Source: Azoarcus olearius (lineage in GTDB: Bacteria > Pseudomonadota > Gammaproteobacteria > Burkholderiales > Rhodocyclaceae). Taken from it: a stretch of DNA of 64,000 nucleotides. The notes beneath the pieces are model-generated. The model was not told the DNA's origin, ran no database searches, and saw only the letters and a program-made list of their open reading frames with translations. Position 1 is the first letter of the stretch. The number at the start of each line of letters is the position of its first letter. Positions 1 to 64,000 of the stretch are shown one piece after another. The position numbers and the translations under genes were made by a program. The stretch lies in contig NZ_CP016210.1 in assembly GCF_001682385.1 (NCBI RefSeq), positions 3,472,001 through 3,536,000 on the forward strand, given 5' to 3'.

Positions 1-274
1 ACGAGAGGCCCACCGAGGCCGAGGCACGCGACACTTCTTCGAGCGCGATGATGTGGGCGAGGTAGCCCATGGCGCTGCCGCCGTATTCCTCTTCCACCGT
101 CATGCCGTGCAGGCCGAGGTCGCCCAGCTTCTTCCACAGGTCGGCGGGGAATTCGTTGTTCTGGTCGATGGCGGCGGCGCGCGGCGCGATTTCCTCGTCG
201 GCAAAGCGCTTCACGGTGTCGCGCAGGGCTTCGATGGTTTCGCCGAGGTTGAAGTCCAGGCTGGGAATGTTCAT
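1..274 (-). CDS. ivd: Isovaleryl-CoA dehydrogenase, N-terminal part (cut by window edge)
   Basis: Only the first 91 or so residues are present; the gene continues beyond base 1. It starts at an ATG at 272-274 and reads MNIPSLDFNLGETIEALRDT, followed by the acyl-CoA dehydrogenase N-terminal helical domain (FADEEIAPRAAAID, LGLHGMTVEEEYGGS). The NIPSLDFxLGE opening is typical of isovaleryl-CoA dehydrogenase, which oxidises isovaleryl-CoA to 3-methylcrotonyl-CoA in leucine breakdown using FAD and ETF. An AraC-type regulator is divergently oriented 140 bp away. The catalytic Glu and FAD residues lie outside the window, so the substrate assignment rests on the N-terminus alone. Confidence 0.85.
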   Translation of the reverse strand, partial: MNIPSLDFNLGETIEALRDTVKRFADEEIAPRAAAIDQNNEFPADLWKKLGDLGLHGMTVEEEYGGSAMGYLAHIIALEEVSRASASVGLS

Positions 275-414
275 CGCGTGTCTCCTCGTTCTGTAGGGTG
301 CCCGCCGCGGCGAAGGCACGGCGGGACGGATGGCCCGAGCGTAATCCAGCCCTTGGCGCAACGGGCGCCAAGATGGTTGCAAATCCTGCCGCCTCGGCTA
401 GCATCGCCCGCAGC

Positions 415-1506
415 ATGAAAACCGCCCTCGCCCCTACCCTCGCATTGCCGGTCGGCCCCGGTGTCGATCCGACGCGCGGCGCCGCTGCCACGCCCATCGC
501 CTTCATCCGCGCCATCGTGGATGCCTATCGCGGCTACGGCACCGATCCGGCCAACGCGCTGCGGCTGGCACAGATTACGCCGCAGCGGCTGGCCGACGAC
601 GGCGCCCACGTCACCGCGCTGCAGCTGGAGATCATGTCCGCGGTGGCGATGCAGGAACTCGACGACGAAGCCCTGGGCTGGTTCTCGCGCCGCCTGCCCT
701 GGGGCAGCTACGGCATGCTGTGCCGCGCCTCGCTCGGCGCGCCCGACCTGGGCGTGGCGATCAAGCGCTGGTGCCGCCACCACCGCCTGCTGACCGATGA
801 CGTGCTGCTGCACCTCAAGGTCACCAAAAGCGCCGCGACGATCACGCTGGAACGGCGACTGGAGCCGCCCGCACTCACCGCCGGCATGCGCGAATTCTGC
901 TGCGTCACCCTGCTGCGCTACCTGCTCGGCTACGCCTGCTGGGCGGTGGATTCGCGCATTCCGCTGCAGGCTGCGCACTTCCCGTATCCGCGGCCGGGGC
1001 ACCACGCGGTGTATCCGCTGCTGTTCGCCGGGCCGGTGGAGTTTGACGCCGACTGCGCCGGCATCCGCTTCGACCCGCAATACCTGACGCTACCCATCCG
1101 GCGCGACGAACGCGCACTGCGCACCATGCTGCAACGCGCGCTGCCGCTCACCGTGCTGCAGTACCGCCGCGACCGCCTGCTGGTGCAGCGGGTGCGCGAG
1201 CTGCTGCGCACGCTCACCCGCGACGGCGGCGGCGAATCGCTCACCGCCGACAGCGTCGCCGCGCACCTGCACCTGTCCGCCCGCACCCTGCACCGGCAAC
1301 TGCAGGAAGAGGGCGCGGCGCTACAGCAGTTGAAGGACGAAGCGCGCCGCGAACGCGCCATCGAACTGCTCAACCGCAGCAACCGCCCGGTGAAGCAGAT
1401 CGCGCTGGCGGTGGGGTTTCGCAATGAGAAGAGCTTTGCGCGGGCGTTCCGGGAGTGGACGGGGGAATCGCCGAGCGGGTTTCGGGGGAGACGGGCGGGG
1501 GAGTGA
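415..1506 (+). CDS. AraC-family transcriptional regulator
   Basis: A 363-residue protein starting at MKTALAPTLALPV; the frame is open to 298 but the upstream part is not protein-like. Residues about 25-220 resemble the arabinose-binding-like N-terminal domain of OruR/ArgR-type AraC regulators (GYGTDPANALRLAQITPQRL). The C-terminal 100 residues carry the double helix-turn-helix, with LTADSVAAHLHLSARTLHRQ as the first HTH and IALAVGFRNEKSFARAFREW as the second, matching the AraC signature. It is divergent from the isovaleryl-CoA dehydrogenase gene, so control of branched-chain acyl-CoA catabolism is a reasonable inference. The ligand is unknown. Confidence 0.85.
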   Translation: MKTALAPTLALPVGPGVDPTRGAAATPIAFIRAIVDAYRGYGTDPANALRLAQITPQRLADDGAHVTALQLEIMSAVAMQELDDEALGWFSRRLPWGSYGMLCRASLGAPDLGVAIKRWCRHHRLLTDDVLLHLKVTKSAATITLERRLEPPALTAGMREFCCVTLLRYLLGYACWAVDSRIPLQAAHFPYPRPGHHAVYPLLFAGPVEFDADCAGIRFDPQYLTLPIRRDERALRTMLQRALPLTVLQYRRDRLLVQRVRELLRTLTRDGGGESLTADSVAAHLHLSARTLHRQLQEEGAALQQLKDEARRERAIELLNRSNRPVKQIALAVGFRNEKSFARAFREWTGESPSGFRGRRAGE

Positions 1507-1550
1507 GGTTTGTTCCCACCCTTCAAGGCGTTGGGGGGACGTAGGTTTTG

Positions 1551-1812
1551 TCCCCTCCCCTTCAAGGGGAGGGTTAGGGTGGGGATGGGGTCAGCGCCGG
1601 GCGGACTATGGCGCCTCTCCCGGACCGGCCACTGGTAAGGGAGGAGTCGGGCGTAGTGAGCGCTGAATTCAACCCCATCCCCACCCCTACCCTCCCCTTG
1701 AAGGGGAGGGAGCAAATCGGCCGCCCCCGGAGTCTCCGCTTCGCTTCGCCGCTCCGGCGGCGCAGAGCAGTGCTCTGCGACACCCCGCCTACGCCCCCTT
1801 GAAGGGGAGGGA
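1551..1812. repeat. Intergenic inverted-repeat block (REP/BIME-like), three units
   Basis: The 321 bp between the convergent araC-type and sirB2 genes hold no gene but do hold repeats. Unit A at 1551-1591 has the core CCTCCCCTTCAAGGGGAGG followed by a GGGTGGGGATGGGGT tail. Unit B at 1671-1711 is almost its reverse complement, so A and B form a large inverted repeat with a loop of about 79 bp. A third, shorter core lies at 1793-1812. A separate perfect inverted repeat with arms CGCAGAGCA/TGCTCTGCG lies at 1761-1779. The same A/B arrangement recurs inside norD at 9871-9973. Because it lies between convergent genes it may also end transcription from both sides. Confidence 0.8.
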
Positions 1813-1827
1813 ATAGAACCGCGTGTC

Positions 1828-2220
1828 CTACCCCGCCACCCCCGCCAGATACCCCGCCGGATTCCGCGTCAGCGCCACCGACACGATCCACGCAAACACC
1901 GCCAGCGCGCCCACAAACGCCACCGCCCTCACGCCCTGCGTGCGCCCGCGCTTCAGCGCCACCGTGCCCAGCCCGATGTACGCCAGCAGCCCGACGATCT
2001 TTGCCGTTATCCAGGTGGAGTGCGGCGGGTACTGGCTGCTCATCACCGCCAGCGCGATTGCGCTGGCCAGCAGCAGGGTGTCCACCACGTGCGGCAGCAC
2101 CCGGACGGGCAGCCAGCGCGGCAGGCCGCCGCGGGCGAGTACCCATAGCCCGCGCAGCAAGAACCCGAGGCCGCTCAGGGCGACGCAGAGGAGGTGGATG
2201 TGCTTGATTGCCATGTACAT
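1828..2220 (-). CDS. SirB2-family inner membrane protein
   Basis: A 130-residue, very hydrophobic protein with about four membrane segments (near residues 7-25, 45-62, 70-88, 98-120). The IKHIHLLCVALSGLGFLLRG opening and the LPHVVDTLLLASAIALAVM segment match the SirB2 family, small membrane proteins of unknown role first named from Salmonella invasion-gene studies. The start could be the ATG at 2220 or MAIKHIH at 2214. It is divergent from the Dnr-like regulator gene. Its function here is unknown, and nothing in the sequence links it to denitrification beyond position. Confidence 0.75.
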   Translation of the reverse strand: MYMAIKHIHLLCVALSGLGFLLRGLWVLARGGLPRWLPVRVLPHVVDTLLLASAIALAVMSSQYPPHSTWITAKIVGLLAYIGLGTVALKRGRTQGVRAVAFVGALAVFAWIVSVALTRNPAGYLAGVAG

Positions 2221-2313
2221 TCGATCGTTCTCCGGGGGGATGCGGCGGTGCCGCGGGCGGGTGCCAGGGGCGATGGGCTAGAATCCAGACATACCCACAA
2301 CAGGCTTGCCCCG

Positions 2314-3015
2314 ATGGCCGGAGACCTTCCCCAACCTTCCCCCGCCCTGATTGCGCAGCTGCGCCAGGTGCCGCTGTTTTCCGAACTCGCCGACGAGGAT
2401 ATCGCAAGCATCGCCCGCCACAGCCGCGAGCGCAGCGTGGCGCGCGGCGAGATGCTGTTCCAGCGCGGCGACACGCCGCGCGGCTTCTTCTGCGTGCTGC
2501 GCGGCCAGATCAAGCTGGCGTTTTCTTCGGCCGCCGGCAACGAGAAGGTGGTCGAGGTGATCGGTGCCGGGCAGAGCTTTGGCGAGGCGGTGATGTTCAT
2601 GGAGCGGCCCTACCCGGTGTTCGCCGAGGCGCTGATGGACAGCACGCTGCTGGCGATCGGCCAGGAGGTGCTGCTCGGCCAGCTCGACGACAACCCGCGC
2701 TTTGCGCGCAAGCTGCTGGCGGGGCTGTCGATCCGGCTGCACAGCCTGGTGCGCGACGTGGAGACCTACACGCTGCGCTCCAGCATGCAGCGCGTCATCG
2801 GCTACCTGCTGCAGCAGACGCCGGAAGACCTCGACGCCGGGGAATGCCGCATCGACCTGCCGACCAGCAAGCAGGTGATCGCCTCGCGCCTCAACCTCAC
2901 GCCCGAAACCCTGTCGCGCATCTTTCACGACCTTGCCGAGGCGCGGCTGATCACCGTGGCGGGCAAGCGCATCACGCTGCACGACATCCGCCGCCTGCGC
3001 GCGCACGAAGGCTGA
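2314..3015 (+). CDS. Crp/Fnr-family regulator, Dnr-like (first copy)
   Basis: A 233-residue protein starting MAGDLPQPSPALIAQLRQVP. The cyclic-nucleotide-binding-type beta-barrel spans about residues 20-130 (LFSELADEDIASIARHSRER, FFCVLRGQIKLAFSSAAGNE, GQSFGEAVMF). A long dimer helix follows, then a winged HTH whose recognition region reads TPETLSRIFHDL, with the E-x-x-SR pattern that reads TTGAT-type half sites. The N-terminal cysteine cluster of oxygen-sensing Fnr is absent, so it belongs with the Dnr/NnrR-like regulators of denitrification, which sense NO through heme in known members. A paralogue sits at 11560-12324, and TTGAC/TTGAT boxes lie upstream of the nearby nor and nos units. Confidence 0.88.
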   Translation: MAGDLPQPSPALIAQLRQVPLFSELADEDIASIARHSRERSVARGEMLFQRGDTPRGFFCVLRGQIKLAFSSAAGNEKVVEVIGAGQSFGEAVMFMERPYPVFAEALMDSTLLAIGQEVLLGQLDDNPRFARKLLAGLSIRLHSLVRDVETYTLRSSMQRVIGYLLQQTPEDLDAGECRIDLPTSKQVIASRLNLTPETLSRIFHDLAEARLITVAGKRITLHDIRRLRAHEG

Positions 3016-3033
3016 TCCGCGCCGCGCGCGGGT

Positions 3034-4317
3034 TCAGCCGGGCTGGCGGGCCGGTTCGGCACCCGCCCCGGCGGCCAGATACACCTTCAGCGCGCCGCCC
3101 AGGTTGGCGGCGAGCAGCCCGCCCGACAGTGCCAGCAGCACGCCGGCGGCAATTGCCGCGAGCGGCAGCCACACCGCCACCAGCAGCGCCGCGACGCCGG
3201 CCAGGTGGAGGCGGAAATGCAGCAGCTGGCGGCCTTCGGTCACCAGCCTGGTCATGGCCGGCGGGCGGCTGATGCGGCGACGCAGGTGCAGCCACAGGAT
3301 GAAGGGCACGATCTTGTAGAGCATGCCCAGCATTACCGACAGAAAGCCGCCCGCCAGCGCGAGCACGCCCACCAGCACCGGCAGCGCGCCGCCGGTGGGG
3401 TCGCCGGCGGCCACATCCCACGCCAGCAGCGGCGCCAGCGCCGCGAGCGATGCCATCGCCAGTTGCCAGAAGCGCAGGCAGGCATCGGCCACCTTGCGCC
3501 GGCGGCGACGCTGCAGCGCCAGCGTGGCGGCGGCGAAGGCCGCGGCGGCGAGCGCAAGGCCGATCGCCAGCGCGGCCTCGGCGGACTGCCAGCCGGACAG
3601 CCACAGGGCCGAGCCTGCCACCATCAGCACCGCCACGCCGATCGACAACGCGCGCGCAAACCACGCGGGATAAGACGGCGTCAGCAGGAACATCGGCACC
3701 ACCAGCCACGCCACCGCGGCCAGCAGCAAGCCCGCCCAGCCACCCAGCGCCCAGCCCTGATGCAGCGCCGACAGCGCCAGCCAGGCGGGTTCGAGCACGC
3801 CGTTACGCGCCAGCGCCAGCGCAAAGCCGAGCGCCGCCGCCACCGCCAGCGCCACCACCGCGGCCCGCAGCCCCCACACCGTGGGGCCCAGCGCCGGGGT
3901 GTGCCACAAGCCGGCCGAGGCGCAGGCAAACACGGCCACCAGCGCGGTGCCGAGCAGCGCGATTGCGGCATGGAAGGCGAGCGCACCCGCGCCCAGAAAG
4001 CCGGCGGCAAGCGCAATGCCGCCCAGCGTCAGCGCCGGATGCACCAGCGCGGCGAGCACGCGCGGCCGCCACAGGTTGGCGCCGGCGGCCACCGGCAGCA
4101 CCTGGAACAGCGCGCCCACCATCACCTGCAACATCATGCCGACAGTGAGCAGGTGGGTGAGCGCCAGCGCTTCGGGCGTCCACCGGCTGGCGAACACGGC
4201 ATCCCCGCGCAGCACCAGCAGCAGGCCCGCCGCCAGCGCGAACAGCGGCGCGGTGAAGAAGAAGCGCAGCGGCACCGACAGCGGCGGCGCCTGTTCGAAC
4301 GAGAGTTCCGCCGCCAT
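3034..4317 (-). CDS. Polytopic membrane protein of the nor cluster, function unknown
   Basis: A 427-residue protein that is almost entirely membrane-spanning, with about 12 hydrophobic segments. It has histidines at or inside membrane segments (LALTHLLTVGMMLQVMVGAL, SALHQGWALGG) and a conserved-looking MLYKIVPFILWLHLRRR near residue 340. The layout resembles NnrS-type or heme-copper-oxidase-like membrane proteins found beside denitrification genes, but I do not recognise a defined family. It is the last gene of an operon with the hemerythrin and DUF2249 genes, with a 10-bp gap after DUF2249. A role in the NO response or in metal or heme handling is inference from context. Confidence 0.7.
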   Translation of the reverse strand: MAAELSFEQAPPLSVPLRFFFTAPLFALAAGLLLVLRGDAVFASRWTPEALALTHLLTVGMMLQVMVGALFQVLPVAAGANLWRPRVLAALVHPALTLGGIALAAGFLGAGALAFHAAIALLGTALVAVFACASAGLWHTPALGPTVWGLRAAVVALAVAAALGFALALARNGVLEPAWLALSALHQGWALGGWAGLLLAAVAWLVVPMFLLTPSYPAWFARALSIGVAVLMVAGSALWLSGWQSAEAALAIGLALAAAAFAAATLALQRRRRRKVADACLRFWQLAMASLAALAPLLAWDVAAGDPTGGALPVLVGVLALAGGFLSVMLGMLYKIVPFILWLHLRRRISRPPAMTRLVTEGRQLLHFRLHLAGVAALLVAVWLPLAAIAAGVLLALSGGLLAANLGGALKVYLAAGAGAEPARQPG

Positions 4318-4327
4318 CCGCCGCGCC

Positions 4328-4564
4328 TCAGGCGCCCGCGTGCCGGATATGCACGATGAAGCGGCCGTCGTCGCAATACTCGACGCGGTGGGCGAAGCCG
4401 TTGTTCTTCAGGATGTTGTAGAGCGGGAAAGGCTCGCGCAGCAGCCACAGCTGCAACTCCTCGCCGCGCGGCAGGGTGTCGAGCGCTTCCAGCGTCAGTT
4501 CCATCGGCTCGGGCGGCGCCAGCTCGCGGGCGTCGATGATGCGCGAAACAGGGGTATCAGCCAT
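4328..4564 (-). CDS. DUF2249 domain protein
   Basis: A 78-residue protein. The core IIDARELAPPEPMELTLEAL and the PFPLYNILKNNG segment match DUF2249, a small alpha/beta fold related to TusA/SirA that often occurs beside or fused to hemerythrin domains in denitrifiers. Its ATG lies inside the end of the hemerythrin gene (8-bp overlap), which implies coupled translation. The Cys of TusA proteins is not in the equivalent motif; the only Cys is in VEYCDDGRF. The biochemical role is unknown, though a part in the NO or nitrosative response with its neighbour is likely. Confidence 0.82.
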   Translation of the reverse strand: MADTPVSRIIDARELAPPEPMELTLEALDTLPRGEELQLWLLREPFPLYNILKNNGFAHRVEYCDDGRFIVHIRHAGA

Positions 4565-5021
4565 GGCTCACCTCGGAGAGCGCGGTCTCCACGCTGTCGA
4601 GCAGCGCGTCGAAGGCGGCCGCGTCCGCGCCCAGTACGCGATCGCACATCGGATAGAGGATGTTCTCTTCCTTCATGTTGTGCTGCTGCATCAGGATCAG
4701 CAAGGTTTCCACCGCATCCAGGAAGGCCTCGGCATCGCGCGCCTCCAGCGCCTCCCCCAGCCAGCCCACGATCTCGCGCATCTGCTCGTGCTCGCCGCGC
4801 ATCACGCGGGTGGGCCCGGTGGTGTTGCCGGTGTGGGCCTCGAAGGCCGGGAAGATGCGCGCCTCCTCCACGTCCAGATGCTCCAGCAGGTCGGCGCGGA
4901 AGCGCTGCAGCGCGGTGGCGCAGGCGGCCCAGTCGCCCACGCGGGCGGCGGTTTCGGCCGCGGCAAAAACCTCGTCGCAGTGGCCGTGGTGCTGATGCAT
5001 CAGTCGGGTCAGGCGGTCCAT
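4557..5021 (-). CDS. Hemerythrin HHE-domain protein
   Basis: A 154-residue all-helical protein. The di-iron ligand pattern is visible: LMHQHHGHCDEVF near the start, LLEHLDVEEARIFPAFEAH in the middle, and MRGEHEQM followed by LMQQHNMKEENILYPMCD at the end. I start it at MDRLTRL (5021) because a GGAG lies about 8 nt upstream, whereas the ATG at 5036 has no such site. HHE proteins bind O2 or NO or help repair iron-sulfur clusters (Ric/YtfE type). The gene heads an operon with DUF2249 and the membrane protein. A perfect Fnr-type box lies 59 bp upstream, so anaerobic or NO induction is likely. Confidence 0.88.
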   Translation of the reverse strand: MDRLTRLMHQHHGHCDEVFAAAETAARVGDWAACATALQRFRADLLEHLDVEEARIFPAFEAHTGNTTGPTRVMRGEHEQMREIVGWLGEALEARDAEAFLDAVETLLILMQQHNMKEENILYPMCDRVLGADAAAFDALLDSVETALSEVSHG

Positions 5022-5079
5022 CGGGGGTGACTCCATCGGGGAATGGAGCCGATTGTTTGCGCTGCAGCGCAGCGGCTCC

Positions 5080-5093
5080 TTGACCCGGGTCAA
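5080..5093. promoter_or_regulatory. Fnr/Dnr-type box TTGACCCGGGTCAA
   Basis: A perfect 14-bp palindrome of the TTGAC-N4-GTCAA class in the divergent region between the hemerythrin operon and norCB. Its centre is about 65 bp from the hemerythrin start, a distance that fits an activator site near -41.5 for that operon. Confidence 0.8.
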
Positions 5094-5139
5094 GTCGCAA
5101 AAACCGCCGGATTCCGGGCCTCGCGGCGCCTGGCGGTTC

Positions 5140-5153
5140 TTGATTCAGATCAT
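5140..5153. promoter_or_regulatory. Fnr/Dnr-type box TTGATTCAGATCAT
   Basis: A TTGAT-N4-ATCA(T) motif, one base off the Fnr consensus palindrome, ending 88 bp before the norC start. This is the expected kind of site for NO- or anoxia-dependent norCB activation. Confidence 0.75.
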
Positions 5154-5241
5154 GGTGGGCGCGCAGGCGCGGAAACGAGAATCCGCCCCACTACCGGCCT
5201 TCCCCCCACCCACACCAGAGACCCGAAATGAGGATAACGAC

Positions 5242-7075
<1,834 letters not shown>

Positions 7076-7102
7076 TCCCGAACGGCCATCGCCAACACCG
7101 GA

Positions 7103-7128
7103 AGGGGCGGCGACGGCCGCCCCTTTTT
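7103..7128 (+). terminator. Rho-independent terminator after norB
   Basis: A stem AGGGGCGGC / GCCGCCCCT with a GACG loop, followed by a run of T, 28 bp after the norB stop. It should separate norCB from the DUF3079 gene and norQ. Confidence 0.85.
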
Positions 7129-7146
7129 CGTTCAGAGGCCACGACC

Positions 7147-7359
7147 ATGGCGAGGAAATTTCCGCTCCACCCCGCCCACCCGGAGCGCATCTGCTGGGGC
7201 TGCGACAAGTACTGCGCAGCGGATTCGCTGGCCTGCGGCAACGGCTCCGGCCGCACCCAGCATCCCGCCGAACTGCTCGGCGACGACTGGTATCTGTACG
7301 GCGACTGGGGCCTCGACGTCCCCGAAGCCGAGCCGCCGGCAGCGCCGCCCGCGCCCTGA
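7147..7359 (+). CDS. DUF3079 domain protein
   Basis: A 70-residue protein with a conserved start (MARKFPLHPAHPERICWGCD) and the four-cysteine pattern CWGCDKYC...LACG, followed by RTQHPAELLGDDW. This matches DUF3079, a short family seen in proteobacteria near nitrogen-oxide genes. The cysteines suggest metal binding, but no function is known. The tail is Ala/Pro-rich. It lies after the norB terminator and before the Fnr-type box of norQ, so it may have its own weak promoter or depend on read-through. Confidence 0.8.
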   Translation: MARKFPLHPAHPERICWGCDKYCAADSLACGNGSGRTQHPAELLGDDWYLYGDWGLDVPEAEPPAAPPAP

Positions 7360-7456
7360 AGCCCGTCCCTCCAGCGAGGGCGCTGCGCCCTTGCGTCGGC
7401 CTCCCCGTCCGGGGCGCCCCTTGGGCCGGGCATCAACACGCACCGACCGGCGCGAC

Positions 7457-7470
7457 TTGTCCCGAATCAA
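7457..7470. promoter_or_regulatory. Fnr/Dnr-type box TTGTCCCGAATCAA
   Basis: A TTGTC-N4-ATCAA motif 35 bp upstream of the norQ ATG. One half site is perfect and the other carries one change. It makes norQ-orf-norD a separately controlled unit. Confidence 0.68.
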
Positions 7471-7505
7471 GGCTCCGCCGCGCCGCGCTTCCTAGACTCG
7501 GGGCC

Positions 7506-8306
7506 ATGAAGAACGATCTCCCCGACTCCGCCCTGCCCCATTACCAGCCCGCCGGCAACGAAGTGGCGGTGTTCGAGCACGCCTGGAAGAACCGCCTGCC
7601 GCTGCTGATCAAGGGCCCCACGGGCTGCGGCAAGACGCGCTTCGTCGCCCACATGGCGGCGCGCCTCGGGCTGCCGCTCTACACCGTGGCCTGCCACGAC
7701 GACCTCACCGCCGCCGACCTGGTCGGCCGCCACCTGATCGTCGAGGGCGGCACCGTGTGGTGCGATGGCCCGCTGACGCGCGCGGTGCGCGAGGGCGGCA
7801 TCTGCTACCTCGACGAGGTGGTGGAGGCGCGCAAGGACACCACGGTGGTGCTGCACCCCCTGGCGGACGACCGCCGCCTGCTGCCGATCGACCGCACCGG
7901 CGAGCTGCTGCAGGCGCCGCCCGGCTTCATGCTGGTGGTGTCCTACAACCCCGGCTACCAGAACCTGATGAAGGGCATGAAGCCCTCCACCCGCCAGCGC
8001 TTCGTCAGCCTGCGCTTCGACTTTCCGACGCCGGAGCGCGAAGAGGCGGTGCTGCTCGCCGAGACCGGCTGCGCCCCCGACCTGGCCCGCCGCTTGGTTA
8101 GCATCGCCGGCGCGCTGCGCGCACTGAAGGACCGCGACCTGGAAGAGGCCGCCAGCACCCGGCTGCTGGTGTATGCCGCGCTGCTGGTAAAGGACGGCAT
8201 GGACCCGGTGGAGGCCTGCCGCGTCGCCATCGTCGAAAGCCTGACCGACGATATCGAGGTGGCCGCCGCGCTGATGGACGTGGTCGCCGCGAGCTTCGGC
8301 CGCTGA
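7506..8306 (+). CDS. norQ: NorQ, MoxR-type AAA+ ATPase for NO reductase activation
   Basis: A 266-residue AAA+ protein. Walker A is GPTGCGKT at 37-44, Walker B is ICYLDE at about 99-104, and a sensor-1-like VVSYNPGYQ lies near residue 157. NorQ works with NorD to insert the non-heme iron FeB into NorB; in Paracoccus both are required for activity. The sequence is close to the usual NorQ length. A gap of about 120 bp follows before the polyferredoxin gene, and norD comes after that. Confidence 0.95.
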   Translation: MKNDLPDSALPHYQPAGNEVAVFEHAWKNRLPLLIKGPTGCGKTRFVAHMAARLGLPLYTVACHDDLTAADLVGRHLIVEGGTVWCDGPLTRAVREGGICYLDEVVEARKDTTVVLHPLADDRRLLPIDRTGELLQAPPGFMLVVSYNPGYQNLMKGMKPSTRQRFVSLRFDFPTPEREEAVLLAETGCAPDLARRLVSIAGALRALKDRDLEEAASTRLLVYAALLVKDGMDPVEACRVAIVESLTDDIEVAAALMDVVAASFGR

Positions 8307-8425
8307 CCCGCGCCGCCCGCCGGATCGCCCACGATGCGCCGCCTCCCCCACCCACACCATTGCCGGCCCCACTGCCCGCCGCGCGGACTGCCTGCTGCCA
8401 GCGATCGGCCGTTGCGGCCCTTGCG

Positions 8426-9442
8426 ATGACTGACCCCACCTCCCCCACCCTTACGCCGCCGCGCCGGGTGATCCCGATCGCCAATGGCGACGCCGGGAAG
8501 CCGCGCGGACTGCAGCGCCGCCGCCTCGCCTTCCAGGCCGGCTTCTTCCTGCTCTTCGTGCTGGCGCCGGTGTTCGACCTGTTCCGCTACGACCTCGCCG
8601 CCGGCCATGCCTGGCTGCTCGGTTTCGAATGGCGGCTGGGGCTGGACGACTTTCTCGTCGGGCACATCGGCGCCGGGCAGGCCGCGGCCAACGTGCTGCT
8701 GCGCCTCTTCCTGCCGCTGTTCGGCGGCGCCGCGGTCTTCCTGTGGGTGGCGTGGAAATGGGGCCGGCTGTACTGCGGCTGGCTGTGCCCGCACTTCTCG
8801 GTGGTGGAAACCATCAATGCGCTGATGCTGCGCGCCAGCGGCAAGCACAGCGTGTGGGAACGCAAGGCGGTGACGCCCTGGCTGCCGGACGGCACCCAGC
8901 GCCGCATCGACGCGCGCTGGTGGCTGGTGGTGATGCCGGCCGCGATCGGCTTCGCCTTCACCTGGGCGGTGGTCTTCCTCACCTACCTGCTGCCGCCGGC
9001 CGAGGTCTATCCGGCGCTGCTGCACGGCCAACTCGGCCGCAACCCGGGCATCTTCCTCGCCGCGGCAACCACCGTGCTGTCGCTGGAATTCCTCTTCGCC
9101 CGCCACCTGTTCTGCCGCTACGCCTGCGCGGTCGGCCTGTTCCAGAGCCTGGCGTGGATGGGCAACCGTAAGGCGATGGTGGTCGGCTTCGCCCGCGTGC
9201 GCGCCGCCGACTGCGCGAGCTGCCTGCCGGAAAAGCAGTCGGCCTGCGACGCGGTGTGCCCGATGCGGCTGACCCCGCGCAACATCAAGCGCCACATGTT
9301 CACCTGCACCCAGTGCGCGCAATGCATCGACGCCTGCGGCCAGACCCAGGCCGACAACCCGCAGGGTCCGCTGCTGCAGTGGGTGAGCGGCGAAGCCGCG
9401 CGCCAGAACGAAGCCGGCTTCCGCGCCAGGCGGGAGCGCTAG
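8426..9442 (+). CDS. Membrane 4Fe-4S polyferredoxin, NapH/NosR/CcoG-like
   Basis: A 338-residue protein with about five membrane segments. It has two CxxxCP-type motifs of the NapH/NosR/CcoG class (LYCGWLCPHFS and LFCRYACAVG) and a cytoplasmic-type ferredoxin region (CASCLPEKQSACDAVCP, CTQCAQCIDAC). It starts at MTDPTSPT; the frame is open a little further upstream without a convincing start. It sits between norQ and norD with only 3 bp to norD, so it is part of the NO reductase maturation operon. A plausible role is electron supply for FeB insertion or a copper/iron redox step, but this is inference. It is distinct from ccoG at 13618-15024. Confidence 0.85.
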   Translation: MTDPTSPTLTPPRRVIPIANGDAGKPRGLQRRRLAFQAGFFLLFVLAPVFDLFRYDLAAGHAWLLGFEWRLGLDDFLVGHIGAGQAAANVLLRLFLPLFGGAAVFLWVAWKWGRLYCGWLCPHFSVVETINALMLRASGKHSVWERKAVTPWLPDGTQRRIDARWWLVVMPAAIGFAFTWAVVFLTYLLPPAEVYPALLHGQLGRNPGIFLAAATTVLSLEFLFARHLFCRYACAVGLFQSLAWMGNRKAMVVGFARVRAADCASCLPEKQSACDAVCPMRLTPRNIKRHMFTCTQCAQCIDACGQTQADNPQGPLLQWVSGEAARQNEAGFRARRER

Positions 9443-9445
9443 GCC

Positions 9446-11557
9446 ATGGAAGAAGCGGTCGGCAAGCTCTGGCACCGCCTCGTCACCCGCGCCGCCGGCG
9501 GCAGCCATCCGGAAGCGGCAGTGACGCTGAAGGCGGTCGAACGGCGCGTCGGCGTGGTGTTCCGCGCGCTCGGCGGCGACGGCGGCCTGCGGGTGGCCGC
9601 GGCAACCGAGGACGAGCATGGCGCGCGACGGAGCTGGCTGGCGCGCGTCGCCGGCAGCGGCGAGAAGATCGCGCGCGCGCGGCTGGACGAGAACACGCTG
9701 CGGCTGCCACCGAAGATCGAGGTGTTCGCGGATGCGGGGCTGAATCGGGATTTGTATGTGTGGCTGGGGGCGCTGGCGGGGGCTTGGGTGGAGGTGGGGA
9801 AGCGCCGCGCAGGCGCTCCGGATACCGGAGAAGCCCCGAAGCCCCACAACGATAGAGCCGCGCGGTACTGTCCCTCCCCCTTCAAGGGGGAGGTGAGGAG
9901 GGGGATGGGGTTGGAGCTTGCACTGTCGCTTAACCCCATCCCCACCCCACCCCTCCCCTTGAAGGGGAGGGGGCAAGACCGCGCGGTAATCGAGCGTAAT
10001 CGCGCCCCCATCGGTGGAGAGCCGTCCGCAGCAGATCGAACTCCGTCCCTGTCCCAACTCAACCCCGAACTCCACCTCAACCAACTCGCCACCCTCCACC
10101 TGCTCACCCGCTGGCCCGGCCTCGCCGCCAGTTACCGGCGCCTCCTCGTCGCCACCCTCGCACTCCGCCCCGACCCGGCCAGGCTTCCGCCTGCCGAGGC
10201 CGAGCGTGAGCGCGCGCTGCGACGCGCCCTGATCCAGCCCGGCAGCATCGACCTCCTGCCCGACGTGCCGCCCGGCACCCTGGCCGCCTGCCCGGTGCTG
10301 CTGTGGCTGGCGCCGCCCCCGGCCGCCAGCGCCGACAGCCCGGCTCCCACCCGCCAGCACACCGACCACGCCGCCTCAGCCACCGCCAACAACGACGAAG
10401 AACGCCGCGCCCATCGCGCCGAGCGCGTCGACACCCCGCAGCAGAAGCACGGCCTGCTGATGCTGTTCCGCGCGGAAAGCCTGTTGTCGGTGGCGGAGTT
10501 CATCAAGCTCGACCGCAGCACCGACGACGATCCCGACCCCGACGCCGCCTCTGCCGCGGCCGGGCTCGATCACCTGTCGCTCGCGCGCGATGGCGAGCGC
10601 GTCGCCTCCAAGGTGCGCTTCGACCTCGACCTGCCCTCCGCGGCCGAGGACGACGTGGTGCTGGGCGACGGCATCGCGCTGCCGGAATGGGACTACCGCA
10701 AGAACCTGCTGCGCGAGGACCACGTGCGCCTGCTCGAACTCGCCGCCAACCCGGCCGATCCGCGCGCCGCGCCGGCGCCGCTGCCGCCGCGCTTGCGTCG
10801 CGGGGCGCGCCGGCTGCAGCAGCAGTTTGCCGCGCTGCAGCCGGCGCGGCGCTGGATCAAGGCGCAGGCCGACGGCAGCGAACTCGATGTGGACGCCGCG
10901 GTGCGCGCCGCCACCGACCGCGCCTGCGGCCGCCATCCTTCGGATCAGCTGTGGCTGTCGCTGGAGCGGCGCGAGCGCGACCTCGCCTGCCTGGCGCTGG
11001 CCGACCTGTCGCTGTCGACCGACAGCTGGGTGTCGAGCGAGGCGCGCGTGATCGACGTGATCCGCGACAGCCTGCTGCTGTTCGGCGAGGCGCTGGCCGC
11101 CACCGGCGACCGCTTCGCGCTGTGCGGCTTCTCGTCGGTGAAGCGCAGCCAGGTGCGCTTCCACCGCCTGAAGGACTTCGACGAGCGCTTCGACGACCGC
11201 ATCCGCGGCCGGGTGATGGCGATCAAGCCCGGTTACTACACCCGGCTGGGCGCCGCCATCCGCCACGCCACCGCGCTGCTCGAACCGCAGCCGGTGCAGC
11301 GCCGGGTGCTGCTGATCCTGTCCGACGGCAAGCCCAACGACCTCGATCTGTACGACGGCCGCTACGGCATCGAGGACACCCGCATGGCGGTGGCGGAAGC
11401 GCGCCGCCGCGGCGTACTGCCCTTCTGCGTCACCATCGACCGCGAAGGCGCCGACTACCTGCCCCATCTGTTCGGCCCGGCCGGCTACGCGGTGATCCGC
11501 AAGCCGGAGGAACTGCCCGCCCGGCTGCCGATGTTCTACGCCCAGCTCACGAGGTGA
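9446..11557 (+). CDS. norD: NorD, von Willebrand factor A-domain NO reductase activation protein
   Basis: A 703-residue protein. The N-terminal part is NorD-like (VGKLWHRLVTRAAGG, DAGLNRDLYVWLGAL). The C-terminal VWA domain has the MIDAS motif DLSLSTDS at about residue 520, followed by PGYYTRLGAAIRHA and LSDGKPNDLDLY. With NorQ it activates NorB. Residues about 115-200 are unlike NorD: they include a translated copy of the dispersed inverted repeat (SLNPIPTPPLPLKGRGQ) and low-quality flanks, after which NorD-like sequence resumes at ELHLNQLATLHLLTRWPGLA. The reading frame stays open, so the protein may tolerate an inserted linker. The Dnr-like gene follows after 2 bp. Confidence 0.93.
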   Translation: MEEAVGKLWHRLVTRAAGGSHPEAAVTLKAVERRVGVVFRALGGDGGLRVAAATEDEHGARRSWLARVAGSGEKIARARLDENTLRLPPKIEVFADAGLNRDLYVWLGALAGAWVEVGKRRAGAPDTGEAPKPHNDRAARYCPSPFKGEVRRGMGLELALSLNPIPTPPLPLKGRGQDRAVIERNRAPIGGEPSAADRTPSLSQLNPELHLNQLATLHLLTRWPGLAASYRRLLVATLALRPDPARLPPAEAERERALRRALIQPGSIDLLPDVPPGTLAACPVLLWLAPPPAASADSPAPTRQHTDHAASATANNDEERRAHRAERVDTPQQKHGLLMLFRAESLLSVAEFIKLDRSTDDDPDPDAASAAAGLDHLSLARDGERVASKVRFDLDLPSAAEDDVVLGDGIALPEWDYRKNLLREDHVRLLELAANPADPRAAPAPLPPRLRRGARRLQQQFAALQPARRWIKAQADGSELDVDAAVRAATDRACGRHPSDQLWLSLERRERDLACLALADLSLSTDSWVSSEARVIDVIRDSLLLFGEALAATGDRFALCGFSSVKRSQVRFHRLKDFDERFDDRIRGRVMAIKPGYYTRLGAAIRHATALLEPQPVQRRVLLILSDGKPNDLDLYDGRYGIEDTRMAVAEARRRGVLPFCVTIDREGADYLPHLFGPAGYAVIRKPEELPARLPMFYAQLTR
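9871..9973. repeat. Dispersed inverted-repeat element inside norD
   Basis: Unit A at 9871-9912 and its near reverse complement, unit B, at 9932-9973 are the same sequence family as the intergenic block at 1551-1711 (GGGGATGGGGT tail; AAGGGGAGG core). The loop here is only about 19 bp. Smaller hairpins lie just upstream at 9801-9817 and 9817-9829. The whole block is read through in frame by norD. Confidence 0.85.
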
Positions 11558-11559
11558 CG

Positions 11560-12324
11560 ATGCGCCACGAGTGCCCTCCCTGCCTGTCGCCCGCGGACGC
11601 CGCCACGCCCCTGCCCGCCGCCGCGCGCACGCTCGACATCCCCACCGAGCGCATCTGCCAGCTGCTCGCCACCGCGCCGCTGTTCGACGGCCTCGCCCAA
11701 GGCGAGATCGCGCGGTTTGCGCGCGGCGTGCGCGAGATCAAGGCCGCGCGCGGCGAGATCCTGTTCCACCGCGGCGACGCCTGCAGCGGCTTCCACCTGA
11801 TCCTCACCGGCCAGATCAAGCTCGCCTTCGTCTCGGCGGCCGGCAACGAGAAGGTGGTGGAGATCCTGCACCCCGGCCAGACCTTCGGCGAGGCGGTGAT
11901 GTTCATGGACACGCCCTACGTGGTGATGGCGCAGGCGCTGGCCGACAGCACGCTGCTGCATATCGCCAAGCAGGTGGTGTTCGACGAGATGGAGCGCGAC
12001 CCGGTGTTCTGCCGCAAGCTGATTGCCGGCCTGTCGCGCCGGCTGCACCACCTGATCGCCGACGTCGAGAACTATTCGCTGCGCTCCGGGCGCGACCGCA
12101 TCGTGGGCTACCTGCTGCGCGAGGTCGACGACGACAACCCCGCCGGCAGCCGCGTAGCGATACGGCTGCGCACCAGCAAGGCGACGATCGCGTCGCGCCT
12201 CAACCTCACCCAGGAACACTTCTCGCGCATCCTGCACGACCTGATCGAGGCCGGGCTGATCGAGGTCGCCGGGCGCACGATCCGCATTCCGGACCTGGCC
12301 CGCCTGCGCGCCAGCCTGGACTGA
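11560..12324 (+). CDS. Crp/Fnr-family regulator, Dnr-like (second copy)
   Basis: A 254-residue protein. Beta-barrel motifs FHLILTGQIKLAFVSAAGNE and GQTFGEAVMFMDTPY closely parallel those of the first copy at 2314. The HTH region reads SKATIASRLNLTQEHFSRIL, with E-x-x-SR in the recognition helix. The N-terminus has two cysteines (ECPPC) but not the four-cysteine Fnr cluster, so NO sensing in the Dnr manner is more likely than a 4Fe-4S oxygen switch. The start ATG is 2 bp after the norD stop with GAGGTG just upstream, so it is probably co-transcribed with norQ-norD, which would give feedback control. Confidence 0.88.
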   Translation: MRHECPPCLSPADAATPLPAAARTLDIPTERICQLLATAPLFDGLAQGEIARFARGVREIKAARGEILFHRGDACSGFHLILTGQIKLAFVSAAGNEKVVEILHPGQTFGEAVMFMDTPYVVMAQALADSTLLHIAKQVVFDEMERDPVFCRKLIAGLSRRLHHLIADVENYSLRSGRDRIVGYLLREVDDDNPAGSRVAIRLRTSKATIASRLNLTQEHFSRILHDLIEAGLIEVAGRTIRIPDLARLRASLD

Positions 12325-12350
12325 GGGCGCGGCGGGAGCGATGCCCGCCG

Positions 12351-13583
12351 CTAGTACAGCACCCGGCAGCGGATGGTGCCTTCGATCGAGCACAGCTCGT
12401 CGAAGGCCACCTGGCTGGCGGCGGCATCCACGTCGATCACCACGTAGCCGAGGTCCGGCGTGGTCTGCAGGTACTGGCCGGCGATGTTGATGCCGGCCCG
12501 CGAGAAGCGCTCGTTGATGCGCGCGAGCATGCCGGGCACGTTGCGGTGGATGTGCAGCACGCGGCACTTGCCGGCGTGCTCGGGCAGCGACACCTCGGGG
12601 AAATTCACCGCGGTGACGGTGGAGCCGTTGTTGCTGTAGCGGATCAGCTTGGCGGCGACCTCGCGGCCGATGTTGGCCTGCGCTTCGGCGGTGGAGCCGC
12701 CGATGTGGGGCGTCAGGATGACGTTGTCGAAGCGGGTGAGCGGCGACACGAAGGGGTCGTCGTTGCCTTCCGGCTCCACCGGGAAGACGTCGATCGCGGC
12801 GCCGAGCAGGTGGCCCGTCTCCAGCGCCTGGGCGAGCGCGTCGATGTCCACCACGGTGCCGCGCGAGGCGTTGATGAGGAAGCTGCCGGCCTTCATCGCG
12901 GCCAGCTGCGGCGCGGCGATCATGTTCATCGTCGCCGGGGTTTCCGGCACGTGCAGGCTCACCACGTCGGCCACCGCCAGCAGCGCGTCGAGCGAGCCGA
13001 GCTGGCGGGCGTTGCCGAGCGGCAGCCGGGTCTCGATGTCGTGGAACACCACGCTCATGCCGAGCTGTTCGGCGAGCACGCCCACCTGGGTGCCGATATG
13101 ACCGTAGCCGACGATACCCAGCGTCTTGCCGCGCACCTCCCAGGCGTTGGCGGCGCTCTTCATCCAGCCGCCGCGGTGCTGCAGCGCGTTGCGCGCCGGG
13201 ATGCCGCGCATCAGCATGATGGTTTCGGCGATCACCAGCTCGGCCACGCTGCGGGTGTTGGAGAAAGGCGCGTTGAACACCGGCACGCCGCGCGCCGCGG
13301 CGGCGCCCAGGTCCACCTGGTTGGTGCCGATGCAGAAGCAGCCGACGGCGACCAGCTTGGGCGCCTGCGCCAGCACCTCGGCGGTGAGGCGGGTGCGCGA
13401 GCGGATGCCGACGAAGTGGGCGTGGGCCAGCGCCTGCGCCAGCTCCTCACCCGCCAGCGCCTTGGCGACGGCGGTGACGCTGCCGTAGCCGTCGGCGCGG
13501 AAGGCTTCCACCGCGGAGGCGTGGATGCCTTCGAACAGCACCACGTTGAGCTTGTCCTTCTGCACCGAAAGGCGCTGATTCAT
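12351..13583 (-). CDS. serA: D-3-phosphoglycerate dehydrogenase
   Basis: A 410-residue protein of the E. coli SerA type. The NAD-binding motif is VGYGHIGTQVGVLAEQLG, followed by LHVPETPAT, FLINASRGTVVD and the catalytic-histidine segment LTPHIGGSTAEAQ. A C-terminal ACT domain (VLHIHRNVPGMLARINERFS) is the serine-binding regulatory part. It catalyses the first step of serine synthesis. Its place between the nor and ccoG/nsrR blocks is unexpected but need not mean a functional link. It converges with the Dnr-like gene. Confidence 0.96.
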   Translation of the reverse strand: MNQRLSVQKDKLNVVLFEGIHASAVEAFRADGYGSVTAVAKALAGEELAQALAHAHFVGIRSRTRLTAEVLAQAPKLVAVGCFCIGTNQVDLGAAAARGVPVFNAPFSNTRSVAELVIAETIMLMRGIPARNALQHRGGWMKSAANAWEVRGKTLGIVGYGHIGTQVGVLAEQLGMSVVFHDIETRLPLGNARQLGSLDALLAVADVVSLHVPETPATMNMIAAPQLAAMKAGSFLINASRGTVVDIDALAQALETGHLLGAAIDVFPVEPEGNDDPFVSPLTRFDNVILTPHIGGSTAEAQANIGREVAAKLIRYSNNGSTVTAVNFPEVSLPEHAGKCRVLHIHRNVPGMLARINERFSRAGINIAGQYLQTTPDLGYVVIDVDAAASQVAFDELCSIEGTIRCRVLY

Positions 13584-13617
13584 CGGGCCGTCCTCCTTGC
13601 TGCGTTGCTCGCCGCGG

Positions 13618-15024
13618 CTAGGGCATCCAGAACCTGGCGGTTTCGCTGACGCGGACGCCGGCGTTGGCGGTGTCCGTCACGGTGAAGCGGATCGGGTGCG
13701 CACCCGGCGCCGCCGCGCCCGCCTCCACCCGCACCTGCGCGGTGGCGGCGGCGGTGGACGCCGGCGCGACCTGCACCTCCATGCGCTCCGCGAGGTGGAT
13801 GCCTTCCAGCCCGTCCACGGTTACAGCATAGGTGCGCGGCTGCTCGCTCGCGTTGATGAGTTGCAGACGGAAAGTATTTTCAATGGAGCCGTCGGCCGCC
13901 TCGCTCGCCAGCGTGGCGCGGTCGCGCTGGATGTCGAGCTTGAGCGGCATGCGGGTGGCAAGCGACCACACGGTGCCGCCGAGCAGCGCCACGAACACCG
14001 CGCTATAGACCAGCACCCGCGGCCGCACGGCACGACGCAGGATGGTGGCGCGCGTGCTGTGCTGCTTCACCGCGTTCTCGGTGGAGTAGCGGATCAGCCC
14101 GCGCGGGTAGTTCATCTTGTCCATCACCTGATCGCAGGCGTCGATGCAGGCGGCGCAGCCGATGCACTCCAGTTGCAAGCCGTTGCGGATGTCGATGCCG
14201 GTGGGGCAGACCTGCACGCACATGCTGCAGTCGATGCAGTCGCCCAGCCCTTTTTCGCGCGCATCCACCTTCTTCGAACGCCCGCCGCGCGGCTCGCCGC
14301 GTTCCTCGTCGTAGGCCACGATCAGGGTGTCGGGGTCGAACATCACGAACTGGAACTGGGCGTAGGGGCAGATGTACTTGCACATCTGCTCGCGCATGAA
14401 GCCGGCGTTGCCATAGGTGGCGGCGCCGTAGAACAGCACCCAGAAGGTTTCCCAGCCGGACAGCGACAGCGTCATCGCCTCGGCCGCGAGTTCGCGGATC
14501 GGCGTGAAATAGCCGACGAAGGTGAAGCCGGTCCACAGCGCCACCAGCAGCCAGACCGCGTGCTTGGCGGTCTTCAGCCCGACCTTGCGCGGCGTCCACG
14601 CCGCGGCATCCAGCTTCATGCGCTTCGCGCGGTCGCCCTCGATGGTCTTCTCTATCCACAGGAAGAGTTCGGTATAGACCGTCTGCGGACAGGTGTAGCC
14701 GCACCACACGCGCCCCGCCACCGTGGTGAACAGGAACAGCGCCAGCGCCGAAATCACCAGCAGCACCGCGAGGTAGATGGTGTCCTGCGGCCACAGCACG
14801 AAGTCGAAGACGTAGAAGCGGCGCGCGTCGAGGTCGAACAGCACCGCCTGGCGGCCGTTCCAGGGCAGCCAGCACAGGCCGTAGAAGACGATTTGCGTCA
14901 GCCAGGCGAAGACCCAGCGCCAGCGCTGGAACACGCCACTGATCGAACGCGGATAGACCTTGGGTTCTGAAGCAAACAGGGGTTGGATGTTGATGACGCG
15001 CTGGCTTTTGGTGGGCTCGGACAT
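13618..15024 (-). CDS. ccoG: CcoG, copper-reducing cytochrome c oxidase accessory protein
   Basis: About 468 residues from MSEPTKSQR; an in-frame ATG at 15039 would add five residues, and neither has a clear ribosome site. Features are four or five membrane segments, the VWCGYTCPQTVYTE and CKYICPYAQFQF motifs, two 4Fe-4S clusters (CIDCSMCVQVCPTGIDI, CIGCAACIDACDQV), and a C-terminal periplasmic immunoglobulin-like domain. CcoG (also called RdxA/FixG) reduces Cu(II) for cbb3 oxidase assembly. No ccoNOP genes are in the window; here it is divergent from nsrR across two NsrR-type operators. Confidence 0.92.
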   Translation of the reverse strand: MSEPTKSQRVINIQPLFASEPKVYPRSISGVFQRWRWVFAWLTQIVFYGLCWLPWNGRQAVLFDLDARRFYVFDFVLWPQDTIYLAVLLVISALALFLFTTVAGRVWCGYTCPQTVYTELFLWIEKTIEGDRAKRMKLDAAAWTPRKVGLKTAKHAVWLLVALWTGFTFVGYFTPIRELAAEAMTLSLSGWETFWVLFYGAATYGNAGFMREQMCKYICPYAQFQFVMFDPDTLIVAYDEERGEPRGGRSKKVDAREKGLGDCIDCSMCVQVCPTGIDIRNGLQLECIGCAACIDACDQVMDKMNYPRGLIRYSTENAVKQHSTRATILRRAVRPRVLVYSAVFVALLGGTVWSLATRMPLKLDIQRDRATLASEAADGSIENTFRLQLINASEQPRTYAVTVDGLEGIHLAERMEVQVAPASTAAATAQVRVEAGAAAPGAHPIRFTVTDTANAGVRVSETARFWMP

Positions 15025-15089
15025 GGAGAGGCGCCGCATGGCACGGTAAGGAAAGACGGACCGTTGCCGGCGGCGTTGCCAGCGCGCAT

Positions 15090-15112
15090 AAGCTGCATTT
15101 CCTATGCAGCTT
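15090..15112. promoter_or_regulatory. NsrR-type operator 1
   Basis: A perfect 9-bp inverted repeat AAGCTGCAT / ATGCAGCTT with a 5-bp spacer, 23 bp overall. This matches the geometry of NsrR operators (paired AAG-TGCAT half sites). It lies in the ccoG-nsrR divergent region. Confidence 0.8.
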
Positions 15113-15137
15113 TGAGACTACCAGCGCCCGGGACCAT

Positions 15138-15160
15138 AATCAACATCTTCCATGCAGCTT
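15138..15160. promoter_or_regulatory. NsrR-type operator 2 (one strong half site)
   Basis: The right half is identical to operator 1 (ATGCAGCTT). The left half is degenerate but keeps the CAT at the same spacing. It ends 8 bp before the nsrR ATG, a typical autorepression position. Confidence 0.7.
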
Positions 15161-15168
15161 TAACAGCC

Positions 15169-15630
15169 ATGCGCCTCAGTACCTTTTCCGACTACTGCCT
15201 GCGGGTGTTGATGTACCTCGGCGAGCAGGCCGACCGGCTCAGCACCGTGGCCGAGATCGCGCGTGCGCACGACATCTCCGAAAGCCACCTGACCAAGGTG
15301 GTGCACCAGCTCGGCCGCAGCGGCTACGTGGATACGCTGCGCGGCAAGGGCGGCGGCATGCGGCTGGCGCGCGCGCCGCGCGAGATCGTGCTGGGCGAGG
15401 TGCTGCGCCAGACCGAGACCGACTTCGCGCTGGTGGAGTGCTTCGGCGACGAACCGCACTGCTACATGGAGGGCGCCTGCCAGCTGCAGGCGGTGCTGGG
15501 CGAGGCGCTGGGGGCGATGTTCCGCGTGCTCGACGGCTACACCCTGGCCGACCTGCTGCAGCGCCCGGACGGCAGCACCCGTGTGCTCGCCTTCGCGCCG
15601 CGCGCGGCGGGCGGCGGGCGCATCGGCTGA
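15169..15630 (+). CDS. nsrR: NsrR, NO-sensing Rrf2-family repressor
   Basis: A 153-residue Rrf2-family protein. The N-terminal winged HTH (MRLSTFSDYCLRVLMYLGEQ; ISESHLTKVVHQLGRSGYVD) is followed by the cluster-binding loop with C91, C98 and C104, very close to C91, C96 and C102 of E. coli NsrR. NsrR binds an iron-sulfur cluster that is destroyed by NO, releasing repression of NO-detoxifying genes. Two operator-like sites overlap its promoter, so autoregulation is likely. It converges with the HPP-CBS gene, and the two stop codons are almost adjacent. Confidence 0.95.
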   Translation: MRLSTFSDYCLRVLMYLGEQADRLSTVAEIARAHDISESHLTKVVHQLGRSGYVDTLRGKGGGMRLARAPREIVLGEVLRQTETDFALVECFGDEPHCYMEGACQLQAVLGEALGAMFRVLDGYTLADLLQRPDGSTRVLAFAPRAAGGGRIG

Positions 15631-15631
15631 T

Positions 15632-16861
15632 TCAGGCCGCGGCCGCGAGCCGGCCCTGGTAGAACTCGGCGATCAGGTCGCGCGGCGCAACGATGCCGGT
15701 GAGGCGGCCGTCGTCATCCACGATGGGCACGTGGCTGTGGCCGGCACCGCCGAGCAGCGCGATGAGTTCCACCACCGGGGTGTTCTCGTTGGCGGTCTGC
15801 GCCGGCGCGCTCATGATCTGCCCCGCCACCTCGGCCTTGTCGGCGTGGCTGCGGCCGCTCCTGCGGATGAAGTCGCGCAGGCGGTCGTCGAAGCCGCGGT
15901 ACACCGTGAGGTCGGCCTGGCGCATGAAGTCGGCCAGGGTGAGGATGCCGATCACCCGGCGCGCGCGGTTCACCACCGGCAGCGCCTTGACGTGGTGGGC
16001 GCGCATCAGCGCCCAGGCGTCCTCCAGCAGCGTTCCGTATTCCACCGCCACCACCTCGCGCGTCATCACTTCGTGGCAGCGCACGGTGCCGAAGCGGCGG
16101 CGGTAGGCGTGCGCCTCGGCGCGCATGAAGAGGTCGCGCAGGTCCTCGCGGCTGATGTCGAGCACCTGGTTGTATTCGTCCAGCACCGCGTCCAGGTCCT
16201 GTTCCGACACGCCCTGCCGTGGCGCGGGCGCCGCCGGCGCCGGCGCGGTGGCGGCGATCACCGCCTTGCGCTGCGGGTATTCGCGGCCGGTGGCGCGGTT
16301 GTACAGCATCGCCAGCAGCAGCAGGCAGAGCGAATTCAGCAGCACCGGATAGACGATGAAGCCGTAACCCATGTCGTGGATCGCCGGGCCGCCGACCACC
16401 GCGGTCAGCGCCACCGCGCCGGCCGGCGGGTGGATGCAGCGCAGCACGAACATCAGCCCGATCGCCACCGACACCGCCGCGGCGGCGGCCACCGCCGGGG
16501 CCGGAAAGCCGTGTGCGCAGCTGACACCGACGGCAGCGGCGACCAGGTTGCCGCCCAGCATGGCCCACGGCTGCGCGAGCGGGCTGGCCGGCACCGCGAA
16601 CAGCAGCACCGCGGACGCACCCATCGGCGCGATGATCCACGGCAGGGCCGCGTCGGCATCGACGAACAGGCGCCCGAGCAGCGCGGTGGCGAGGATGCCG
16701 AGCAGTGCGCCGAAACCGGCGCGCAGGCGCTCGACGCCATTGACGCGCTGCTGGTCGGGCAGAAAGCCGGAAAGGAAGGCGAGCAAGGAGGCGGGTGTCT
16801 TCAACGATGAGCCTGGCGAGCATGGAAACGGAAGGAACGCCGGCCGCGCCGTTGCAGCCAT
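15632..16861 (-). CDS. HPP-family membrane protein with C-terminal CBS pair
   Basis: About 409 residues from MAATARPAFLPF; the frame stays open to a TTG at 16957, so the start is uncertain. The membrane part (residues about 45-190) has the HPP signature RCIHPPAGAVALTAVVGG and IIAPMGASAVLLFAVP with four or five helices. The C-terminal half carries two CBS domains (VMTREVVAVEYGTLLEDAWA; IMSAPAQTANENTPVVELIA), which usually bind adenine nucleotides. HPP proteins include chloroplast nitrite transporters, and bacterial members often lie near nitrogen-oxide genes. A role in nitrite movement or sensing is therefore possible, but unproven. Confidence 0.85.
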   Translation of the reverse strand: MAATARPAFLPFPCSPGSSLKTPASLLAFLSGFLPDQQRVNGVERLRAGFGALLGILATALLGRLFVDADAALPWIIAPMGASAVLLFAVPASPLAQPWAMLGGNLVAAAVGVSCAHGFPAPAVAAAAAVSVAIGLMFVLRCIHPPAGAVALTAVVGGPAIHDMGYGFIVYPVLLNSLCLLLLAMLYNRATGREYPQRKAVIAATAPAPAAPAPRQGVSEQDLDAVLDEYNQVLDISREDLRDLFMRAEAHAYRRRFGTVRCHEVMTREVVAVEYGTLLEDAWALMRAHHVKALPVVNRARRVIGILTLADFMRQADLTVYRGFDDRLRDFIRRSGRSHADKAEVAGQIMSAPAQTANENTPVVELIALLGGAGHSHVPIVDDDGRLTGIVAPRDLIAEFYQGRLAAAA

Positions 16862-16995
16862 CGGGGTGGGCGCGCCCTTGCGCCCGGGTGCAGGACCGGA
16901 AAAGCCTGCGCGCGGATTCGAACACGCCCCGCGCGGGGTGGATATGACACCGGTCAAGCCCCGTCCGCGCGCTCGCGCGGGACGGATTGCGGATT

Positions 16996-17009
16996 TTGAC
17001 TCGAATCAA
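16996..17009. promoter_or_regulatory. Fnr/Dnr-type box TTGACTCGAATCAA
   Basis: A TTGAC-N4-ATCAA palindrome between the HPP-CBS gene and the c5 cytochrome gene, 100 bp before the cytochrome start and about 135 bp from the HPP-CBS start. It could serve either gene. Confidence 0.75.
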
Positions 17010-17109
17010 GCACTTTTCGCACGCGGCTTCGTAGCATGGGCTCCACTCGACGCCGACCGCGCCTTCAATGGCCGGCGCGATCCCCGCCACAGAACCCCTG
17101 GAGTCCGTC

Positions 17110-17496
17110 ATGAAACACAGCCTCATCGCCGCCGCCCTTCTCGCCGGCCTGCTCGGCGCCTGCAGCAAGCAGGAGAGCGCCCCCGCCGCGCCCAGCGCCC
17201 CGGTTGCCGCCCCCGCGCCCGCGCCGGCCCCCGTCGCCCAGAACACCGCGGGCGAAGGCGTCTACAAGAAGGTGTGCGCGATGTGCCACGCCGCCGGTGT
17301 GGCGGGCGCGCCCAAGCCCGGCGACAAGGCCGACTGGGGCCCGCGCATCGCGCAGGGCGCCGACACGCTGTACAAGCACGCGCTGGACGGCTTTACCGGC
17401 CAGAAAGGCATGATGCCGGCGCGCGGCGGCGCGGCCACGCTGACCGACGACGAGGTGAAGGCGGCGGTGGACCACATGGTGGCCAAGTCGCAGTAA
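17110..17496 (+). CDS. c5-type cytochrome lipoprotein
   Basis: A 128-residue protein. The signal peptide ends in a lipobox (LLGACS, Cys18), then comes an Ala/Pro-rich linker (residues about 22-43) and one class I heme c domain with CAMCH at 56-60 and a Met ligand in GQKGMMPARGG. The domain ends like cytochrome c5 (LTDDEVKAAVDHMV). It is probably anchored to a membrane on the periplasmic side and could carry electrons to NorC or NosZ. The Fnr-type box upstream supports expression with the denitrification genes. The start at 17110 gives a proper signal peptide; the upstream frame does not. Confidence 0.92.
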   Translation: MKHSLIAAALLAGLLGACSKQESAPAAPSAPVAAPAPAPAPVAQNTAGEGVYKKVCAMCHAAGVAGAPKPGDKADWGPRIAQGADTLYKHALDGFTGQKGMMPARGGAATLTDDEVKAAVDHMVAKSQ

Positions 17497-17555
17497 GCCG
17501 CTTTTGTCTGCCCGCCGGGCTGACGGCCGCCGCGCGCTCCCCCGCGCGGGGGGCG

Positions 17556-17828
17556 TCAGCCGCCTGCGCGGGCGCGCGCGGCCATCTGCCGCAGGCGGTC
17601 GCGGGTCGGCTCGTCGGCCGTCACCGCCTGCAGGTGCTGCTCGGTCTTCGCCGCAAAGGCGGGCGACGCCAGCCCTGCCTGCACCAGCCCAAGGCGCTGG
17701 ATCAGATCGTCGATGAGATACCAGTCCTCATCGCTCACCGCCACCACCCCGCCCCCGCGCATCCGCGCCTTGGCGTCGATGTCGCCACCGAAGTGCGCGT
17801 AGGCATCGAGCGTGTCCATCGTCAGCAT
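17556..17828 (-). CDS. Small protein at the end of the nos operon, unknown
   Basis: A 90-residue acidic-start protein (MLTMDTLDAYAHFGGDIDAK) with a VSDEDWYLIDDLIQRLGLV core and a charged helical end. No motif or family is recognised. The start could also be MDTL at 17819. It is the last minus-strand gene of the nos run, 47 bp after the DUF3565 gene, and its codon use is like its neighbours. It is probably cytoplasmic since no signal peptide is visible. Confidence 0.6.
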   Translation of the reverse strand: MLTMDTLDAYAHFGGDIDAKARMRGGGVVAVSDEDWYLIDDLIQRLGLVQAGLASPAFAAKTEQHLQAVTADEPTRDRLRQMAARARAGG

Positions 17829-17875
17829 GGCTGCCCTCCCATGACGCGCCGATCGCGCGGCGCCGGCTTTCCAGC

Positions 17876-18094
17876 TTAGCAGGCGGTTGCCAGCGTATCC
17901 GGCGGTGCCCCGGCATCGCACTTCTTGCAGGCCAGGCGATGGCCGAGCATCGCCTCGCGCCCGGCAGGGGTCGCCACCCAGGGGCGGTTCTGCCACGGCG
18001 GGTCGTGACGCACGTGCTGGAAGTGGCCGCATTCGAGTTCGGCCACCCAGTGGTTTTCGTCGTCGAGGTGATAGCCGACGATGCGCTGCTCCAT
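17876..18094 (-). CDS. DUF3565 domain protein, zinc-ribbon-like
   Basis: A 72-residue protein. MEQRIVGYHLDDENHWVAEL, then ECGHFQHVRHDPPWQNRPW and a C-terminal CKKC, match DUF3565. CGH...H and CxxC together suggest a zinc site. Family members are small soluble proteins of unknown function. It lies 54 bp after the second NosL-like gene on the same strand, so it is probably in the nos operon. Confidence 0.82.
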   Translation of the reverse strand: MEQRIVGYHLDDENHWVAELECGHFQHVRHDPPWQNRPWVATPAGREAMLGHRLACKKCDAGAPPDTLATAC

Positions 18095-18148
18095 GTCGCG
18101 GGCCTGCCGGTGGGGAAAGGCGCGCAGCTTAGCAGCGCGGCGCCCGGC

Positions 18149-18796
18149 TCAGTGCGCGGGATAGGTCTGGCGCAGGCTGGCGACGAGGGCGCCGTCGAGT
18201 TCGGCGAAGCGCAGCACGCGGCCGCCCTGCGCCGCGGCCAGTGCTTCCGCCGCGGTGCGGCTGGCGAAAGCCGGGAGATCCGGCCCGCGCATCGGGCCGC
18301 TGACCGCGGCGCCGTGCACGAACCAGGCGTCGTCCGCCGCTACCCAGCCGCCACCGGCGTGGTCGCTGACGTAGCGCGCGGCGATCGTGCCGATGGCGAT
18401 GCCGCGGGTGTAGCGCGCGCTGTCGGCGAGGAACAGCAGCAGATCTACCGGCGAATCGAAGAACCAGGCGTCGCCGCTGTCGGTGATGAGCTGCGCCGCC
18501 CACTGCGGATGGCGCGCCGGAAACATGCCGCACACCGCGCAGCGGGCGTGGGCCGGCACCGGCCGCGCGGCGAGCATCGGCCGGCCCGAAGCCGGATCGT
18601 AGGCATGCACCGCGCCGGGGAAAGGCGCGCCGGGGCGGACGATGCAGACGTCCGGCGGCAGTTCGGCCGCGGCGTTCGTCGTCGCCGTGGCGTCACGCGC
18701 GCTCCAGGCGTAGGCGGCGCCGGCCAGCAGCACGGCGACGCCCACCGTGAGCAGCAGGGCGCGGCGCAGCGGCGCGGGCAGGCAGTGCGGGCACAT
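18149..18796 (-). CDS. NosL-like protein, membrane-anchored (second copy)
   Basis: A 215-residue protein. A CPHC motif precedes an N-terminal membrane segment (RRALLLTVGVAVLLAGAAYA). The periplasmic part has CAVCGMFPARHPQWAAQLIT, the C-x-x-C-G-M site typical of NosL/MerB-fold copper-binding proteins, then WFFDSPVDLLLFLAD and the NosL-type WVAADDAWFVHGAAVSGPMR. NosL delivers Cu(I) for NosZ assembly. The ATG is 2 bp after the nosL stop, so translation is coupled. Unlike nosL it has no lipobox. The CxxC pairs at both ends may move copper or a disulfide across the site. Confidence 0.85.
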   Translation of the reverse strand: MCPHCLPAPLRRALLLTVGVAVLLAGAAYAWSARDATATTNAAAELPPDVCIVRPGAPFPGAVHAYDPASGRPMLAARPVPAHARCAVCGMFPARHPQWAAQLITDSGDAWFFDSPVDLLLFLADSARYTRGIAIGTIAARYVSDHAGGGWVAADDAWFVHGAAVSGPMRGPDLPAFASRTAAEALAAAQGGRVLRFAELDGALVASLRQTYPAH

Positions 18797-18798
18797 GG

Positions 18799-19326
18799 CT
18801 ACATCCGCTGGTCGTGCAGCGCGCCGCCGTCCAGCGTCACCATGTCCGGCGTGATCGCCTCGAAGCGATAGAGCTTGCCGCCGTACTCCGCGGCGAACTT
18901 CTGCGCGTCGGCTTCACTGCCGAAGCTGGCGATGGTCGGCCCCATCGAGCCCTTGCGCGTGGAGCCATGCACATACCAGGCAGCCCTGGCGTCGATCCAG
19001 TGGCCGCGCGGTGTGGTCCAGTCCGCCTTGCCCATGTCCTGCACATAGAGCGCGCGCACGCCGCGCACCTGCTCCGGCTTGAGGTAGAGCGAGAACATCT
19101 CCACCGTGTCGCAAAAGAAGTCCGGCTCGCTGCGGCCGTCGTAATGGATCTGCGCCTTGGGGCCCGGATAGTCGGCGAGCAGCATGCCGTCGAGCGCGCA
19201 GGCGGTGCTGTGGTCGATTTCCACCACCAGCGATGCCGGCGCCTTGTCGGCGGAGGGGCCGCAGCCGGCGAGCATCCCGGCGGCGAAGGTGGCGAGCAGC
19301 AGGCGGCGTAGGGGCGTGGGTGTCAT
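18799..19326 (-). CDS. nosL: NosL, copper chaperone lipoprotein for nitrous oxide reductase
   Basis: A 175-residue protein with a lipoprotein signal (MTPTPLRRLLLATFAAGMLA then GC; Cys about 22). A Cys/Met region (STACALDGMLLADYPGPKAQ) and FFCDTVEMFSLYL are followed by WIDARAAWYVHGSTRKGSMG. NosL is an outer- or inner-membrane-attached Cu(I) donor for the CuZ/CuA sites of NosZ. The usual CxM motif is altered here to C-x4-M, whereas the second copy keeps CxxCGM. It lies 8 bp after nosY. Confidence 0.92.
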   Translation of the reverse strand: MTPTPLRRLLLATFAAGMLAGCGPSADKAPASLVVEIDHSTACALDGMLLADYPGPKAQIHYDGRSEPDFFCDTVEMFSLYLKPEQVRGVRALYVQDMGKADWTTPRGHWIDARAAWYVHGSTRKGSMGPTIASFGSEADAQKFAAEYGGKLYRFEAITPDMVTLDGGALHDQRM

Positions 19327-19334
19327 GGTCGTTC

Positions 19335-20150
19335 TCACTTGCGGAAGCGCCAGGCGGCGATGCCGAGCGGCGCGGCGATCCAGCCGGCCATGACCGCGCC
19401 GAGCAGCCAAGGCTGGGCGAGCGCGGGCGGAAACACGGTGGCCAGGCCGTACAGCGTGCGCACGTCGTCCAGGCTGAAGATGTTGAGGATGCGGAATACG
19501 TCCGCCGGGTTGGCGAGCAGCAGGTAGGGATAGAGGTCGCCGCCGTAGCTGTCGCCGCTGAGCACCAGCGCGCCGAGCAGCAGCAGGTCGAACACCAGCA
19601 CGAAGAAGAACCACAGCGCGATCGCCAGCCCGGAGGCGCGGGTGCGGTCGGTGGCGAACACCGACAGCATCACCGCCAGGCTGAGGAAGGCCATGCCGAG
19701 CAGCACCGAACTGGCCATGAAGCCGAAGTAGTGGAACAGCGCGGCGACATCGAGCTGGCGCGCCAGCACCAGCGCCACGAGGCCGAAGCCCGCCACGGTG
19801 GAGAACGCGAGCGCGCCGGCGAGGCCCAGGTACTTGCCCAGGATCAGTTCGAAGCGGCTGATCGGCATGGTCAGCAGCAGGTCGAGCGAGCCGCGCTCGC
19901 GCTCGCCGACGATGGCGTCGAAGCCCAGCATCAGCGCGATCAGCGGGATCAGGTAGATCACCAGGCTGACCAGGCTGGCGATGGTGACCTCGATCGAGCG
20001 GAAGCCGACCGCGCCCTGCTGCGCCGCGCCGAAATAGGCGATGACCAGCGCGAAGGCGGTAAACACCAGCGCCACCGCCAGCACCCAGCGGTTGCGGATG
20101 CGGTCCCAGAACTCCTTGCCGGCGAGGGTTGCGACCTGACGGATTTCCAT
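19335..20150 (-). CDS. nosY: NosY, ABC transporter permease for NosZ maturation
   Basis: A 271-residue integral membrane protein starting MEIRQVATLAGKEFWDRIRN. It has about six membrane segments and the ABC-2-type permease coupling segment GERERGSLDLLLTMPISRFE. With NosF and NosD it forms the NosDFY complex needed for copper cluster assembly on NosZ. The start at 20150 is favoured over an in-frame upstream extension that overlaps nosF. It lies 7 bp after nosF. Confidence 0.95.
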   Translation of the reverse strand: MEIRQVATLAGKEFWDRIRNRWVLAVALVFTAFALVIAYFGAAQQGAVGFRSIEVTIASLVSLVIYLIPLIALMLGFDAIVGERERGSLDLLLTMPISRFELILGKYLGLAGALAFSTVAGFGLVALVLARQLDVAALFHYFGFMASSVLLGMAFLSLAVMLSVFATDRTRASGLAIALWFFFVLVFDLLLLGALVLSGDSYGGDLYPYLLLANPADVFRILNIFSLDDVRTLYGLATVFPPALAQPWLLGAVMAGWIAAPLGIAAWRFRK

Positions 20151-20157
20151 GCGTGCC

Positions 20158-21102
20158 TCAGTCCGAAAAGCCGAAGAACACGTCTTCGAGCGAGGGTTCG
20201 CGCACATGGATGTCGCGCACCTTGCCGTCGAGCACGGCGAGCGCTTCGAGCACCGCCATCTTCGATTCGCGCCGGCACTGCACCGCGACGTGGCCGTCGC
20301 GCGCCTCGATGGCGCTCACCGGCAGGTGGCCGAGCGCGGCGCGCACCGCGCCGAAATCGGCCTCGTCCACCTGCACCTCGAACCACAGCGGCAGGTCCAT
20401 CTGCTCGCGCAGGCCCTGCACGGTGCCGAGCGCCTGCACCTTGCCGGCGGCCATGATGGCGAGGCGGTCCACCCGTTCCTGGATCTCCGCGAGGATGTGG
20501 GAGGTGAGCACCATGGTGACGCCCTCGGCGCGCAGCCCGCGCAGGATGGCGTAGAACTCGCGGATCGCCTCCGGGTCCAGCCCGGTGGTGGGTTCGTCGA
20601 GAAAGAGGATCTGCGGCTTGCCGAGCAGGGCCTGGGCGAAGCCGAGGCGCTGGCGCATGCCCTTGGAGTACTCGCGCACCCGCCGCCGCGCCGCATGGGC
20701 GAGGCCGACGCGCTCCAGCGCCGGCGCGCAGTCGGCGGTCGGCGCGCCCTTGAGGCGGGCGAAGAACTGCAGCGTCTCCAGCCCGGTGAGGTTGTCGTAC
20801 AGCACCACGTTTTCCGGCAGGTAGCCCACGCTGCGGCGCACCGCGCGGAAGTCCGGCCCACCGACCGCAACACCGGCGATGCGGATTTCGCCGGCGGTGG
20901 GCGGCACCAGGCCCAGCATCATCTTGAACAGCGTGCTCTTGCCCGCGCCGTTGTGACCGATGAGGCCGAAGAGTTCGCCGCGGCGGATGTCGAGATCGAC
21001 GCCGTCGACCGCGCGCACCGGACCGTAGTGGCGGCGCACGCCCCGGGCGGTGATTACTGCGTCGGCCGCATCGCCCGCGGCCTGCGTTGCCGTCTGCGTC
21101 AT
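20158..21102 (-). CDS. nosF: NosF, ABC transporter ATPase for NosZ maturation
   Basis: A 314-residue ATPase. Walker A is GHNGAGKST, the signature is YSKGMRQRLGFAQALLG, Walker B is ILFLDEPTTGLDP, and the switch His is in LTSHILAEIQER. A C-terminal extension of about 90 residues follows, as in other NosF proteins. It starts at MTQTATQAAG. It powers the NosDFY complex in copper or sulfur delivery to NosZ. It lies 28 bp after nosD. Confidence 0.95.
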   Translation of the reverse strand: MTQTATQAAGDAADAVITARGVRRHYGPVRAVDGVDLDIRRGELFGLIGHNGAGKSTLFKMMLGLVPPTAGEIRIAGVAVGGPDFRAVRRSVGYLPENVVLYDNLTGLETLQFFARLKGAPTADCAPALERVGLAHAARRRVREYSKGMRQRLGFAQALLGKPQILFLDEPTTGLDPEAIREFYAILRGLRAEGVTMVLTSHILAEIQERVDRLAIMAAGKVQALGTVQGLREQMDLPLWFEVQVDEADFGAVRAALGHLPVSAIEARDGHVAVQCRRESKMAVLEALAVLDGKVRDIHVREPSLEDVFFGFSD

Positions 21103-21130
21103 GGCTCGGGGCGGCTCGGTGGCGGACGGC

Positions 21131-22408
21131 TCAGCGTACGCCAGGGAAGGTCTTGCCACGCCAGTCTCTCCAGTTGTCCTTGTCGGGCCGCATGCGCGGC
21201 TTGGGGTCGACCACGCTGGGGGCGCGCAGCAGCGGAAACTGCTGGCCGACCAGACGCAGGGTCTGCACCGCCGGGCTGGCGAGCAGCAGCTTCATCAGCG
21301 GGTGCTTCCAGCTCAGGCGATCGACCAGGTCGTTGGCTTCGTAACGCACATCGCCCACGCCATCGCCGTTGCGGTCCCAGCCAAGATAGTTGCTCCAGTG
21401 GTTGCCTTCCTTGATCCCCCACAATTCGTCCCGGGCGCCGACGTAGCGCACCTGCTCGCGGTTGGCGACGAAGTCGTTGCGCTCGACCTGGTTGTTCTTG
21501 GAGCCGGCCCACAGGTGCACGCCGACGATGTTGTCCACCAGCAGGTTGCCGCGCAGGGTGTTGTATTCGGCGTCGTAGATGAAGAAGCCGCGCGAGTTGC
21601 CGGCGACGATGTTGTTCTCCACCACCGCGTCCTGGATGGTGCGCAGCATGATGCCGTGGTCGGAATTGGCCCAGACGCGGTTGTTGCGCACGACCTGGTC
21701 GCGCACCTCCATCAGCGCCAGCCCGCCGCGGTTCATCCACACGTCGTTGTCCTCCCACAGATTGCGGTAGGAGTTCATGTAGTGGGTGCCGTAGCGGCTG
21801 TGGTGCAGCTTGTTGCCGCGGAAGACCGCGTCGTGGGTGACGTCCACATAGAGCGCGTCGCGCACGAAGCTGACCTGGTTGCCGATCACCTTCGCGCGCC
21901 GGGTGTTGTAGAGCTGCACGCCGTTGCCGCGCTGGGACGATTGGTAGTCGCGCTTGCCGGTGATGACGTTGCCTTCGATCAGCACGTCGTCGGCCTGCTC
22001 CACCCACAGGCCAAACAGGTTGTAGGTGAGGTCGCAGCGGCGCACCACCGCGCGGTGCGCGCCGGGCTGCAGGTAGATGCCGGCGTTCTGCTCTCGCAGG
22101 CTGCCACCGGAATCGGCGACGATCAGGCCCTCGATGACCACGTCGGTGGCGGTGACGCGGATGGTGTCGCCGCGCTCGCCGCCGGATATGGTCGGGCGGT
22201 CGATGCCGCGCAGCGTCAGCGGTTTGGCGATGCGCAGGTTTTCCTCGTAACGGGCGCGCGCCACCTCCACCACGTCGCCGGCTTCGGCGCGATCCAGCAC
22301 CGCCTGGATGGATTCGCCGGGCGCCACCCGCAGCGTGGCCGCGGCGGCGCCCTGCGCGAGTGCGGCGCAGGCGGCGAGGATCAGCAGGCGGGCGACGGCG
22401 TGGCGCAT
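21131..22408 (-). CDS. nosD: NosD, periplasmic beta-helix protein for NosZ maturation
   Basis: A 425-residue protein with a Sec signal peptide (MRHAVARLLILAACAALAQG, cleavage near AAA). It has repeated right-handed beta-helix turns of the NosD/CASH type (VVIEGLIVADSGG, VLIEGNVITGKRD, AVVENNIVAGNSRG, NTLRGNLLVDNIVG). The C-terminal region has LGWDRNGDGVGDVRYEAND, as in known NosD. It works with NosFY and NosL in NosZ copper-site assembly. The gene starts 7 bp after the unknown membrane ORF. Confidence 0.95.
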   Translation of the reverse strand: MRHAVARLLILAACAALAQGAAAATLRVAPGESIQAVLDRAEAGDVVEVARARYEENLRIAKPLTLRGIDRPTISGGERGDTIRVTATDVVIEGLIVADSGGSLREQNAGIYLQPGAHRAVVRRCDLTYNLFGLWVEQADDVLIEGNVITGKRDYQSSQRGNGVQLYNTRRAKVIGNQVSFVRDALYVDVTHDAVFRGNKLHHSRYGTHYMNSYRNLWEDNDVWMNRGGLALMEVRDQVVRNNRVWANSDHGIMLRTIQDAVVENNIVAGNSRGFFIYDAEYNTLRGNLLVDNIVGVHLWAGSKNNQVERNDFVANREQVRYVGARDELWGIKEGNHWSNYLGWDRNGDGVGDVRYEANDLVDRLSWKHPLMKLLLASPAVQTLRLVGQQFPLLRAPSVVDPKPRMRPDKDNWRDWRGKTFPGVR

Positions 22409-22415
22409 GACGGAC

Positions 22416-22847
22416 TCACACCACCAGCAGGCCGAGCGACTTCAGCGCCAGGAACAGCGCGGCGCCGATCAGCAGGTTCTTGAAGCCGACGTAGCAGAGC
22501 ATGTCCATCAGCGAGGCCGCGCGGTAGCGCCGGCCCCACCACGGCCCTTCCTTGACGTAAGGCTTGGCGCCCAGCCGCACCACCACCTCGAACACGCTCC
22601 AGCCAAACCACCAGCCGATGACGGCGCCGGCCTCCAGCCGGCCCATCGCCGCCAGCACCCAGACCACGCTGGCGGCCAGCGCGAGCGCCAGCCCGGCGCC
22701 CTGCAGTGCGCGCTGGTGCTGGAAGCCGCTGCGGCTCCACGGCCACAGGTGGTCCCAGACCTCCGCCATCAGCCGCGCGGCCACGCCCTTGTCGTCGCCG
22801 GCATAGGGCGGCTGCACCGGCTCGGTCAGCATTTTCGGATCGACCAT
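22416..22847 (-). CDS. Small membrane protein between nosR and nosD, unknown
   Basis: A 143-residue protein starting MVDPKMLTEPVQPPYAGDDK. A hydrophilic N-terminus with WDHLWPWSRSGFQHQ is followed by three hydrophobic segments (residues about 50-68, 72-92 and 115-140) and a WW-rich VKEGPWWGRRYRA loop. I recognise no family. It lies 14 bp after nosR and 7 bp before nosD, so it belongs to the nosR-DFYL transcript. An accessory role for NosR electron transfer or NosDFY assembly is inferred from position only. Confidence 0.72.
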   Translation of the reverse strand: MVDPKMLTEPVQPPYAGDDKGVAARLMAEVWDHLWPWSRSGFQHQRALQGAGLALALAASVVWVLAAMGRLEAGAVIGWWFGWSVFEVVVRLGAKPYVKEGPWWGRRYRAASLMDMLCYVGFKNLLIGAALFLALKSLGLLVV

Positions 22848-22861
22848 GTTCGCGCTCTCCT

Positions 22862-25033
22862 TCAGTCCGCGGCCCGGGTGGCCGGCACCGGTTTGATCGG
22901 AATGTAGTAACCGTCGGCGCCGATCGGAGTGATCGCCAGCCCGGCCTTGCTGCGGCGCTTGCGCTCGTGCACCAGCGGCGGACAGGCGTGGTCGTCGGTG
23001 TAGAGCACCATGCAGTCGAGGCAGTGCAGGCATTCGCGCTGGTCGATGCGGCCGTCGTCGTCGATCGCCTGCGAGCCGCAGCCGACCGCGCAGGCCTTGC
23101 AACTGGTGCATTCCTGTTTGCGCTTGAGGCCGAACCAGCGGAAGGTGGTCGGCATCGCCAGCGAGGCGCCGAGCGGGCACAGGTATTTGCAGAACGGCCG
23201 CTCCGTGAAGATGGACAACCCGAGCAGGCCGGCGGCGAACAGGGTGTAGGGCCAGCTGCGGTTGAGCAGGCCGACCAGGAAGGTGGTCTTGAAGGGTTCG
23301 ACCTCGGCCAGCATTTCCGCCTGCTGCATCGAGAACACCGACACCGCCAGCAGGCCGGCGAACACGCCGTACTTCACCCACTTCAGCCGGTGGTGCCAGC
23401 GCTTGGGCAGCTTGAACTGGAAGCGCTTCAACCCGACCGCGCCGCCGACCTTGTACAGCAGTTCGGAGAGCGAGCCGAACGGGCACAGCCAGCCGCAGAA
23501 CAGTCCCCGCCCCCACAGGAAGACGGTGACGATGATGAAGATCCAGAACAGGAAGATGAAGGGGTCGGTGAGGAACAGCTCCCACTGCCACTGGAACAGC
23601 AATGCGTGGAACCAGGTGAGCACCTGGGTGATCGAGGGCTGCGCCATCAGGTGGAAGCCGACGAAGCCGATGCTGATCACCCAAGCGGTGTATTTGAAGG
23701 CGTTGACCGGCCACTTGTTGGTGCGCGTGGAGGCACGCGTGAGGCGGTCGCGCTGGGCATAGACCACGCCGACCGCCAGCAGCAGCGCGACGAAGGCGAC
23801 GATCTCCACGGTGCGCGTCTGCCACACCCGTAGCCAGGGCGGCGCCGGCTTCTTCACCTCGGGGCGGCCGCCTTCCAGGTAGTGCGCCGGCAGCCAGTAT
23901 TCGCTGTCGAAATTGGCGAAGCTGCGCGCGCCGGTTTCGCGATCGACCCGGTTGCCGAGGAAGATGAACTTCCACGGGTAGGCGGCGGAAAACGCGTCGG
24001 AGCGGATGATGAAGATCGCCGACTCGTTGAAGGCGGGCGCGCCCGGCGCCGCGAGACCGTAGAGGTTGAGGTAGTCGAGGTCGCGGAAGGTGAAGGCGTC
24101 CTGGCCCTGGCGCACCTGCACCCGGTCGTACAGGCCGCCGCGCACGAAGCCCGAGCCCTTGAAGGATTCCTTGCCGGCGCTGCGGATCACGAAGATCGCC
24201 TGCTCGCCCGGCTTCAACTGCGCCATCAGGTTGTTCCAGCCGGCGTCACCGAGCAGCGCGCGGCCGACGTCGGGCTGGTTGAGGTGCCCGAACCAGAGTT
24301 CGATGAAGGGTTCGTCGCCCCGCGCGAGGCCGACCTGCTCCGGCTTCACGGTCAGCTTTTTCACGCTGCCTTCTTGCACCAGCGCCGCCCAGTCGGGCCG
24401 GGCGCCGGTTTCGCGGAAGCGCGCCTGCGGCCGCACGGTGCGTTCCAGGATGCCGACCTGACGCGCCACCGCGGCGCCGGAGGTCATCATCACCTGGTTC
24501 TGCGCGATCACCGTGACGGTGGCGCCGGAGATCGCATCCAGACCGATGATCTCCTCTTCGGGCCGCGACTGACCGATCTCGATGTTGTCGCCGACGAACT
24601 TGCCGAGGTACTGCTGGTTGAAGCGCACCAGCGCGGATTCCGGGATGCCGAGCAGCAGGATGGGCTCGGAGTGCTTGAGGATGCGGCTGCCGGTAAAGCG
24701 GCCGGCGGCGTCCATGCCGATCAGCGTGACCACCGGCTTGCCCGAATAGGCGGGAATGTCGGTGATATCGGTAGAGAGCATCACGTAGCCGACGAGGCGG
24801 CGCTCGCCGCCCTCCTCCGCATAGCCCTCGACGTAGAAGGGGCGGCCCTTGCGTTCCGAAAACGCGCTGGCGCCCGGCAGCACTTCGGCGCACGGCGCGT
24901 AGTCGCACAGCCGCGGCGCGGTATTGAGTTCGGCGGGCAGCTTGGCGTCGTAGGCGTCGGCGCGGGCCAGCGGGGCGGCCAGCACACAGATGGCGAGGAT
25001 CGCCAGCATCCTCAGGGCGTGGGATATCGACAT
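22862..25033 (-). CDS. nosR: NosR, membrane flavo-iron-sulfur protein for N2O reduction
   Basis: A 723-residue protein. The signal peptide (MSISHALRMLAILAICVLAA) is followed by a periplasmic FMN-binding domain with the covalent-flavin threonine motif DAISGATVTV, then about six membrane segments. Two CxxxCP motifs (FCGWLCPFGS, FCKYLCPLGAS) and ferredoxin clusters (CTSCKACAVGC, CLHCLDCMV) follow. NosR is needed for electron supply to NosZ and for nosZ expression. The start at 25033 is chosen because the frame continues far upstream through the nosZ 3' end without protein sense. Confidence 0.96.
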   Translation of the reverse strand: MSISHALRMLAILAICVLAAPLARADAYDAKLPAELNTAPRLCDYAPCAEVLPGASAFSERKGRPFYVEGYAEEGGERRLVGYVMLSTDITDIPAYSGKPVVTLIGMDAAGRFTGSRILKHSEPILLLGIPESALVRFNQQYLGKFVGDNIEIGQSRPEEEIIGLDAISGATVTVIAQNQVMMTSGAAVARQVGILERTVRPQARFRETGARPDWAALVQEGSVKKLTVKPEQVGLARGDEPFIELWFGHLNQPDVGRALLGDAGWNNLMAQLKPGEQAIFVIRSAGKESFKGSGFVRGGLYDRVQVRQGQDAFTFRDLDYLNLYGLAAPGAPAFNESAIFIIRSDAFSAAYPWKFIFLGNRVDRETGARSFANFDSEYWLPAHYLEGGRPEVKKPAPPWLRVWQTRTVEIVAFVALLLAVGVVYAQRDRLTRASTRTNKWPVNAFKYTAWVISIGFVGFHLMAQPSITQVLTWFHALLFQWQWELFLTDPFIFLFWIFIIVTVFLWGRGLFCGWLCPFGSLSELLYKVGGAVGLKRFQFKLPKRWHHRLKWVKYGVFAGLLAVSVFSMQQAEMLAEVEPFKTTFLVGLLNRSWPYTLFAAGLLGLSIFTERPFCKYLCPLGASLAMPTTFRWFGLKRKQECTSCKACAVGCGSQAIDDDGRIDQRECLHCLDCMVLYTDDHACPPLVHERKRRSKAGLAITPIGADGYYIPIKPVPATRAAD

Positions 25034-25093
25034 GGTCAGAATCCGTCGGACAACGGCATGGCCGCAGTCTAGGAAGCGCGGCCCCCGCTGTAC

Positions 25094-25107
25094 TTGTTGC
25101 CGGTCAA
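25094..25107. promoter_or_regulatory. Probable Fnr/Dnr-type box TTGTTGCCGGTCAA upstream of nosR
   Basis: Read on the minus strand this is TTGACCGGCAACAA, with one perfect TTGAC half and one weak half. It ends 60 bp before the nosR start and could give nosR-DFYL a promoter separate from nosZ. Confidence 0.55.
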
Positions 25108-25133
25108 TTCCGGCCGGCAGGGTGCGCGGGGTG

Positions 25134-25159
25134 AAAAAAAGAGGGGCACGCAGCCCCTC
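25134..25159 (-). terminator. Rho-independent terminator after nosZ
   Basis: On the minus strand a GAGGGGC / GCCCCTC stem with a 5-nt loop is followed by seven T, 36 bp after the nosZ stop. It ends most nosZ transcripts before nosR. Confidence 0.85.
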
Positions 25160-25194
25160 GAAAAAGCACCCCAAACAACGCAGTAAATGCAGGA

Positions 25195-27129
25195 TCAGGC
25201 TTCCACGATCATCCGCGCGCGCATCTCGAGGTGCAGCGCGTGGCAGAAGTGGGTGCAGTAGCACCAGTACACCCCGAGCTTGTCGGCCTTGAAGGTGACG
25301 GACTTGGTTTCCTGCGGATTGACGATGAAATTGACGTTGTACTTCGGGATCGCGAAGCCGTGCGTCAGGTCCTCGACCTTGTCGAGGTTGGTGAGGATGA
25401 TGGTGACCTCGTCGCCGAGCTTGACCTTGAACTCGCGCGGGTCGAAGGCCGGCGCCAGCGAGGCGATCTTGACCGTGACCTTCTTGCCGTCGCGGAACAC
25501 CCCCGCTTCCTTCTGATCCTTCACCGCGAGCGGGAACTCCGCCATGTCGTAGATCTGCTTCGGGCGCAGCAATTCGCGCTTGAAGATGATGAAGTCGTGC
25601 GGCTCGGGGCGCACCGGGTGATCGGCCACCAGCTTCATCTTCTCGCCGGAGATGTCGACCAGTTGCTCGGTCTCGGCGTGCAGCGGGCCAACCGGCAGGA
25701 AGCGGTCCTTGGAGAACTTGCAACCCACCGCCAGCCACTTGCCGTCCGCAAACATGGTTTCGGACTGCGAGGCGTTGATGTGGCCCGGCTGGTAGGTGAC
25801 GTCGAGCCGGTCGACCACGTAGTTGGCGGTCTTGTCGCCGGCGTGGAACTTGATCGCCGCCTCCACGTTCCACTTCACGATCTGGCTGTCGAGGAAGAGC
25901 GTGGTGTAGGCGTTGCCGCGGCCGTCGAAGGCGGTGTGCAGCGGGCCGAGGCCGAGTTCGACTTCCGCGACGATGGCCTTGTCGAGTTCGGGAAGCGTGC
26001 CGTCGAACCAGTCGAGCACCTTGGCGAGTTCGATGACGGTGCCGGTGGGCGACAGCTTGCCGGCGCAGATGAAGTACTTGCCGTCCGGGCTGGCATTCAC
26101 CCCGTGCGGGTTCTTGGGCACCGACACGTAGGCGGTGAGCGCAGTCTTGGGATCGGCATTGGCGGCACGGGTGCCATCCACCACCGGCACCTTGGAGTTG
26201 CCGTAGGTGGTGAACTTGCCCGCCTTCACCGCGGCCTCGATGCGGGCGATGTTGAAGAACAGGCAGGCGTCGCGCTCGGCCGACATCATGCCTTCGTAAT
26301 GGAAGCCGCCTTCGGTGTTGTACTGGTTGGTGGCCGCCAGCTTGCCGTCGTACGAGGTGGCGACGAGGTCGCAGTTGCCATCGATCAGCACCTGCCAGCG
26401 CACCTCCATGCTCTCCGCATCGACGCAGGAGAACAGCGTGCGGTACTTCTCCGGCGTGTCCATGTCGCGGCCGTCATTGGGCAGCGGGATATGGAATTCG
26501 GCGCCGCAGAACACGCGCGTGGTGTAGTTGATCGCCGGATCCACCGGATCGCGCTTGTCCGGGAAGATGCCGTGGAAGCCCTGCACGTTGGGCAGTTCGG
26601 TGATCTTGTCGCAGACGAAGTAGTCGAGCCGGATGCGGGCGATGCGGCTGTTGATCTTGTCGTTGATCCAGGCATAGCGGCCGTCGTAGTTGCCGTCCTT
26701 GTAGGAGGCATGGGTGTGGTGAGTGTCGCCCACCGTGTACTTCAGGCTGCCGTCGGGCTTGGTGCCCATGACGGCTTTCGATTCGTTGGTGATGCCCCAG
26801 CCCACCAGCGCGTCCGGCACAAAGCAGGGCACGCGGTGCAGCTCGCGCCCGGACGGCAGGCCGAGGACGCGGAAGTCGCCGGTGTGGCCGCCGCTCCAGA
26901 ACCCGTAGTAGGTGTCGAGTTCGCCCGGCTTGAGGTGAGGGCTGTGCCCCTCTTCCACCGCAGCGGCGGCGGGTGCGGCGACCGTAGCAGCCTTGTTGCC
27001 CTGGTTGCAGGCGGACAGGCCGACGCTCATCGAGGCGCCGGCCAGCCCGGCAACCGCCGCGGTATTCAGGAACCTGCGACGGCTCGGATCCGGCTGGGCT
27101 TCCGGCGCCAGGTCTTGTTCTCGGCTCAT
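25195..27129 (-). CDS. nosZ: Nitrous oxide reductase (clade I, Tat-exported)
   Basis: A 644-residue precursor. The Tat motif is SRRRFLNTAAVAG at about 16-28, followed by LSAC (Cys41), which looks like a lipobox. The seven-bladed beta-propeller holds the CuZ histidines (for example DTHHTHASYKDGNYDGR). The C-terminal cupredoxin domain has the CuA set C625, C629, H633 and M636 in CTHFCHALHLEM. It reduces N2O to N2 in the periplasm. The Tat signal and the nosR-DFYL neighbours place it in clade I. An Fnr-type box lies 73 bp upstream and a terminator follows. Confidence 0.98.
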   Translation of the reverse strand: MSREQDLAPEAQPDPSRRRFLNTAAVAGLAGASMSVGLSACNQGNKAATVAAPAAAAVEEGHSPHLKPGELDTYYGFWSGGHTGDFRVLGLPSGRELHRVPCFVPDALVGWGITNESKAVMGTKPDGSLKYTVGDTHHTHASYKDGNYDGRYAWINDKINSRIARIRLDYFVCDKITELPNVQGFHGIFPDKRDPVDPAINYTTRVFCGAEFHIPLPNDGRDMDTPEKYRTLFSCVDAESMEVRWQVLIDGNCDLVATSYDGKLAATNQYNTEGGFHYEGMMSAERDACLFFNIARIEAAVKAGKFTTYGNSKVPVVDGTRAANADPKTALTAYVSVPKNPHGVNASPDGKYFICAGKLSPTGTVIELAKVLDWFDGTLPELDKAIVAEVELGLGPLHTAFDGRGNAYTTLFLDSQIVKWNVEAAIKFHAGDKTANYVVDRLDVTYQPGHINASQSETMFADGKWLAVGCKFSKDRFLPVGPLHAETEQLVDISGEKMKLVADHPVRPEPHDFIIFKRELLRPKQIYDMAEFPLAVKDQKEAGVFRDGKKVTVKIASLAPAFDPREFKVKLGDEVTIILTNLDKVEDLTHGFAIPKYNVNFIVNPQETKSVTFKADKLGVYWCYCTHFCHALHLEMRARMIVEA

Positions 27130-27202
27130 GTTTCGTGACTCCGTTCTAAAGGGATGACCTCAGTGACGGAGCCATTCTCGGAGCCCGGGGCGGGGTGAAT
27201 CC

Positions 27203-27216
27203 TTGATTCAGCGCAA
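27203..27216. promoter_or_regulatory. Fnr/Dnr-type box TTGATTCAGCGCAA upstream of nosZ
   Basis: A TTGAT-N4-CGCAA motif. On the minus strand it reads TTGCGCTGAATCAA, with the ATCAA half perfect. It lies 73 bp before the nosZ start, suited to activation by Fnr or Dnr. Confidence 0.75.
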
Positions 27217-27245
27217 AAACCGGAATCCGCTGCAGGGCGGAATGA

Positions 27246-27272
27246 AAAAGGCGACCGCGCGGGTCGCCTTTT
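27246..27272. terminator. Rho-independent terminator upstream of nosZ (bidirectional shape)
   Basis: AAAAGGCGACC and GGTCGCCTTTT pair around a short GC loop, with A and T runs on both sides. It lies 40 bp after the stop of the small secreted protein gene on the minus strand and insulates nosZ from it. Confidence 0.8.
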
Positions 27273-27311
27273 CGTGGCCGGGGCCGGTCGGCCGCGGTGA
27301 CGTCGTCGTGC

Positions 27312-27587
27312 TTACTGGCGTGCGACGTTGGTCGGCGCCATGATCGCGGCGTCGGCAGCGGGGCTGCCCAGGCTCGGGCGGAACTCGGCGCGGGGGCCGT
27401 GATTGACCGGCACCACCTTCTGCTCGCCGGCCTCGGCTGCAGCCGTAGCCGTGGCCGGCGCCGCAGTCTGCGCCTTGCGTTCGGCACGCGCGCGCTCGAT
27501 CGCCGCCCAATCGGGACCGGCAAAGGCGGAGGCAGCAGCAAGGCTGAGGACGATGGCCGTCAGGCCGGAAAGCATCTTGGAAAACAT
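27312..27587 (-). CDS. Small secreted protein upstream of nosZ, unknown
   Basis: A 91-residue protein with a clear Sec signal peptide (FSKMLSGLTAIVLSLAAASA, then FAG). The mature part of about 68 residues is Ala-rich and charged (IERARAERKAQ, EQKVVPVNHGPRAEFRPSLG). No family is recognised. AGAAGAG lies before the ATG at 27587. It has its own terminator before nosZ, and its promoter is not evident. A periplasmic role is likely; a link to N2O reduction is only positional. Confidence 0.7.
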   Translation of the reverse strand: MFSKMLSGLTAIVLSLAAASAFAGPDWAAIERARAERKAQTAAPATATAAAEAGEQKVVPVNHGPRAEFRPSLGSPAADAAIMAPTNVARQ

Positions 27588-27862
27588 GGGCAGCTCTTCT
27601 AGTGAATGGTGATCAGGCGGAATGACTGCGGACGCTTTCCGTTGCGCACACTGGGGCGTGTCGCGGGAGGCGCGTCCGACGCCCGGGAATCGCAAGTTAT
27701 ATGCCCGACCGAATAATCATTATTCACAGCACGATCTCGCCGTAGAACGGCGCTTTGTGTTAGCCATGCGCACGCGCGCGCTGTGCCATTCGCTACAACC
27801 ACACCGTCAATGTGGTCTTTATGCCGAAGCTTTCCCGACCATAGACACAGCAAGCAGCCATG
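27588..27862. other. Non-coding stretch between small secreted gene and tRNA-Ser
   Basis: No credible gene is seen. The sequence is less GC-rich than its surroundings (for example AATAATCATTATT near 27711), so it may hold the promoter of the small secreted protein. The only long open frame here, on the plus strand, continues into the tRNA gene and is discarded. Confidence 0.5.
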
Positions 27863-27890
27863 AAAAAAGCGCCCCGGGAGGCGCTTTTTT
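27863..27890 (-). terminator. Rho-independent terminator of tRNA-Ser
   Basis: AAAAAAGCGCC and GGCGCTTTTTT form a stem around CCGGGA, 9 bp downstream of the tRNA 3' end on the minus strand. Confidence 0.88.
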
Positions 27891-27898
27891 GTGTTGCT

Positions 27899-27992
27899 TG
27901 GCGGAGACGGAGGGATTCGAACCCTCGATGCGAGTTTTAGCCCGCATGCTCCCTTAGCAGGGGAGTGCCTTCGACCTCTCGGCCACGTCTCC
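27899..27992 (-). tRNA. tRNA-Ser (anticodon GCU)
   Basis: On the minus strand the acceptor stem GGAGACG / CGTCTCC closes the molecule. The anticodon loop CTGCTAA lies in CTCCC...GGGAG and gives GCU, reading AGC/AGU. A long variable arm (GCATGCGGGC...ACTCGCATC region) is typical of tRNA-Ser, and the T-loop is GGGTTCGAATCCC. The CCA end is encoded (27899-27901). A good promoter lies upstream at 28007-28035, and a terminator follows. Confidence 0.97.
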
Positions 27993-28006
27993 AACACGAA
28001 GGCGGC

Positions 28007-28035
28007 ACTATATAGATTCCGCCATCCATGGTCAA
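28007..28035 (-). promoter_or_regulatory. Sigma-70 promoter of tRNA-Ser
   Basis: On the minus strand TTGACC (28035-28030) and TATAGT (28012-28007) are 17 nt apart, close to consensus. Transcription would begin near 28000, about 8 nt before the tRNA. Confidence 0.75.
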
Positions 28036-28040
28036 TTTAA

Positions 28041-28061
28041 GCTTGCGCGCGATGCGCAAGC
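28041..28061 (-). terminator. Stem-loop after lysC
   Basis: GCTTGCGC and GCGCAAGC pair around GCGAT, directly after the lysC stop on the minus strand, followed by TTAAATT. The T-run is weak, so termination efficiency is uncertain. Confidence 0.6.
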
Positions 28062-28065
28062 GTCA

Positions 28066-29292
28066 TCAGACGGGCTGGTCGAGGCCGAATGCCTTGTGCA
28101 GCACGCGCACGGCCAGTTCCAGATACTTCTCGTCGATCGCGACGGAAATCTTGATTTCGGAGGTCGAGATCATCTGGATGTTGATGCCCTCTTCGGCCAG
28201 CGTGCGGAACATCTTGGACGCCACGCCCGGATGCGAACGCATGCCGACGCCAACGATGGAGACCTTGCACATGGTCTTGTCGCCTTCGATCGCGCGCGCG
28301 CCGATATGCGTCTTGACCCCTTCCAGGATCGCGACCGCCTTTTCCAGGTCGCCGCGCGCGAGCGTGAACGAGAAGTCGGTGGTGCCATCGTGGCCGACGT
28401 TCTGGATGATCATGTCGACGTCGAGGTTGGCGTCGGCGACCGGGCCGAGGATCTGGTAGGCGATGCCGGGCTTGTCGGGCACGCCGAGCACGGTGACCTT
28501 GGCTTCGTCGCGGTTGAAGGCGATGCCGGAGATGACGGGCTGTTCCATGTTCTTGTCTTCCTCAACGGTGATGAGCGTGCCTTGGCCTCCTTCCTGGAAG
28601 CTCGACAGCACGCGCAGCTTGACCTTGTACTTGCCGGCGAACTCGACCGAGCGGATCTGCAGCACCTTCGAACCGAGGCTGGCCATTTCCAGCATTTCCT
28701 CGAACGTGATGGTGTCGAGCTTGCGGGCTTCGGGGACGATGCGCGGATCGGTGGTGTAGACCCCGTCGACGTCGGTGTAGATCTGGCACTCGTCCGCCTT
28801 GAGTGCGGCGGCGAGGGCGACGCCGGTGGTGTCGGAGCCGCCACGGCCCAGCGTGGTGATGTTGCCGTGTTCGTCCACGCCCTGGAAACCGGCCACGACG
28901 ACCACCGCGCCGGCGTCGAGGTCCTTGCGGATCGGCGCTTCGTCGATGTTCAGGATGCGCGCCTTGGTGTGCGCGCTGTCGGTCAGGATCTTCACCTGAG
29001 CGCCGGTGTAGCTTTTCGCCGGCACGCCGATGTCCTGCAGCGCCATGCACAGCAGACCGATCGTGACCTGCTCGCCGGTGGACACGACCACGTCGAGTTC
29101 GCGCGGATCGGGCTTCGCCGCAACATCCTTGGCCAGTGCGATCAGGCGGTTTGTTTCACCGCTCATCGCCGATACCACGACGACCACCTGGTGGCCCTCC
29201 GCGCGGAACTTCGCCACCTTGCTGGCGACGTTCTTGATGCGCTCAGGGCTGCCGACCGAGGTGCCGCCATACTTCTGAACTATCAGTGCCAT
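28066..29292 (-). CDS. lysC: Aspartate kinase
   Basis: A 408-residue protein starting MALIVQKYGGTSVGSPERI, the aspartokinase signature (KYGGTSV). FKxRxG-type catalytic segments follow, then two ACT domains at about 265-335 and 345-405 (VLGVPDKPGIAYQILGPVAD; IVGVGMRSHPGVASKMFRTL). It phosphorylates aspartate for lysine, threonine and methionine synthesis and is feedback-inhibited through the ACT domains. I choose the start at 29292 because the five upstream codons are not conserved-looking. Confidence 0.97.
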   Translation of the reverse strand: MALIVQKYGGTSVGSPERIKNVASKVAKFRAEGHQVVVVVSAMSGETNRLIALAKDVAAKPDPRELDVVVSTGEQVTIGLLCMALQDIGVPAKSYTGAQVKILTDSAHTKARILNIDEAPIRKDLDAGAVVVVAGFQGVDEHGNITTLGRGGSDTTGVALAAALKADECQIYTDVDGVYTTDPRIVPEARKLDTITFEEMLEMASLGSKVLQIRSVEFAGKYKVKLRVLSSFQEGGQGTLITVEEDKNMEQPVISGIAFNRDEAKVTVLGVPDKPGIAYQILGPVADANLDVDMIIQNVGHDGTTDFSFTLARGDLEKAVAILEGVKTHIGARAIEGDKTMCKVSIVGVGMRSHPGVASKMFRTLAEEGINIQMISTSEIKISVAIDEKYLELAVRVLHKAFGLDQPV

Positions 29293-29423
29293 CGTCGTAT
29301 CCAAGTGCTTGTGGATAAAGGGCTGGGATTCTAGCGAAAGCAGCCGGTTTTTGCAGGACTACCGCACGGCGTCCACGATGTGAAAAGTTTGGCGGCATCG
29401 AAACAATCGCACAAATATCGCCG

Positions 29424-29453
29424 TTGTATGTAGAGCGAATAGTGATCTATACT
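29424..29453 (+). promoter_or_regulatory. Possible sigma-70 promoter of the XRE gene
   Basis: TTGTAT (29424-29429) and TATACT (29448-29453) are spaced by 18 nt in an AT-richer patch, upstream of the palindrome and the XRE gene. Confidence 0.55.
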
Positions 29454-29461
29454 TTGTCCAT

Positions 29462-29481
29462 CCTACAACTTAAGTCGTAGG
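29462..29481. promoter_or_regulatory. 20-bp near-perfect palindrome, probable operator
   Basis: CCTACAACTTAAGTCGTAGG is a palindrome with one mismatched pair. It lies 9 bp after the likely -10 box and 75 bp before the XRE start, where a repressor would block transcription. Autoregulation by the XRE protein is the simplest idea. Confidence 0.6.
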
Positions 29482-29556
29482 TATGCCATCAAGCAGGCGC
29501 TGCAGACTGCATATGGATTGCGACTGCCGCACACTTGCCCAACACAGGACGAAATC

Positions 29557-29853
29557 ATGAAAAACTCGGAAAACTTCGACGTTCGAGAGATCCGCCGCAA
29601 GCTCGGCATGAACCAGTCGCAGTTCTGGTCCAAGATCGGCGTGACCCAGAGCGGCGGCTCCCGCTATGAAAGCGGGCGTAACATTCCGCGCCCCGTCCAG
29701 GCCCTGCTGCGCCTGGTCCACATCGAGCAGATCGACATCAACAAGGTCAAGAAGGACGACGTGGAAGTGGCGGAATACCTGAAGGCCACCAACCCCGACC
29801 TCTACAAGAGCCTGAAGAAGGAAGCGAAGGCCAAGCGCAAGGAACGCCCCTGA
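29557..29853 (+). CDS. Small XRE-family helix-turn-helix protein
   Basis: A 98-residue protein starting MKNSENFDVREIRRKLGMNQ. The Cro/CI-type HTH covers about residues 8-60 (LGMNQSQFWSKIGVTQSGGS, RYESGRNIPRPVQALLRLVH), and the C-terminus is lysine-rich (KSLKKEAKAKRKERP). The target is unknown. It has its own promoter-like region with a palindrome, and no partner toxin or phage genes are next to it. Its upstream region has more A+T than the surroundings. Confidence 0.85.
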   Translation: MKNSENFDVREIRRKLGMNQSQFWSKIGVTQSGGSRYESGRNIPRPVQALLRLVHIEQIDINKVKKDDVEVAEYLKATNPDLYKSLKKEAKAKRKERP

Positions 29854-29874
29854 CGCGCCGCGGCTGCTGCGGCG

Positions 29875-30762
29875 TCAGGGGCTGACGCGCACCGTCAGAC
29901 CCGCGCGCCGCAGCCGCTCGCCTATCGTTTCCAGTTCTTCCGCCGTGAGCGGCGACAAGTGGCCGGCCTCCTGCTGCATCGAGGGCCGGGCGATGCCGTA
30001 GAGCAGAACGCCCTGCAGCCTGTCGATACCCGCCGCGGACAGCAGCGCAAGGTATGAGGCGAGAGCCGCCTCGTCTGGTGCCTGGCCATCCCAGCGGAAC
30101 ATGCAGGTCTGGACCCAGGTGGGACAGCACGTCGCGCTCGCCGCAAGGTGCTTCGCGATACTCGCGGGTTCCAGGCGAACGCCGTTGATCCGTTCGATCG
30201 CCTCCGGCGTTCCGGCGTCAACCTTGAACCACACTTCACCGCCTGCTGCGGCCAGCATGCGCAGCCCGTGCTGGACACGCGCCTGTCCCGCGAGGCTTCC
30301 GTTCGTGATCAAACGAAGCGGCACCGGCGCGCCCGGCGCCCGGCCACCTGAGCCGAGGCCGAATTCGTCGCGCAAACGCGCCACCAGCGCGACCGCTTCC
30401 GGGAATTCATCCGCACTGGTCGGCTCGCCATTGCCGGAAAACGCGATGTCGCGGATCACCCGCATTTCGGCCGGCACGTGCCGGACCATCCAGTCACCCT
30501 CCACCAGCGCCGCGAGAAAGCCGCGCAGTTCCGCCTCGAGCACCGCCAGGTCGATGGCCGGCGCCTTGCCTCGCGTCAGGCCCGGCACCTGACAATAGGC
30601 GCAATGCCAGTTGCAGGCATTGTTGGGATTCAGGTTGATCCCGACCGACACACCACCAGCGCGACGCGACAGGACGGGATAGACATAGGTCAGCCCCGCC
30701 AGGTCACGGTCATGATTGCGGGTCGTTAAGCTGCGAATGAGCGGCTGGGCGTTGGAATCCAT
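29875..30762 (-). CDS. Radical SAM protein of unknown substrate
   Basis: A 295-residue protein from MDSNAQPLIRSLTTRNHDRD. The radical SAM cluster motif CNWHCAYC gives C50, C54 and C57. SAM-binding follows in IAFSGNGEPTSADEFPEAV (GGE-type) and LRLITNGSLAG. No C-terminal SPASM or other auxiliary cluster is obvious; the CC in TCCPTWVQTCMFRW could be part of one. It is divergent from queD (87 bp), which invites a link to deazapurine chemistry, but the protein is not a standard QueE. The substrate is unknown. Confidence 0.85.
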   Translation of the reverse strand: MDSNAQPLIRSLTTRNHDRDLAGLTYVYPVLSRRAGGVSVGINLNPNNACNWHCAYCQVPGLTRGKAPAIDLAVLEAELRGFLAALVEGDWMVRHVPAEMRVIRDIAFSGNGEPTSADEFPEAVALVARLRDEFGLGSGGRAPGAPVPLRLITNGSLAGQARVQHGLRMLAAAGGEVWFKVDAGTPEAIERINGVRLEPASIAKHLAASATCCPTWVQTCMFRWDGQAPDEAALASYLALLSAAGIDRLQGVLLYGIARPSMQQEAGHLSPLTAEELETIGERLRRAGLTVRVSP

Positions 30763-30848
30763 CGTGACATCAGGGACTTGGAGGAAATGGCGGCGGAACG
30801 CGGACAGCGCGGTGTTATACTCGCCGCCCGTCATGACGAGGCAGCATC

Positions 30849-31304
30849 ATGCGCATCACCCGTCGGCTGGAATTCGACGCCGGCCATCGCATTCCGGATC
30901 ACGCGAGCCAGTGCCGGCACTTGCACGGCCACCGTTACGCCATCGAGGTCACGCTGTCGGGTGAGATCATCGACGCCGCGGGCCAGCCGGTCAATGGCAT
31001 GGTGATGGACTTCGGCGAAGTGAAGCGGCTGGCGGCCGAGCACATCGTCAGCGTGTGGGACCACGCTTTCCTGGTCTACCGCGGCGACACCCAGGTTGCG
31101 GACTTTCTTGCCTCGATGCCGGGCCACAAGACGGTGGTGCTCGACGTGGTGCCGACCGCCGAAAACCTCGCCGCACTCGCCTTCCGCATCCTCGATCCGG
31201 TGTATGCCGACAGCTACGGCAACCAGCTGCGGCTGGAGCGGATTCGACTGTACGAAACGCCCAACTGCTGGGCCGACGCAATCCGCAGCGAACTGCCCGA
31301 CTGA
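30849..31304 (+). CDS. queD: 6-carboxy-5,6,7,8-tetrahydropterin synthase
   Basis: A 151-residue protein of the PTPS/QueD family. Zinc ligands are H13, H26 and H28 (HRIPDHASQCRHLHGHRY), and the catalytic Cys is C22. The downstream signature is MDFGEVKRLAAEHIVSVWDH, and the glutamate near the end is in RLYETPNCWAD. It converts dihydroneopterin triphosphate to 6-carboxytetrahydropterin in queuosine synthesis. No other que genes are in the window. A TATACT lies at 30816-30821, but a good -35 is not seen. Confidence 0.95.
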   Translation: MRITRRLEFDAGHRIPDHASQCRHLHGHRYAIEVTLSGEIIDAAGQPVNGMVMDFGEVKRLAAEHIVSVWDHAFLVYRGDTQVADFLASMPGHKTVVLDVVPTAENLAALAFRILDPVYADSYGNQLRLERIRLYETPNCWADAIRSELPD

Positions 31305-31359
31305 AAACGGAGCGACGGAGGGAGGCTGATGCCTCCCCACGACGCCCCGTCGATCCGGC

Positions 31360-32529
31360 TCAAACCGCGTAGCGCCGCAGCCGCAACGAGAAGTCCTGCA
31401 GTTGCTGGATGCCGCTTTGTTCGGCGCGCGCGATCCAGTCGTGCAGTTGCCCCAGCAGCTGTTCGCGCGTGGCGTTCGAGCGCGCCCACAGCGCAGCCAG
31501 TTCCTCGCGCATCGCTACCACGGTGGACAAGGCCTTGCTGTCCTTCAGCATGATCTCCAGCTGCTGCTTCTCACCCGCTTCGAGATGGCGCTCCTCGCCC
31601 GACAGCACCCAACGGCGGAAGGCCTTGGCGTCGAACTTGCTGCCGTGCGTCAGCTTCAGCTTCTCGATTTCCTCGCTGCAGGTGTGCTTCAGGCTGGCCA
31701 CGTAGCGCGTCATCACGTCGTAGCGATGGGTGATGACGGCCTGCAGCGTGTCGAAATCGACGATGCGCTTGGCCTCGCCGAAGCGCGGTTGCGGAATCGT
31801 CTTGCGCGCCTTCGCCAGCCGCAGGATTTCCATGCTGCGGATGTACATCCAGCCGATGTCGAACTCATACCACTTCGCCGACAGCTTGGCCGAGGTGGCG
31901 AAGCTGTGGTGATTGTTGTGGAGTTCCTCCCCGCCGATCAGGATGCCCCACGGGAAGAGGTTGGTTGACGCGTCGGAGCAGTCGAAATTGCGATAGCCCC
32001 AGTAATGGCCGAGGCCGTTGACCACGCCCGCGGCCCAGAACGGAATCCACGCCATCTGCACCGCCCAGATCGTCAGACCGATCGGACCGAAGCAGATCAC
32101 GTTGATCACCAGCATCAGCGAGATGCCCACGACGTTGTGGCGATACACATTGCGCTCCAGCCAGTCGTCGGGCGTGCCGTGACCGTAGCGCTGCAGGGTT
32201 TCCTGGTTCTTCGCCTCGGCGCGGTAGAGCTCGGCGCCTTCGAGCATCACCTTCCTGATGCCGCGCGTCTGCGGGCTATGCGGGTCATCCACCGTCTCGC
32301 ATTTCGCATGATGCTTGCGGTGGATGGCCGCCCACTCCTTGGTCACCATGCCGGTGGTCAGCCACAGCCAGAAGCGGAAGAAGTGACTGGGGATGGGATG
32401 CAGTTCCAGCGCACGGTGGGCCTGGTGACGGTGCAGAAAAATGGTCACCGAGGCGATGGTGATGTGAGTCAGGACGAGGGCGACGACGATGTAGCCCCAC
32501 CACGGGAGATCGAACAACCCGGAGATCAT
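31360..32529 (-). CDS. Acyl-CoA/fatty acid desaturase
   Basis: A 389-residue membrane di-iron desaturase starting MISGLFDLPWWGYIVVALVL. The three histidine boxes are HRHQAH (33-38), HRKHH (70-74) and EELHNNHHSF. About four membrane segments are present. The C-terminal 120 residues are a charged helical extension. It is most like delta-9 acyl-CoA desaturases, which add a double bond to membrane fatty acids in an oxygen-dependent reaction. The long upstream open frame that joins it to the MscS gene is not real. Confidence 0.93.
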   Translation of the reverse strand: MISGLFDLPWWGYIVVALVLTHITIASVTIFLHRHQAHRALELHPIPSHFFRFWLWLTTGMVTKEWAAIHRKHHAKCETVDDPHSPQTRGIRKVMLEGAELYRAEAKNQETLQRYGHGTPDDWLERNVYRHNVVGISLMLVINVICFGPIGLTIWAVQMAWIPFWAAGVVNGLGHYWGYRNFDCSDASTNLFPWGILIGGEELHNNHHSFATSAKLSAKWYEFDIGWMYIRSMEILRLAKARKTIPQPRFGEAKRIVDFDTLQAVITHRYDVMTRYVASLKHTCSEEIEKLKLTHGSKFDAKAFRRWVLSGEERHLEAGEKQQLEIMLKDSKALSTVVAMREELAALWARSNATREQLLGQLHDWIARAEQSGIQQLQDFSLRLRRYAV

Positions 32530-32567
32530 GCGCTGAAATTTCCTTGCAGAAGAAAAGCTTGCCGATT

Positions 32568-33977
32568 CTACGCGAAGCCGCCGGGGGCGGCCAAACCGCC
32601 TTTTCGGACCTCTTGCGCGTCGCCGGCCGAAGATGGCGGCGTGGCTGTTGTGACCGGCGCCGACAGCGGCAGTTCCGGCAGCGGCGGCAACAGCCTGACC
32701 TCGCGCTGGGGAAACGGGATACCGATGCCTTCGGCCTTGAAGCGGCGCCAGACCTCGATGTTGATCGCCGAGGTGATGCCGAGCGTGCCGGCGGCCGGAT
32801 CGCCGATCCAGCAGCTCAGCCGCAGGTTGATGCCGTTGTCGCCGAAGTCGACCAGGAAAGCCTGCGGCGCGGGCGTTTGCAGCACGCGCGGCTGCAGCTG
32901 CGCCACGGTCTCCAGAATCCGCATCGCCTGCTCCACGTCGGCGTCGTAGGCGACCTGGAAGTTCAGGGGCAGCGAAACGAGGCTGTCGGTGAAGGTCTCG
33001 TTCTGCACGACCGAGGCGACCAGGGTCTCGTTCGGCACGATCGACTCCACCCCGTTGGCGGCGCGGATCACCGTGTAGCGGGTGTTGATCTCCTTGACCA
33101 CGCCGCGCTCGTTGCCGACGCGGATCAGGTTGCCGATCCGCAGCGAGCGGTCGAGCAGCAGGATGAAGCCGGAGACATAGTTCGCCGCGATCTTCTGCAG
33201 GCCGAAGCCGAGGCCGACACCGAGCGCGCCGCCGAACACCGACAGCGTGGTCAGGTTGATACCCACCATCGGCAGCGCGATCAGCACCGCGATCACCAGC
33301 AGCAGCGCGCGCAGCACCCGCGTGAGCACGACGCGCACATTGGAATCCAGCCCCGCCGCGGCGGCCAGCCGCCGCTCCAGCGCGCCACCCGCCCACATCG
33401 CCACCAGCACGGTCAGCATCACCATCGCCGTGCCGAGCAGCAGCGTCCAGAGCGACAGCTTCTGGCTGCCCAGCGTCACCGACACCGACTCCAGGCCTTC
33501 GATGACTTCCGGCAACCAGCCGACGATGTGGAGCGCCACCACCAGCCAGGCGAGCGACGCGAACACGCGTTCGAACGCCCCCAGCCAGCTCGAACGCCCG
33601 ACGGCCTGGCGCAACGTGAACACCACGAAACGGATCAGCGCCAGCGAGGCCAGCAGCGGCACCGCCAGATCCAGCAGCGACGCGTTGTGGTAACGCACCA
33701 GCACCGCGCGCGTCATCACCACCAGCAGCAGCGCCGAGAGCGGAAAGATCACCCGCTTCATGCCATGCTCGCCGAAGCGGCGCGCGGCGCTGTAGGCCTG
33801 CCCCTCGTCGCCCTGCGCTGCCGCGGCGCGGCGCAGCGCGCGGCGCTGGATCAGCCAGCCGAGCAGCAGGCAGCCCACCAGGGCGCCGATCTGCCACAGC
33901 ACTGCGGGGTTCTGCAGGTCACCCCAGATGTCCTGCAACAAACGGGCAAATTCGACGGGGCGGGCGTTGTCCTGCAT
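32568..33977 (-). CDS. MscS-family mechanosensitive channel
   Basis: A 469-residue protein. About five membrane segments are followed by the MscS pore helix and beta domain (LSVFGGALGVGLGFGLQKIA, SGFILLLDRSLRIGNLIRVG). The glycine/alanine pattern in GALGVGLGFGLQ is the TM3 gate. The C-terminal region ends in a Pro/Ala-rich tail. It likely releases solutes on hypo-osmotic shock. The gene overlaps or abuts the PLD-like gene upstream (stop at 33980). Confidence 0.92.
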   Translation of the reverse strand: MQDNARPVEFARLLQDIWGDLQNPAVLWQIGALVGCLLLGWLIQRRALRRAAAAQGDEGQAYSAARRFGEHGMKRVIFPLSALLLVVMTRAVLVRYHNASLLDLAVPLLASLALIRFVVFTLRQAVGRSSWLGAFERVFASLAWLVVALHIVGWLPEVIEGLESVSVTLGSQKLSLWTLLLGTAMVMLTVLVAMWAGGALERRLAAAAGLDSNVRVVLTRVLRALLLVIAVLIALPMVGINLTTLSVFGGALGVGLGFGLQKIAANYVSGFILLLDRSLRIGNLIRVGNERGVVKEINTRYTVIRAANGVESIVPNETLVASVVQNETFTDSLVSLPLNFQVAYDADVEQAMRILETVAQLQPRVLQTPAPQAFLVDFGDNGINLRLSCWIGDPAAGTLGITSAINIEVWRRFKAEGIGIPFPQREVRLLPPLPELPLSAPVTTATPPSSAGDAQEVRKGGLAAPGGFA

Positions 33978-33979
33978 GG

Positions 33980-34558
33980 TCAGGGCTTCCACGGCAAACG
34001 GGTAAGGGGTTCGGCCTGGGCGCGATGACGCAGCCAGTTGTCGCGGTAGGCGCGGGCAACCGGGCAGTTGTCGCGCAGCACCATCATGTTCTCGGCATTG
34101 CGCCGGCGCGCCGACCAGGTGAAGTTGTACGAGCCGGTCACGAGCGCGCAGCCGGGACCGTCGGCATCGACGATCACGACCTTGTTGTGCGCGGCGGCGT
34201 AGCGCGTCTCCAGCGCCACCGGCACGCCGCCGGCCAGCAGCTGCGGCAGCGCGTTGCCGCGCTCGCGCCGGTTCATCCGCGCGTCCGCCAGCACTTCGAC
34301 CGCGACCCCGCGGCGGCGCGCCGCCACCAGCGCGTCGGCCACGCGGCGGCTGGTAAAGGCGTAGGCCTGCACCTGCACCGAACGGCGCGCGGCGCCGATC
34401 ACCCGCAGCAGCAACTGCTCGGCATCGTCCCACGGGGAGAACGCCAGTTCGACCTCGCCGCGCGCAGCAAAGGCTTCGACACCGGCCGCCGGCGCGGACA
34501 CGATCAGCAGCGCCAGCGCCGCTACCGCGCCCAGGGCGCGGCGACGCTCAGCCGGCAT
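33980..34558 (-). CDS. Phospholipase D-like protein, single HKD motif, exported
   Basis: A 192-residue protein starting MPAERRRALG with a signal peptide (AVAALALLIVSAPAAGVEA). There is one HKD motif, HNKVVIVDADGPG, followed by VTGSYNFTWSARRRNAENM, as in the Nuc/PLD endonuclease group. Such proteins act as dimers that supply two HKD motifs. The substrate (nucleic acid or phospholipid) cannot be told from sequence. The start overlaps the 3' end of the RsmB-type methyltransferase gene by 11 bp. Confidence 0.9.
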   Translation of the reverse strand: MPAERRRALGAVAALALLIVSAPAAGVEAFAARGEVELAFSPWDDAEQLLLRVIGAARRSVQVQAYAFTSRRVADALVAARRRGVAVEVLADARMNRRERGNALPQLLAGGVPVALETRYAAAHNKVVIVDADGPGCALVTGSYNFTWSARRRNAENMMVLRDNCPVARAYRDNWLRHRAQAEPLTRLPWKP

Positions 34559-35840
34559 CGCCCGTCCGTTCGAGCACCGCGGCGAAGAAGCCGTCGGTAT
34601 CGTGCTCGGCGGGCGACAGGCGCAGGCGCGCGCCGGTCGCGAGCGCCACGCCCTGCCTGGCCAGCACCGCCTCGGCGTCCACCGGGCGAAACTCGGGGTG
34701 GGCGGCCACGAAGGCATCGACGATCTCGTCGTTCTCTTCGGCCAGCAGGCTGCAGGTGGCATAGACCAGGCGCCCGCCCGGCTTCACCAGACGCGCGGCG
34801 GCGGCGAGGATGGCGCCCTGCTTGGCCACCATCTCATCCACGGCGGCGGCGCTCTGGCGCCACTTGAGGTCCGGATTGCGCCGCAGCGTGCCGAGCCCGC
34901 TGCAGGGCGCATCGACCAGCACGCGGTCGGCCTTGCCTGCGAGGCGTTTCACCTTGGCGTCGTTCTCGTGCGCAATCAGCACCGGATGGACGTTCGACAG
35001 CCCTGCGCGCGCCATCCGCGGCTTGAGCTTGGCAAGCCGCTTCTCCGACACGTCGAAGGCATAGAGCCGCCCTGTCGAACGCATCATCGCGCCCAGTTGC
35101 AGCGTCTTGCCGCCAGCCCCGGCACAAAAATCGACCACCAGCTCGCCGCGCTTGGGCTGCACCAGCAGGCCGAGCAGCTGGCTGCCCTCATCCTGCACCT
35201 CGATGCTGCCGTCGAGGAACAGCGGATGCTTCTGCAGCGCAGGCTTGCCGGCCAGCCGCACCGCCTGCGGCGACCACCAGCCCGGCTCGCAGCCAAAGCC
35301 GGCTTCACGCAGCGCGGCGACCACGCGGTCGCGGTCCGCCTTCGCCACATTCACCCGCAGGTCGAGCGGCGCCGGGCGATTGAGGCTGTGGGCGAGCGCG
35401 AGCAGCGCAGCCTCGTCGTGGGTGCGCAGCAGGCGCTCGGCCAGCCAGTCGGGCAGGTCGGCGCGTTCGGCCAGCGAGCCCCCTTCCAGCGTCGCGGCCT
35501 TGATGCCCGCCACCCAGTCGCGCTCCGTGGGTGACACCAGGCCTTCGAACTGACGCATCGGCCAGCCCTCGCCCCGGGCGAGCCACGCCAGCAGCAGCTG
35601 GCGCGGGCTGGCGTTCTCGCCCACCAGGCGGCGCAGCCAGCGCAGGCGGCGGACGATGCCGTAGATGTTTTCGGCGATGAAGCCGCGGTCGCGATGACCG
35701 AGGTCACGGTTGTCGCGGAAGTAGCGCGACAGCACCGCATCGGCGGGGTGATCGAAGGCCAGTACGGCGCCGAGCGCCTGGGTAGCCTGGATGAGCAGCG
35801 CGCGCGAAGGCGCGTCGGGAGCGGTTGTCTTTTTTTGCAT
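34548..35840 (-). CDS. RsmB/NOP-family RNA m5C methyltransferase
   Basis: A 430-residue protein. An N-terminal NusB-like helical region (residues about 10-150) is followed by a Rossmann methyltransferase domain. The SAM motif is VVDFCAGAGGKTLQLGAMM. The two catalytic cysteine motifs are DAPCSGLGTLRRNP and YATCSLLAEEND. RsmB methylates C967 of 16S rRNA; whether this copy is RsmB itself or a paralogue cannot be decided without alignment. Confidence 0.92.
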   Translation of the reverse strand: MQKKTTAPDAPSRALLIQATQALGAVLAFDHPADAVLSRYFRDNRDLGHRDRGFIAENIYGIVRRLRWLRRLVGENASPRQLLLAWLARGEGWPMRQFEGLVSPTERDWVAGIKAATLEGGSLAERADLPDWLAERLLRTHDEAALLALAHSLNRPAPLDLRVNVAKADRDRVVAALREAGFGCEPGWWSPQAVRLAGKPALQKHPLFLDGSIEVQDEGSQLLGLLVQPKRGELVVDFCAGAGGKTLQLGAMMRSTGRLYAFDVSEKRLAKLKPRMARAGLSNVHPVLIAHENDAKVKRLAGKADRVLVDAPCSGLGTLRRNPDLKWRQSAAAVDEMVAKQGAILAAAARLVKPGGRLVYATCSLLAEENDEIVDAFVAAHPEFRPVDAEAVLARQGVALATGARLRLSPAEHDTDGFFAAVLERTGDAG

Positions 35841-35848
35841 GGATCCGT

Positions 35849-37039
35849 TCAGTTTTGCTGGAGACCGGCCAAGGGGTCGACCTCCTCCTTCAGTTCAATC
35901 ATTTCGGGCTCGCCCCCGGCGCGCGGCGCCGTCCCGTCTGCGGGGGCCCCGGGCGTCTTGTCGCCCTCGCCCTCCGGCGGAGCCAGCCTCAGCCGCACCG
36001 CCTGCTGGTCGAGCATCTCGCCCTTGTCGTCGACGATGCGGATGCGCACCGGCAACATGCCGTAGTTGCGCGCCAGCCAGATGTCGATCGTGAGCTTGCC
36101 GTCCTCCGACTGCGCGCGCAGGCGCAGGGTGTCGAGGCGGCCGATCGGCAACCGCAGCGTCTCCTCGCCCACCTTCTCCAGCAGGGCCACCTTGGCGTCC
36201 TTGTTGCTGGCCACCGTCAGCGTGGTCGGCAGGCCGGCCGCGCCGACGATGCCGATCTGGTGCCACAGGCTGAGCACGTCCTGGTCGCCCGCGCGCACCG
36301 CAGCCGAGCGCCGTTCGCGCTCGCCGCGACGGATGCTGACGCGGCCCGCGGCCCAATCGAATTCGGCGCTTTCCGGCGCCTTGCCGCGCTGCTCGACCTG
36401 AAAGCGTTGCGGCTTCAGGCCCTGCGCACCCACTTCGCCCTCGCTGCGTTGCACGTAGTGAAAACCGCGCACCATGCCGACCAGGCCGGTGGTCTGCAGC
36501 GTCACCTGCATGCGGTAGCGGGTGTCGTCGTGCCACCACTCGTGCTCGGCCTCGCCGACGACGAAGTTGCCCTCGCCCATCGCCACGCGGAACAGGATCG
36601 CCCCATGCGTAGGCCAACCCTCGATGTTGTAGCTGTCGGCGTTGTCCGTGGCCGGCGTGGCGGCGGGGGGCGGCGGTTCGGCAGCCGCCGCCAAGGCCGC
36701 GGAAGCCAGCGCGCTCGCCGGGTCGACGGTTTCGGGCGCGGCGGGCAATGCCAGCGGCTCATCCGGAACGTCGACCACCGGCGCGCTCACGGCCGTCTTC
36801 GCCACAGTCACTGGCCGAGGGCGCGGCGCCGGCCTGGGCTGAGGCGCGGGCTGCGCCACGGGCGCGGGGACCGGCTGCACCGCCACCAACGGGGCCGGCG
36901 GTGTTACCAGCCGGGCCTGGATCACCGGCAGCGCGTCGCCGCCGGGCGCGCTCGGCCAGCGCCATTCGGCGCCGCCGAGCACCAGCGCATGGGCGAGCAC
37001 CGACACCGTCAGTGCAGCGGCCATCGCGCGCTTGCTCAT
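35849..37039 (-). CDS. DUF3108 domain protein, membrane-anchored
   Basis: A 396-residue protein. It has an N-terminal TonB-like anchor (MAAALTVSVLAHALVLGG), a long Pro/Ala-rich linker (residues about 30-150), then the DUF3108 beta-rich domain (YRMQVTLQTTGLVGMVRGFH, LNLW-like WHQIG). DUF3108 proteins are periplasmic and of unknown function. It lies 9 bp after rsmB's start side and 6 bp from purN, so it sits in a compact minus-strand group running from purN to the PLD gene. Confidence 0.85.
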   Translation of the reverse strand: MSKRAMAAALTVSVLAHALVLGGAEWRWPSAPGGDALPVIQARLVTPPAPLVAVQPVPAPVAQPAPQPRPAPRPRPVTVAKTAVSAPVVDVPDEPLALPAAPETVDPASALASAALAAAAEPPPPAATPATDNADSYNIEGWPTHGAILFRVAMGEGNFVVGEAEHEWWHDDTRYRMQVTLQTTGLVGMVRGFHYVQRSEGEVGAQGLKPQRFQVEQRGKAPESAEFDWAAGRVSIRRGERERRSAAVRAGDQDVLSLWHQIGIVGAAGLPTTLTVASNKDAKVALLEKVGEETLRLPIGRLDTLRLRAQSEDGKLTIDIWLARNYGMLPVRIRIVDDKGEMLDQQAVRLRLAPPEGEGDKTPGAPADGTAPRAGGEPEMIELKEEVDPLAGLQQN

Positions 37040-37045
37040 GTCCGC

Positions 37046-37687
37046 CTAGCCTTCCACCGGCGGCACGACGCAGCCCGCGCTCGTCGCCGGTTCGTCGCGC
37101 AGCCGCACCCGGCCTGCCTCCAGGCTCAAGCGGCCGGCGGCGAACCAACGCAGGGCTTGCGGGTAGATGCGGTGTTCCTGCGCCAGCACGCGGGCGGCGA
37201 GCGCCGCCTCGTCGTCGTCGGCCAGCACCGGCACCACCGCCTGAACGACGATGGGGCCGCAATCGAGATCGGCGGTGACGAAATGCACCGTGGCGCCATG
37301 GACCTTCACCCCCGCCTCCAGCGCCCGGCGATGCGTGTGCAGCCCGGGGAAGGCGGGCAGCAGCGAAGGATGGATGTTGAGCAGGCGACCCTCGTAGCGG
37401 CGCACGAAGGTCTCGGTGAGCACCCGCATGAAGCCCGCGAGCACCACCAGGTCGGGCGTGTGCGCGTCGATGACTTCGGCGAGCGCGGCATCGAACGCCG
37501 CGCGGTCCGGGTAGGCCTTGTGGTCGACGACGGCGACCGGAATCCCGTGCGCGCGGGCGAATGCCAGCCCCGCCGCGTCCGGGCGGTTGCTGATCACCGC
37601 GGCGACGCGGACGCCGTCGAGGCCGGCGCGGACGATGGCCTCCATATTGCTACCGCGGCCGGAAATGAGGATGACGATGGACTTCAT
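37046..37687 (-). CDS. purN: Phosphoribosylglycinamide formyltransferase
   Basis: A 213-residue protein. MKSIVILISGRGSNMEAIVR is the N-terminal P-loop-like motif. ILAGFMRVL-type sequence (VVLAGFMRVLTETFVRRYEG) and NIHPSLLPAFPGLHTH carry the catalytic Asn and His, and HFVTADLDCGPIVVQ carries the catalytic Asp. It transfers formyl from 10-formyl-THF to GAR in purine synthesis. It stands apart from purM in this window. Confidence 0.97.
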   Translation of the reverse strand: MKSIVILISGRGSNMEAIVRAGLDGVRVAAVISNRPDAAGLAFARAHGIPVAVVDHKAYPDRAAFDAALAEVIDAHTPDLVVLAGFMRVLTETFVRRYEGRLLNIHPSLLPAFPGLHTHRRALEAGVKVHGATVHFVTADLDCGPIVVQAVVPVLADDDEAALAARVLAQEHRIYPQALRWFAAGRLSLEAGRVRLRDEPATSAGCVVPPVEG

Positions 37688-37726
37688 GAGCCTATGGACG
37701 GGAAGCTGTTGCGGATGCGGCGCGCT

Positions 37727-38443
37727 TCAGCGCACCGGCAGAAAGACCGCCGTGGCCATGTTCTGGACCACGCGGGTGACCGTGCGTTCGGTCTTCTCCT
37801 CGATTACGTCGGAGAGCACTTCGAGCATGCCGATGATGCGGCCGAAATCGCGTTCGAAGCTGAGGTTGTTCACCGCGCCGAGTTCGTTGGACAGCAGCAG
37901 GAGCTGGCCCTCGGCATCGCGCGCGGAGGCGAGCTTCCATGCGGCGATCTCTACGTTACGGGCGGCATTGTAAAGGTGCTGCGCGTCCAGATCATCCAGT
38001 AAGTACAACTCCTCGCGATCACCGAACGCGGTCTGCACCATGCTTGCCAGACCGACGACATAAGCCTGGACGCGGTCGCCGCGGAACTCGGGGTGCAGCG
38101 CCACCTGCAGCGCCTCGAGGTCGCGCCGGTGGCCCAGGTTGTCGAAGCGCCAGCCATGCGGCGCATCGAAGATGGCGCCGACGGCCGCCTCCATGCTGGC
38201 CGCGCCGCCCTTGCGCCATTCGCGCGGGTTGCGCCGGTAGAGCTTCTCGGCCAGCCGGCGCAGGCTGGTGAAGATCCGCTGCTGGGTCGCCTCGGCATAG
38301 CGATTGACGTCGGTCTTGATCAGGTGCTGCGGGGCATAGCCCGGCAGCCGCCCCTGCTTCGGGCTGGTTCCGCGTGTCGAGCATCCCGCCGTGGCAAACA
38401 CCCATGCCAGCGCGAGCCCGAGCACTGCACGCCTGCGCTCCAT
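37727..38443 (-). CDS. Conserved lipoprotein, unknown
   Basis: A 238-residue protein with a lipoprotein signal (MERRRAVLGLALAWVFATAG, then C). The mature part is helical and charged (LIKTDVNRYAEATQQRIFTS, LRRLAEKLYRRNPREW). No domain is recognised; it looks like a conserved betaproteobacterial outer-membrane-associated lipoprotein. It lies 39 bp before purN on the same strand and is divergent from mutL. Confidence 0.78.
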   Translation of the reverse strand: MERRRAVLGLALAWVFATAGCSTRGTSPKQGRLPGYAPQHLIKTDVNRYAEATQQRIFTSLRRLAEKLYRRNPREWRKGGAASMEAAVGAIFDAPHGWRFDNLGHRRDLEALQVALHPEFRGDRVQAYVVGLASMVQTAFGDREELYLLDDLDAQHLYNAARNVEIAAWKLASARDAEGQLLLLSNELGAVNNLSFERDFGRIIGMLEVLSDVIEEKTERTVTRVVQNMATAVFLPVR

Positions 38444-38609
38444 CGCACCTCCATCTCCGACCCGTCCGCCGGTGGCCCCTGGCACCGCGAGCCGCCATTA
38501 TTTTTCGACCAACATGATAGCGCCCGCCTTCCGGACGCAGCGGCCGGCCGGCGGGGCCCGCGCCGTATAATCCACCGCCCGTGACACCCGCCACGCCACG
38601 CCCGCCCCC

Positions 38610-40475
38610 ATGCCCCAGATCCAGCGCCTGCCCGACCTCCTCGTGAACCAGATCGCCGCCGGCGAGGTCGTCGAACGCCCCGCCTCGGTACTCAAGGAAG
38701 TGCTGGAAAACGCGGTGGACGCCGGGGCGCGCGCCGTCGAGGTTCAGCTCGAACAAGGCGGCGTACGCCGCATCCGGATTACCGACGACGGCTGCGGCAT
38801 CGCCCGGGACGAACTCGCGCTCGCGCTCGAACGGCACGCCACCAGCAAGATCGCCACGCTCGACGATCTCGAACGCGTCGGCACCATGGGCTTTCGCGGC
38901 GAGGCGCTCGCCGCGATCGCCGGCGTGGCCCGCACCGTCATCACCAGCCGTGCCGAAGGCGCGGCGCACGCCTGGCGCATCGACGGCAGCGACCGCAGCC
39001 TGGCGCCGGCGGCGCTCAACCAGGGCACCGTGGTGGACGTGGCCGACCTCTACTACAACACCCCCGCGCGGCGGAAATTCCTCAAGTCGGAAGGCACCGA
39101 GTACGCCCACTGCGACGAGGTCTTCCGCCGCGTCGCGCTGGCGCGGCCGGACATCGCACTGCAGCTGTCGCACAACGGCCGGGTGGCCCACCGCCTGCCG
39201 GTGGGCGAGCCGGTGCGCCGCATCGCCGCGCTGATGGGGGACGACTTCCTTGCGCAGGCGCGCGCCGTGGTGGCCGAAGGCGGCCCGCTGCGCCTGACCG
39301 GCTACGCTTCGCTGCCCGCCTATTCCCGCGCGAGCCGCGACGCGCAGTATTTCTTCGTGAACGGCCGCTTCGTGCGCGACAAGCTGCTGACCCACGCGCT
39401 GCGGCAGGCCTACGCCGACATCCTGCACGGTGCCCGCCACCCGGCCTACGTGCTGTTCCTCGAACTCGACCCGGCCGGCGTCGATGTGAACGTGCATCCG
39501 GCCAAGATCGAGGTCCGCTTCCGCGACTCGCGCGCGGTGCACCAGTTCGTGTTCCATGCCGTCAGCCGCGCCCTGGCCGAGTCGGGCGCGGCGCTCGCCG
39601 GCGGCAACGGCGCGGGCGAGCCGGCCCCGCTGCCCTCCTCGGTGCAGCGCGTCGCCGCCTCCCCGCCCGCCGCCGGTGCCGGACAGTGGCCGTCCGCGCA
39701 GGCGGTGCAGGGCCGCCTGGCAATGGATTCCGGCGCGGCCAGCCACCGCTATTACGACTTCGTCGCCGCGGCCCGGCCGGACGGCACGGGCGGCGCAGCA
39801 GGCGCCGCCGGCCTGGTCGCCGCGCCGCCGCGGATGGATGCCGCGGCAAGACCCTCCGGCTACGCCCGCGCGCCACTGCCGAGCGCCGACAAGGCGCCCC
39901 CGCTCGGTTACGCGCTCGCGCAGTTGCACGGCATCTACGTGCTGGCCCAGAACGAATCCGGCCTGGTGCTGGTGGACATGCATGCCGCGCACGAACGCAT
40001 CCTGTACGAGAAGCTCAAGGTCGTGCTGGACGGCACGCCGTCCATCCAGCGCCTGCTGATCCCGGCGGTGTTCTCGGTCAGCGCGCGCGACCTCGCGGTG
40101 GCGGAAGAGTGCGGCGAGGTGCTGGCGCGGATGGGTTTCGAAGTCGGCGTCGCCGGCCCGCAGGAACTCGCCGTGCGGACGGTGCCGGCCCTGCTCGCGA
40201 GCGCACCGGTGGCAGAACTGATGCGCAAGCTGCTCGAAGAACTGCGCGAATTCCCCGCCACCGAGGTGATCACCGCGCGCCGCAACGAACTGCTTGCCAC
40301 GATGGCCTGCCACGGCGCAGTGCGCGCCAACCGGACGCTGACGCTGCCCGAGATGAACGCGCTGCTGCGCGACATGGAAGCCACCGAGCGCGCGGACCAG
40401 TGCAATCACGGCCGGCCGACCTGGACGCAGCTCACGATGGCCGATCTCGACCGCTTCTTCATGCGCGGCCAGTAG
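38610..40475 (+). CDS. mutL: DNA mismatch repair protein MutL (endonuclease-motif type)
   Basis: A 621-residue protein. GHKL ATPase motifs are KEVLENAVDAGA (29-40), DDGCGI (59-64) and GFRGEAL (94-100). A Pro/Ala-rich linker covers about residues 325-430. The C-terminal domain has DMHAAHERILYE, matching the metal-binding endonuclease motif DQHA-x2-E-x4-E with Q changed to M, and the late NHGRPTWTQL. E. coli MutL lacks this motif and depends on MutH, so this one likely nicks DNA itself. A TATAAT lies at 38566. Confidence 0.97.
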   Translation: MPQIQRLPDLLVNQIAAGEVVERPASVLKEVLENAVDAGARAVEVQLEQGGVRRIRITDDGCGIARDELALALERHATSKIATLDDLERVGTMGFRGEALAAIAGVARTVITSRAEGAAHAWRIDGSDRSLAPAALNQGTVVDVADLYYNTPARRKFLKSEGTEYAHCDEVFRRVALARPDIALQLSHNGRVAHRLPVGEPVRRIAALMGDDFLAQARAVVAEGGPLRLTGYASLPAYSRASRDAQYFFVNGRFVRDKLLTHALRQAYADILHGARHPAYVLFLELDPAGVDVNVHPAKIEVRFRDSRAVHQFVFHAVSRALAESGAALAGGNGAGEPAPLPSSVQRVAASPPAAGAGQWPSAQAVQGRLAMDSGAASHRYYDFVAAARPDGTGGAAGAAGLVAAPPRMDAAARPSGYARAPLPSADKAPPLGYALAQLHGIYVLAQNESGLVLVDMHAAHERILYEKLKVVLDGTPSIQRLLIPAVFSVSARDLAVAEECGEVLARMGFEVGVAGPQELAVRTVPALLASAPVAELMRKLLEELREFPATEVITARRNELLATMACHGAVRANRTLTLPEMNALLRDMEATERADQCNHGRPTWTQLTMADLDRFFMRGQ

Positions 40476-40505
40476 GCCAGGCGGGCCCTGCGCTGGCGGG
40501 CGCCG

Positions 40506-41093
40506 TCAGCGGCGCGGGCCGGGCTCTTCCCCGCCGACCGGCCCCAGCCGGATCGACGCCCCCGGGCGCGGCGGCGGATCGCTGCGCGGCGGATCGCGGT
40601 CGGGCTTGCCCGGGGGGTGGGAGGGAGGATGGGGAGGATGAGGCGGATACGCGGACGGATAGGGGCGCACCGGCACCGGTACCGGAACCGGCACGTAACG
40701 CGACGCGCCGAGCGGCCGCCCCTCGTCGTCGCAGGGTTCGCGGTACTCCCGCTCGCAACGCTCGCGCAGGGCCACGCGCCGGCTCTCCTCGCGCTCGGCG
40801 CGCAGCGCATCTTCACGCCGTTGGCGGCGCTCCTCTTCCAGTTCCCGCTCCAGCCGCTCCAGCCGCTCTGCGTCGGCGCCTGCGGCCGGAGGCCCATTGC
40901 GTTCGACCGGCGGAGGCGGCATCACGCTGACGCTGCCGCGGCCGCCGATCGGCTCCGCCTTCACGCCGGGCGGCGGCTCGGTGCCGTAGCTCAGCTGTCC
41001 GTTCGCGTCGCGCCAGCGATAGACCGTCTGCGCCGCGGCATCGCCAGCGGCCACCAGCGCCATCAGCAGTCCCAACATCGGCAACGGTCTCAT
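40506..41093 (-). CDS. DUF4124 domain periplasmic protein
   Basis: A 195-residue protein with a signal peptide (MRPLPMLGLLMALVAAGDAA, cleavage near AAAQ). The DUF4124 motif follows (VYRWRDANGQLSYGTEPPPG), then a charged coiled-coil-like region (ERLERLERELEEERRQRRED) and a Pro-rich tail with repeated PVPVP and PPHPP. Such proteins are common in beta- and gammaproteobacteria with no known activity. Its convergent neighbour is mutL. Confidence 0.82.
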   Translation of the reverse strand: MRPLPMLGLLMALVAAGDAAAQTVYRWRDANGQLSYGTEPPPGVKAEPIGGRGSVSVMPPPPVERNGPPAAGADAERLERLERELEEERRQRREDALRAEREESRRVALRERCEREYREPCDDEGRPLGASRYVPVPVPVPVRPYPSAYPPHPPHPPSHPPGKPDRDPPRSDPPPRPGASIRLGPVGGEEPGPRR

Positions 41094-41299
41094 CTGCTCA
41101 TCCCCTCGGCCCGACCTGGGCATCCGGCTGCAGTTTAGCGCGCCCGCGGCGCGACCGGTCTTATCCCCAGCGACGGTGCACAGCGCGCTGGAAAAGCTGT
41201 GGATAAGGCGGCCGCCGCGAGCGGCGGCGGGGCCTCGCGGCGCTGCCCAGCTTTTGGGCAAGCGGCTAAGATGAAGCCCCCTGCCCGCGCGGAGCCGCC

Positions 41300-41782
41300 A
41301 TGGAACGCTTCACCATTTCGCTCGAGGACGAACTCGCGCGCGATTTCGACGCCCTGATCGCCGAACGCGGCTACGCCAGCCGGTCCGAAGCCGTGCGCGA
41401 CATGCTGCGGCGCGAACTGGAAGCCGCCCGCCAGCGCCGCGGCGACGGAGGCCACTGCATCGCCAGCCTCAGCTACGTCTTCAACCATCACGAGCGCGAT
41501 CTCGGCGAACGCCTGACCGGCATCCAGCACGACCACCACGACCTCACGGTATCCACGCTGCACGCCCATCTCGATCACGACAACTGCATCGAATCGACGA
41601 TTCTGCGCGGGCCCACCGAAGCGGTGCGGCGCTTTGCCGATTCGATCATGGCGCAAAGCGGCGTGCGCCACGGCCAGCTCAACCTGATCTCGGTGGACCT
41701 CGCCCACCCGCAGCACGCGCACGGCCACGATCACAGCCATCCGCACGGCCCCGGCCACTTCCACTACCGCCCGCGGCGCTGA
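41300..41782 (+). CDS. nikR: Nickel-responsive regulator NikR
   Basis: A 160-residue protein. The ribbon-helix-helix N-terminus is MERFTISLEDELARDFDALI with GYASRSEAVRDMLR. The ACT-like metal domain has the nickel ligands H77, H88, H90 and C96 in TLHAHLDHDNC, equivalent to H76, H87, H89 and C95 of E. coli NikR. A His-rich tail (HAHGHDHSHPHGPGHFH) of about 22 residues extends beyond the usual end. It represses nickel uptake in known cases; no nickel transporter is adjacent here, so its target genes are elsewhere. Confidence 0.95.
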   Translation: MERFTISLEDELARDFDALIAERGYASRSEAVRDMLRRELEAARQRRGDGGHCIASLSYVFNHHERDLGERLTGIQHDHHDLTVSTLHAHLDHDNCIESTILRGPTEAVRRFADSIMAQSGVRHGQLNLISVDLAHPQHAHGHDHSHPHGPGHFHYRPRR

Positions 41783-41963
41783 TCGGGTTCGCCGACAACG
41801 CGACGTCGCATCTGCGACAGCGCGCCCCCACCCGCGGCCGACGACTACCGCAAGCGCTTGAATTGACGGGCTTGCACGCCTCGCCCCGAAGACGGCACGA
41901 GGCTTGCATCGGTGCTCCGCAGGTCCACGCACAAGGACCACCCCAACCACAACGGAGCAGGCC

Positions 41964-42230
41964 ATGCAGGAACTTGCGACACTCACCGACAAGCACGGCA
42001 CCCCGATCGCCGTTGGCGACGAAGTACGCGTGCTGTCCGTCACGCTGGACAGCGACATGGAAGACGACGAGCGCGAGATGTTCGAATTCATGATCGGCGC
42101 GATCTGCGAGGTCGAACGGGTAGACGACCAGGGACGCGCATGGGTCACCATGTGGTGGAGCTGCGGCGACGGCAACGCCACCACCAGCGTCGGCCTGGAG
42201 CGTCACCAGATGGAAATCGTCCGCCGCTGA
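41964..42230 (+). CDS. Small conserved-type protein, unknown
   Basis: An 88-residue acidic protein starting MQELATLTDKHGTPIAVGDE. The pattern GDEVRVLSV...AICEVERVDDQGRAWVTMWW suggests an SH3-like small beta fold. GGAG lies 9 nt before the ATG. No family is recognised. It is downstream of nikR but separated from it by about 180 bp. Confidence 0.72.
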   Translation: MQELATLTDKHGTPIAVGDEVRVLSVTLDSDMEDDEREMFEFMIGAICEVERVDDQGRAWVTMWWSCGDGNATTSVGLERHQMEIVRR

Positions 42231-42240
42231 GCGGACAGCG

Positions 42241-43137
42241 CTAGGGGAGTTCGCGCACCCGCAGGAAGCGCGGAAAGCGCGGCAGCCCCTTGCCGGTGAG
42301 TTCGCGGTAGCGATAGGTGACGAGGCTGCCGACGGGCGGAGGCGCGCGGCGCTGCGCGTCGTCGAGCCCGCTGCCGAGGCGGAAGCGGCGGCCGTCTGCG
42401 GCCTCGACCTCCAGCGCGCCGACGACGCCGGCGAGCCGCCCCTTGCCGGCGACATACCCCACCACCCGCGCCTCGTCGTCCAGCCAGGGCGTCAGCTTGA
42501 GCAGGGTATCGACCCGCCCGGGGCGCCAGGCCGCATCGGCCCGGTGCAGCATCAGACCCTCACCGCCCGCCTTCACGGTTGCAGCCAGACGTGCCTGCAG
42601 TTCGGCCCGGTCCCGCACGCGGGATTGTGCGACGGCCTGCAGCCAGGGCACCCCGGCAGCTGCGACGATGCGGCGCAGCTCGGCCTCGCGGGCAGCAAAC
42701 GGCCCCGCCGCTGCCGGCAGCTCGAACACCATGTAGCGCACCGCCCGCCAGCCCGCGTCGTCCGGCTGCTGGCGCCGCACGAGGCCGGAGAGCGCCTCGA
42801 AACGTCCGCGCCCCAGCCACAGTTCGCCGTCGAGCGGACGGCGCGGCAGCGCGGCGACAAACCAGCCGGGCGCCTCGATCCGCTGTCCGCTGCGAAAGCG
42901 CAGTTCGGTGCCGTCCCAGTAGGCGCGCACACCATCCAGCTTTTCGCTGACCAGATAGGCGGCCGGATCGATGTCGTCGCGATAGCGCCCCGCCAGCATC
43001 AGCGCCGGCGGAACGACAGCCGGCGCGCGCTCCGCAGCCGCGGGTTCGATCGCATTTGCCGGCAAGACCGACAGCAGGGCGAGTGCCACACAGGCGGCGG
43101 CGAGCAGGCTAAGCGCGAAAGGCGGGCGTGAGTTCAA
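42241..43137 (-). CDS. Exported ATP-dependent DNA ligase (LigE-like)
   Basis: A 298-residue protein. The adenylation motif is SEKLDGVRAYWDG, with catalytic K66 numbered from the TTG start. Later ligase motifs are DGELWLGRG, GEGLMLHRADA and LLKLTPWLDDEARV, followed by a short OB domain. A signal peptide (ALSLLAAACVALALLSVLPA) predicts export, as in LigE-type ligases linked to DNA uptake or biofilm DNA. I choose the TTG at 43137 because AGGAG lies 6 nt before it; the GTG at 43203 has none. Confidence 0.9.
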   Translation of the reverse strand: MNSRPPFALSLLAAACVALALLSVLPANAIEPAAAERAPAVVPPALMLAGRYRDDIDPAAYLVSEKLDGVRAYWDGTELRFRSGQRIEAPGWFVAALPRRPLDGELWLGRGRFEALSGLVRRQQPDDAGWRAVRYMVFELPAAAGPFAAREAELRRIVAAAGVPWLQAVAQSRVRDRAELQARLAATVKAGGEGLMLHRADAAWRPGRVDTLLKLTPWLDDEARVVGYVAGKGRLAGVVGALEVEAADGRRFRLGSGLDDAQRRAPPPVGSLVTYRYRELTGKGLPRFPRFLRVRELP

Positions 43138-43347
43138 GGCGGACTCCTGGGTGAATGGCGGCGCGAGCGAGTTGCGACCCGCAATAATGCCATTTGCATC
43201 CACCGGAACACATCCTTCTCCGCCTCACGCGTGCCCCCGGCGCGCAGCGACGACCATCCGCCAGCAAGCGCGCCGCCCCGCGCACGCGGCACTCGCCGCC
43301 GCCTCGCTGTCGGCGGATAATGGCCGCCCGCCTGCGCCTGCCCGATC

Positions 43348-44310
43348 GTGTCGAGCCCCGAATCCGCCCTGCCCCCCGCCCTGCTGCTGCTCGGCCCCAC
43401 CGCCAGCGGCAAGACCGCCAGCGCGCTCGCGCTCGCCGCCACGCTGCCGGTGGAGATCATCAGCGTGGATTCGGCCCTGGTGTACCGCGACATGGACATC
43501 GGCACCGCCAAGCCGAGCGCCGCCGAACAGGCGGTCTGCCCGCATCACCTGATCGACGTCGTGAGCCCCGAAGAAGCGTATTCGGCGGCCCGCTTCTGCG
43601 CGGAAGCAAGCGTGCTGATGCGCGACATCAGCGCGCGCGGCCGCATTCCGCTGCTGGCGGGCGGCACCATGCTGTACTTCAAGGCGTTGCGCGACGGCCT
43701 GTCCGACCTGCCGCCCGCCGACCCCGTGCTGCGCCGGGCCATCGAGGAACGCGCCGCCGCAGCGGGCTGGCCGGCACTGCACGCCGAGCTTGCCCGGCTG
43801 GACCCGGACGCGGCCGCACGTCTCGAACCCACCGACGCCCAACGCATCCAGCGGGCGCTCGAAATCGTCACGCTCAGCGGCGCGCCGCTGGCGGCCAGTT
43901 ACGCACGCCGCGAAGATGCACCCCTGCCCTGCCGGCTGCTGCCGATCGCGCTCGCACCGTCGGACCGTGGGGTGCTGCACGCCCGCATCGAACAGCGTTT
44001 CGACCAGATGCTGGCTGCGGGCCTGGTCGATGAAGTCGCCGCGCTGCGCGAGCGCTACGTCCTGCAGCCGCAAATGGCCTCGATGCGCTGCGTCGGTTAC
44101 CGGCAGGCGTGGGAATTCCTCGACGGCGAGATCGACCGCGCCACGCTGCGCTTCAAGGGCATTGCCGCCACCCGCCAGCTGGCCAAGCGCCAGCTCACCT
44201 GGCAGCGCCAGTTCCGCGACCAATGGCCGGAGCTGGTCGAACTCGACTGCCTCGCGCCCGATCTGCCGCAGCACGTGCGCGACACCGCCCTGCGCCTGCT
44301 CGGCGCCTGA
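43348..44310 (+). CDS. miaA: tRNA dimethylallyltransferase
   Basis: A 320-residue protein with a GTG start. The P-loop is [16 protein letters not shown], then [20 protein letters not shown] and [20 protein letters not shown], and the late [16 protein letters not shown]. It adds a dimethylallyl group to A37 of tRNAs that read UNN codons. In many bacteria it lies next to mutL and hfq; here mutL is about 3 kb away, with dcuf-like and nikR/ligase genes between, and hfq is not in the window. Confidence 0.96.
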
Positions 44311-44342
44311 CCTGCAACCCCTTCTTTTCCGGAACAACGACC

Positions 44343-44888
44343 ATGGAAGAACAAGTCCGCGAAGACGTCCGCCAATGGCTGGAGAAGGTCGTCATCGGCC
44401 TCAACCTCTGCCCCTTCGCCGCCAAACCCTTCGCCGAGCGCCGCGTGCGCATCCACGTCAGCGCGGCAACCGACGAAGAGGCACTGCTCAACGACCTGCA
44501 GAGCGAACTCGAGCGCCTGTCCGACACCCCGGCGGCAGAGCTGGAAACCACGGTGATCGCGATTCCGCATCTGCTGGAGAACTTCGACGACTACAACCAG
44601 TTTCTCGACCTGGTCGACCTGTGGCTGGAGCAATTCGGCTGGGAGGGCGAACTGCAGGTGGCGAGTTTCCACCCCGACTACCAGTTCGCCGAGACCGAGC
44701 CGGACGACGCCGGCAATCTCACCAACCGCTCGCCGTGGCCGCTGCTGCACCTGATCCGCGAAGAGAGCCTCGAAGCGGTGCTGGCGCACTTCCCGGACGT
44801 CGACCAGATTCCGGAACACAACATCGCCCGCATGAAGGTGCTGTCGGACGAGGACAAGCAGCGCCTCTTCCCCTACCTGTTCGGCTGA
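44343..44888 (+). CDS. DUF1415 domain protein
   Basis: A 181-residue cytoplasmic protein. VREDVRQWLEKVVIGLNLCP, the FDDYNQFLDLVDLWLEQFGW segment and FHPDYQFAETEPDDAGNLTN are typical of DUF1415. No activity is known for the family. It lies 32 bp after miaA on the same strand and is followed by a strong terminator, so it is probably co-transcribed with miaA. Confidence 0.88.
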   Translation: MEEQVREDVRQWLEKVVIGLNLCPFAAKPFAERRVRIHVSAATDEEALLNDLQSELERLSDTPAAELETTVIAIPHLLENFDDYNQFLDLVDLWLEQFGWEGELQVASFHPDYQFAETEPDDAGNLTNRSPWPLLHLIREESLEAVLAHFPDVDQIPEHNIARMKVLSDEDKQRLFPYLFG

Positions 44889-44902
44889 AGGTAAAAAAAA
44901 AA

Positions 44903-44928
44903 ACGCCGGGACAGCCCGGCGTTTTCTT
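44903..44928. terminator. Bidirectional rho-independent terminator
   Basis: AACGCCGGG and CCCGGCGTT pair around ACAG, with a run of ten A on the left and TTTT on the right. It ends the miaA-DUF1415 unit and, read from the other strand, the small gene at 44946-45392. Confidence 0.9.
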
Positions 44929-44945
44929 TGGTGCTGTCCGCGTGC

Positions 44946-45392
44946 TCAGGCAGCGGTGCGGACCACCGCCGGGGCGGCCTGCGCGGGCGGCCGTTCAGCG
45001 TTTTCCAGATAGCGCTGCACCGCCTGATTGCCCGCCGCACTGGCGGCGTCCGGCTGCTGCTCCGGGCGCGTCGTCGGCAAGCCGCGCGCCACGGCGTCGG
45101 CCGCGCTGTCGCCATCGCCGTCCGCGCGCGGAGCGCGCTGCGTTTGGGCGGGGGCCGCGGTGGTCATCACCGCCTCGGGGCGGCTGGCGCTGTCGGCTGC
45201 CGGCGCGGCGTCGGCAGCCGCGGCCGCACGCGCCTCGGGGCTGATGCTGACCTGGGTTGCCGACGGCGCGGCGGCGCCGGTCGGCGCGGGAGCGCTTTCG
45301 CCCGCACGCGAGCGCTCCACCGCCGGCTGCTGCAGGCGGCTGGCGCTGAGGGCGGCGCTGTCGGTGGAGGGCAGACGCATCGAAGTGTCCAT
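44946..45392 (-). CDS. Low-complexity Ala-rich protein, unknown
   Basis: A 148-residue protein that is Ala/Pro/Glu-rich with no signal peptide. A short recognisable element ATQVSISPEARA near residue 45 resembles motifs seen at the start of many uncharacterised proteobacterial proteins. The end (QAVQRYLENAERPPAQAA) is more regular. It lies 21 bp after the RND pump gene and before a terminator, so it may be co-transcribed with the pump. Confidence that it is translated is moderate because low-complexity GC-rich frames can be spurious. Confidence 0.5.
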   Translation of the reverse strand: MDTSMRLPSTDSAALSASRLQQPAVERSRAGESAPAPTGAAAPSATQVSISPEARAAAAADAAPAADSASRPEAVMTTAAPAQTQRAPRADGDGDSAADAVARGLPTTRPEQQPDAASAAGNQAVQRYLENAERPPAQAAPAVVRTAA

Positions 45393-45413
45393 GTTGAAAT
45401 GTCCCGCGCTGGT

Positions 45414-48400
45414 TCAGCCGGCCATGCCGGCGGAGACCGATTCGACGGTATCGCTGTCGTGCTCGCGTTCACGGCGAGCGAGCAAAGTATAGACCGTCGG
45501 CACCACGAACAAGGTGAAGAAAGTACCGAGCGACAAGCCGCCGACGATCACCCAGCCGATCTGCTGGCGGCTCTCGGCCCCGGCGCCGGTGGCGAGTGCG
45601 AGCGGGATCGCGCCCAGCACCATCGCCCCGGTGGTCATCAGGATAGGGCGCAGGCGCAGCACCGCGGCTTCGACCACCGCCTCGCGCAGCGCGCGGCCCT
45701 GTTCGCGCAACTGGTTGGCGAACTCGACGATCAGGATGCCGTGCTTGGTGATCAGGCCCACCAGCGTCACCAGCCCGATCTGGCTGTAGACATTGAGTGT
45801 GCCGCCGGTCAGACGCAGCGCGGCCAGCGCGCCGGCCATCGACAGCGGCACGGTCAGCATGATGATCAGCGGATCGCGGAAGCTCTCGAACTGGGCCGCC
45901 AGCACCAGGTAGATGAAGGCCAGCGCGAGCACGAAGGCAAGCGCGAGGCTGGCCGAACTGGTCTTGAACTCGCGCGACATGCCGTCGTAATCGGTGGTGT
46001 AGCCCGGCGGCAGGATGCGCGCGGCGGCGGCATCGAGGAAGTCGAGCGCCTCGCCGAGGGCGAAGCCCGGTGCGAGGTTGGCGCTGATCGTGACCGCGCG
46101 GCGCTGGCCGAAGTGGTTGAGTTCGCGCGGGCTGACCGTCTCCTGCACCCGCACCAGGCTGGCCAGCGGCACCATGTCGCCGCTGCGCGCGCGCACGAAG
46201 ATGTCGCGGATGTCGCGCGGACCCGCGCGCTCGCCCGCCGCCACCTGCACCAGCACGTCGTATTGCTCGGCATCCTTCTTGTAGCGCGTCACCTGGCGTC
46301 CGCCGAGCATGGTTTCCAGCGTGCGGCCGATGACCTCCACCGACACGCCGAGGTCGGCTGCGCGGTCGCGGTCCACCTCCACCGCCAGCTCCGGCTTGGT
46401 CAGTTTCAGATCGGTGTCCGGCGACACGAAGCCCGGATGGCGGTGCATTTCGTCCAGCATGCGCTCGGTGTAGGCCGCCAGTTCGTCGTACGAGGCCGAC
46501 GTGACGATGACGAAGCTGACCGGGCGGGTACGCGGACTCTGGCCGAAGGCCGCCGGCAACACCGGAAAGGCGTTGAGGCCGGGAATGGCGCGCAGCTGCG
46601 GCTGCAGTTCGGCGGCGATCTCTTGCGCGCTGCGCTTGCGCTGCGACCAGTCGTTGAAGCCGATGAAGGAAATGCCCTGTGACACGGTCGGATTGCCGGC
46701 GACGACGAAGTAGCGGTCGACATCGCCGGTGCGGCTGAAGATGTCTTCGATCTGGCCGGCGTAGCGCGTCATGTAGTCGATCGTGGCGCCCTCGGGGCCG
46801 TTGAAGATCGCCATCACGCGGCCGCGGTCCTCGATCGGCGACAACTCGGACTTCATCTGCGTCAGCAGCAGCCCCGCGAACGCGGCGACGGCCACGAACG
46901 CCAGCATCACCACCCAGCGCAGCCCCAGCATCGCTTCCAGCGCGCGCCGGTAGCCCGCGGTGAGCCATTCCAGAAAACCTTCGATCGCGTTGTACACCCG
47001 GCCGTGGCGGGGCTCGTGGCGCAGCAGTCTGGAGCACATCATCGGCGACAGCGTCAGCGCGACAAAACCGGAAACGATCACCGCGCCCGCCAGCGTCAGT
47101 GCGAACTCGGTGAACAGCTTGCCGGTGCGCCCGGTCATGAAGGCGACCGGCGCATACACCGCGGCCAGCGTGATCGTCATCGCCACCACCGCGAAGCCGA
47201 TCTCCTTCGCCCCGCGGAAGGCGGCGGCGAGCGGTGCCATGCCGTCCTCGATGTGGCGGTAGATGTTCTCCAGCACCACGATCGCGTCGTCCACCACCAG
47301 GCCGATCGCCAGCACCAGCGCGAGCAGCGTCAGCGTGTTGATCGAGAAGCCGAACACCAGCATCAGCGCAAAGGCGCCGACCAGCGACACCGGGATCGTC
47401 ACCAGCGGCACCAGCATCGCGCGCCAGTTGCGCAGGAAGAACAGGCACACCAGCGCCACCAGCACCACCGCTTCCCAGATCGTCGAGAACACCGAGGCGA
47501 TCGAGCGCTCGATGAATACCGTGGAGTCGTTGGCGATGCTCATGGTCATGCCGGCCGGCAGTTCCTCCTCCAGCCGTGGCAGCAGTTCCATCAGCCCGCG
47601 CTTGAGGTCGAGCGGGTTGGCGGTGGATTGCTTGATCAGCCCGAGCGAGATCGCCGGCTTGCCCATGAAGCGCACGCTGGTGCGTTCATCCGCCGGCGCC
47701 ACCTCGACGCGGCCGATGTCGCGGATCCGCACCGGGTAGCCGCCCGGCGTGCCCGCCTGCCGCACCACCACCGCCTCGAACTGCGCCGGCTCGGCAAGAT
47801 CGGTGCGCGCCACCACGGCGAACTCGCGCTCGCGGCTTTCGATGCGGCCGGCGGGCAGCTCGATGTTCTGACGCCGGATCGCGTCCTCCACGTCCTGCGG
47901 CGTGAGGCCGAACGCGGCAAGGCGGTCGCGGTCGAGCCAGATCCGCATCGCGTAGCGGCGCTCGCCGAACACGCGCGCGTCCGCCGCGCCCGGCAGCGTT
48001 TGCAGGCGCGGCTTGATGATGCGGCTGGCGACATCGCTCATCTCCAGCGCGGAATGGCGGTCGGACGCGAACGCCACCCAGATGATCGGGCTGGCGTCGG
48101 CCTCCACCTTGGCGATCACCGGCTCCTCGACGTCGTCCGGCAGCCGCCGGCGCACGCGCGACACGCGGTCACGCACGTCGGCGGCGGCGCTGTCGGCGTC
48201 GCGCTCGATGCGGAAGCGCACGGTGATCTGGCTGCGCTCCTGGCGGCTGATCGAGGACAGCACATCCACGCCCTCGATGCCGGCCAGCGAGTCCTCCAGC
48301 GGCTTGGTGACCTGCGATTCGACGATTTCGGCGCTGGCCCCGGTGTAGAGGGTTTCGACCGTCACCACCGGTTCGTCGATGTTGGGATATTCGCGCACCG

Positions 48401-48497
48401 TGAGGCGCGAGTACGACATCAGTCCGACCAGCAGCACCATCAGCGACAGCACGGTGGCGAACACCGGGCGCTTGATGCAGATGTCGGACAGCACCAT
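45414..48497 (-). CDS. RND efflux pump inner-membrane permease (HAE1 type)
   Basis: A 1027-residue protein with 12 membrane segments and two large periplasmic loops. Family features are ICIKRPVFATVLSLMVLLVG at the start, GASAEIVESQVTKPLEDSLA, and the proton-relay aspartates in TM4 (LALVLAIGLVVDDAIVVLEN). It exports drugs or other compounds by proton exchange with the adaptor encoded upstream. No outer-membrane factor gene is adjacent. The substrate cannot be read from sequence. Confidence 0.95.
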   Translation of the reverse strand: MVLSDICIKRPVFATVLSLMVLLVGLMSYSRLTVREYPNIDEPVVTVETLYTGASAEIVESQVTKPLEDSLAGIEGVDVLSSISRQERSQITVRFRIERDADSAAADVRDRVSRVRRRLPDDVEEPVIAKVEADASPIIWVAFASDRHSALEMSDVASRIIKPRLQTLPGAADARVFGERRYAMRIWLDRDRLAAFGLTPQDVEDAIRRQNIELPAGRIESREREFAVVARTDLAEPAQFEAVVVRQAGTPGGYPVRIRDIGRVEVAPADERTSVRFMGKPAISLGLIKQSTANPLDLKRGLMELLPRLEEELPAGMTMSIANDSTVFIERSIASVFSTIWEAVVLVALVCLFFLRNWRAMLVPLVTIPVSLVGAFALMLVFGFSINTLTLLALVLAIGLVVDDAIVVLENIYRHIEDGMAPLAAAFRGAKEIGFAVVAMTITLAAVYAPVAFMTGRTGKLFTEFALTLAGAVIVSGFVALTLSPMMCSRLLRHEPRHGRVYNAIEGFLEWLTAGYRRALEAMLGLRWVVMLAFVAVAAFAGLLLTQMKSELSPIEDRGRVMAIFNGPEGATIDYMTRYAGQIEDIFSRTGDVDRYFVVAGNPTVSQGISFIGFNDWSQRKRSAQEIAAELQPQLRAIPGLNAFPVLPAAFGQSPRTRPVSFVIVTSASYDELAAYTERMLDEMHRHPGFVSPDTDLKLTKPELAVEVDRDRAADLGVSVEVIGRTLETMLGGRQVTRYKKDAEQYDVLVQVAAGERAGPRDIRDIFVRARSGDMVPLASLVRVQETVSPRELNHFGQRRAVTISANLAPGFALGEALDFLDAAAARILPPGYTTDYDGMSREFKTSSASLALAFVLALAFIYLVLAAQFESFRDPLIIMLTVPLSMAGALAALRLTGGTLNVYSQIGLVTLVGLITKHGILIVEFANQLREQGRALREAVVEAAVLRLRPILMTTGAMVLGAIPLALATGAGAESRQQIGWVIVGGLSLGTFFTLFVVPTVYTLLARREREHDSDTVESVSAGMAG

Positions 48498-48506
48498 GGC
48501 GGTGGC

Positions 48507-49604
48507 TCAGTCCGCGACAGCCGCTGCCGCGGCGACCGGCGGAACCACCCGCACCGGCGCGCCATCGCGCAGCTTGAGGTGGCCGGCAGTGACGACCAGG
48601 TCGCCGACGGCGACGCCGTCCACCACTTCCACCACGGCCTCGCGGCGCGCGCCGGTCTTGACCTCCACCCGCCGCGCCACGCCGTCGCGCACCCGATAGA
48701 CGTACTGGGTGTCGCCCGGCGCGGGCACCAGTGCCTCTTCCGGCAGCACCGGCACCGCGGGGCGCTCCTGCAGGATCAGCCGCACCCGGGCGAACATGCC
48801 GGGCCGCAGCCGGCCTTCGGCATTGGGCAGGCGGGCGCGCATCACCACCGCGCGCCCCTGCGCGTCGACCAGCGGGTCGATCGCGTCGACGCGTGCGCTG
48901 AAGCGCTCGCCCGGCAGCGCGTCGCTGCTCACCTCCAGTGTCTGCGCCGGGCGGATGCGCTGCAGGTAGGTTTCGGGCAGGCGGAAATCGACCTTGAGGG
49001 TGTCGATGTCCTCGATATTGACCAGGACCTCGCCCTCCTTGATGTAGTCGCCCACGCTGACCCGGCGGATGCCGAGCACGCCGTCGAAGGGCGCGCGGAT
49101 GCGGGTGCGCTCGAAGCGGGCCTGGGCCAGCGCACGCCCGGCGCGCGCCACCTCCAACCTGGACGCAGCCTCGTCGCGCGCGCTCTGGCTGACGAACTTG
49201 CGCGCGAACAGGTCCTCCGCGCGGCGGTGATCGGCTTCAGCCAGTTGCAGCGCGGCATTGGCCTGCTGCAGTTCGGCCGACTGCAATGCAGCGTCCAGTT
49301 CGACCAGCACGGTGCCGCGCGCCACCGGCATGCCTTCGCGGAAGTGGATGCGGGCGATGCGGCCGGCCACTTCGGGCCGCAGGATGACCGATTCGTTGGA
49401 GACCAGCGTGCCCACCGCGCTGACGTCGTCGGGCATGCTGCGCGTCGCCACCGCCGCCGCTTCCACATCCACCGCGGCCGGCGCCGCAGGGGTGGCCACA
49501 GCGGCAGGGCTGCCGGCGCCACGGTTGGCCTGCCAGGCGAAGCCGCCGAGCGCGAGCAGGCCGATCGCACAGAGAACAAGGACAAGCGGGCGGCGACGGG
49601 TCAT
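48507..49604 (-). CDS. RND efflux periplasmic adaptor (MFP)
   Basis: A 365-residue protein from MTRRRPLVLVLCAIGLLALG, an uncleaved or Sec signal/anchor. The lipoyl-like domain and the helical hairpin are visible (ILRPEVAGRIARIHFREGMP; LQSAELQQANAALQLAEADH), followed by FERTRIRAPFDGVLGIRRVS, typical of the MexE/AcrA family. It links the permease to an outer-membrane channel. The gap to the permease gene is 9 bp. Confidence 0.93.
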   Translation of the reverse strand: MTRRRPLVLVLCAIGLLALGGFAWQANRGAGSPAAVATPAAPAAVDVEAAAVATRSMPDDVSAVGTLVSNESVILRPEVAGRIARIHFREGMPVARGTVLVELDAALQSAELQQANAALQLAEADHRRAEDLFARKFVSQSARDEAASRLEVARAGRALAQARFERTRIRAPFDGVLGIRRVSVGDYIKEGEVLVNIEDIDTLKVDFRLPETYLQRIRPAQTLEVSSDALPGERFSARVDAIDPLVDAQGRAVVMRARLPNAEGRLRPGMFARVRLILQERPAVPVLPEEALVPAPGDTQYVYRVRDGVARRVEVKTGARREAVVEVVDGVAVGDLVVTAGHLKLRDGAPVRVVPPVAAAAAVAD

Positions 49605-49652
49605 GGGCGGGGTCGGTGGGCCGGCGCCACGACGGCGCCGCGGAAACGGAAA

Positions 49653-49680
49653 GCCGGCGCGCGGTGCGCGCGTCGCCGGC
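49653..49680. other. GC-rich hairpin between purM and the RND operon
   Basis: GCCGGCG and CGCCGGC pair around a CGCG-rich loop between the purM stop (49740) and the adaptor start (49604). It has no T-run, so it is a possible structure with no proven role. Confidence 0.4.
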
Positions 49681-49739
49681 ACTCAAGCCGAGACAGCCCG
49701 CCACGGCGCAAGTTGCACCGCGCGGGCGGGACTGCGCCC

Positions 49740-50798
49740 TCAGGCGACGATGGTCTGCGCCTCGCCGTCCTTGCGGCTGTCGATGCGGCCGATGCGGTAC
49801 ACCGTCTCGCCGGCGGCGGCCATCTGGGCCGCCACCGCGTCGGCAACGTCGGCGGCGACCACCACGGCCATGCCGATGCCGCAGTTGAACACCCGGTACA
49901 TTTCCTGGGTATCGACGTTGCCGGCCTGCTGCAGCCACTGGAACAGCGGCGGCAGCGTCCAGCTCGCGGCGTCGATGCGGGCGGTGAGTTCGTCGCGCAG
50001 GATGCGCGGCACGTTCTCGGTGATGCCGCCGCCGGTGATGTGGGCCATGCCCTTCACCACGCCCGGCATCGCCTGCATCAGCGCGAGCAGCGGCTTCACG
50101 TAGATGCGGGTGGGTTCCATCACCACGTCGCGGAACGTGCGGCCGTGGAAGTCGGCGTCGAGGTCGGGCTTGGCGACTTCGATGATCTTGCGCACCAGCG
50201 AATAGCCGTTGGAATGCGCGCCGCTGGAAGCCAGCCCGAGCACCACGTCGCCCGGCACGATCTTCGAGCCGTCGATGATGTCCGCCTTTTCAACCGCGCC
50301 GACGGCGAAGCCGGCGAGATCGTATTCGCCTTCCGGGTACATGCTCGGCATCTCGGCGGTTTCGCCGCCGATCAGCGCGCAGCCGGCGAGTTCGCAGCCG
50401 TGAGCAATGCCCTTGACCACGTCGGCCGCGGTATCCACATCGAGCTTGCCGCAGGCGAAGTAGTCGAGGAAGAACAGCGGCTCGGCGCCCTGCACCAGGA
50501 TGTCATTGACGCTCATCGCCACCAGATCCTGACCGACCGTGTCGTGCTTGTTCAGCTGGAAGGCGAGCTTGAGCTTGGTGCCGACGCCGTCGGTACCCGA
50601 CACCAGCACCGGCTCCTTGAACTTCTTCGACAGCTCGAACAGCGCGCCGAAGCCGCCGATGCCGCCGAGCACTTCCGGCCGCATCGTGCGCTTGGCAAAC
50701 GGCTTGATGCGGTCGACGAGGGCGTCGCCCGCCTCGATGTCGACACCGGCGTCGCGATAGGAAAGGGAGCTGGGGGAAGCGGAATTGGAGACGCTCAA
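49740..50798 (-). CDS. purM: Phosphoribosylformylglycinamidine cyclo-ligase
   Basis: A 352-residue protein starting at TTG (50798), read as [20 protein letters not shown]. This start is chosen because GAGGA lies 6 nt upstream; the upstream frame lacks one. Motifs are [60 protein letters not shown] and the C-terminal [18 protein letters not shown]. It closes the imidazole ring of AIR in purine synthesis. It is divergent from the perM-hda genes, a common betaproteobacterial layout. Confidence 0.97.
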
Positions 50799-51017
50799 GA
50801 TCGGTCCTCTGACTAGCAGGATGCGGGGTCGGCGCCAGCCCGGATGCATAAGGCTTGAGGCTGCAACGCCAACTGGCTACAGTTACGGGTCCGCAGGGCC
50901 ACCGGGCCCCACGCCAAGTGCGCGATTTTACTTGAAATACCCCCGGTGACACCCGCTTTCTCGCTCGCCCCGTCCACTCGTAACGACACCGCCGTACCGG
51001 CCCAGCCCTCTTCGCCC

Positions 51018-52136
51018 ATGACCTCCGCCCGCGCCGACCGCCTGCAGACCGCCGCCTGGGCCCTGGTCGCGCTCGCGCTGGTCGGGCTGTTCTGGCTGCT
51101 GTCGCCCATCCTCGCGCCGTTCGCGGTGGCCGCGGTGTTCGCCTACATCTGCGACCCCGCCGTCAACTGGATGGTCGTGCGGCGGGTGCCGCGCCCGGCC
51201 GCGGTGCTGCTGGTCATCACCGGCCTGGCCCTGATCCTGGTCGCGCTGACGCTGATCCTGGTGCCGATGCTGTACCGCGAAGCAGTGACGCTGATCCAGC
51301 GCCTGCCCGATCTGGTCGAAGTCTTCAACCAGCGCGCCGCCCCGCTGCTGCGCGAGCACCTCGGCATCCGCCTGCAGCTCGACGCCGGCCAGGCGCGCAA
51401 GTGGCTGGCGCAGAACGCCGACACCGCGCAGGACGTGATCCCGATCCTGCTCGGCCACATCAAGACCGGCGGCCTCGCGCTGATCGCCCTGGTCGCCAAC
51501 CTCTTCCTGGTGCCGGTGGTGATGTTCTACCTGCTGCAGGACTGGCCGCGCCTGCTCGCCGCGCTGCAGCGCTCGGTGCCGCGGCCCTGGCTGGAGCGGA
51601 CGATGCGCATCATCCGCGACATCGATTCGGTGCTGTCCGAGTTCCTGCGCGGGCAGCTGTCGGTGATGCTGCTGCTCGCGGTGTTCTACAGCGTCGGGCT
51701 GTGGCTGGCGGGGCTCAACTTCGCATTGCCGGTCGGGGTCATCACCGGCCTGCTGGTCTTCATTCCCTACGTCGGCTTCGGCGGCGGGCTGGTGCTGGCC
51801 ATCCTCGCCGCGCTGCTGCAAGGCGACGGCTGGTCGACCCTGATCGGTGTAGGCGTGGTCTACGGCCTCGGCCAGCTCATCGAAAGCTTCGCGCTGACGC
51901 CCTATCTGGTGGGCGAGCGCATCGGCCTGCACCCGCTCGCGGTGATCTTCGCGCTGATGGCCTTCGGCCAGTTGTTCGGCTTCGTCGGCGTGCTGGTTGC
52001 GCTGCCGGTCAGCGCGGCGCTGCTGGTCGCACTGCGCGAAGTGCGCAGCGCATGGTTCAGCAGCCGGCTCTACCTCGGCACCGGGCCGCACATCGCCACC
52101 GGCGCCGAAATCCAGGACATGGACGCGCCGCGGTGA
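51018..52136 (+). CDS. AI-2E family transporter (PerM-like)
   Basis: About 372 residues from MTSARADRLQTAAWALVALA; an upstream GTG at 50946 would add 24 residues and has no better ribosome site. About seven or eight membrane segments are present, and the family segment LLVFIPYVGFGGGLVLAILA is clear. Members are putative permeases, and a role in autoinducer-2 export is known only for E. coli TqsA. The stop overlaps the GTG of hda by one codon (GTGA), so the two are coupled. Confidence 0.88.
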   Translation: MTSARADRLQTAAWALVALALVGLFWLLSPILAPFAVAAVFAYICDPAVNWMVVRRVPRPAAVLLVITGLALILVALTLILVPMLYREAVTLIQRLPDLVEVFNQRAAPLLREHLGIRLQLDAGQARKWLAQNADTAQDVIPILLGHIKTGGLALIALVANLFLVPVVMFYLLQDWPRLLAALQRSVPRPWLERTMRIIRDIDSVLSEFLRGQLSVMLLLAVFYSVGLWLAGLNFALPVGVITGLLVFIPYVGFGGGLVLAILAALLQGDGWSTLIGVGVVYGLGQLIESFALTPYLVGERIGLHPLAVIFALMAFGQLFGFVGVLVALPVSAALLVALREVRSAWFSSRLYLGTGPHIATGAEIQDMDAPR

Positions 52137-52822
52137 AGCAACTCGTACTCGACATCCGCCCCGACGCGCCGCCGTCGCTCGACAACTTCGTCGCCGGCGC
52201 CAACGCCGAACTGCTCGCCGCGCTGTCGCTGCTCGGCTCGGCGGAACAGGCCGCCGCACTTCCCGCCCGCCACCTCTACCTGTGGGGTGCCCGCGGCAGC
52301 GGCCGCAGCCACCTGCTGCGCGCCGCCACCGCCGCGGCCGGCGGGCAGCGCCCGGTGCACCTGCTCGACGCCGCGACGATCGGCGACACCCTGCCGGACA
52401 CCGCCGACGCGCTGGTCGCCATCGACGACATCGACCAACTCGGCGACGCCGCGCAGATCGCGCTTTTCAACGCTTTCAACCGTGCGCGCACCAATGGCCA
52501 GGCGCTGCTGCTGGCAGGCCCGTGCGCGCCGCTGGAACTCACGCTGCGCGAGGACCTGCGCACCCGCATCGGCCAGAGCCTGATCTACGAGGTGCAGCCG
52601 CTCGACGACGATTCGCGCGCCGCCATCCTGGTCGCGCTCGCCGAGCGCCGCGGGCTGCGGCTGGCGGACGAGGTGATCGACTTCCTGCTGCGCCACGGCC
52701 GCCGCGACCTGCCCAGCCTGCTGGCGGTACTCGAAGCGCTCGACGCCGCCTCGCTCGAACGCAAGCGCGCGGTCACCCTGCCGCTGCTGCGCGAGATGAT
52801 GCAGCAGGGCCTGGCGATCTGA
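52133..52822 (+). CDS. hda: Hda, DnaA regulatory inactivator
   Basis: A 229-residue AAA+ protein starting at GTG. Its opening (MKQLVLDIRPDAPPSLDNFV) is the clamp-binding QLxLxI-type motif. Walker A is GARGSGRSHLL, sensor and lid follow, and ADALVAIDDIDQLGD is Walker B. Hda with the beta clamp stimulates ATP hydrolysis by DnaA to prevent re-initiation. It is near-identical in layout to other betaproteobacteria (perM-hda). Confidence 0.93.
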   Translation: MKQLVLDIRPDAPPSLDNFVAGANAELLAALSLLGSAEQAAALPARHLYLWGARGSGRSHLLRAATAAAGGQRPVHLLDAATIGDTLPDTADALVAIDDIDQLGDAAQIALFNAFNRARTNGQALLLAGPCAPLELTLREDLRTRIGQSLIYEVQPLDDDSRAAILVALAERRGLRLADEVIDFLLRHGRRDLPSLLAVLEALDAASLERKRAVTLPLLREMMQQGLAI

Positions 52823-52859
52823 GCCCGCAGCCCCCTTTACCCTCAACGGAAACCGCTTC

Positions 52860-53522
52860 GTGGATCTCGTACTCTTCGACCTCGACAACACCCTGCTCGC
52901 CGGCGACTCCGACTTCGCCTGGGCCCAGTTCCTGATCGCCAAGGGCGTGCTCGACCGCGAGGTGCAGGAAGCGAAGAACGTGCAGTTCTACGAGCAGTAC
53001 AAGACCGGCACGCTCGACATCTTCGAATTCCTCGACTTCCAGCTCGCCCCGCTCGCGCGCCACCCGCGCGCGCAGCTCGACGCCTGGCACCGCGAATTCC
53101 TCGATGGCACGATCCGGCCGATGATCACCACCCGCGCGCGCCAGCTTGTGGCCGAGCATCTCGACCGCGGCGCGCTGGTGGCCGTGGTCACCGCCACCAA
53201 CAGCTTCGTCACCGGCCCCATCGTGCGCGAATTCGGCATCCCGCACCTGGTGGCGACCATTCCCGCGCAGGAGAACGGCGCCTTCACCGGCAAGCCGCGC
53301 GGCCTGCCGGCGTTCAAGGCGGGCAAGATCGAGCGCGTGGAAACCTGGCTGGAGTCGCTCGGGCTCTACCTCGGCAGCTTCGAGCGCAGCTGGTTCTACA
53401 GCGACTCGCACAACGACCTGCCGTTGATGTCGCGCGTCTCCAACCCGGTGGCGGTCGATCCCGACGACACCCTGCGCGCCCATGCCCAGAACCACGGCTG
53501 GCCGGTGATCTCGCTGCGCTGA
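52860..53522 (+). CDS. HAD-superfamily subfamily IB phosphatase
   Basis: A 220-residue protein with a GTG start. Motif I is VLFDLDNTLLAGDSD (nucleophile D7 and D9), motif II is VAVVTATNSFVTGPI, and motif III/IV is WFYSDSHNDLPLMSRVSNPV. This matches the SerB/CicA-like HAD-IB group in betaproteobacteria. The substrate may be phosphoserine or histidinol phosphate, but it is not settled by sequence. It lies 37 bp after hda. Confidence 0.9.
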   Translation: MDLVLFDLDNTLLAGDSDFAWAQFLIAKGVLDREVQEAKNVQFYEQYKTGTLDIFEFLDFQLAPLARHPRAQLDAWHREFLDGTIRPMITTRARQLVAEHLDRGALVAVVTATNSFVTGPIVREFGIPHLVATIPAQENGAFTGKPRGLPAFKAGKIERVETWLESLGLYLGSFERSWFYSDSHNDLPLMSRVSNPVAVDPDDTLRAHAQNHGWPVISLR

Positions 53523-53612
53523 CGCCACACCCACGGACACCGCCGCGCCGCCGCGGCGCGCTCCCATCAGTTATGATTGCGGGCTCTTGACGCCCTCCAC
53601 ACCGACCCGCCG

Positions 53613-54971
53613 ATGATCCGCAAACTGCTGCGCAAGGTCTTTACCCGCCAGGCGCCGCCAGCCGCCCCCGAACCCGCCCTGATCCCGGTCGACCAGCACG
53701 GCATACGCCGCGAGCAGTTGTCGCCCGCCGCACGCAAGGTGTGTTCGGTCCTGCAGGAACACGGCTACAAGGCCTTTGTCGTCGGCGGCGCGGTGCGCGA
53801 CCTGCTGATCGGCCATCCGCCCAAGGACTACGACGTCGCCACCAGCGCCACGCCGGAGGAAGTGCGCGCGCTGTTCCGCCGCGCCCGCATCATCGGCCGC
53901 CGCTTCAAGATCGTGCACGTGATGAGCGGGCCGGAGACGATCGAGGTTTCCACCTTCCGCGCGCTGCAGGACGCCGAATCGGCCGAAACCGACGAACACG
54001 GCCGCGTGCTGCGCGACAACGTCTATGGCTCGCAGGCCGAAGACGCCACCCGGCGCGACTTCACCGTCAATGCGCTGTACTACGACCCGGGCACCGAAAC
54101 CATCGTCGACTACCACCACGGCGTCGCCGACGTGCAGCAGAAAACCCTGCGCATGATCGGCGACCCGCGCACGCGCTACCGCGAAGACCCGGTGCGCATG
54201 CTGCGTGCGGTGCGGCTCGGCGCCAAACTCGGCCTCAGCATCGACCCCGCCGCGCGTGGACCGATCCGCGAGATGGCGTCGCTGCTGGAAAACGTGCCGG
54301 CGGCGCGCCTGTTTGACGAGATGCTCAAGCTGCTGCTGTCCGGCTACGCGGTGAAGTGCCTGCGCCAGTTGCGCGAGGAAGGCCTGCACCACGGCCTGCT
54401 GCCACTGCTCGACGTCATCCTTGAACAACCGATGGGCGAGCGCTTCGTCTGGCTGTCGCTGGAAAACACCGACGAGCGGGTGCGCCAGGACAAGCCGGTC
54501 TCGCCCGGCTTCCTGTTCGCCACGCTGCTGTGGCACGAAGTGCTGGCCAACTGGGAAACCAAGAAGCGCGCCGGCGAGCACGCCCAGCCCGCGCTGTTCC
54601 AGGCGATGGACGACGTACTCGACGCCCAGGCCGGCAAACTCGCGATCACGCGCCGCATCGTCGGCGACATCAAGGACATCTGGGCGCTGCAGCCGCGCTT
54701 CGACAAGCGCAGCGGCAAGATGCCCTACCGCCTGATCGAACAGCCGCGCTACCGCGCAGGGTGGGACTTCCTGCGCCTGCGCGCGCAATCGGGCGAAATC
54801 CCGCTGGACGTCCCCGAGTGGTGGGACCGCTTCGCCCACGCCGGCCACGACGAGCGCGACGCCCTGCTGCGCGACGCGCCGCAGGCCGAGGCACCCGCCA
54901 AGAAGCGCCGCCGGCGGCGGCGCAAACCCGGCGGCGCCGACAGCGCCGCACTGCCCGCCGAAGCCTCGTGA
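53613..54971 (+). CDS. pcnB: Poly(A) polymerase I
   Basis: A 452-residue protein from MIRKLLRKVFTRQ. Nucleotidyltransferase motifs are FVVGGAVRDLLIGHPPKDYD and VATSATPEEVRALF, with the second metal Asp region in RRDFTVNALYYDP. The C-terminus ends in a strongly basic KKRRRRRRK stretch, useful for RNA binding. PcnB rather than CCA enzyme is indicated by position (pcnB-folK) and length. The stop codon overlaps the folK ATG (TGATG), so translation is coupled. Confidence 0.94.
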   Translation: MIRKLLRKVFTRQAPPAAPEPALIPVDQHGIRREQLSPAARKVCSVLQEHGYKAFVVGGAVRDLLIGHPPKDYDVATSATPEEVRALFRRARIIGRRFKIVHVMSGPETIEVSTFRALQDAESAETDEHGRVLRDNVYGSQAEDATRRDFTVNALYYDPGTETIVDYHHGVADVQQKTLRMIGDPRTRYREDPVRMLRAVRLGAKLGLSIDPAARGPIREMASLLENVPAARLFDEMLKLLLSGYAVKCLRQLREEGLHHGLLPLLDVILEQPMGERFVWLSLENTDERVRQDKPVSPGFLFATLLWHEVLANWETKKRAGEHAQPALFQAMDDVLDAQAGKLAITRRIVGDIKDIWALQPRFDKRSGKMPYRLIEQPRYRAGWDFLRLRAQSGEIPLDVPEWWDRFAHAGHDERDALLRDAPQAEAPAKKRRRRRRKPGGADSAALPAEAS

Positions 54972-55468
54972 TGACCGCCCCGACGCGCGCCTACGTGGCG
55001 TTCGGGGCCAACCTCGGCGATCCGGCTGCAGCCTTTGCCTTGGCACTAGAACGCATCGCCGCCCTGCCCGGCACCCGCATCGCCGCCCGCTCGGCGCTCT
55101 ATCGCACCGCGCCGGTCGGTGTGGGTGTTGATCTGAGCGGCCAGCCCGACTACATCAATGCGGTGATCGCGCTCGACACCACGCTCGCACCGCATGCGCT
55201 GCTCGATGCGCTGCTGGCGATCGAGCACGAGGGCGGCCGCACCCGCGACTACCACCAGGCGCCGCGCACCATGGACCTCGACCTGCTGCTGCACGGCGAC
55301 ACGGCGCTGGACGACCCCGGCCTGGTGCTGCCCCACCCGCGCATGCACCAGCGCGCCTTCGTGCTGCAGCCGCTCGCCGAGATCGCACCGACCGCGGTCG
55401 TGCCGGGCCACGGCGCCGTTGCCGACCTCCTCGCCGGAGTTTCCGGCCAAGCCATCCAACGCCTCTGA
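54971..55468 (+). CDS. folK: HPPK, hydroxymethyldihydropterin pyrophosphokinase
   Basis: A 165-residue protein. AYVAFGANLGDPAAAFALAL, LYRTAPVG and the RTMDLDLLLHGD signature are present, followed by LPHPRMHQRAFVLQPLAEIA. It pyrophosphorylates 6-hydroxymethyl-dihydropterin in folate synthesis. Its start codon overlaps the pcnB stop. Confidence 0.97.
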   Translation: MTAPTRAYVAFGANLGDPAAAFALALERIAALPGTRIAARSALYRTAPVGVGVDLSGQPDYINAVIALDTTLAPHALLDALLAIEHEGGRTRDYHQAPRTMDLDLLLHGDTALDDPGLVLPHPRMHQRAFVLQPLAEIAPTAVVPGHGAVADLLAGVSGQAIQRL

Positions 55469-55474
55469 CCCCCG

Positions 55475-55858
55475 ATGCCTCCCCTGCTCCAAGCCGCGGC
55501 AACGCCGCTCCAGGCCCTGCCGGTATGGCTGCAGACCGCCGGCCTGCTCACCGTCGCCAACGTGTTCATGACCTTCGCGTGGTACGGCCACCTGAAGAAC
55601 ATGCACAGCAAGGCGTGGTACGTGGCGGCGCTGGCAAGCTGGGGAATCGCGCTGTTCGAATACCTGCTGCAGGTACCCGCCAACCGCATCGGCGCCACCG
55701 AACTCAACATCGGCCAGCTCAAGATCATGCAGGAGGTGATCACGCTGCTGGTGTTCATCCCCTTTGCCGTGCTGTACATGAAGCAGCCGCTCAAGCTTGA
55801 CTATCTGTGGGCGGGCTTGTGTATGCTGGGCGCGGTCTATTTCATCTTCCGCAACTAG
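55475..55858 (+). CDS. DUF486/DMT-family small membrane protein
   Basis: A 127-residue protein with four membrane segments (near residues 18-36, 48-64, 84-100 and 107-124). VFMTFAWYGHLKNM and ASWGIALFEYLLQVPANRIG are the DUF486 hallmark. It is distantly like small multidrug transporters. It lies between folK and the deoxynucleoside kinase with 6-7 bp gaps, so it is co-transcribed, but its role there is unknown. Confidence 0.88.
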   Translation: MPPLLQAAATPLQALPVWLQTAGLLTVANVFMTFAWYGHLKNMHSKAWYVAALASWGIALFEYLLQVPANRIGATELNIGQLKIMQEVITLLVFIPFAVLYMKQPLKLDYLWAGLCMLGAVYFIFRN

Positions 55859-55865
55859 GCACACC

Positions 55866-56507
55866 ATGCTCGACAAGGCCCGCTACATCGTCGTCGAAGG
55901 CCCGATCGGGGCTGGCAAGACCTCGCTCGCGCGCCGCCTCGCGGCCCGCCTGCCGGCCGACACGCTGTTCGAGCAGCCCGAAACCAATCCCTTTCTCGGC
56001 CGCTTCTACCAGGGTTCCGACCGCTGGGCGCTGGCCACCCAGCTCTCCTTCCTGTTCCAGCGTTTCGACCAGCTCGCGGCCCACGCCGCCGACCAGGCCG
56101 AAGGCCGCCGCGTGGTATCCGACTTCGTGCTCGACAAGGACCCGCTGTTCGCGGCGCTCAACCTCGCCGACGACGAGCTGGCCCTGTACCACCGCATCTT
56201 CGACGCAATGAAGCCGCCCGCGCCGCCGGTGCCCGACCTCGTGATCTACCTGCAGGCCAAGCCGGAGACCCTGGCCGAACGCGTGCGCAAGCGCGGCATG
56301 GATGCCGAGCGGCGCATCACCGAGGCCTATCTGGAACGCGTTGCCGAGCGTTACGCGCGCTTCTTCTACGAATACGACGCAGCGCCGCTCTTCGTCGTCG
56401 ACGCCGGCGTGCTCAACCCGGTCGACCACGACGAGGACTTCGAGCTGCTGCTCGACCGCCTACGCAATATGCGTAGTTATCGGGAATTTTTCGGCTACGC
56501 CGGCTGA
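55866..56507 (+). CDS. Deoxynucleoside kinase-family protein
   Basis: A 213-residue protein. The P-loop is VVEGPIGAGKTSLARRLA. Later motifs are VSDFVLDKDPLFAAL (the ERS/DRY-like acceptor region, here changed) and LIYLQAKPETLAERVRKRGM, the lid region with arginines. These enzymes phosphorylate deoxyadenosine or deoxyguanosine using ATP. Its place before panB is common in betaproteobacteria. Confidence 0.9.
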   Translation: MLDKARYIVVEGPIGAGKTSLARRLAARLPADTLFEQPETNPFLGRFYQGSDRWALATQLSFLFQRFDQLAAHAADQAEGRRVVSDFVLDKDPLFAALNLADDELALYHRIFDAMKPPAPPVPDLVIYLQAKPETLAERVRKRGMDAERRITEAYLERVAERYARFFYEYDAAPLFVVDAGVLNPVDHDEDFELLLDRLRNMRSYREFFGYAG

Positions 56508-56591
56508 TCCCTCCTCCGCCTCCCGCCCGCCGCGCCCACTTGTGCGCCGCATCAGTTTGCGGAAAACTCCCGCCTCCCTACGGAGTCTGCC

Positions 56592-58251
<1,660 letters not shown>

Positions 58252-58382
58252 CGCCACGCCCCTGCCCATTCCGGGATCAGGGTTCGCCCGCGTTGCCACT
58301 GCAAATTCCTCGGCCCAAGCTATGCTGGAAACGTGCTGCTGTGCGGCAGCACGCCACCACCACGCTTGCAAGGGAGATGCAG

Positions 58383-58829
58383 ATGACCGTGACCGTCAGA
58401 CAGATCCTGGAAGAAAAGGGTAGCCGGACCTACTCCGTGCGGCCCGACTGCTCGGTATTCGAAGCGCTTGGGGTGATGGCCGAGTTCGACATCGGCTCGG
58501 TGATCGTGGTCGACAACGAGCGCCTCGTGGGGATCTTCACGGAGCGCGACTACGCCCGCAAGGTGGTGCTGAAGGGCCTCGGCTCGCGCGACGTCAGCGT
58601 CAGCGAGCTGATGACGCCCAACCCCTGCACGGTAACGCCGACCCACACGGTAGACGAGGTCATGGCGATCATGACCGAGAACCGCTTCCGCCACCTGCCG
58701 GTGGTCGACCACGGCCGCATCGTCGGCATGGTGACGATCGGCGACATGGTGAAGTCGGTGGTCAGCCAGCAGCAGGCGACGATCCGCCACCTGTCCAGCT
58801 ACATCGCCGGCGACATCGCGGTGAATTGA
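58383..58829 (+). CDS. CBS-pair domain protein
   Basis: A 148-residue protein starting MTVTVRQILEEKGSRTYSVR. Two CBS motifs are present (VFEALGVMAEFDIGSVIVVD, GIFTERDYARKVVLKG; TVDEVMAIMTENRFRHLPVV, GRIVGMVTIGDMVKSVVSQQ). GGGAG lies 6-7 nt before the chosen ATG at 58383; an ATG at 58377 is also possible. Such proteins bind adenine nucleotides and act as sensors. No partner is evident next to it. Confidence 0.9.
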   Translation: MTVTVRQILEEKGSRTYSVRPDCSVFEALGVMAEFDIGSVIVVDNERLVGIFTERDYARKVVLKGLGSRDVSVSELMTPNPCTVTPTHTVDEVMAIMTENRFRHLPVVDHGRIVGMVTIGDMVKSVVSQQQATIRHLSSYIAGDIAVN

Positions 58830-58911
58830 CGGCAGGCCGCGGGCACTGCCCGCGGCCGTGCCGCTCCGGTCCGCGCGCGCCGACCGGGCGGGCGCGGACC
58901 GGGCGGGCGCT

Positions 58912-61596
58912 TCATCCCAGCGCCTTGCCCACCACTTCTTCGACGTCGGGCGACAGCCCCGCCGCGGCGAGCACGCGCTCGAGCTGCGGCCGGATGCTGG
59001 CCTGCAGCGCGGGCGTATAGCGCTTCCAGTTCTCCAGCGCGCGCGCCATGCGGGCCGCCACCTGGGGATTCTTCGCGTTGAGCGCGATCACCTGATCGGC
59101 CCAGAACGCGTGGCCGCTGCCGTCCGCCGCATGGAACTCCGCGGCGTTGGCCCGGAAGAAGGTGCCAAGCAGCGCATAGACCTTGTTCGGGTTGGCGAGG
59201 CTGAAGGCTGCGTCAGTCATCAGCGCACGCACCCGCTCCAGCGTCGGCGCGCTGTCGGCTTGCCAGCGCCATGCGCCGGCCTGCAGCGCGAACCACTTGT
59301 CCAGCACCAGCGCATCGTCGCGGTAACGGGCCTGGAAGGCCGCCAGCGCCGCGTCGCGCGCCGGGCTCGTGCTCTGCACCAGTGCCGCCAGCGCGCCGAA
59401 GCGTTCGGTCATGTTGCCGGCGCGCTCGAAGGCGGCCTGGGCGTGGCCGAGGCCCGCGGCGTCGCCCGCCGCGGCAAGGTAGCGCAGCGCGAGGTTGGCG
59501 AGTGCGCGCCGGCCGGCGTCGGCGGGGTGATAGCGGTAGGGGCCGGGAACCTGCATCGACTCGAACAGCGCGAGCCAGTCCGCTGCCAGCGATTCGCCCA
59601 GCTCGCGCATCAGACCGATGAGCGCGGCCCGCAGCGCCGCCGGATCGGCCGGGGCCATGCGTTCGAGCAGATAGGCTTCGCCCGGCAGGGCTGCCGCCTG
59701 GGCGCGGAACGCCGGGTCAAGCGTGGCATCGGTCAGCAGTGCACGGAAGGCGGCGACAAAGGCGGCCGGGGCCTGCTCGACGCGTCCTTCGGCGTGGGCG
59801 CGAGCCAGCGCCAGGATGACGCGCTCGGCGTAGCGCTGCGCCGCATCCCAGCGATTGCAGGGGTCGGCGTCGTGCGCCATGCGGAAGCCCAGGCGTGCGT
59901 CGTTCTCCTCCACGTCCAGGATCACCGGCGCCGAGAACCCGCGCAGCAGCGAAGGAACCGGTTCCGCCGCCAGTCCGATGAAGCGGAAGCGTTGTTCGGC
60001 TTCGGTCAGCGTCAGCAGCCGGGTGGTGGGCCCGGCCTGCTTCTCGCCATCGAATTGCAGCGGCATGTCCTTGCCGTCGGGGCCGATCAGGCCGACCGCG
60101 ACCGGGATCACCAGCGGCAGCTTGTCGTCCTGGCCCGGCGTGGGCGGGGTGTGCTGGGTCAGCGTCAGCGTGTAGCTGGCGTCGGCCGCGTTCCACTCGC
60201 CGCGCGCGCCCACGCGCGGCGTGCCGGCCTGGCTGTACCAGCGCATGAACTGGTCGAGGTCGAAGCCATTGTTGGCCTCCGACATCGCCTCCACGAAGTC
60301 GTCGCAGGTGACAGCCTGGCCGTCGTGGTAGCTGAAGTAGAGGTCCATGCCGTTGCGAAAGCCCTCCGGCCCCAGCAGGGTGTGCAGCATGCGGATGACT
60401 TCGGCGCCCTTCTCGTACACCGTGGCGGTGTAGAAGTTGTTGATCTCCTGGTAGCTGTCAGGGCGGATCGGGTGCGCCATCGGCCCGGCATCTTCCGGGA
60501 ACTGCGCCGCGCGCAGCACGCGCACATCGTCGATGCGCTTGACCGCGCGTGCCGAGGCCGCGCCTTCCGGGCCGGCCGCACGCGCCAGCATGTCGGCGGA
60601 GAACTGCTGGTCGCGGAATACCGTCAGGCCTTCCTTCAGCGTCAGCTGGAACCAGTCGCGGCAGGTGACGCGGTTGCCGGTCCAGTTGTGGAAGTACTCG
60701 TGCGCCACCACGCTCTCGACGTTCTCGTAGTCGATGTCGGTGGCGGTGTCGGGCTTGGCCAGCACGAACTTGGTGTTGAAGATGTTGAGGCCCTTGTTCT
60801 CCATTGCCCCCATGTTGAAATCGGCCACGGCGACGATCATGAAGCGGTCGAGGTCGAGTTCCAGGCCGAAGGTTTCCTCGTCCCAGCGCATCGAATGCAC
60901 CAGCGAGTCCATCGCATGCTCGACGCGATCGATGTCGGCCGCCGCCACCCACACCTGCAGCAGCACCTTGCGCCCGGATGCCGTCTCCACTTCGCGCTCC
61001 AGCGCCACCAGGTCGGCCGCCACCAGCGCGAACAGGTAAGAGGGCTTGGGAAAGGGGTCTTCCCAGCGCGCGTAATGCCGTCCGCCCGGCAATTCGCCGG
61101 TCTCCAGCAGGTTTCCGTTCGACAGCAGCACCGGGCAGCTGGCGCGGTCCGCCTCCAGCGTCACGGTATAGCGCGCCATGACGTCCGGACGGTCCGGAAA
61201 CCAGGTGATCCGGCGGAAGCCCTCGGCCTCGCACTGCGTGAAGAAGCCGCCGCTCGACAGGTACAGGCCGGACAAGGTGGTGTTGGCCTTGGGGTCGATC
61301 CGGCTGCGGATCTCGACCACCGCGCGTTCGCCTTCGACGTCGATTTCGAGCAGCGTGGCGTTCTCGCGCAACCCCTGCGGGACCGCGCCATCCACCGTCA
61401 GCGCAAGGCGCTCCTGGGCCTCGCCCCACAGCCGGATCGGGCCCGGCTCCGCCGCCGGATTCCGCACGCAGACCATGCGGTTGGTCACCACGGTGGCGGT
61501 GGGATCGAGCTGGAAGTGAAGGTCGATGCGTTCGACCGTCCAGGAAAGCGGCCGGTAATCGGCGCGCGCGATGGTTGGGGCGTGTTCTGTTTTCAT
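58912..61596 (-). CDS. pepN: Aminopeptidase N
   Basis: An 894-residue M1 zinc metallopeptidase. Substrate motif GAMENKGLNIFN and zinc motif HEYFHNWTGNRVTCRDWFQL are present, with ESVVAHE around the active site. The C-terminal half is the helical M1 domain (DUF3458-type). It starts at MKTEHAPTIARADYRPLSWT; the long upstream open frame overlaps the UspA gene and is not coding. It removes N-terminal residues from peptides in the cytoplasm. Confidence 0.96.
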   Translation of the reverse strand: MKTEHAPTIARADYRPLSWTVERIDLHFQLDPTATVVTNRMVCVRNPAAEPGPIRLWGEAQERLALTVDGAVPQGLRENATLLEIDVEGERAVVEIRSRIDPKANTTLSGLYLSSGGFFTQCEAEGFRRITWFPDRPDVMARYTVTLEADRASCPVLLSNGNLLETGELPGGRHYARWEDPFPKPSYLFALVAADLVALEREVETASGRKVLLQVWVAAADIDRVEHAMDSLVHSMRWDEETFGLELDLDRFMIVAVADFNMGAMENKGLNIFNTKFVLAKPDTATDIDYENVESVVAHEYFHNWTGNRVTCRDWFQLTLKEGLTVFRDQQFSADMLARAAGPEGAASARAVKRIDDVRVLRAAQFPEDAGPMAHPIRPDSYQEINNFYTATVYEKGAEVIRMLHTLLGPEGFRNGMDLYFSYHDGQAVTCDDFVEAMSEANNGFDLDQFMRWYSQAGTPRVGARGEWNAADASYTLTLTQHTPPTPGQDDKLPLVIPVAVGLIGPDGKDMPLQFDGEKQAGPTTRLLTLTEAEQRFRFIGLAAEPVPSLLRGFSAPVILDVEENDARLGFRMAHDADPCNRWDAAQRYAERVILALARAHAEGRVEQAPAAFVAAFRALLTDATLDPAFRAQAAALPGEAYLLERMAPADPAALRAALIGLMRELGESLAADWLALFESMQVPGPYRYHPADAGRRALANLALRYLAAAGDAAGLGHAQAAFERAGNMTERFGALAALVQSTSPARDAALAAFQARYRDDALVLDKWFALQAGAWRWQADSAPTLERVRALMTDAAFSLANPNKVYALLGTFFRANAAEFHAADGSGHAFWADQVIALNAKNPQVAARMARALENWKRYTPALQASIRPQLERVLAAAGLSPDVEEVVGKALG

Positions 61597-61678
61597 GGGG
61601 ACTCCGGCTGCCGCGACGAGCGCGCGGCCAAACCCGGAGTGTAGCCCCGCCGGCACGCCAGCAGAACCTGAGCCCGGC

Positions 61679-62581
61679 TCAGACGGGCGTACGGTCCGCG
61701 ACCAGCACGTCGGCGCTGGCGCGGGCCAGCACATGCTTGGTGACGCTGCCGAGCAGCATGTCCTCCAGCGCGCTCTGGCCGTGCTTGCCGATGACGATGA
61801 GGTCGCAATCCTGCTCCTGCTCCTGCTCGAGGATGAGCGTGGTCGGGTCCGCGTGCAGCACGATGCGGCGCACCCCGGCATCCTCGAGCCCGGCCGCGGT
61901 GACGAGTGCGTTGAGCCGCTCGACGGCATGGCGTTTGGCCGCCACGCGCAGGCTGTGCAGGGTTTCGTCCTCCACGCCGGCGAGCCGCAGCTTGCCCTCG
62001 AAGGGCACCTCGAAGGCGTGGAGCAGGACCAGATCGGCGCGAGGCGCGACCCTGCGCGCGAGTTGCAGGGCCGCCAGCGAACGCGGCGAGAAATCCACCG
62101 GCACCAGCACCCTGCGGTAGGGCTCGTGCGGAATCTGCCGCACCGCCAGCAGCGGCCGGGTGAGCTTGCGCAACACCCGGTCGGTGGTCGAGCCGACCAG
62201 CAGGTCACGCATGAAGCCCGCGCCGCGAACCCCCATCACCAGCAGGCCGGCGTCGCAGGCGTCGGCGCAGGCGGCGATCTCGGGCACCACGGCGCCCACC
62301 GCGAGATGCGTTTCCGGCGCCGCGCCGTAACGCTCGGCAAGCTCTGTGGCCAGCCTACCGACCTCATCCCGGGCTTCGTCGAGCAGGCGGGTGGTGACCG
62401 CATCGGCGTCGCTCGTCAGCAAGCCGCGCAGCGCATCGAGCGCCCCCAGGCTGACAACATGCAACAGCCCCAGCCGGGCGCCGGTTTCGGCGGACAGCAG
62501 GGCGGCGCGCGCGACCGCGTGGCGCGCCGGGGCGGAAAGGTCGGTTGCCGCGAGCAGATGAGGAATGGGTTGCGGGGTCAA
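61679..62581 (-). CDS. Tandem universal stress protein (two UspA domains)
   Basis: A 300-residue protein read from a TTG start (62581) with AGGAGG upstream. Domain 1 (residues about 8-145) ends in GVRGAGFMRDLLVGSTTDRV. Domain 2 (about 150-300) ends in GKHGQSALEDMLLGSVTKHV. Both carry the G-x2-G-x9-G-S/T nucleotide-binding pattern. Its start overlaps the ATPase stop (TTGA), so translation is coupled to the P-type ATPase. It is probably an ATP-binding stress protein tied to cation balance. Confidence 0.9.
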   Translation of the reverse strand: MTPQPIPHLLAATDLSAPARHAVARAALLSAETGARLGLLHVVSLGALDALRGLLTSDADAVTTRLLDEARDEVGRLATELAERYGAAPETHLAVGAVVPEIAACADACDAGLLVMGVRGAGFMRDLLVGSTTDRVLRKLTRPLLAVRQIPHEPYRRVLVPVDFSPRSLAALQLARRVAPRADLVLLHAFEVPFEGKLRLAGVEDETLHSLRVAAKRHAVERLNALVTAAGLEDAGVRRIVLHADPTTLILEQEQEQDCDLIVIGKHGQSALEDMLLGSVTKHVLARASADVLVADRTPV

Positions 62582-64000
62582 GGGTTGGCCTCCTCGAGTT
62601 GACGGGCGCGATGGGTGAGGCGGCGGCGCAGCAAGGCTTTTTCGACCTCCACCGCGAACAGCACCAGCAGACCGAAGGCGAGGATGCGCAGCCATGCATC
62701 GAGGCCGATGGCCGCGGTGCTGAACAAGGCCTGCATCGCCGGCAGATAGGTGAATGGCAACTGGCACGCGAGCAGCAGCGCGATCGCGAGCAGCACGTAA
62801 CGGTTGCCGAAGAAGCCCGCGCGATTGAGGATCGACGCGGAGAAGCTGCGGACATTGAAGAGGTAGAACACCTCGCCGATCAGCAGCGCATTCACCGCCG
62901 CCGTGCGCGCAGCCTCCAGCCCCGCGCCGCGCGCGGACTCCCACAGGAACAGCCCCATGCCGCCGCCGACCAGCAGCAGCCCGACGAAAACGATGCGCCA
63001 GCCGAGGAAGGCGGTCAGCAGCGGCTCGGCGGGGTCGCGCGGCGGGCGCCGCATGATGTCCGGCTCGGGTGCCTCGAACGCGAGCGCGAGCGCGAGCGTG
63101 ACCGCGGTGATCATGTTGACCCACAGGATCTGCGCCGGCGTGATCGGCATCGTCAGCCCGAACACCACCGCGAAGAACACCATGCCGGCCTGGCCGATGT
63201 TGGTCGGCAGGATGTAGGCGATGGCTTTGCGGATGTTGTCGTAGACGGTGCGCCCCTCCTCCACCGCCGCGGCGACGGAAGCGAAGTTGTCGTCGGCCAG
63301 CACCATTTCTGCCGCCTCCTTGGCCGCCTCGGTGCCGTTGCGCCCCATCGCCACGCCGACGTCGGCGCGCTTGAGCGCCGGTGCGTCGTTGACCCCGTCG
63401 CCGGTCATCGCGACCACCTCGCCGCGCGCCTGCAGCGCACGCACCAGCCGCAGTTTGTGCTCTGGGCTAGCGCGGGCGAATATCTCGGTATCCACCACGC
63501 GCGCTGCGAGCGCGTCATCATCCAGCGCCTCGATCTCGGCGCCGGTCATCACCCGCACTTCGGGCGCGAGGGCGAGTGCGGCGCCGATCGCGCGTGCGGT
63601 GACGGCATGGTCGCCGGTGATCATCTTGACCCGGATGCCGGCCGAACGGCAGTTCGCCACCGCCTCCACCGCCTCGGCGCGTGGCGGATCGCTGAGCGCC
63701 AGCACGCCGAGCAGCGTGAAGCCGCCGCGTTCGATATCGGCGAAGGTCAGCGCGGTAAGCCCGTCTTCGCCGCGGCGCATCGCCACAGCCAGCAGCCGCA
63801 TGCCATCGGCCGCCGCGGCTTCGATCTGCGCATGCCAGTGCTCCGGCGCCAAGGGCTGCTGCGCTTGCGGATCGGCCGCCGATTGCTGGGAGCACAGGGA
63901 CAGCACGCGCTCGGGCGCGCCCTTGAGCAGCACCACGCCGGCGCCGTGGTGGTCATGGTGCAGCGTGGCCATGAAGCAGTGCTCGGACTCGAACGGGATG
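62578..64000 (-). CDS. P-type cation-transporting ATPase, C-terminal part (cut by window edge)
   Basis: About 474 residues are visible and the gene continues beyond base 64000. The nucleotide-binding domain has LLKGAPERVLSLCS, the P-domain end has IRVKMITGDHAVTARAIGAA and AMTGDGVNDAPALKRADVGV, and about six membrane segments follow. The DKTGT phosphorylation site lies off the window. Membrane helix LPTNIGQAGMVFFAVVFGLT and the C-terminus resemble Ca2+/Na+-type (SERCA-like) bacterial ATPases. The ion cannot be fixed without the missing part. Confidence 0.93.
   Translation of the reverse strand, partial: IPFESEHCFMATLHHDHHGAGVVLLKGAPERVLSLCSQQSAADPQAQQPLAPEHWHAQIEAAAADGMRLLAVAMRRGEDGLTALTFADIERGGFTLLGVLALSDPPRAEAVEAVANCRSAGIRVKMITGDHAVTARAIGAALALAPEVRVMTGAEIEALDDDALAARVVDTEIFARASPEHKLRLVRALQARGEVVAMTGDGVNDAPALKRADVGVAMGRNGTEAAKEAAEMVLADDNFASVAAAVEEGRTVYDNIRKAIAYILPTNIGQAGMVFFAVVFGLTMPITPAQILWVNMITAVTLALALAFEAPEPDIMRRPPRDPAEPLLTAFLGWRIVFVGLLLVGGGMGLFLWESARGAGLEAARTAAVNALLIGEVFYLFNVRSFSASILNRAGFFGNRYVLLAIALLLACQLPFTYLPAMQALFSTAAIGLDAWLRILAFGLLVLFAVEVEKALLRRRLTHRARQLEEANP

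Follow-up and report, generated by a model that had tools for sequence, protein, structure and literature searches.

The cNor gene cluster of Azoarcus olearius raised the question of what a gene for a membrane iron-sulfur protein does between norQ and norD, whose products are described, in excerpts of two studies, as essential for FeB insertion into cNor by a mechanism that is still poorly understood (PMC13036017, PMC9976466). The cluster was located in a 64,000-nucleotide stretch of the genome, which we refer to as the window (Table 1). The coordinates bore out what the first-pass annotation had reported of this gene, which we call pfd (polyferredoxin): it lies between norQ and norD, and its stop codon at positions 9440 to 9442 is followed by the norD ATG at 9446, leaving a gap of 3 bp. 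A genome search identified one copy of pfd in the 4.45-Mb, one-contig genome. In the open-license part of PMC, no paper on this gene was found, and excerpts of PMC13038864, PMC6152468, PMC7285207, and PMC5918138 contributed nothing about it.

Table 1. Features of the nor cluster in the window
Feature	Coordinates	Strand	Basis
norC (cytochrome c subunit of cNor)	5242..5667	+	Pfam Cytochrom_C
norB (catalytic subunit; NorB clade in which pfd occurs)	5696..7075	+	Pfam COX1; NorB tree
Small DUF3079 gene, between norB and norQ	7147..7359	+	Pfam; layouts of relatives
norQ (MoxR AAA+ ATPase)	7506..8306	+	AAA_5 + CbbQ_C
Putative lost-gene scar, 109 bp	8314..8422	.	blastn vs G760 locus L260, layout comparison
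pfd (polyferredoxin), 338 aa, 4-TM, CGWLCPH + RHxFCxxxCA motifs, two C-terminal 4Fe-4S motifs	8426..9442	+	
norD (VWA partner of NorQ)	9446..11557	+	Pfam VWA
Crp/Fnr-family regulator, last gene of the cluster	11560..12324	+	cNMP_binding + HTH_Crp_2

Comparison with the nearest relative yielded dN/dS values of 0.14 for norQ, 0.29 for pfd, and 0.38 for norD. The value for pfd indicated purifying selection; because the gene was also intact, we rejected the idea that pfd is decaying. Two further observations concerned its neighbors. The position held by the DUF3079 gene is often occupied by norE in relatives, and a DUF3079 gene is also present in G760, a genome from the window's genus and its closest relative here. 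In addition, a palindromic repeat of about 110 to 130 bp (9858 to 9986) lies in frame within norD and makes NorD longer; about 40 further copies were found genome-wide (80 matches, with both strands of the palindrome counted). NorD was 703 aa long in the window, and the open frames were 710 aa in G760 and 618 to 662 aa in six other genomes.

The first-pass annotation had described pfd as inserted between norQ and norD, and the comparison with other genomes did not bear this out. A search of 369 genomes of the class found a match to pfd in 82. The best match was at least 139 bits in 42 of these genomes, and this value defined the presence of pfd in the class sample; the other matches reached 73 bits at most and were mostly to frames of CcoG or NapH length. 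Gene order was then tabulated for 80 named pfd loci, mostly from Thauera, Azoarcus, Aromatoleum, Dechloromonas, Zoogloea, and relatives. The next recognized gene upstream of pfd was tm4870 in 71 loci and norQ in 4 (none in 5), where tm4870 encodes a membrane protein of about 135 aa that is weakly like DUF4870. The next recognized gene downstream was norD in 58 loci and a CopD-like gene in 12 (none in 10), and the usual order was norC-norB-(norE-norF)-norQ-tm4870-pfd-norD. In Sphaerotilus, the order was norQ-pfd-norD. The phylum sample had pfd in 17 of 398 genomes, including the window's, and 12 of the 17 were outside the window's class. All 16 phylum loci besides the window's were within a nor cluster, with norD next downstream in 15. 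The order norQ-tm4870-pfd-norD prevailed in a large NorB clade that spans at least two classes of Pseudomonadota. We therefore rejected a local insertion as the origin of pfd. The genome paper on Dechloromonas aromatica assigns NorDQEBC to gene numbers 582097 and 582100 to 582103 (excerpt of PMC2907700); if the numbering runs consecutively on the chromosome, two genes that the excerpt does not mention would lie between norD and norQ.

The likeness to NapH, NosR, and CcoG noted in the first-pass annotation held for a shared membrane module and broke down at the level of CcoG and NapH membership. Fer4_5 was the sole Pfam domain above cutoff in the window protein, and it was found in all 80 pfd members. 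The window protein scored 48.9 bits against the CcoG model TIGR02745 (cutoff, 316.7), so it is not a CcoG equivalog, and 42.4 bits against the NapH model TIGR02163 (cutoff, 213.05), too low for NapH membership. All 80 members matched TIGR02745 at an E value of 0.001 (best E value, 6.7e-19), and 30 of the 80 weakly matched the NosR model (best E value, 1.4e-7). The Ig-like FixG_C domain was absent from the window protein and from the families matched by the 80 members, and no FMN-binding domain was detected in Pfam scans of the window protein or in the 80 members at an E value of 0.01. Neither Pfam nor NCBIfam had a named model for pfd itself.

An AlphaFold2 model of pfd (pLDDT, 86.4; pTM, 0.83) contained four long helices, the first of which is preceded by only about 26 residues. 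Helices 1 and 2 are separated by a small beta-hairpin, and helices 2 and 4 are each followed by Cys motifs. The four helices, two membrane-near Cys pairs, and two 4Fe-4S motifs are those of the membrane module of CcoG, NapH, and NosR. Loop 2 averaged 6.8 Lys plus Arg residues and the C-terminal part averaged 15.6, compared to 2.0 and 0.2 for the remaining two loops. This concentration of Lys and Arg in the regions with the Cys motifs predicts a cytoplasmic location for the Fe-S side. We infer this topology and the two 4Fe-4S clusters from the motifs, the model, and the charge distribution. Foldseek searches of the PDB with the models of pfd and tm4870 (pLDDT of the latter, 91.8) returned no match at an E value of 0.001 or below. 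A VIA-align comparison of the fold found no similar solved structure (best Z, 4.4), and a PDB sequence search found no relative except for generic ferredoxin stretches.

In a 137-row pfd alignment, two rows of which were the window's own gene, 12 Cys residues, H123, and H227 were invariant. Eight of the Cys residues are in the C-terminal 4Fe-4S motifs, and the other four form the pairs C117/C121 and C230/C234; all were shared with the CcoG and NapH sequences compared. The two His residues were not: H123 was Q in 4 of 4 CcoG rows and V in 8 of 8 NapH rows, and H227 was E in the 4 CcoG rows and R or E in NapH. The second Cys pair was CX3CA in pfd, with A235 nearly invariant, and CX3CP in CcoG, NapH, and YccM. 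In the tree, 41 pfd rows formed one group (support, 95/97), the 4 CcoG rows formed another (100/99), and NapH was apart; CcoG was closer than NapH to pfd in this tree, the root of which is uncertain. Judged by sequence, pfd represents a separate branch within a known superfamily, and this branch accompanies one cNor lineage.

This placement can be compared with known systems. Like CcoG (FixG, RdxA), pfd has the Fer4_5 module, two Cys pairs, and two 4Fe-4S motifs, and both are encoded alongside an enzyme of the heme-copper superfamily; pfd differs in its lack of a C-terminal FixG_C domain, in CPH for CPQ, in H227 for E, in CX3CA for CX3CP, and in its separate clade. With NapH/MauN, a quinol dehydrogenase ferredoxin subunit, pfd shares the four helices, the two Cys pairs, and the cytoplasmic 4Fe-4S pair, but no NapG-like partner was seen adjoining pfd and the clades are separate. 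NosR, an accessory protein of N2O reductase, has the membrane module and the denitrification-operon membership in common with pfd, which lacks the FMN-binding domain. Escherichia coli YccM likewise resembles a short CcoG that lacks the Ig-like domain, and it shares H227 (IRHAWC); however, it is only about 22 to 28% identical to the pfd rows, lacks H123, and keeps CX3CP. In an excerpt of work on RdhC, the membrane segments of NapH are discussed as a quinol-oxidizing part, and it is stated not to be known whether the membrane Cys pairs of such proteins form disulfides or bind a cluster (PMC5928378).

The gene went with one type of cNor. A tree of 110 NorB proteins had a fully supported split (SH-aLRT, 100), with 17 of 17 rows from pfd-less genomes on one side and 66 rows with pfd and 27 without on the other. 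When the phylum genomes were sorted by identity to the window NorB, pfd was present in 16 of 26 at 67% or more and in 0 of 24 at 57 to 62%. At the 13 loci of the other NorB type with enough sequence, norQ was directly before norD; the fourteenth was a 6-kb contig on which only norC-norB was visible. The first-pass statement that NorQ and NorD are usually paired thus applied to the other NorB type (at 13 of the 14 loci) and not to the window's. Against the window NorB, PDB entry 3o0r, which we take to be Pseudomonas aeruginosa NorB, scored 786 bits, and 4xyd, which we take to be Roseobacter denitrificans NorB, scored 534 bits. The lower score of 4xyd puts the Rhodobacteraceae NorB type on the pfd-less side, and on taxonomic grounds the cNor of Paracoccus denitrificans is presumably of that type. 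These observations suggested a place for the P. denitrificans system in the pfd-less lineage. The Paracoccus cluster has norC, norB, norQ, and norD in common with the window and norE in common with pfd-type clusters, and it is described in an excerpt as six genes, norCBQDEF, without pfd or tm4870 (PMC13036017).

The association with one NorB type also bears on whether pfd is a CcoG- or YccM-like copper(II) reductase that merely travels with denitrification genes. CcoG, the nearer of the two relatives in the tree with the uncertain root, is described in part of a review as an assembly reductase for cbb3 oxidase that reduces Cu(II) and reportedly not Fe(III) (PMC7558416). We nevertheless consider this explanation improbable, given that pfd follows one NorB type (16 of 26 versus 0 of 24 phylum genomes), that three real CcoG genes are already in the genome, all above the family cutoff, and that H123, H227, and the lost Pro of the second CX3CP motif set pfd apart. 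The presence of three ccoG genes also led us to reject pfd as a substitute for a missing CcoG. One true ccoG is in the window at 13618 to 15039 on the minus strand, 1.3 kb past the Crp/Fnr gene; it scores above the family cutoff and has FixG_C.

Within the pfd-associated NorB type, some genomes lacked pfd: 16 of 57 in the class sample and 5 of 16 among the relatives. The latter five include two members of the window's genus (G759 and G761), both of which keep cNorB. On the NorB tree, pfd presence and absence required at least 20 changes, 10 of which were forced by well-supported branches, so the enzyme evidently can do without pfd. The history reads best as ancestral presence followed by repeated loss, with some gains possible.

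Genomes with pfd nearly always had cNorB. In the class sample, 41 of 42 pfd genomes also had cNorB with an identity of at least 68%; the exception (G208) was 87% complete, and its pfd contig (L169) reads norF-norQ-tm4870-pfd-norD. Among 41 relatives, cNorB was found in 11 of 11 pfd genomes. In the phylum sample, 16 of 17 pfd genomes had a NorB with at least 73% identity to that of the window; the other (G552), which was 57% complete, had no NorB match at the threshold used. These counts are not independent because the samples overlap (e.g., G000, G162, G323, and G365), and the genome search scored part of the first-look candidates, so an absence may be a miss. At 12 of the 80 named loci, pfd was without any nor gene in the 9- to 21-kb stretch. 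In the 12 genomes concerned, mainly Zoogloea, NorB was present elsewhere in 11, and the unlinked pfd was the sole copy in 9. Similarly, G369 has a norQ-tm4870-norD operon and keeps pfd elsewhere in the genome. Since cNorB was kept where pfd was unlinked, the connection rests on more than adjacency, and a functional link between pfd and cNor is strongly supported by linkage together with co-occurrence that outlasts the loss of linkage.

The majority of the unlinked genes were in tm4870-pfd-CopD-like trios. Trios without nor genes nearby were seen in Zoogloea and relatives (L075, L077, L078, L080, L082, L085, L092, and L096; tm4870 was not detected in L075), and at L068, L081, L094, and L097 the trio adjoins norD. 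We assume by analogy that the CopD-like protein may bind heme b. In Zoogloea-type genomes, norC-norB was apart, and norQ was found in just 1 of 6 stretches, 7.5 kb off (L202 to L206 and L211); the components are thus dispersed yet retained. Thauera-like and related genomes also carried a second group of pfd-like genes that lie outside nor operons (L064, L070, L076, and L098); in L064 and L076, these genes adjoin genes for an ABC transporter and a metallo-beta-lactamase-fold protein, named by sequence inspection.

The direct observations are the presence and conservation of pfd, its separate clade, its linkage to nor genes, and its occurrence together with cNorB; the FeB step discussed below, the substrate, and the source of electrons are inferred only. 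Our favored reading, to which we give roughly even chances, is that pfd is a dedicated accessory of one cNor clade that carries electrons for the maturation or upkeep of the enzyme, with FeB loading as the likeliest step. The protein would be a CcoG/NapH-like membrane electron carrier with four helices and a small periplasmic beta-hairpin. The Cys pairs C117/C121 and C230/C234 would be at the membrane edge, flanked by H123 and H227, and the two 4Fe-4S clusters would be on the cytoplasmic side. Electrons would most likely enter from quinol or a cytoplasmic donor and be spent, on the cytoplasmic side, on a reduction that helps to mature or maintain cNor; the likeliest such step is holding iron ferrous for FeB loading by NorQD.

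That pfd may supply electrons for FeB, as the first-pass annotation had proposed, is favored by the predicted location of the Fe-S domain in the cytoplasm, the side where NorQD works, and by kinship with CcoG, the assembly reductase of another heme-copper superfamily enzyme (excerpt of PMC7558416). The absence of pfd from 16 of the 57 class genomes and its ability to sit away from norQD count against it, and because the same source reports that CcoG does not reduce Fe(III), the iron version stays conjectural. When P. denitrificans cNor was produced in E. coli, it gained FeB with NorQ and NorD (excerpt of PMC9976466). This result is not decisive for pfd, since that enzyme is probably of the other NorB type and E. 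coli has the distant relative YccM.

The upkeep alternative is that pfd is an electron transfer or repair protein that uses quinol electrons to reactivate oxidized or NO-damaged cNor, or NO-damaged clusters, as has been proposed for NosR with N2O reductase. We regard it as possible and gave it about half the weight of the favored reading. It would account for layouts in which pfd is linked to norB, norE, or nnrS without adjacent norQD, namely norC-norB-pfd-norE-norF-norQ-norD in Amphritea and norC-norB-x-x-pfd-nnrS in Thiothrix; in Amphritea and Thiothrix plasmids, norB rather than norQ precedes pfd. The stand-alone Zoogloea trios also fit a tie to the enzyme rather than to NorQD. On the other hand, the majority position of pfd is between norQ and norD, NorC receives electrons on the periplasmic side whereas the Fe-S domain of pfd is predicted to be cytoplasmic, and the FMN domain characteristic of NosR was not found in the 80 members at an E value of 0.01. 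The membrane module common to pfd, NapH, and NosR is consistent with such a role (excerpt of PMC5928378).

A further role on the cytoplasmic side was suggested by the regulatory disulfide in the NorQ P-loop described in a 2026 cryo-EM study, which pfd might reduce. The C46-C68 disulfide of PdNorQ shuts off the ATPase (excerpt of PMC13036017), and the predicted cytoplasmic orientation of pfd would place it on the same side as NorQ. However, all 17 NorQ rows from loci lacking pfd retained the matching Cys pair (C41 and C63 in the window), and C41 was Val in 15 of 116 NorQ rows from other loci. This is the reverse of what dependence on pfd predicts, and we disfavored a NorQ disulfide reductase role as very unlikely.

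The window itself differed from the usual arrangement in tm4870. In G760, the order is norQ-tm4870-pfd-norD, and pfd is 91% identical to the window's. The norQ-pfd interval is 403 bp with tm4870 in G760, compared to 109 bp without similarity in the window (8314 to 8422; blastn), and no tm4870 homolog was found in the window's genome (best E value, 0.028). On this sequence comparison, the window's own oddity is the loss of tm4870, with 8314 to 8422 as the putative scar. Similarity to G760 resumes 3 bp ahead of the pfd ATG (8423 to 8426), so any pfd ribosome-binding site would have been replaced upon the loss; no obvious Shine-Dalgarno sequence was seen upstream of pfd by eye. Conversely, G759 has kept tm4870 and lost pfd. 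Either gene can therefore be retained alone, and an obligate pfd-tm4870 complex was not supported. In the tm4870 protein (e.g., L031:9562-9966), H59 and H104 were present in 98% of 101 sequences and N29 was present in all.

A more specific version of the favored reading, which we advance tentatively and at well below even chances, is that pfd is the iron counterpart of CcoG and the electron source for FeB in one of the two cNor lineages. NorB has FeB at the place of CuB in the related CcoN, and the companion reductase would have changed along with the metal. The switch from copper to iron would be marked by H123, H227, and a second motif that has lost its Pro, and tm4870, with its two near-invariant His residues, may be a quinol- or heme-binding partner in many cases.

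These findings indicate that tm4870 and pfd are usual additions to the six-gene cNor cluster in a lineage with many wastewater and soil denitrifiers. They also suggest that the sufficiency of NorQ and NorD in P. denitrificans, whose lineage is apparently without pfd, should not be generalized. If pfd supplies FeB electrons or protects cNor, it would bear on the loading of an iron active site and on N2O formation, and the natural occurrence of strains with and without pfd inside one genus makes the question testable.

Follow-up and report, generated by a model that had tools for sequence, protein, structure and literature searches.

A probable triplex-motif repeat pair lies in frame within norD of Azoarcus olearius, in a family of copies flanked by a switch in GC skew

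The window analysed in this work is the whole stretch of 64,000 nucleotides at G000:C1:3472001-3536000 of Azoarcus olearius (G000; GCF_001682385.1, contig NZ_CP016210.1; genome of 4.45 Mb), a denitrifier of the Azoarcus/Thauera group. G001, G002 and G003 are other genomes of the same genus, and G002 represents the sister species. Genes were called by a predictor trained on GC by codon position. The product of the insert-bearing open frame (Table 1) was assigned as NorD from the gene order norC-norB-norQ-norD and from homologue alignment. Its one Pfam match is a VWA domain (residues 551-666), the NCBIfam search of NorD gave no match, and its nearest named relatives are the NorD proteins of Thauera, Parazoarcus and Azoarcus. 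Within norD lies an element of 99 bp which reads CCTCCCCCTTCAAGGGGGAGG...GGGGATGGGGTT-spacer-AACCCCATCCCC...CCCTCCCCTTGAAGGGGAGGG, and its half-units match those of the intergenic reference copy. The norD frame stays open across the element, which is translated as SLNPIPTPPLPLKGRGQ. The initial annotation had claimed that the A/B inverted-repeat pair of the 1551-1711 block is also found in norD, that the insertion kept the frame and that NorD-like sequence resumes behind it. All of this was borne out, the last point by homologue matches that run over residues 1-113 and then over residues 206-703. The element is also predicted to fold, with z values of -5.4 (+) and -6.0 (-) as RNA and -4.9 as DNA. 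A 10-bp direct repeat, CCGCGCGGTA, brackets it at 9858-9867 and 9979-9988, possibly as a duplicated target or by chance, CCGCGCGG itself being palindromic.

Table 1. Positions of the norD element, its parts and flanks, and of the further copies discussed (window positions unless a contig is named)
Feature	Position	Strand	Remarks
norD open reading frame, 703 aa, insert-bearing	9446..11557	+	open frame, Pfam VWA, homologue alignment, gene prediction
Extra stretch of NorD, residues ~114-205	9785..10060	+	element-free NorD has there a short native linker only; contains the peptide stretch SLNPIPTPPLPLK
Element: half B (+) and half A (-), inverted, round a unique spacer	9873..9971	.	nhmmer match, model positions 1-98
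Half B	9873..9912	+	8/8 triplets; pattern of 39 half-units
Half B, stem CCTCCCCC	9873-9880	+	followed by loop TTCAA
Half B, purine stem GGGGGAGG	9886-9893	+	followed by loop TGA
Half B, third strand GGAGGGGG	9897-9904	+	followed by ATGGGGTT
Spacer	9913..9931	.	arm-side reverse complement GCAAGCTCC common to the norD copy of G002, inverted there
Half A	9932..9971	-	8/8 triplets; commonest type, 65 units; read on -: stem CCCTCCCC, purine stem GGGGAGGG, third strand GGGTGGGG
G-rich flank in norD	9585..9784	+	GC skew +0.26; third codon positions +0.40; mean of 107 element-free NorDs -0.10
C-rich flank in norD	10061..10260	+	GC skew -0.36; third codon positions -0.52; mean of 107 element-free NorDs -0.11
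Intergenic reference copy between convergent genes; both halves of type A	1553..1710	.	flank skew +0.23 / -0.33
Lpd locus			element between lipoyl and pyridine nucleotide-disulphide domains, in frame
AceF locus			element between lipoyl and E3-binding domains, in frame
Formate dehydrogenase alpha subunit (FdhA) locus			element between ferredoxin and molybdopterin parts, in frame
CzcA-type RND pump	G000:C1:3323156-3326636		three units in one loop between two pump-family blocks, in frame

Each half-unit is laid out as stem, TTSAA, stem, 3 nt and third strand. With the 8-bp stem and loops of 5 and 3 nt, 8/8 triplets can form in 113/114 half-units of A. olearius and in 51/51 of the sister species. 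In these same half-units (113/114 and 51/51) the third strand mirrors the purine stem, each A facing an A or a T. Three variants of purine stem/third strand were seen in A. olearius, namely GGGGAGGG/GGGTGGGG (65 units), GGGGGAGG/GGAGGGGG (39) and GGGGAAGG/GGATGGGG (9), and across them, as read from the letters, the third strand changes along with its stem; shuffled stem/third-strand pairings gave a mean of 0.45 and a maximum of 0.63. Each stem variant is a separate lineage of units, three in all, so this covariation counts as few events. G/C-rich intrastrand triplex motifs (TM, earlier 'PIT') were described by Holder et al. (2015) as always intergenic in E. coli (PMC4666352). On its sequence, the element very probably is a class II intrastrand-triplex motif pair of the TM/PIT kind. 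Its blocks are compatible with a class II triplex (G*G-C, A*A-T, T*A-T), with the stem in the range of 6-15 and the loops in that of 1-6 nt, there are many closely similar copies per genome with a patchy presence among relatives, and inverted A+B pairs are the usual, though not the sole, arrangement. The trait of being always intergenic, which is part of the E. coli description and no class definition, does not hold, as 5/100 loci lie within genes.

The core CTCCCCTTSAAGGGGAG was found 4 times in the window with at most two mismatches, against 0 expected from 100 dinucleotide shuffles. The genome search for this core that the initial annotation had called for gave 80 matches with at most one mismatch in A. 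olearius (0 for a backwards control pattern), 44 in G002 and 0 in both G001 and G003. A profile search of the analysed stretches gave 100 loci in A. olearius and 48 in the sister species, and the half-units of the four genomes of the genus number 119 (G000), 53 (G002), 0 and 0. In the family, half-units are present in 22 of the 68 sampled genera, mostly in 1-8 copies, with expansions in G000, G002, G086, G112 and G062; moreover, two genomes from other families contain the exact core 82 and 15 times. No Rfam family matches the element, the hits being sub-threshold hairpin matches, and the core was not found in the literature searched. By comparing the 30 loci carried by both species, the arrangement in A. 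olearius is of the A/B kind at 24, A-A at 4 and unclear at 2. At about 10 of 23 shared element sites the spacers are unrelated between the two species, and the orientation is opposite at 4. Single half-units and solo cores are common among the copies. Together with the inversions and the unrelated spacers at shared sites, the solo cores suggest loss, inversion and replacement of copies where they stand. The element had been taken at first for a mobile or spreading one; the patchy copy number and the occupied and empty sites agree with this, and it is from them that we infer its movement.

The copies cluster on contig C1, with about 25 loci at 3.32-3.48 Mb and about 7 loci at 3.49-4.45 Mb, and the cluster is common to G002. 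At 1712-1810, in norD of G002 and at several A. olearius loci, half-units harbour a nested second repeat, GTCTCSGCTTCGCC...GCAGAGCAGTGCTCTGCG...CGCCCCCTTGAAGGGG, right beside the palindromic core, and the query 1712-1810 gave 99 matches in the analysed A. olearius sequence. In the unrelated genome G517 (loci L255-L303), the G-rich third strands of the half-units often face outward, not inward.

Coding sequence makes up 88% of the analysed sequence and 5 of the 100 loci lie in genes, which points to strong removal from genes. All five are in frame (NorD, AceF, Lpd, FdhA and a CzcA-type pump), and a scan of the four besides norD placed the element between Pfam domains or domain blocks in each. 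The fdhA site is element-free in G002. In the CzcA-type pump the element pieces add roughly 100 aa to the loop, and the locus carries an element in G002 too. Between genes, convergent junctions are favoured (24/95 with an element, 72/527 overall) and divergent ones avoided (5/95 and 78/527). The number of open frames per element is 2.3/6 vs 4.1/6 in random DNA; thus the elements are not built for translation, and the idea that they fit genes by being open in all frames was ruled out.

The GC skew around the copies was measured with everything element-like left out. The left 250 bp are G-rich (G 0.39 and C 0.27 beside the element) and the right 250 bp are C-rich, a mirror-symmetric switch which is gone by 300 bp and leaves total G+C unaltered. 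The left skew exceeds the right at 88/91 loci (Mann-Whitney 7e-46 vs random sites). The switch is present at convergent, tandem (both directions), divergent and intragenic loci, third codon positions included, and the skew is much weaker at element-free junctions, by which an origin in convergent gene ends was ruled out. The third-position skew of the last 20 codons is +0.35 for genes that end near an element, vs -0.08 for other genes. In norD, the left-right skew difference is 0.61 in A. olearius and 0.57 in the sister species, vs 0.01 +/- 0.07 in 107 element-free genes, the orthologous flanks of G002 being no independent replicate of the A. olearius skew. All 36 switches of 0.5 or more in 715 kb of A. 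olearius, and all 27 in 774 kb of G002, are at an element or core, a count conditional on stretches that were chosen around elements. At a threshold of 0.4, unoccupied G-to-C switches are fewer than those of the reverse kind, and no surplus of unoccupied switches was found in these stretches of either genome. In hosts of other genera the skew has the same direction in G517 (23/28) and G062 (9/10); of two lower-GC hosts, G086 (2/7) does not have the same direction and G274 (5/7) is unclear. E. coli REPs, taken as a control, gave a left-right difference of 0.07, from only 11 loci in 300 kb. Single half-units have the skew on both sides whichever strand they are on, so simple one-sided stalling does not fit; a one-sided polymerase-stall model was unsupported by the replichore test as well. 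The skew is an exchange of G for C that lacks an A/T component, and is therefore not matched by plain deamination (C-to-T).

We lean slightly towards the skew being a consequence of element residence rather than of target choice. At 17 sites where G002 lacks the full pair, a core remnant being left at 4, left-flank differences with G in A. olearius and C in G002 number 131 vs 75 of the opposite kind (p 1e-4); where both species carry the pair, they are unbiased (83/84). The right flank alone shows no clear bias at the sites occupied in A. olearius only. Sequence identity between the two species drops near elements. The alternative is that elements insert at existing G-rich-to-C-rich switches, so that the skew is a landing signal and no scar. 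In the element-free fdhA of G002 (L204:2804-5686 (-), L332) the linker looks natural, yet the skew is complete (0.32 vs 0.33 in the occupied A. olearius gene), and most of 17 other genomes have an fdhA skew near 0. This gene, a former site or a target yet unused, favours target choice or former occupancy. Furthermore, some of the skew persists at true empty sites in G002 (0.14 vs 0.22, p 0.013), and the shared sites with unrelated spacers look as though hit repeatedly. Against the landing signal, strong switches are confined to elements and cores in both genomes with no unoccupied surplus, the 107 element-free NorDs have no skew at the site, and left-flank substitutions at the sites occupied in A. 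olearius only run as a scar predicts, the right flank not doing so clearly. Pre-existing target switches are in our view rather unlikely, and former occupancy could explain both the skewed fdhA and the residual skew at empty sites. For the scar, we tentatively propose that resident triplex-motif pairs may drive a mirror-symmetric C/G exchange over about 250 bp on each side, strongly enough for synonymous codons of host and neighbouring genes to be rewritten, and that the scar may outlast the element.

Besides A. olearius, only G002 has the insert in NorD, in the same linker and in the opposite orientation; its copy also carries the second, nested repeat. The opposite orientations and unrelated outer flanks would agree with independent insertions into one linker, for which there is a precedent in recB, hit repeatedly at one site in two Xanthomonas species (PMC3733652). 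On the other hand, the norD spacers of the two species are related once one is inverted (score 0.48 vs a 99th percentile of 0.40), and the 15-mer GCAAGCTCCAACCCC at the arm junction occurs once per genome in the analysed stretches of both, each time in norD. Two separate insertions are therefore doubtful, and one old insertion, since inverted and remodelled, would fit at least as well.

How the copies spread was considered in the same way. A link of their spread to replication or repair rather than to a transposase is possible, and we would not put it higher than that. A miniature element (MITE) mobilised by an ordinary IS transposase, with duplication of the target site, would account for the inverted ends and for the direct repeat CCGCGCGGTA that flanks the norD copy, but no constant duplication is visible at nine pairs of occupied and empty sites, single half-units and solo cores are common, and a parental IS was not found in the sequence read, so that this origin is improbable. 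Still less probable is a REPIN/BIME moved by a RAYT (Y1 HUH) transposase. The copies do resemble REPs (PMC3733652), in that an asymmetric palindromic unit is arranged in inverted pairs, most of which lie between tandem or convergent genes. However, no Y1/RAYT transposase (PF01797) was found in the four genomes of the genus, the control search being positive in 5/14 named genomes, and the GTAG or CGTC tag is missing at the stem foot in the consensus of a 17-sequence alignment.

For the NorD protein, the homologues of G001 and G003, like those in the rest of the family, have no insert between the two matching blocks. The stretch has about 92-93 aa in A. olearius and 98 aa in G002, and 5-60 aa (median 9) in 107 other NorDs. 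Hence the insertion exceeds the 33 codons of the palindromic pair, and it occupies a linker that varies naturally in length. In the AlphaFold2 model of NorD (mean pLDDT 61), residues 124-204 have a pLDDT of about 31 and lie between confident helices at 97-121 and 207-222. Outside the insert, the proteins of A. olearius and G002 are 94% identical with a dN/dS of 0.16, as expected of purifying selection between the two species, and within it the identity is 32%. The initial annotation was thus right to speak of an added linker, since the reading frame is intact, purifying selection acts on the remainder of NorD and the prediction for the insert is an unstructured loop. It had also said that homologues sharing these residues, with no match to genomic repeats, would count against it; the residues are absent from homologues and repeat matches were found. 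The insert most probably is a tolerated linker insert without a selected role. That it is a conserved functional NorD segment merely resembling the repeat, as the open frame and purifying selection on norD might suggest, is refuted, and deserves almost no credence, by its absence from the family's NorDs except that of G002, where 68% of aligned insert residues differ, and by the same DNA at about 100 further loci, chiefly intergenic.

The observed copy number, pairing, triplex-compatible sequence, presence or absence between species, in-frame place in interdomain linkers and mirror-symmetric skew switch are likely best explained overall by triplex-motif pairs that are tolerated in linkers and act as fragile points. 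We hypothesize that the copies spread without a gene of their own and that those in genes would survive only when in frame and in a disordered linker. In NorD, the additional ~80-90 aa would then form a loop of little consequence. Each copy would be a fragile point in the DNA, as a cruciform, a hairpin or a single-strand triplex, and repeated breakage, stalling and repair at it could cause copies to be gained, lost, inverted and replaced. These events together would most likely bias substitution, with C lost and G gained on the strand leading to the element, on each side. The left/right symmetry of single half-units argues for a symmetric process, such as palindrome breakage with resection on both sides, rather than for one-sided stalling.

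In-frame insertion of palindromic repeats is already known from REPs, Rickettsia palindromic elements and QMITEs. REPs with GTAG/CGTC were reported in ORFs, and in Thauera and Rickettsia conorii their clusters encode 43-82 aa (PMC3733652). They share with the present element the in-frame palindromic repeats within genes, some as dimers, and the hits at nearly the same position of recB in two Xanthomonas species, but here there is neither the GTAG/CGTC tag nor a RAYT gene in the genus. The Rickettsia elements (RPE-1 and others; PMC3733652) are likewise in-frame, translated palindromes in unrelated genes, of which there are five here; they differ in hosts and probably in sequence, and here just 5% of the loci are genic. 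In Coxiella burnetii, QMITE1/2 (PMC5896051) are likewise dispersed and non-autonomous; some copies lie in frame in ORFs, and other elements target them, but QMITE2 leaves recognisable direct repeats and no constant ones were seen here. What this work adds is the skew signature, which is simple and strong, and the probable identification of an in-frame element as a triplex motif; the latter would tie in-frame palindromic repeats to a motif class described until now as intergenic. If the skew is a scar, the proposed destabilisation of bacterial genomes by triplex motifs can be measured at single bases, and the odd codon usage within norD and close to gene ends is explained; a landing signal would instead point to the way in which triplex motifs spread.

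The closest comparison is with the TMs of E. coli, which have a 3-nt second loop (TTA or CCG), form inverted repeats of type A and type B and are reported to mark unstable loci, and for which Holder et al. saw no stable triplex in vivo (PMC4666352). The present element differs from them in its shorter 8-bp stem, in an A moved between types, in the A+B or A+A arrangement round a unique spacer at most loci, in the five in-frame loci and in the flanking GC-skew switch, the word 'skew' being absent from the TM paper. It shares with them the pyrimidine stem, the purine stem, the antiparallel third strand and the short second loop (TTA, CTG and others), and also the many near-identical copies, the inverted A+B units, the patchy presence between close relatives and the unstable surroundings.
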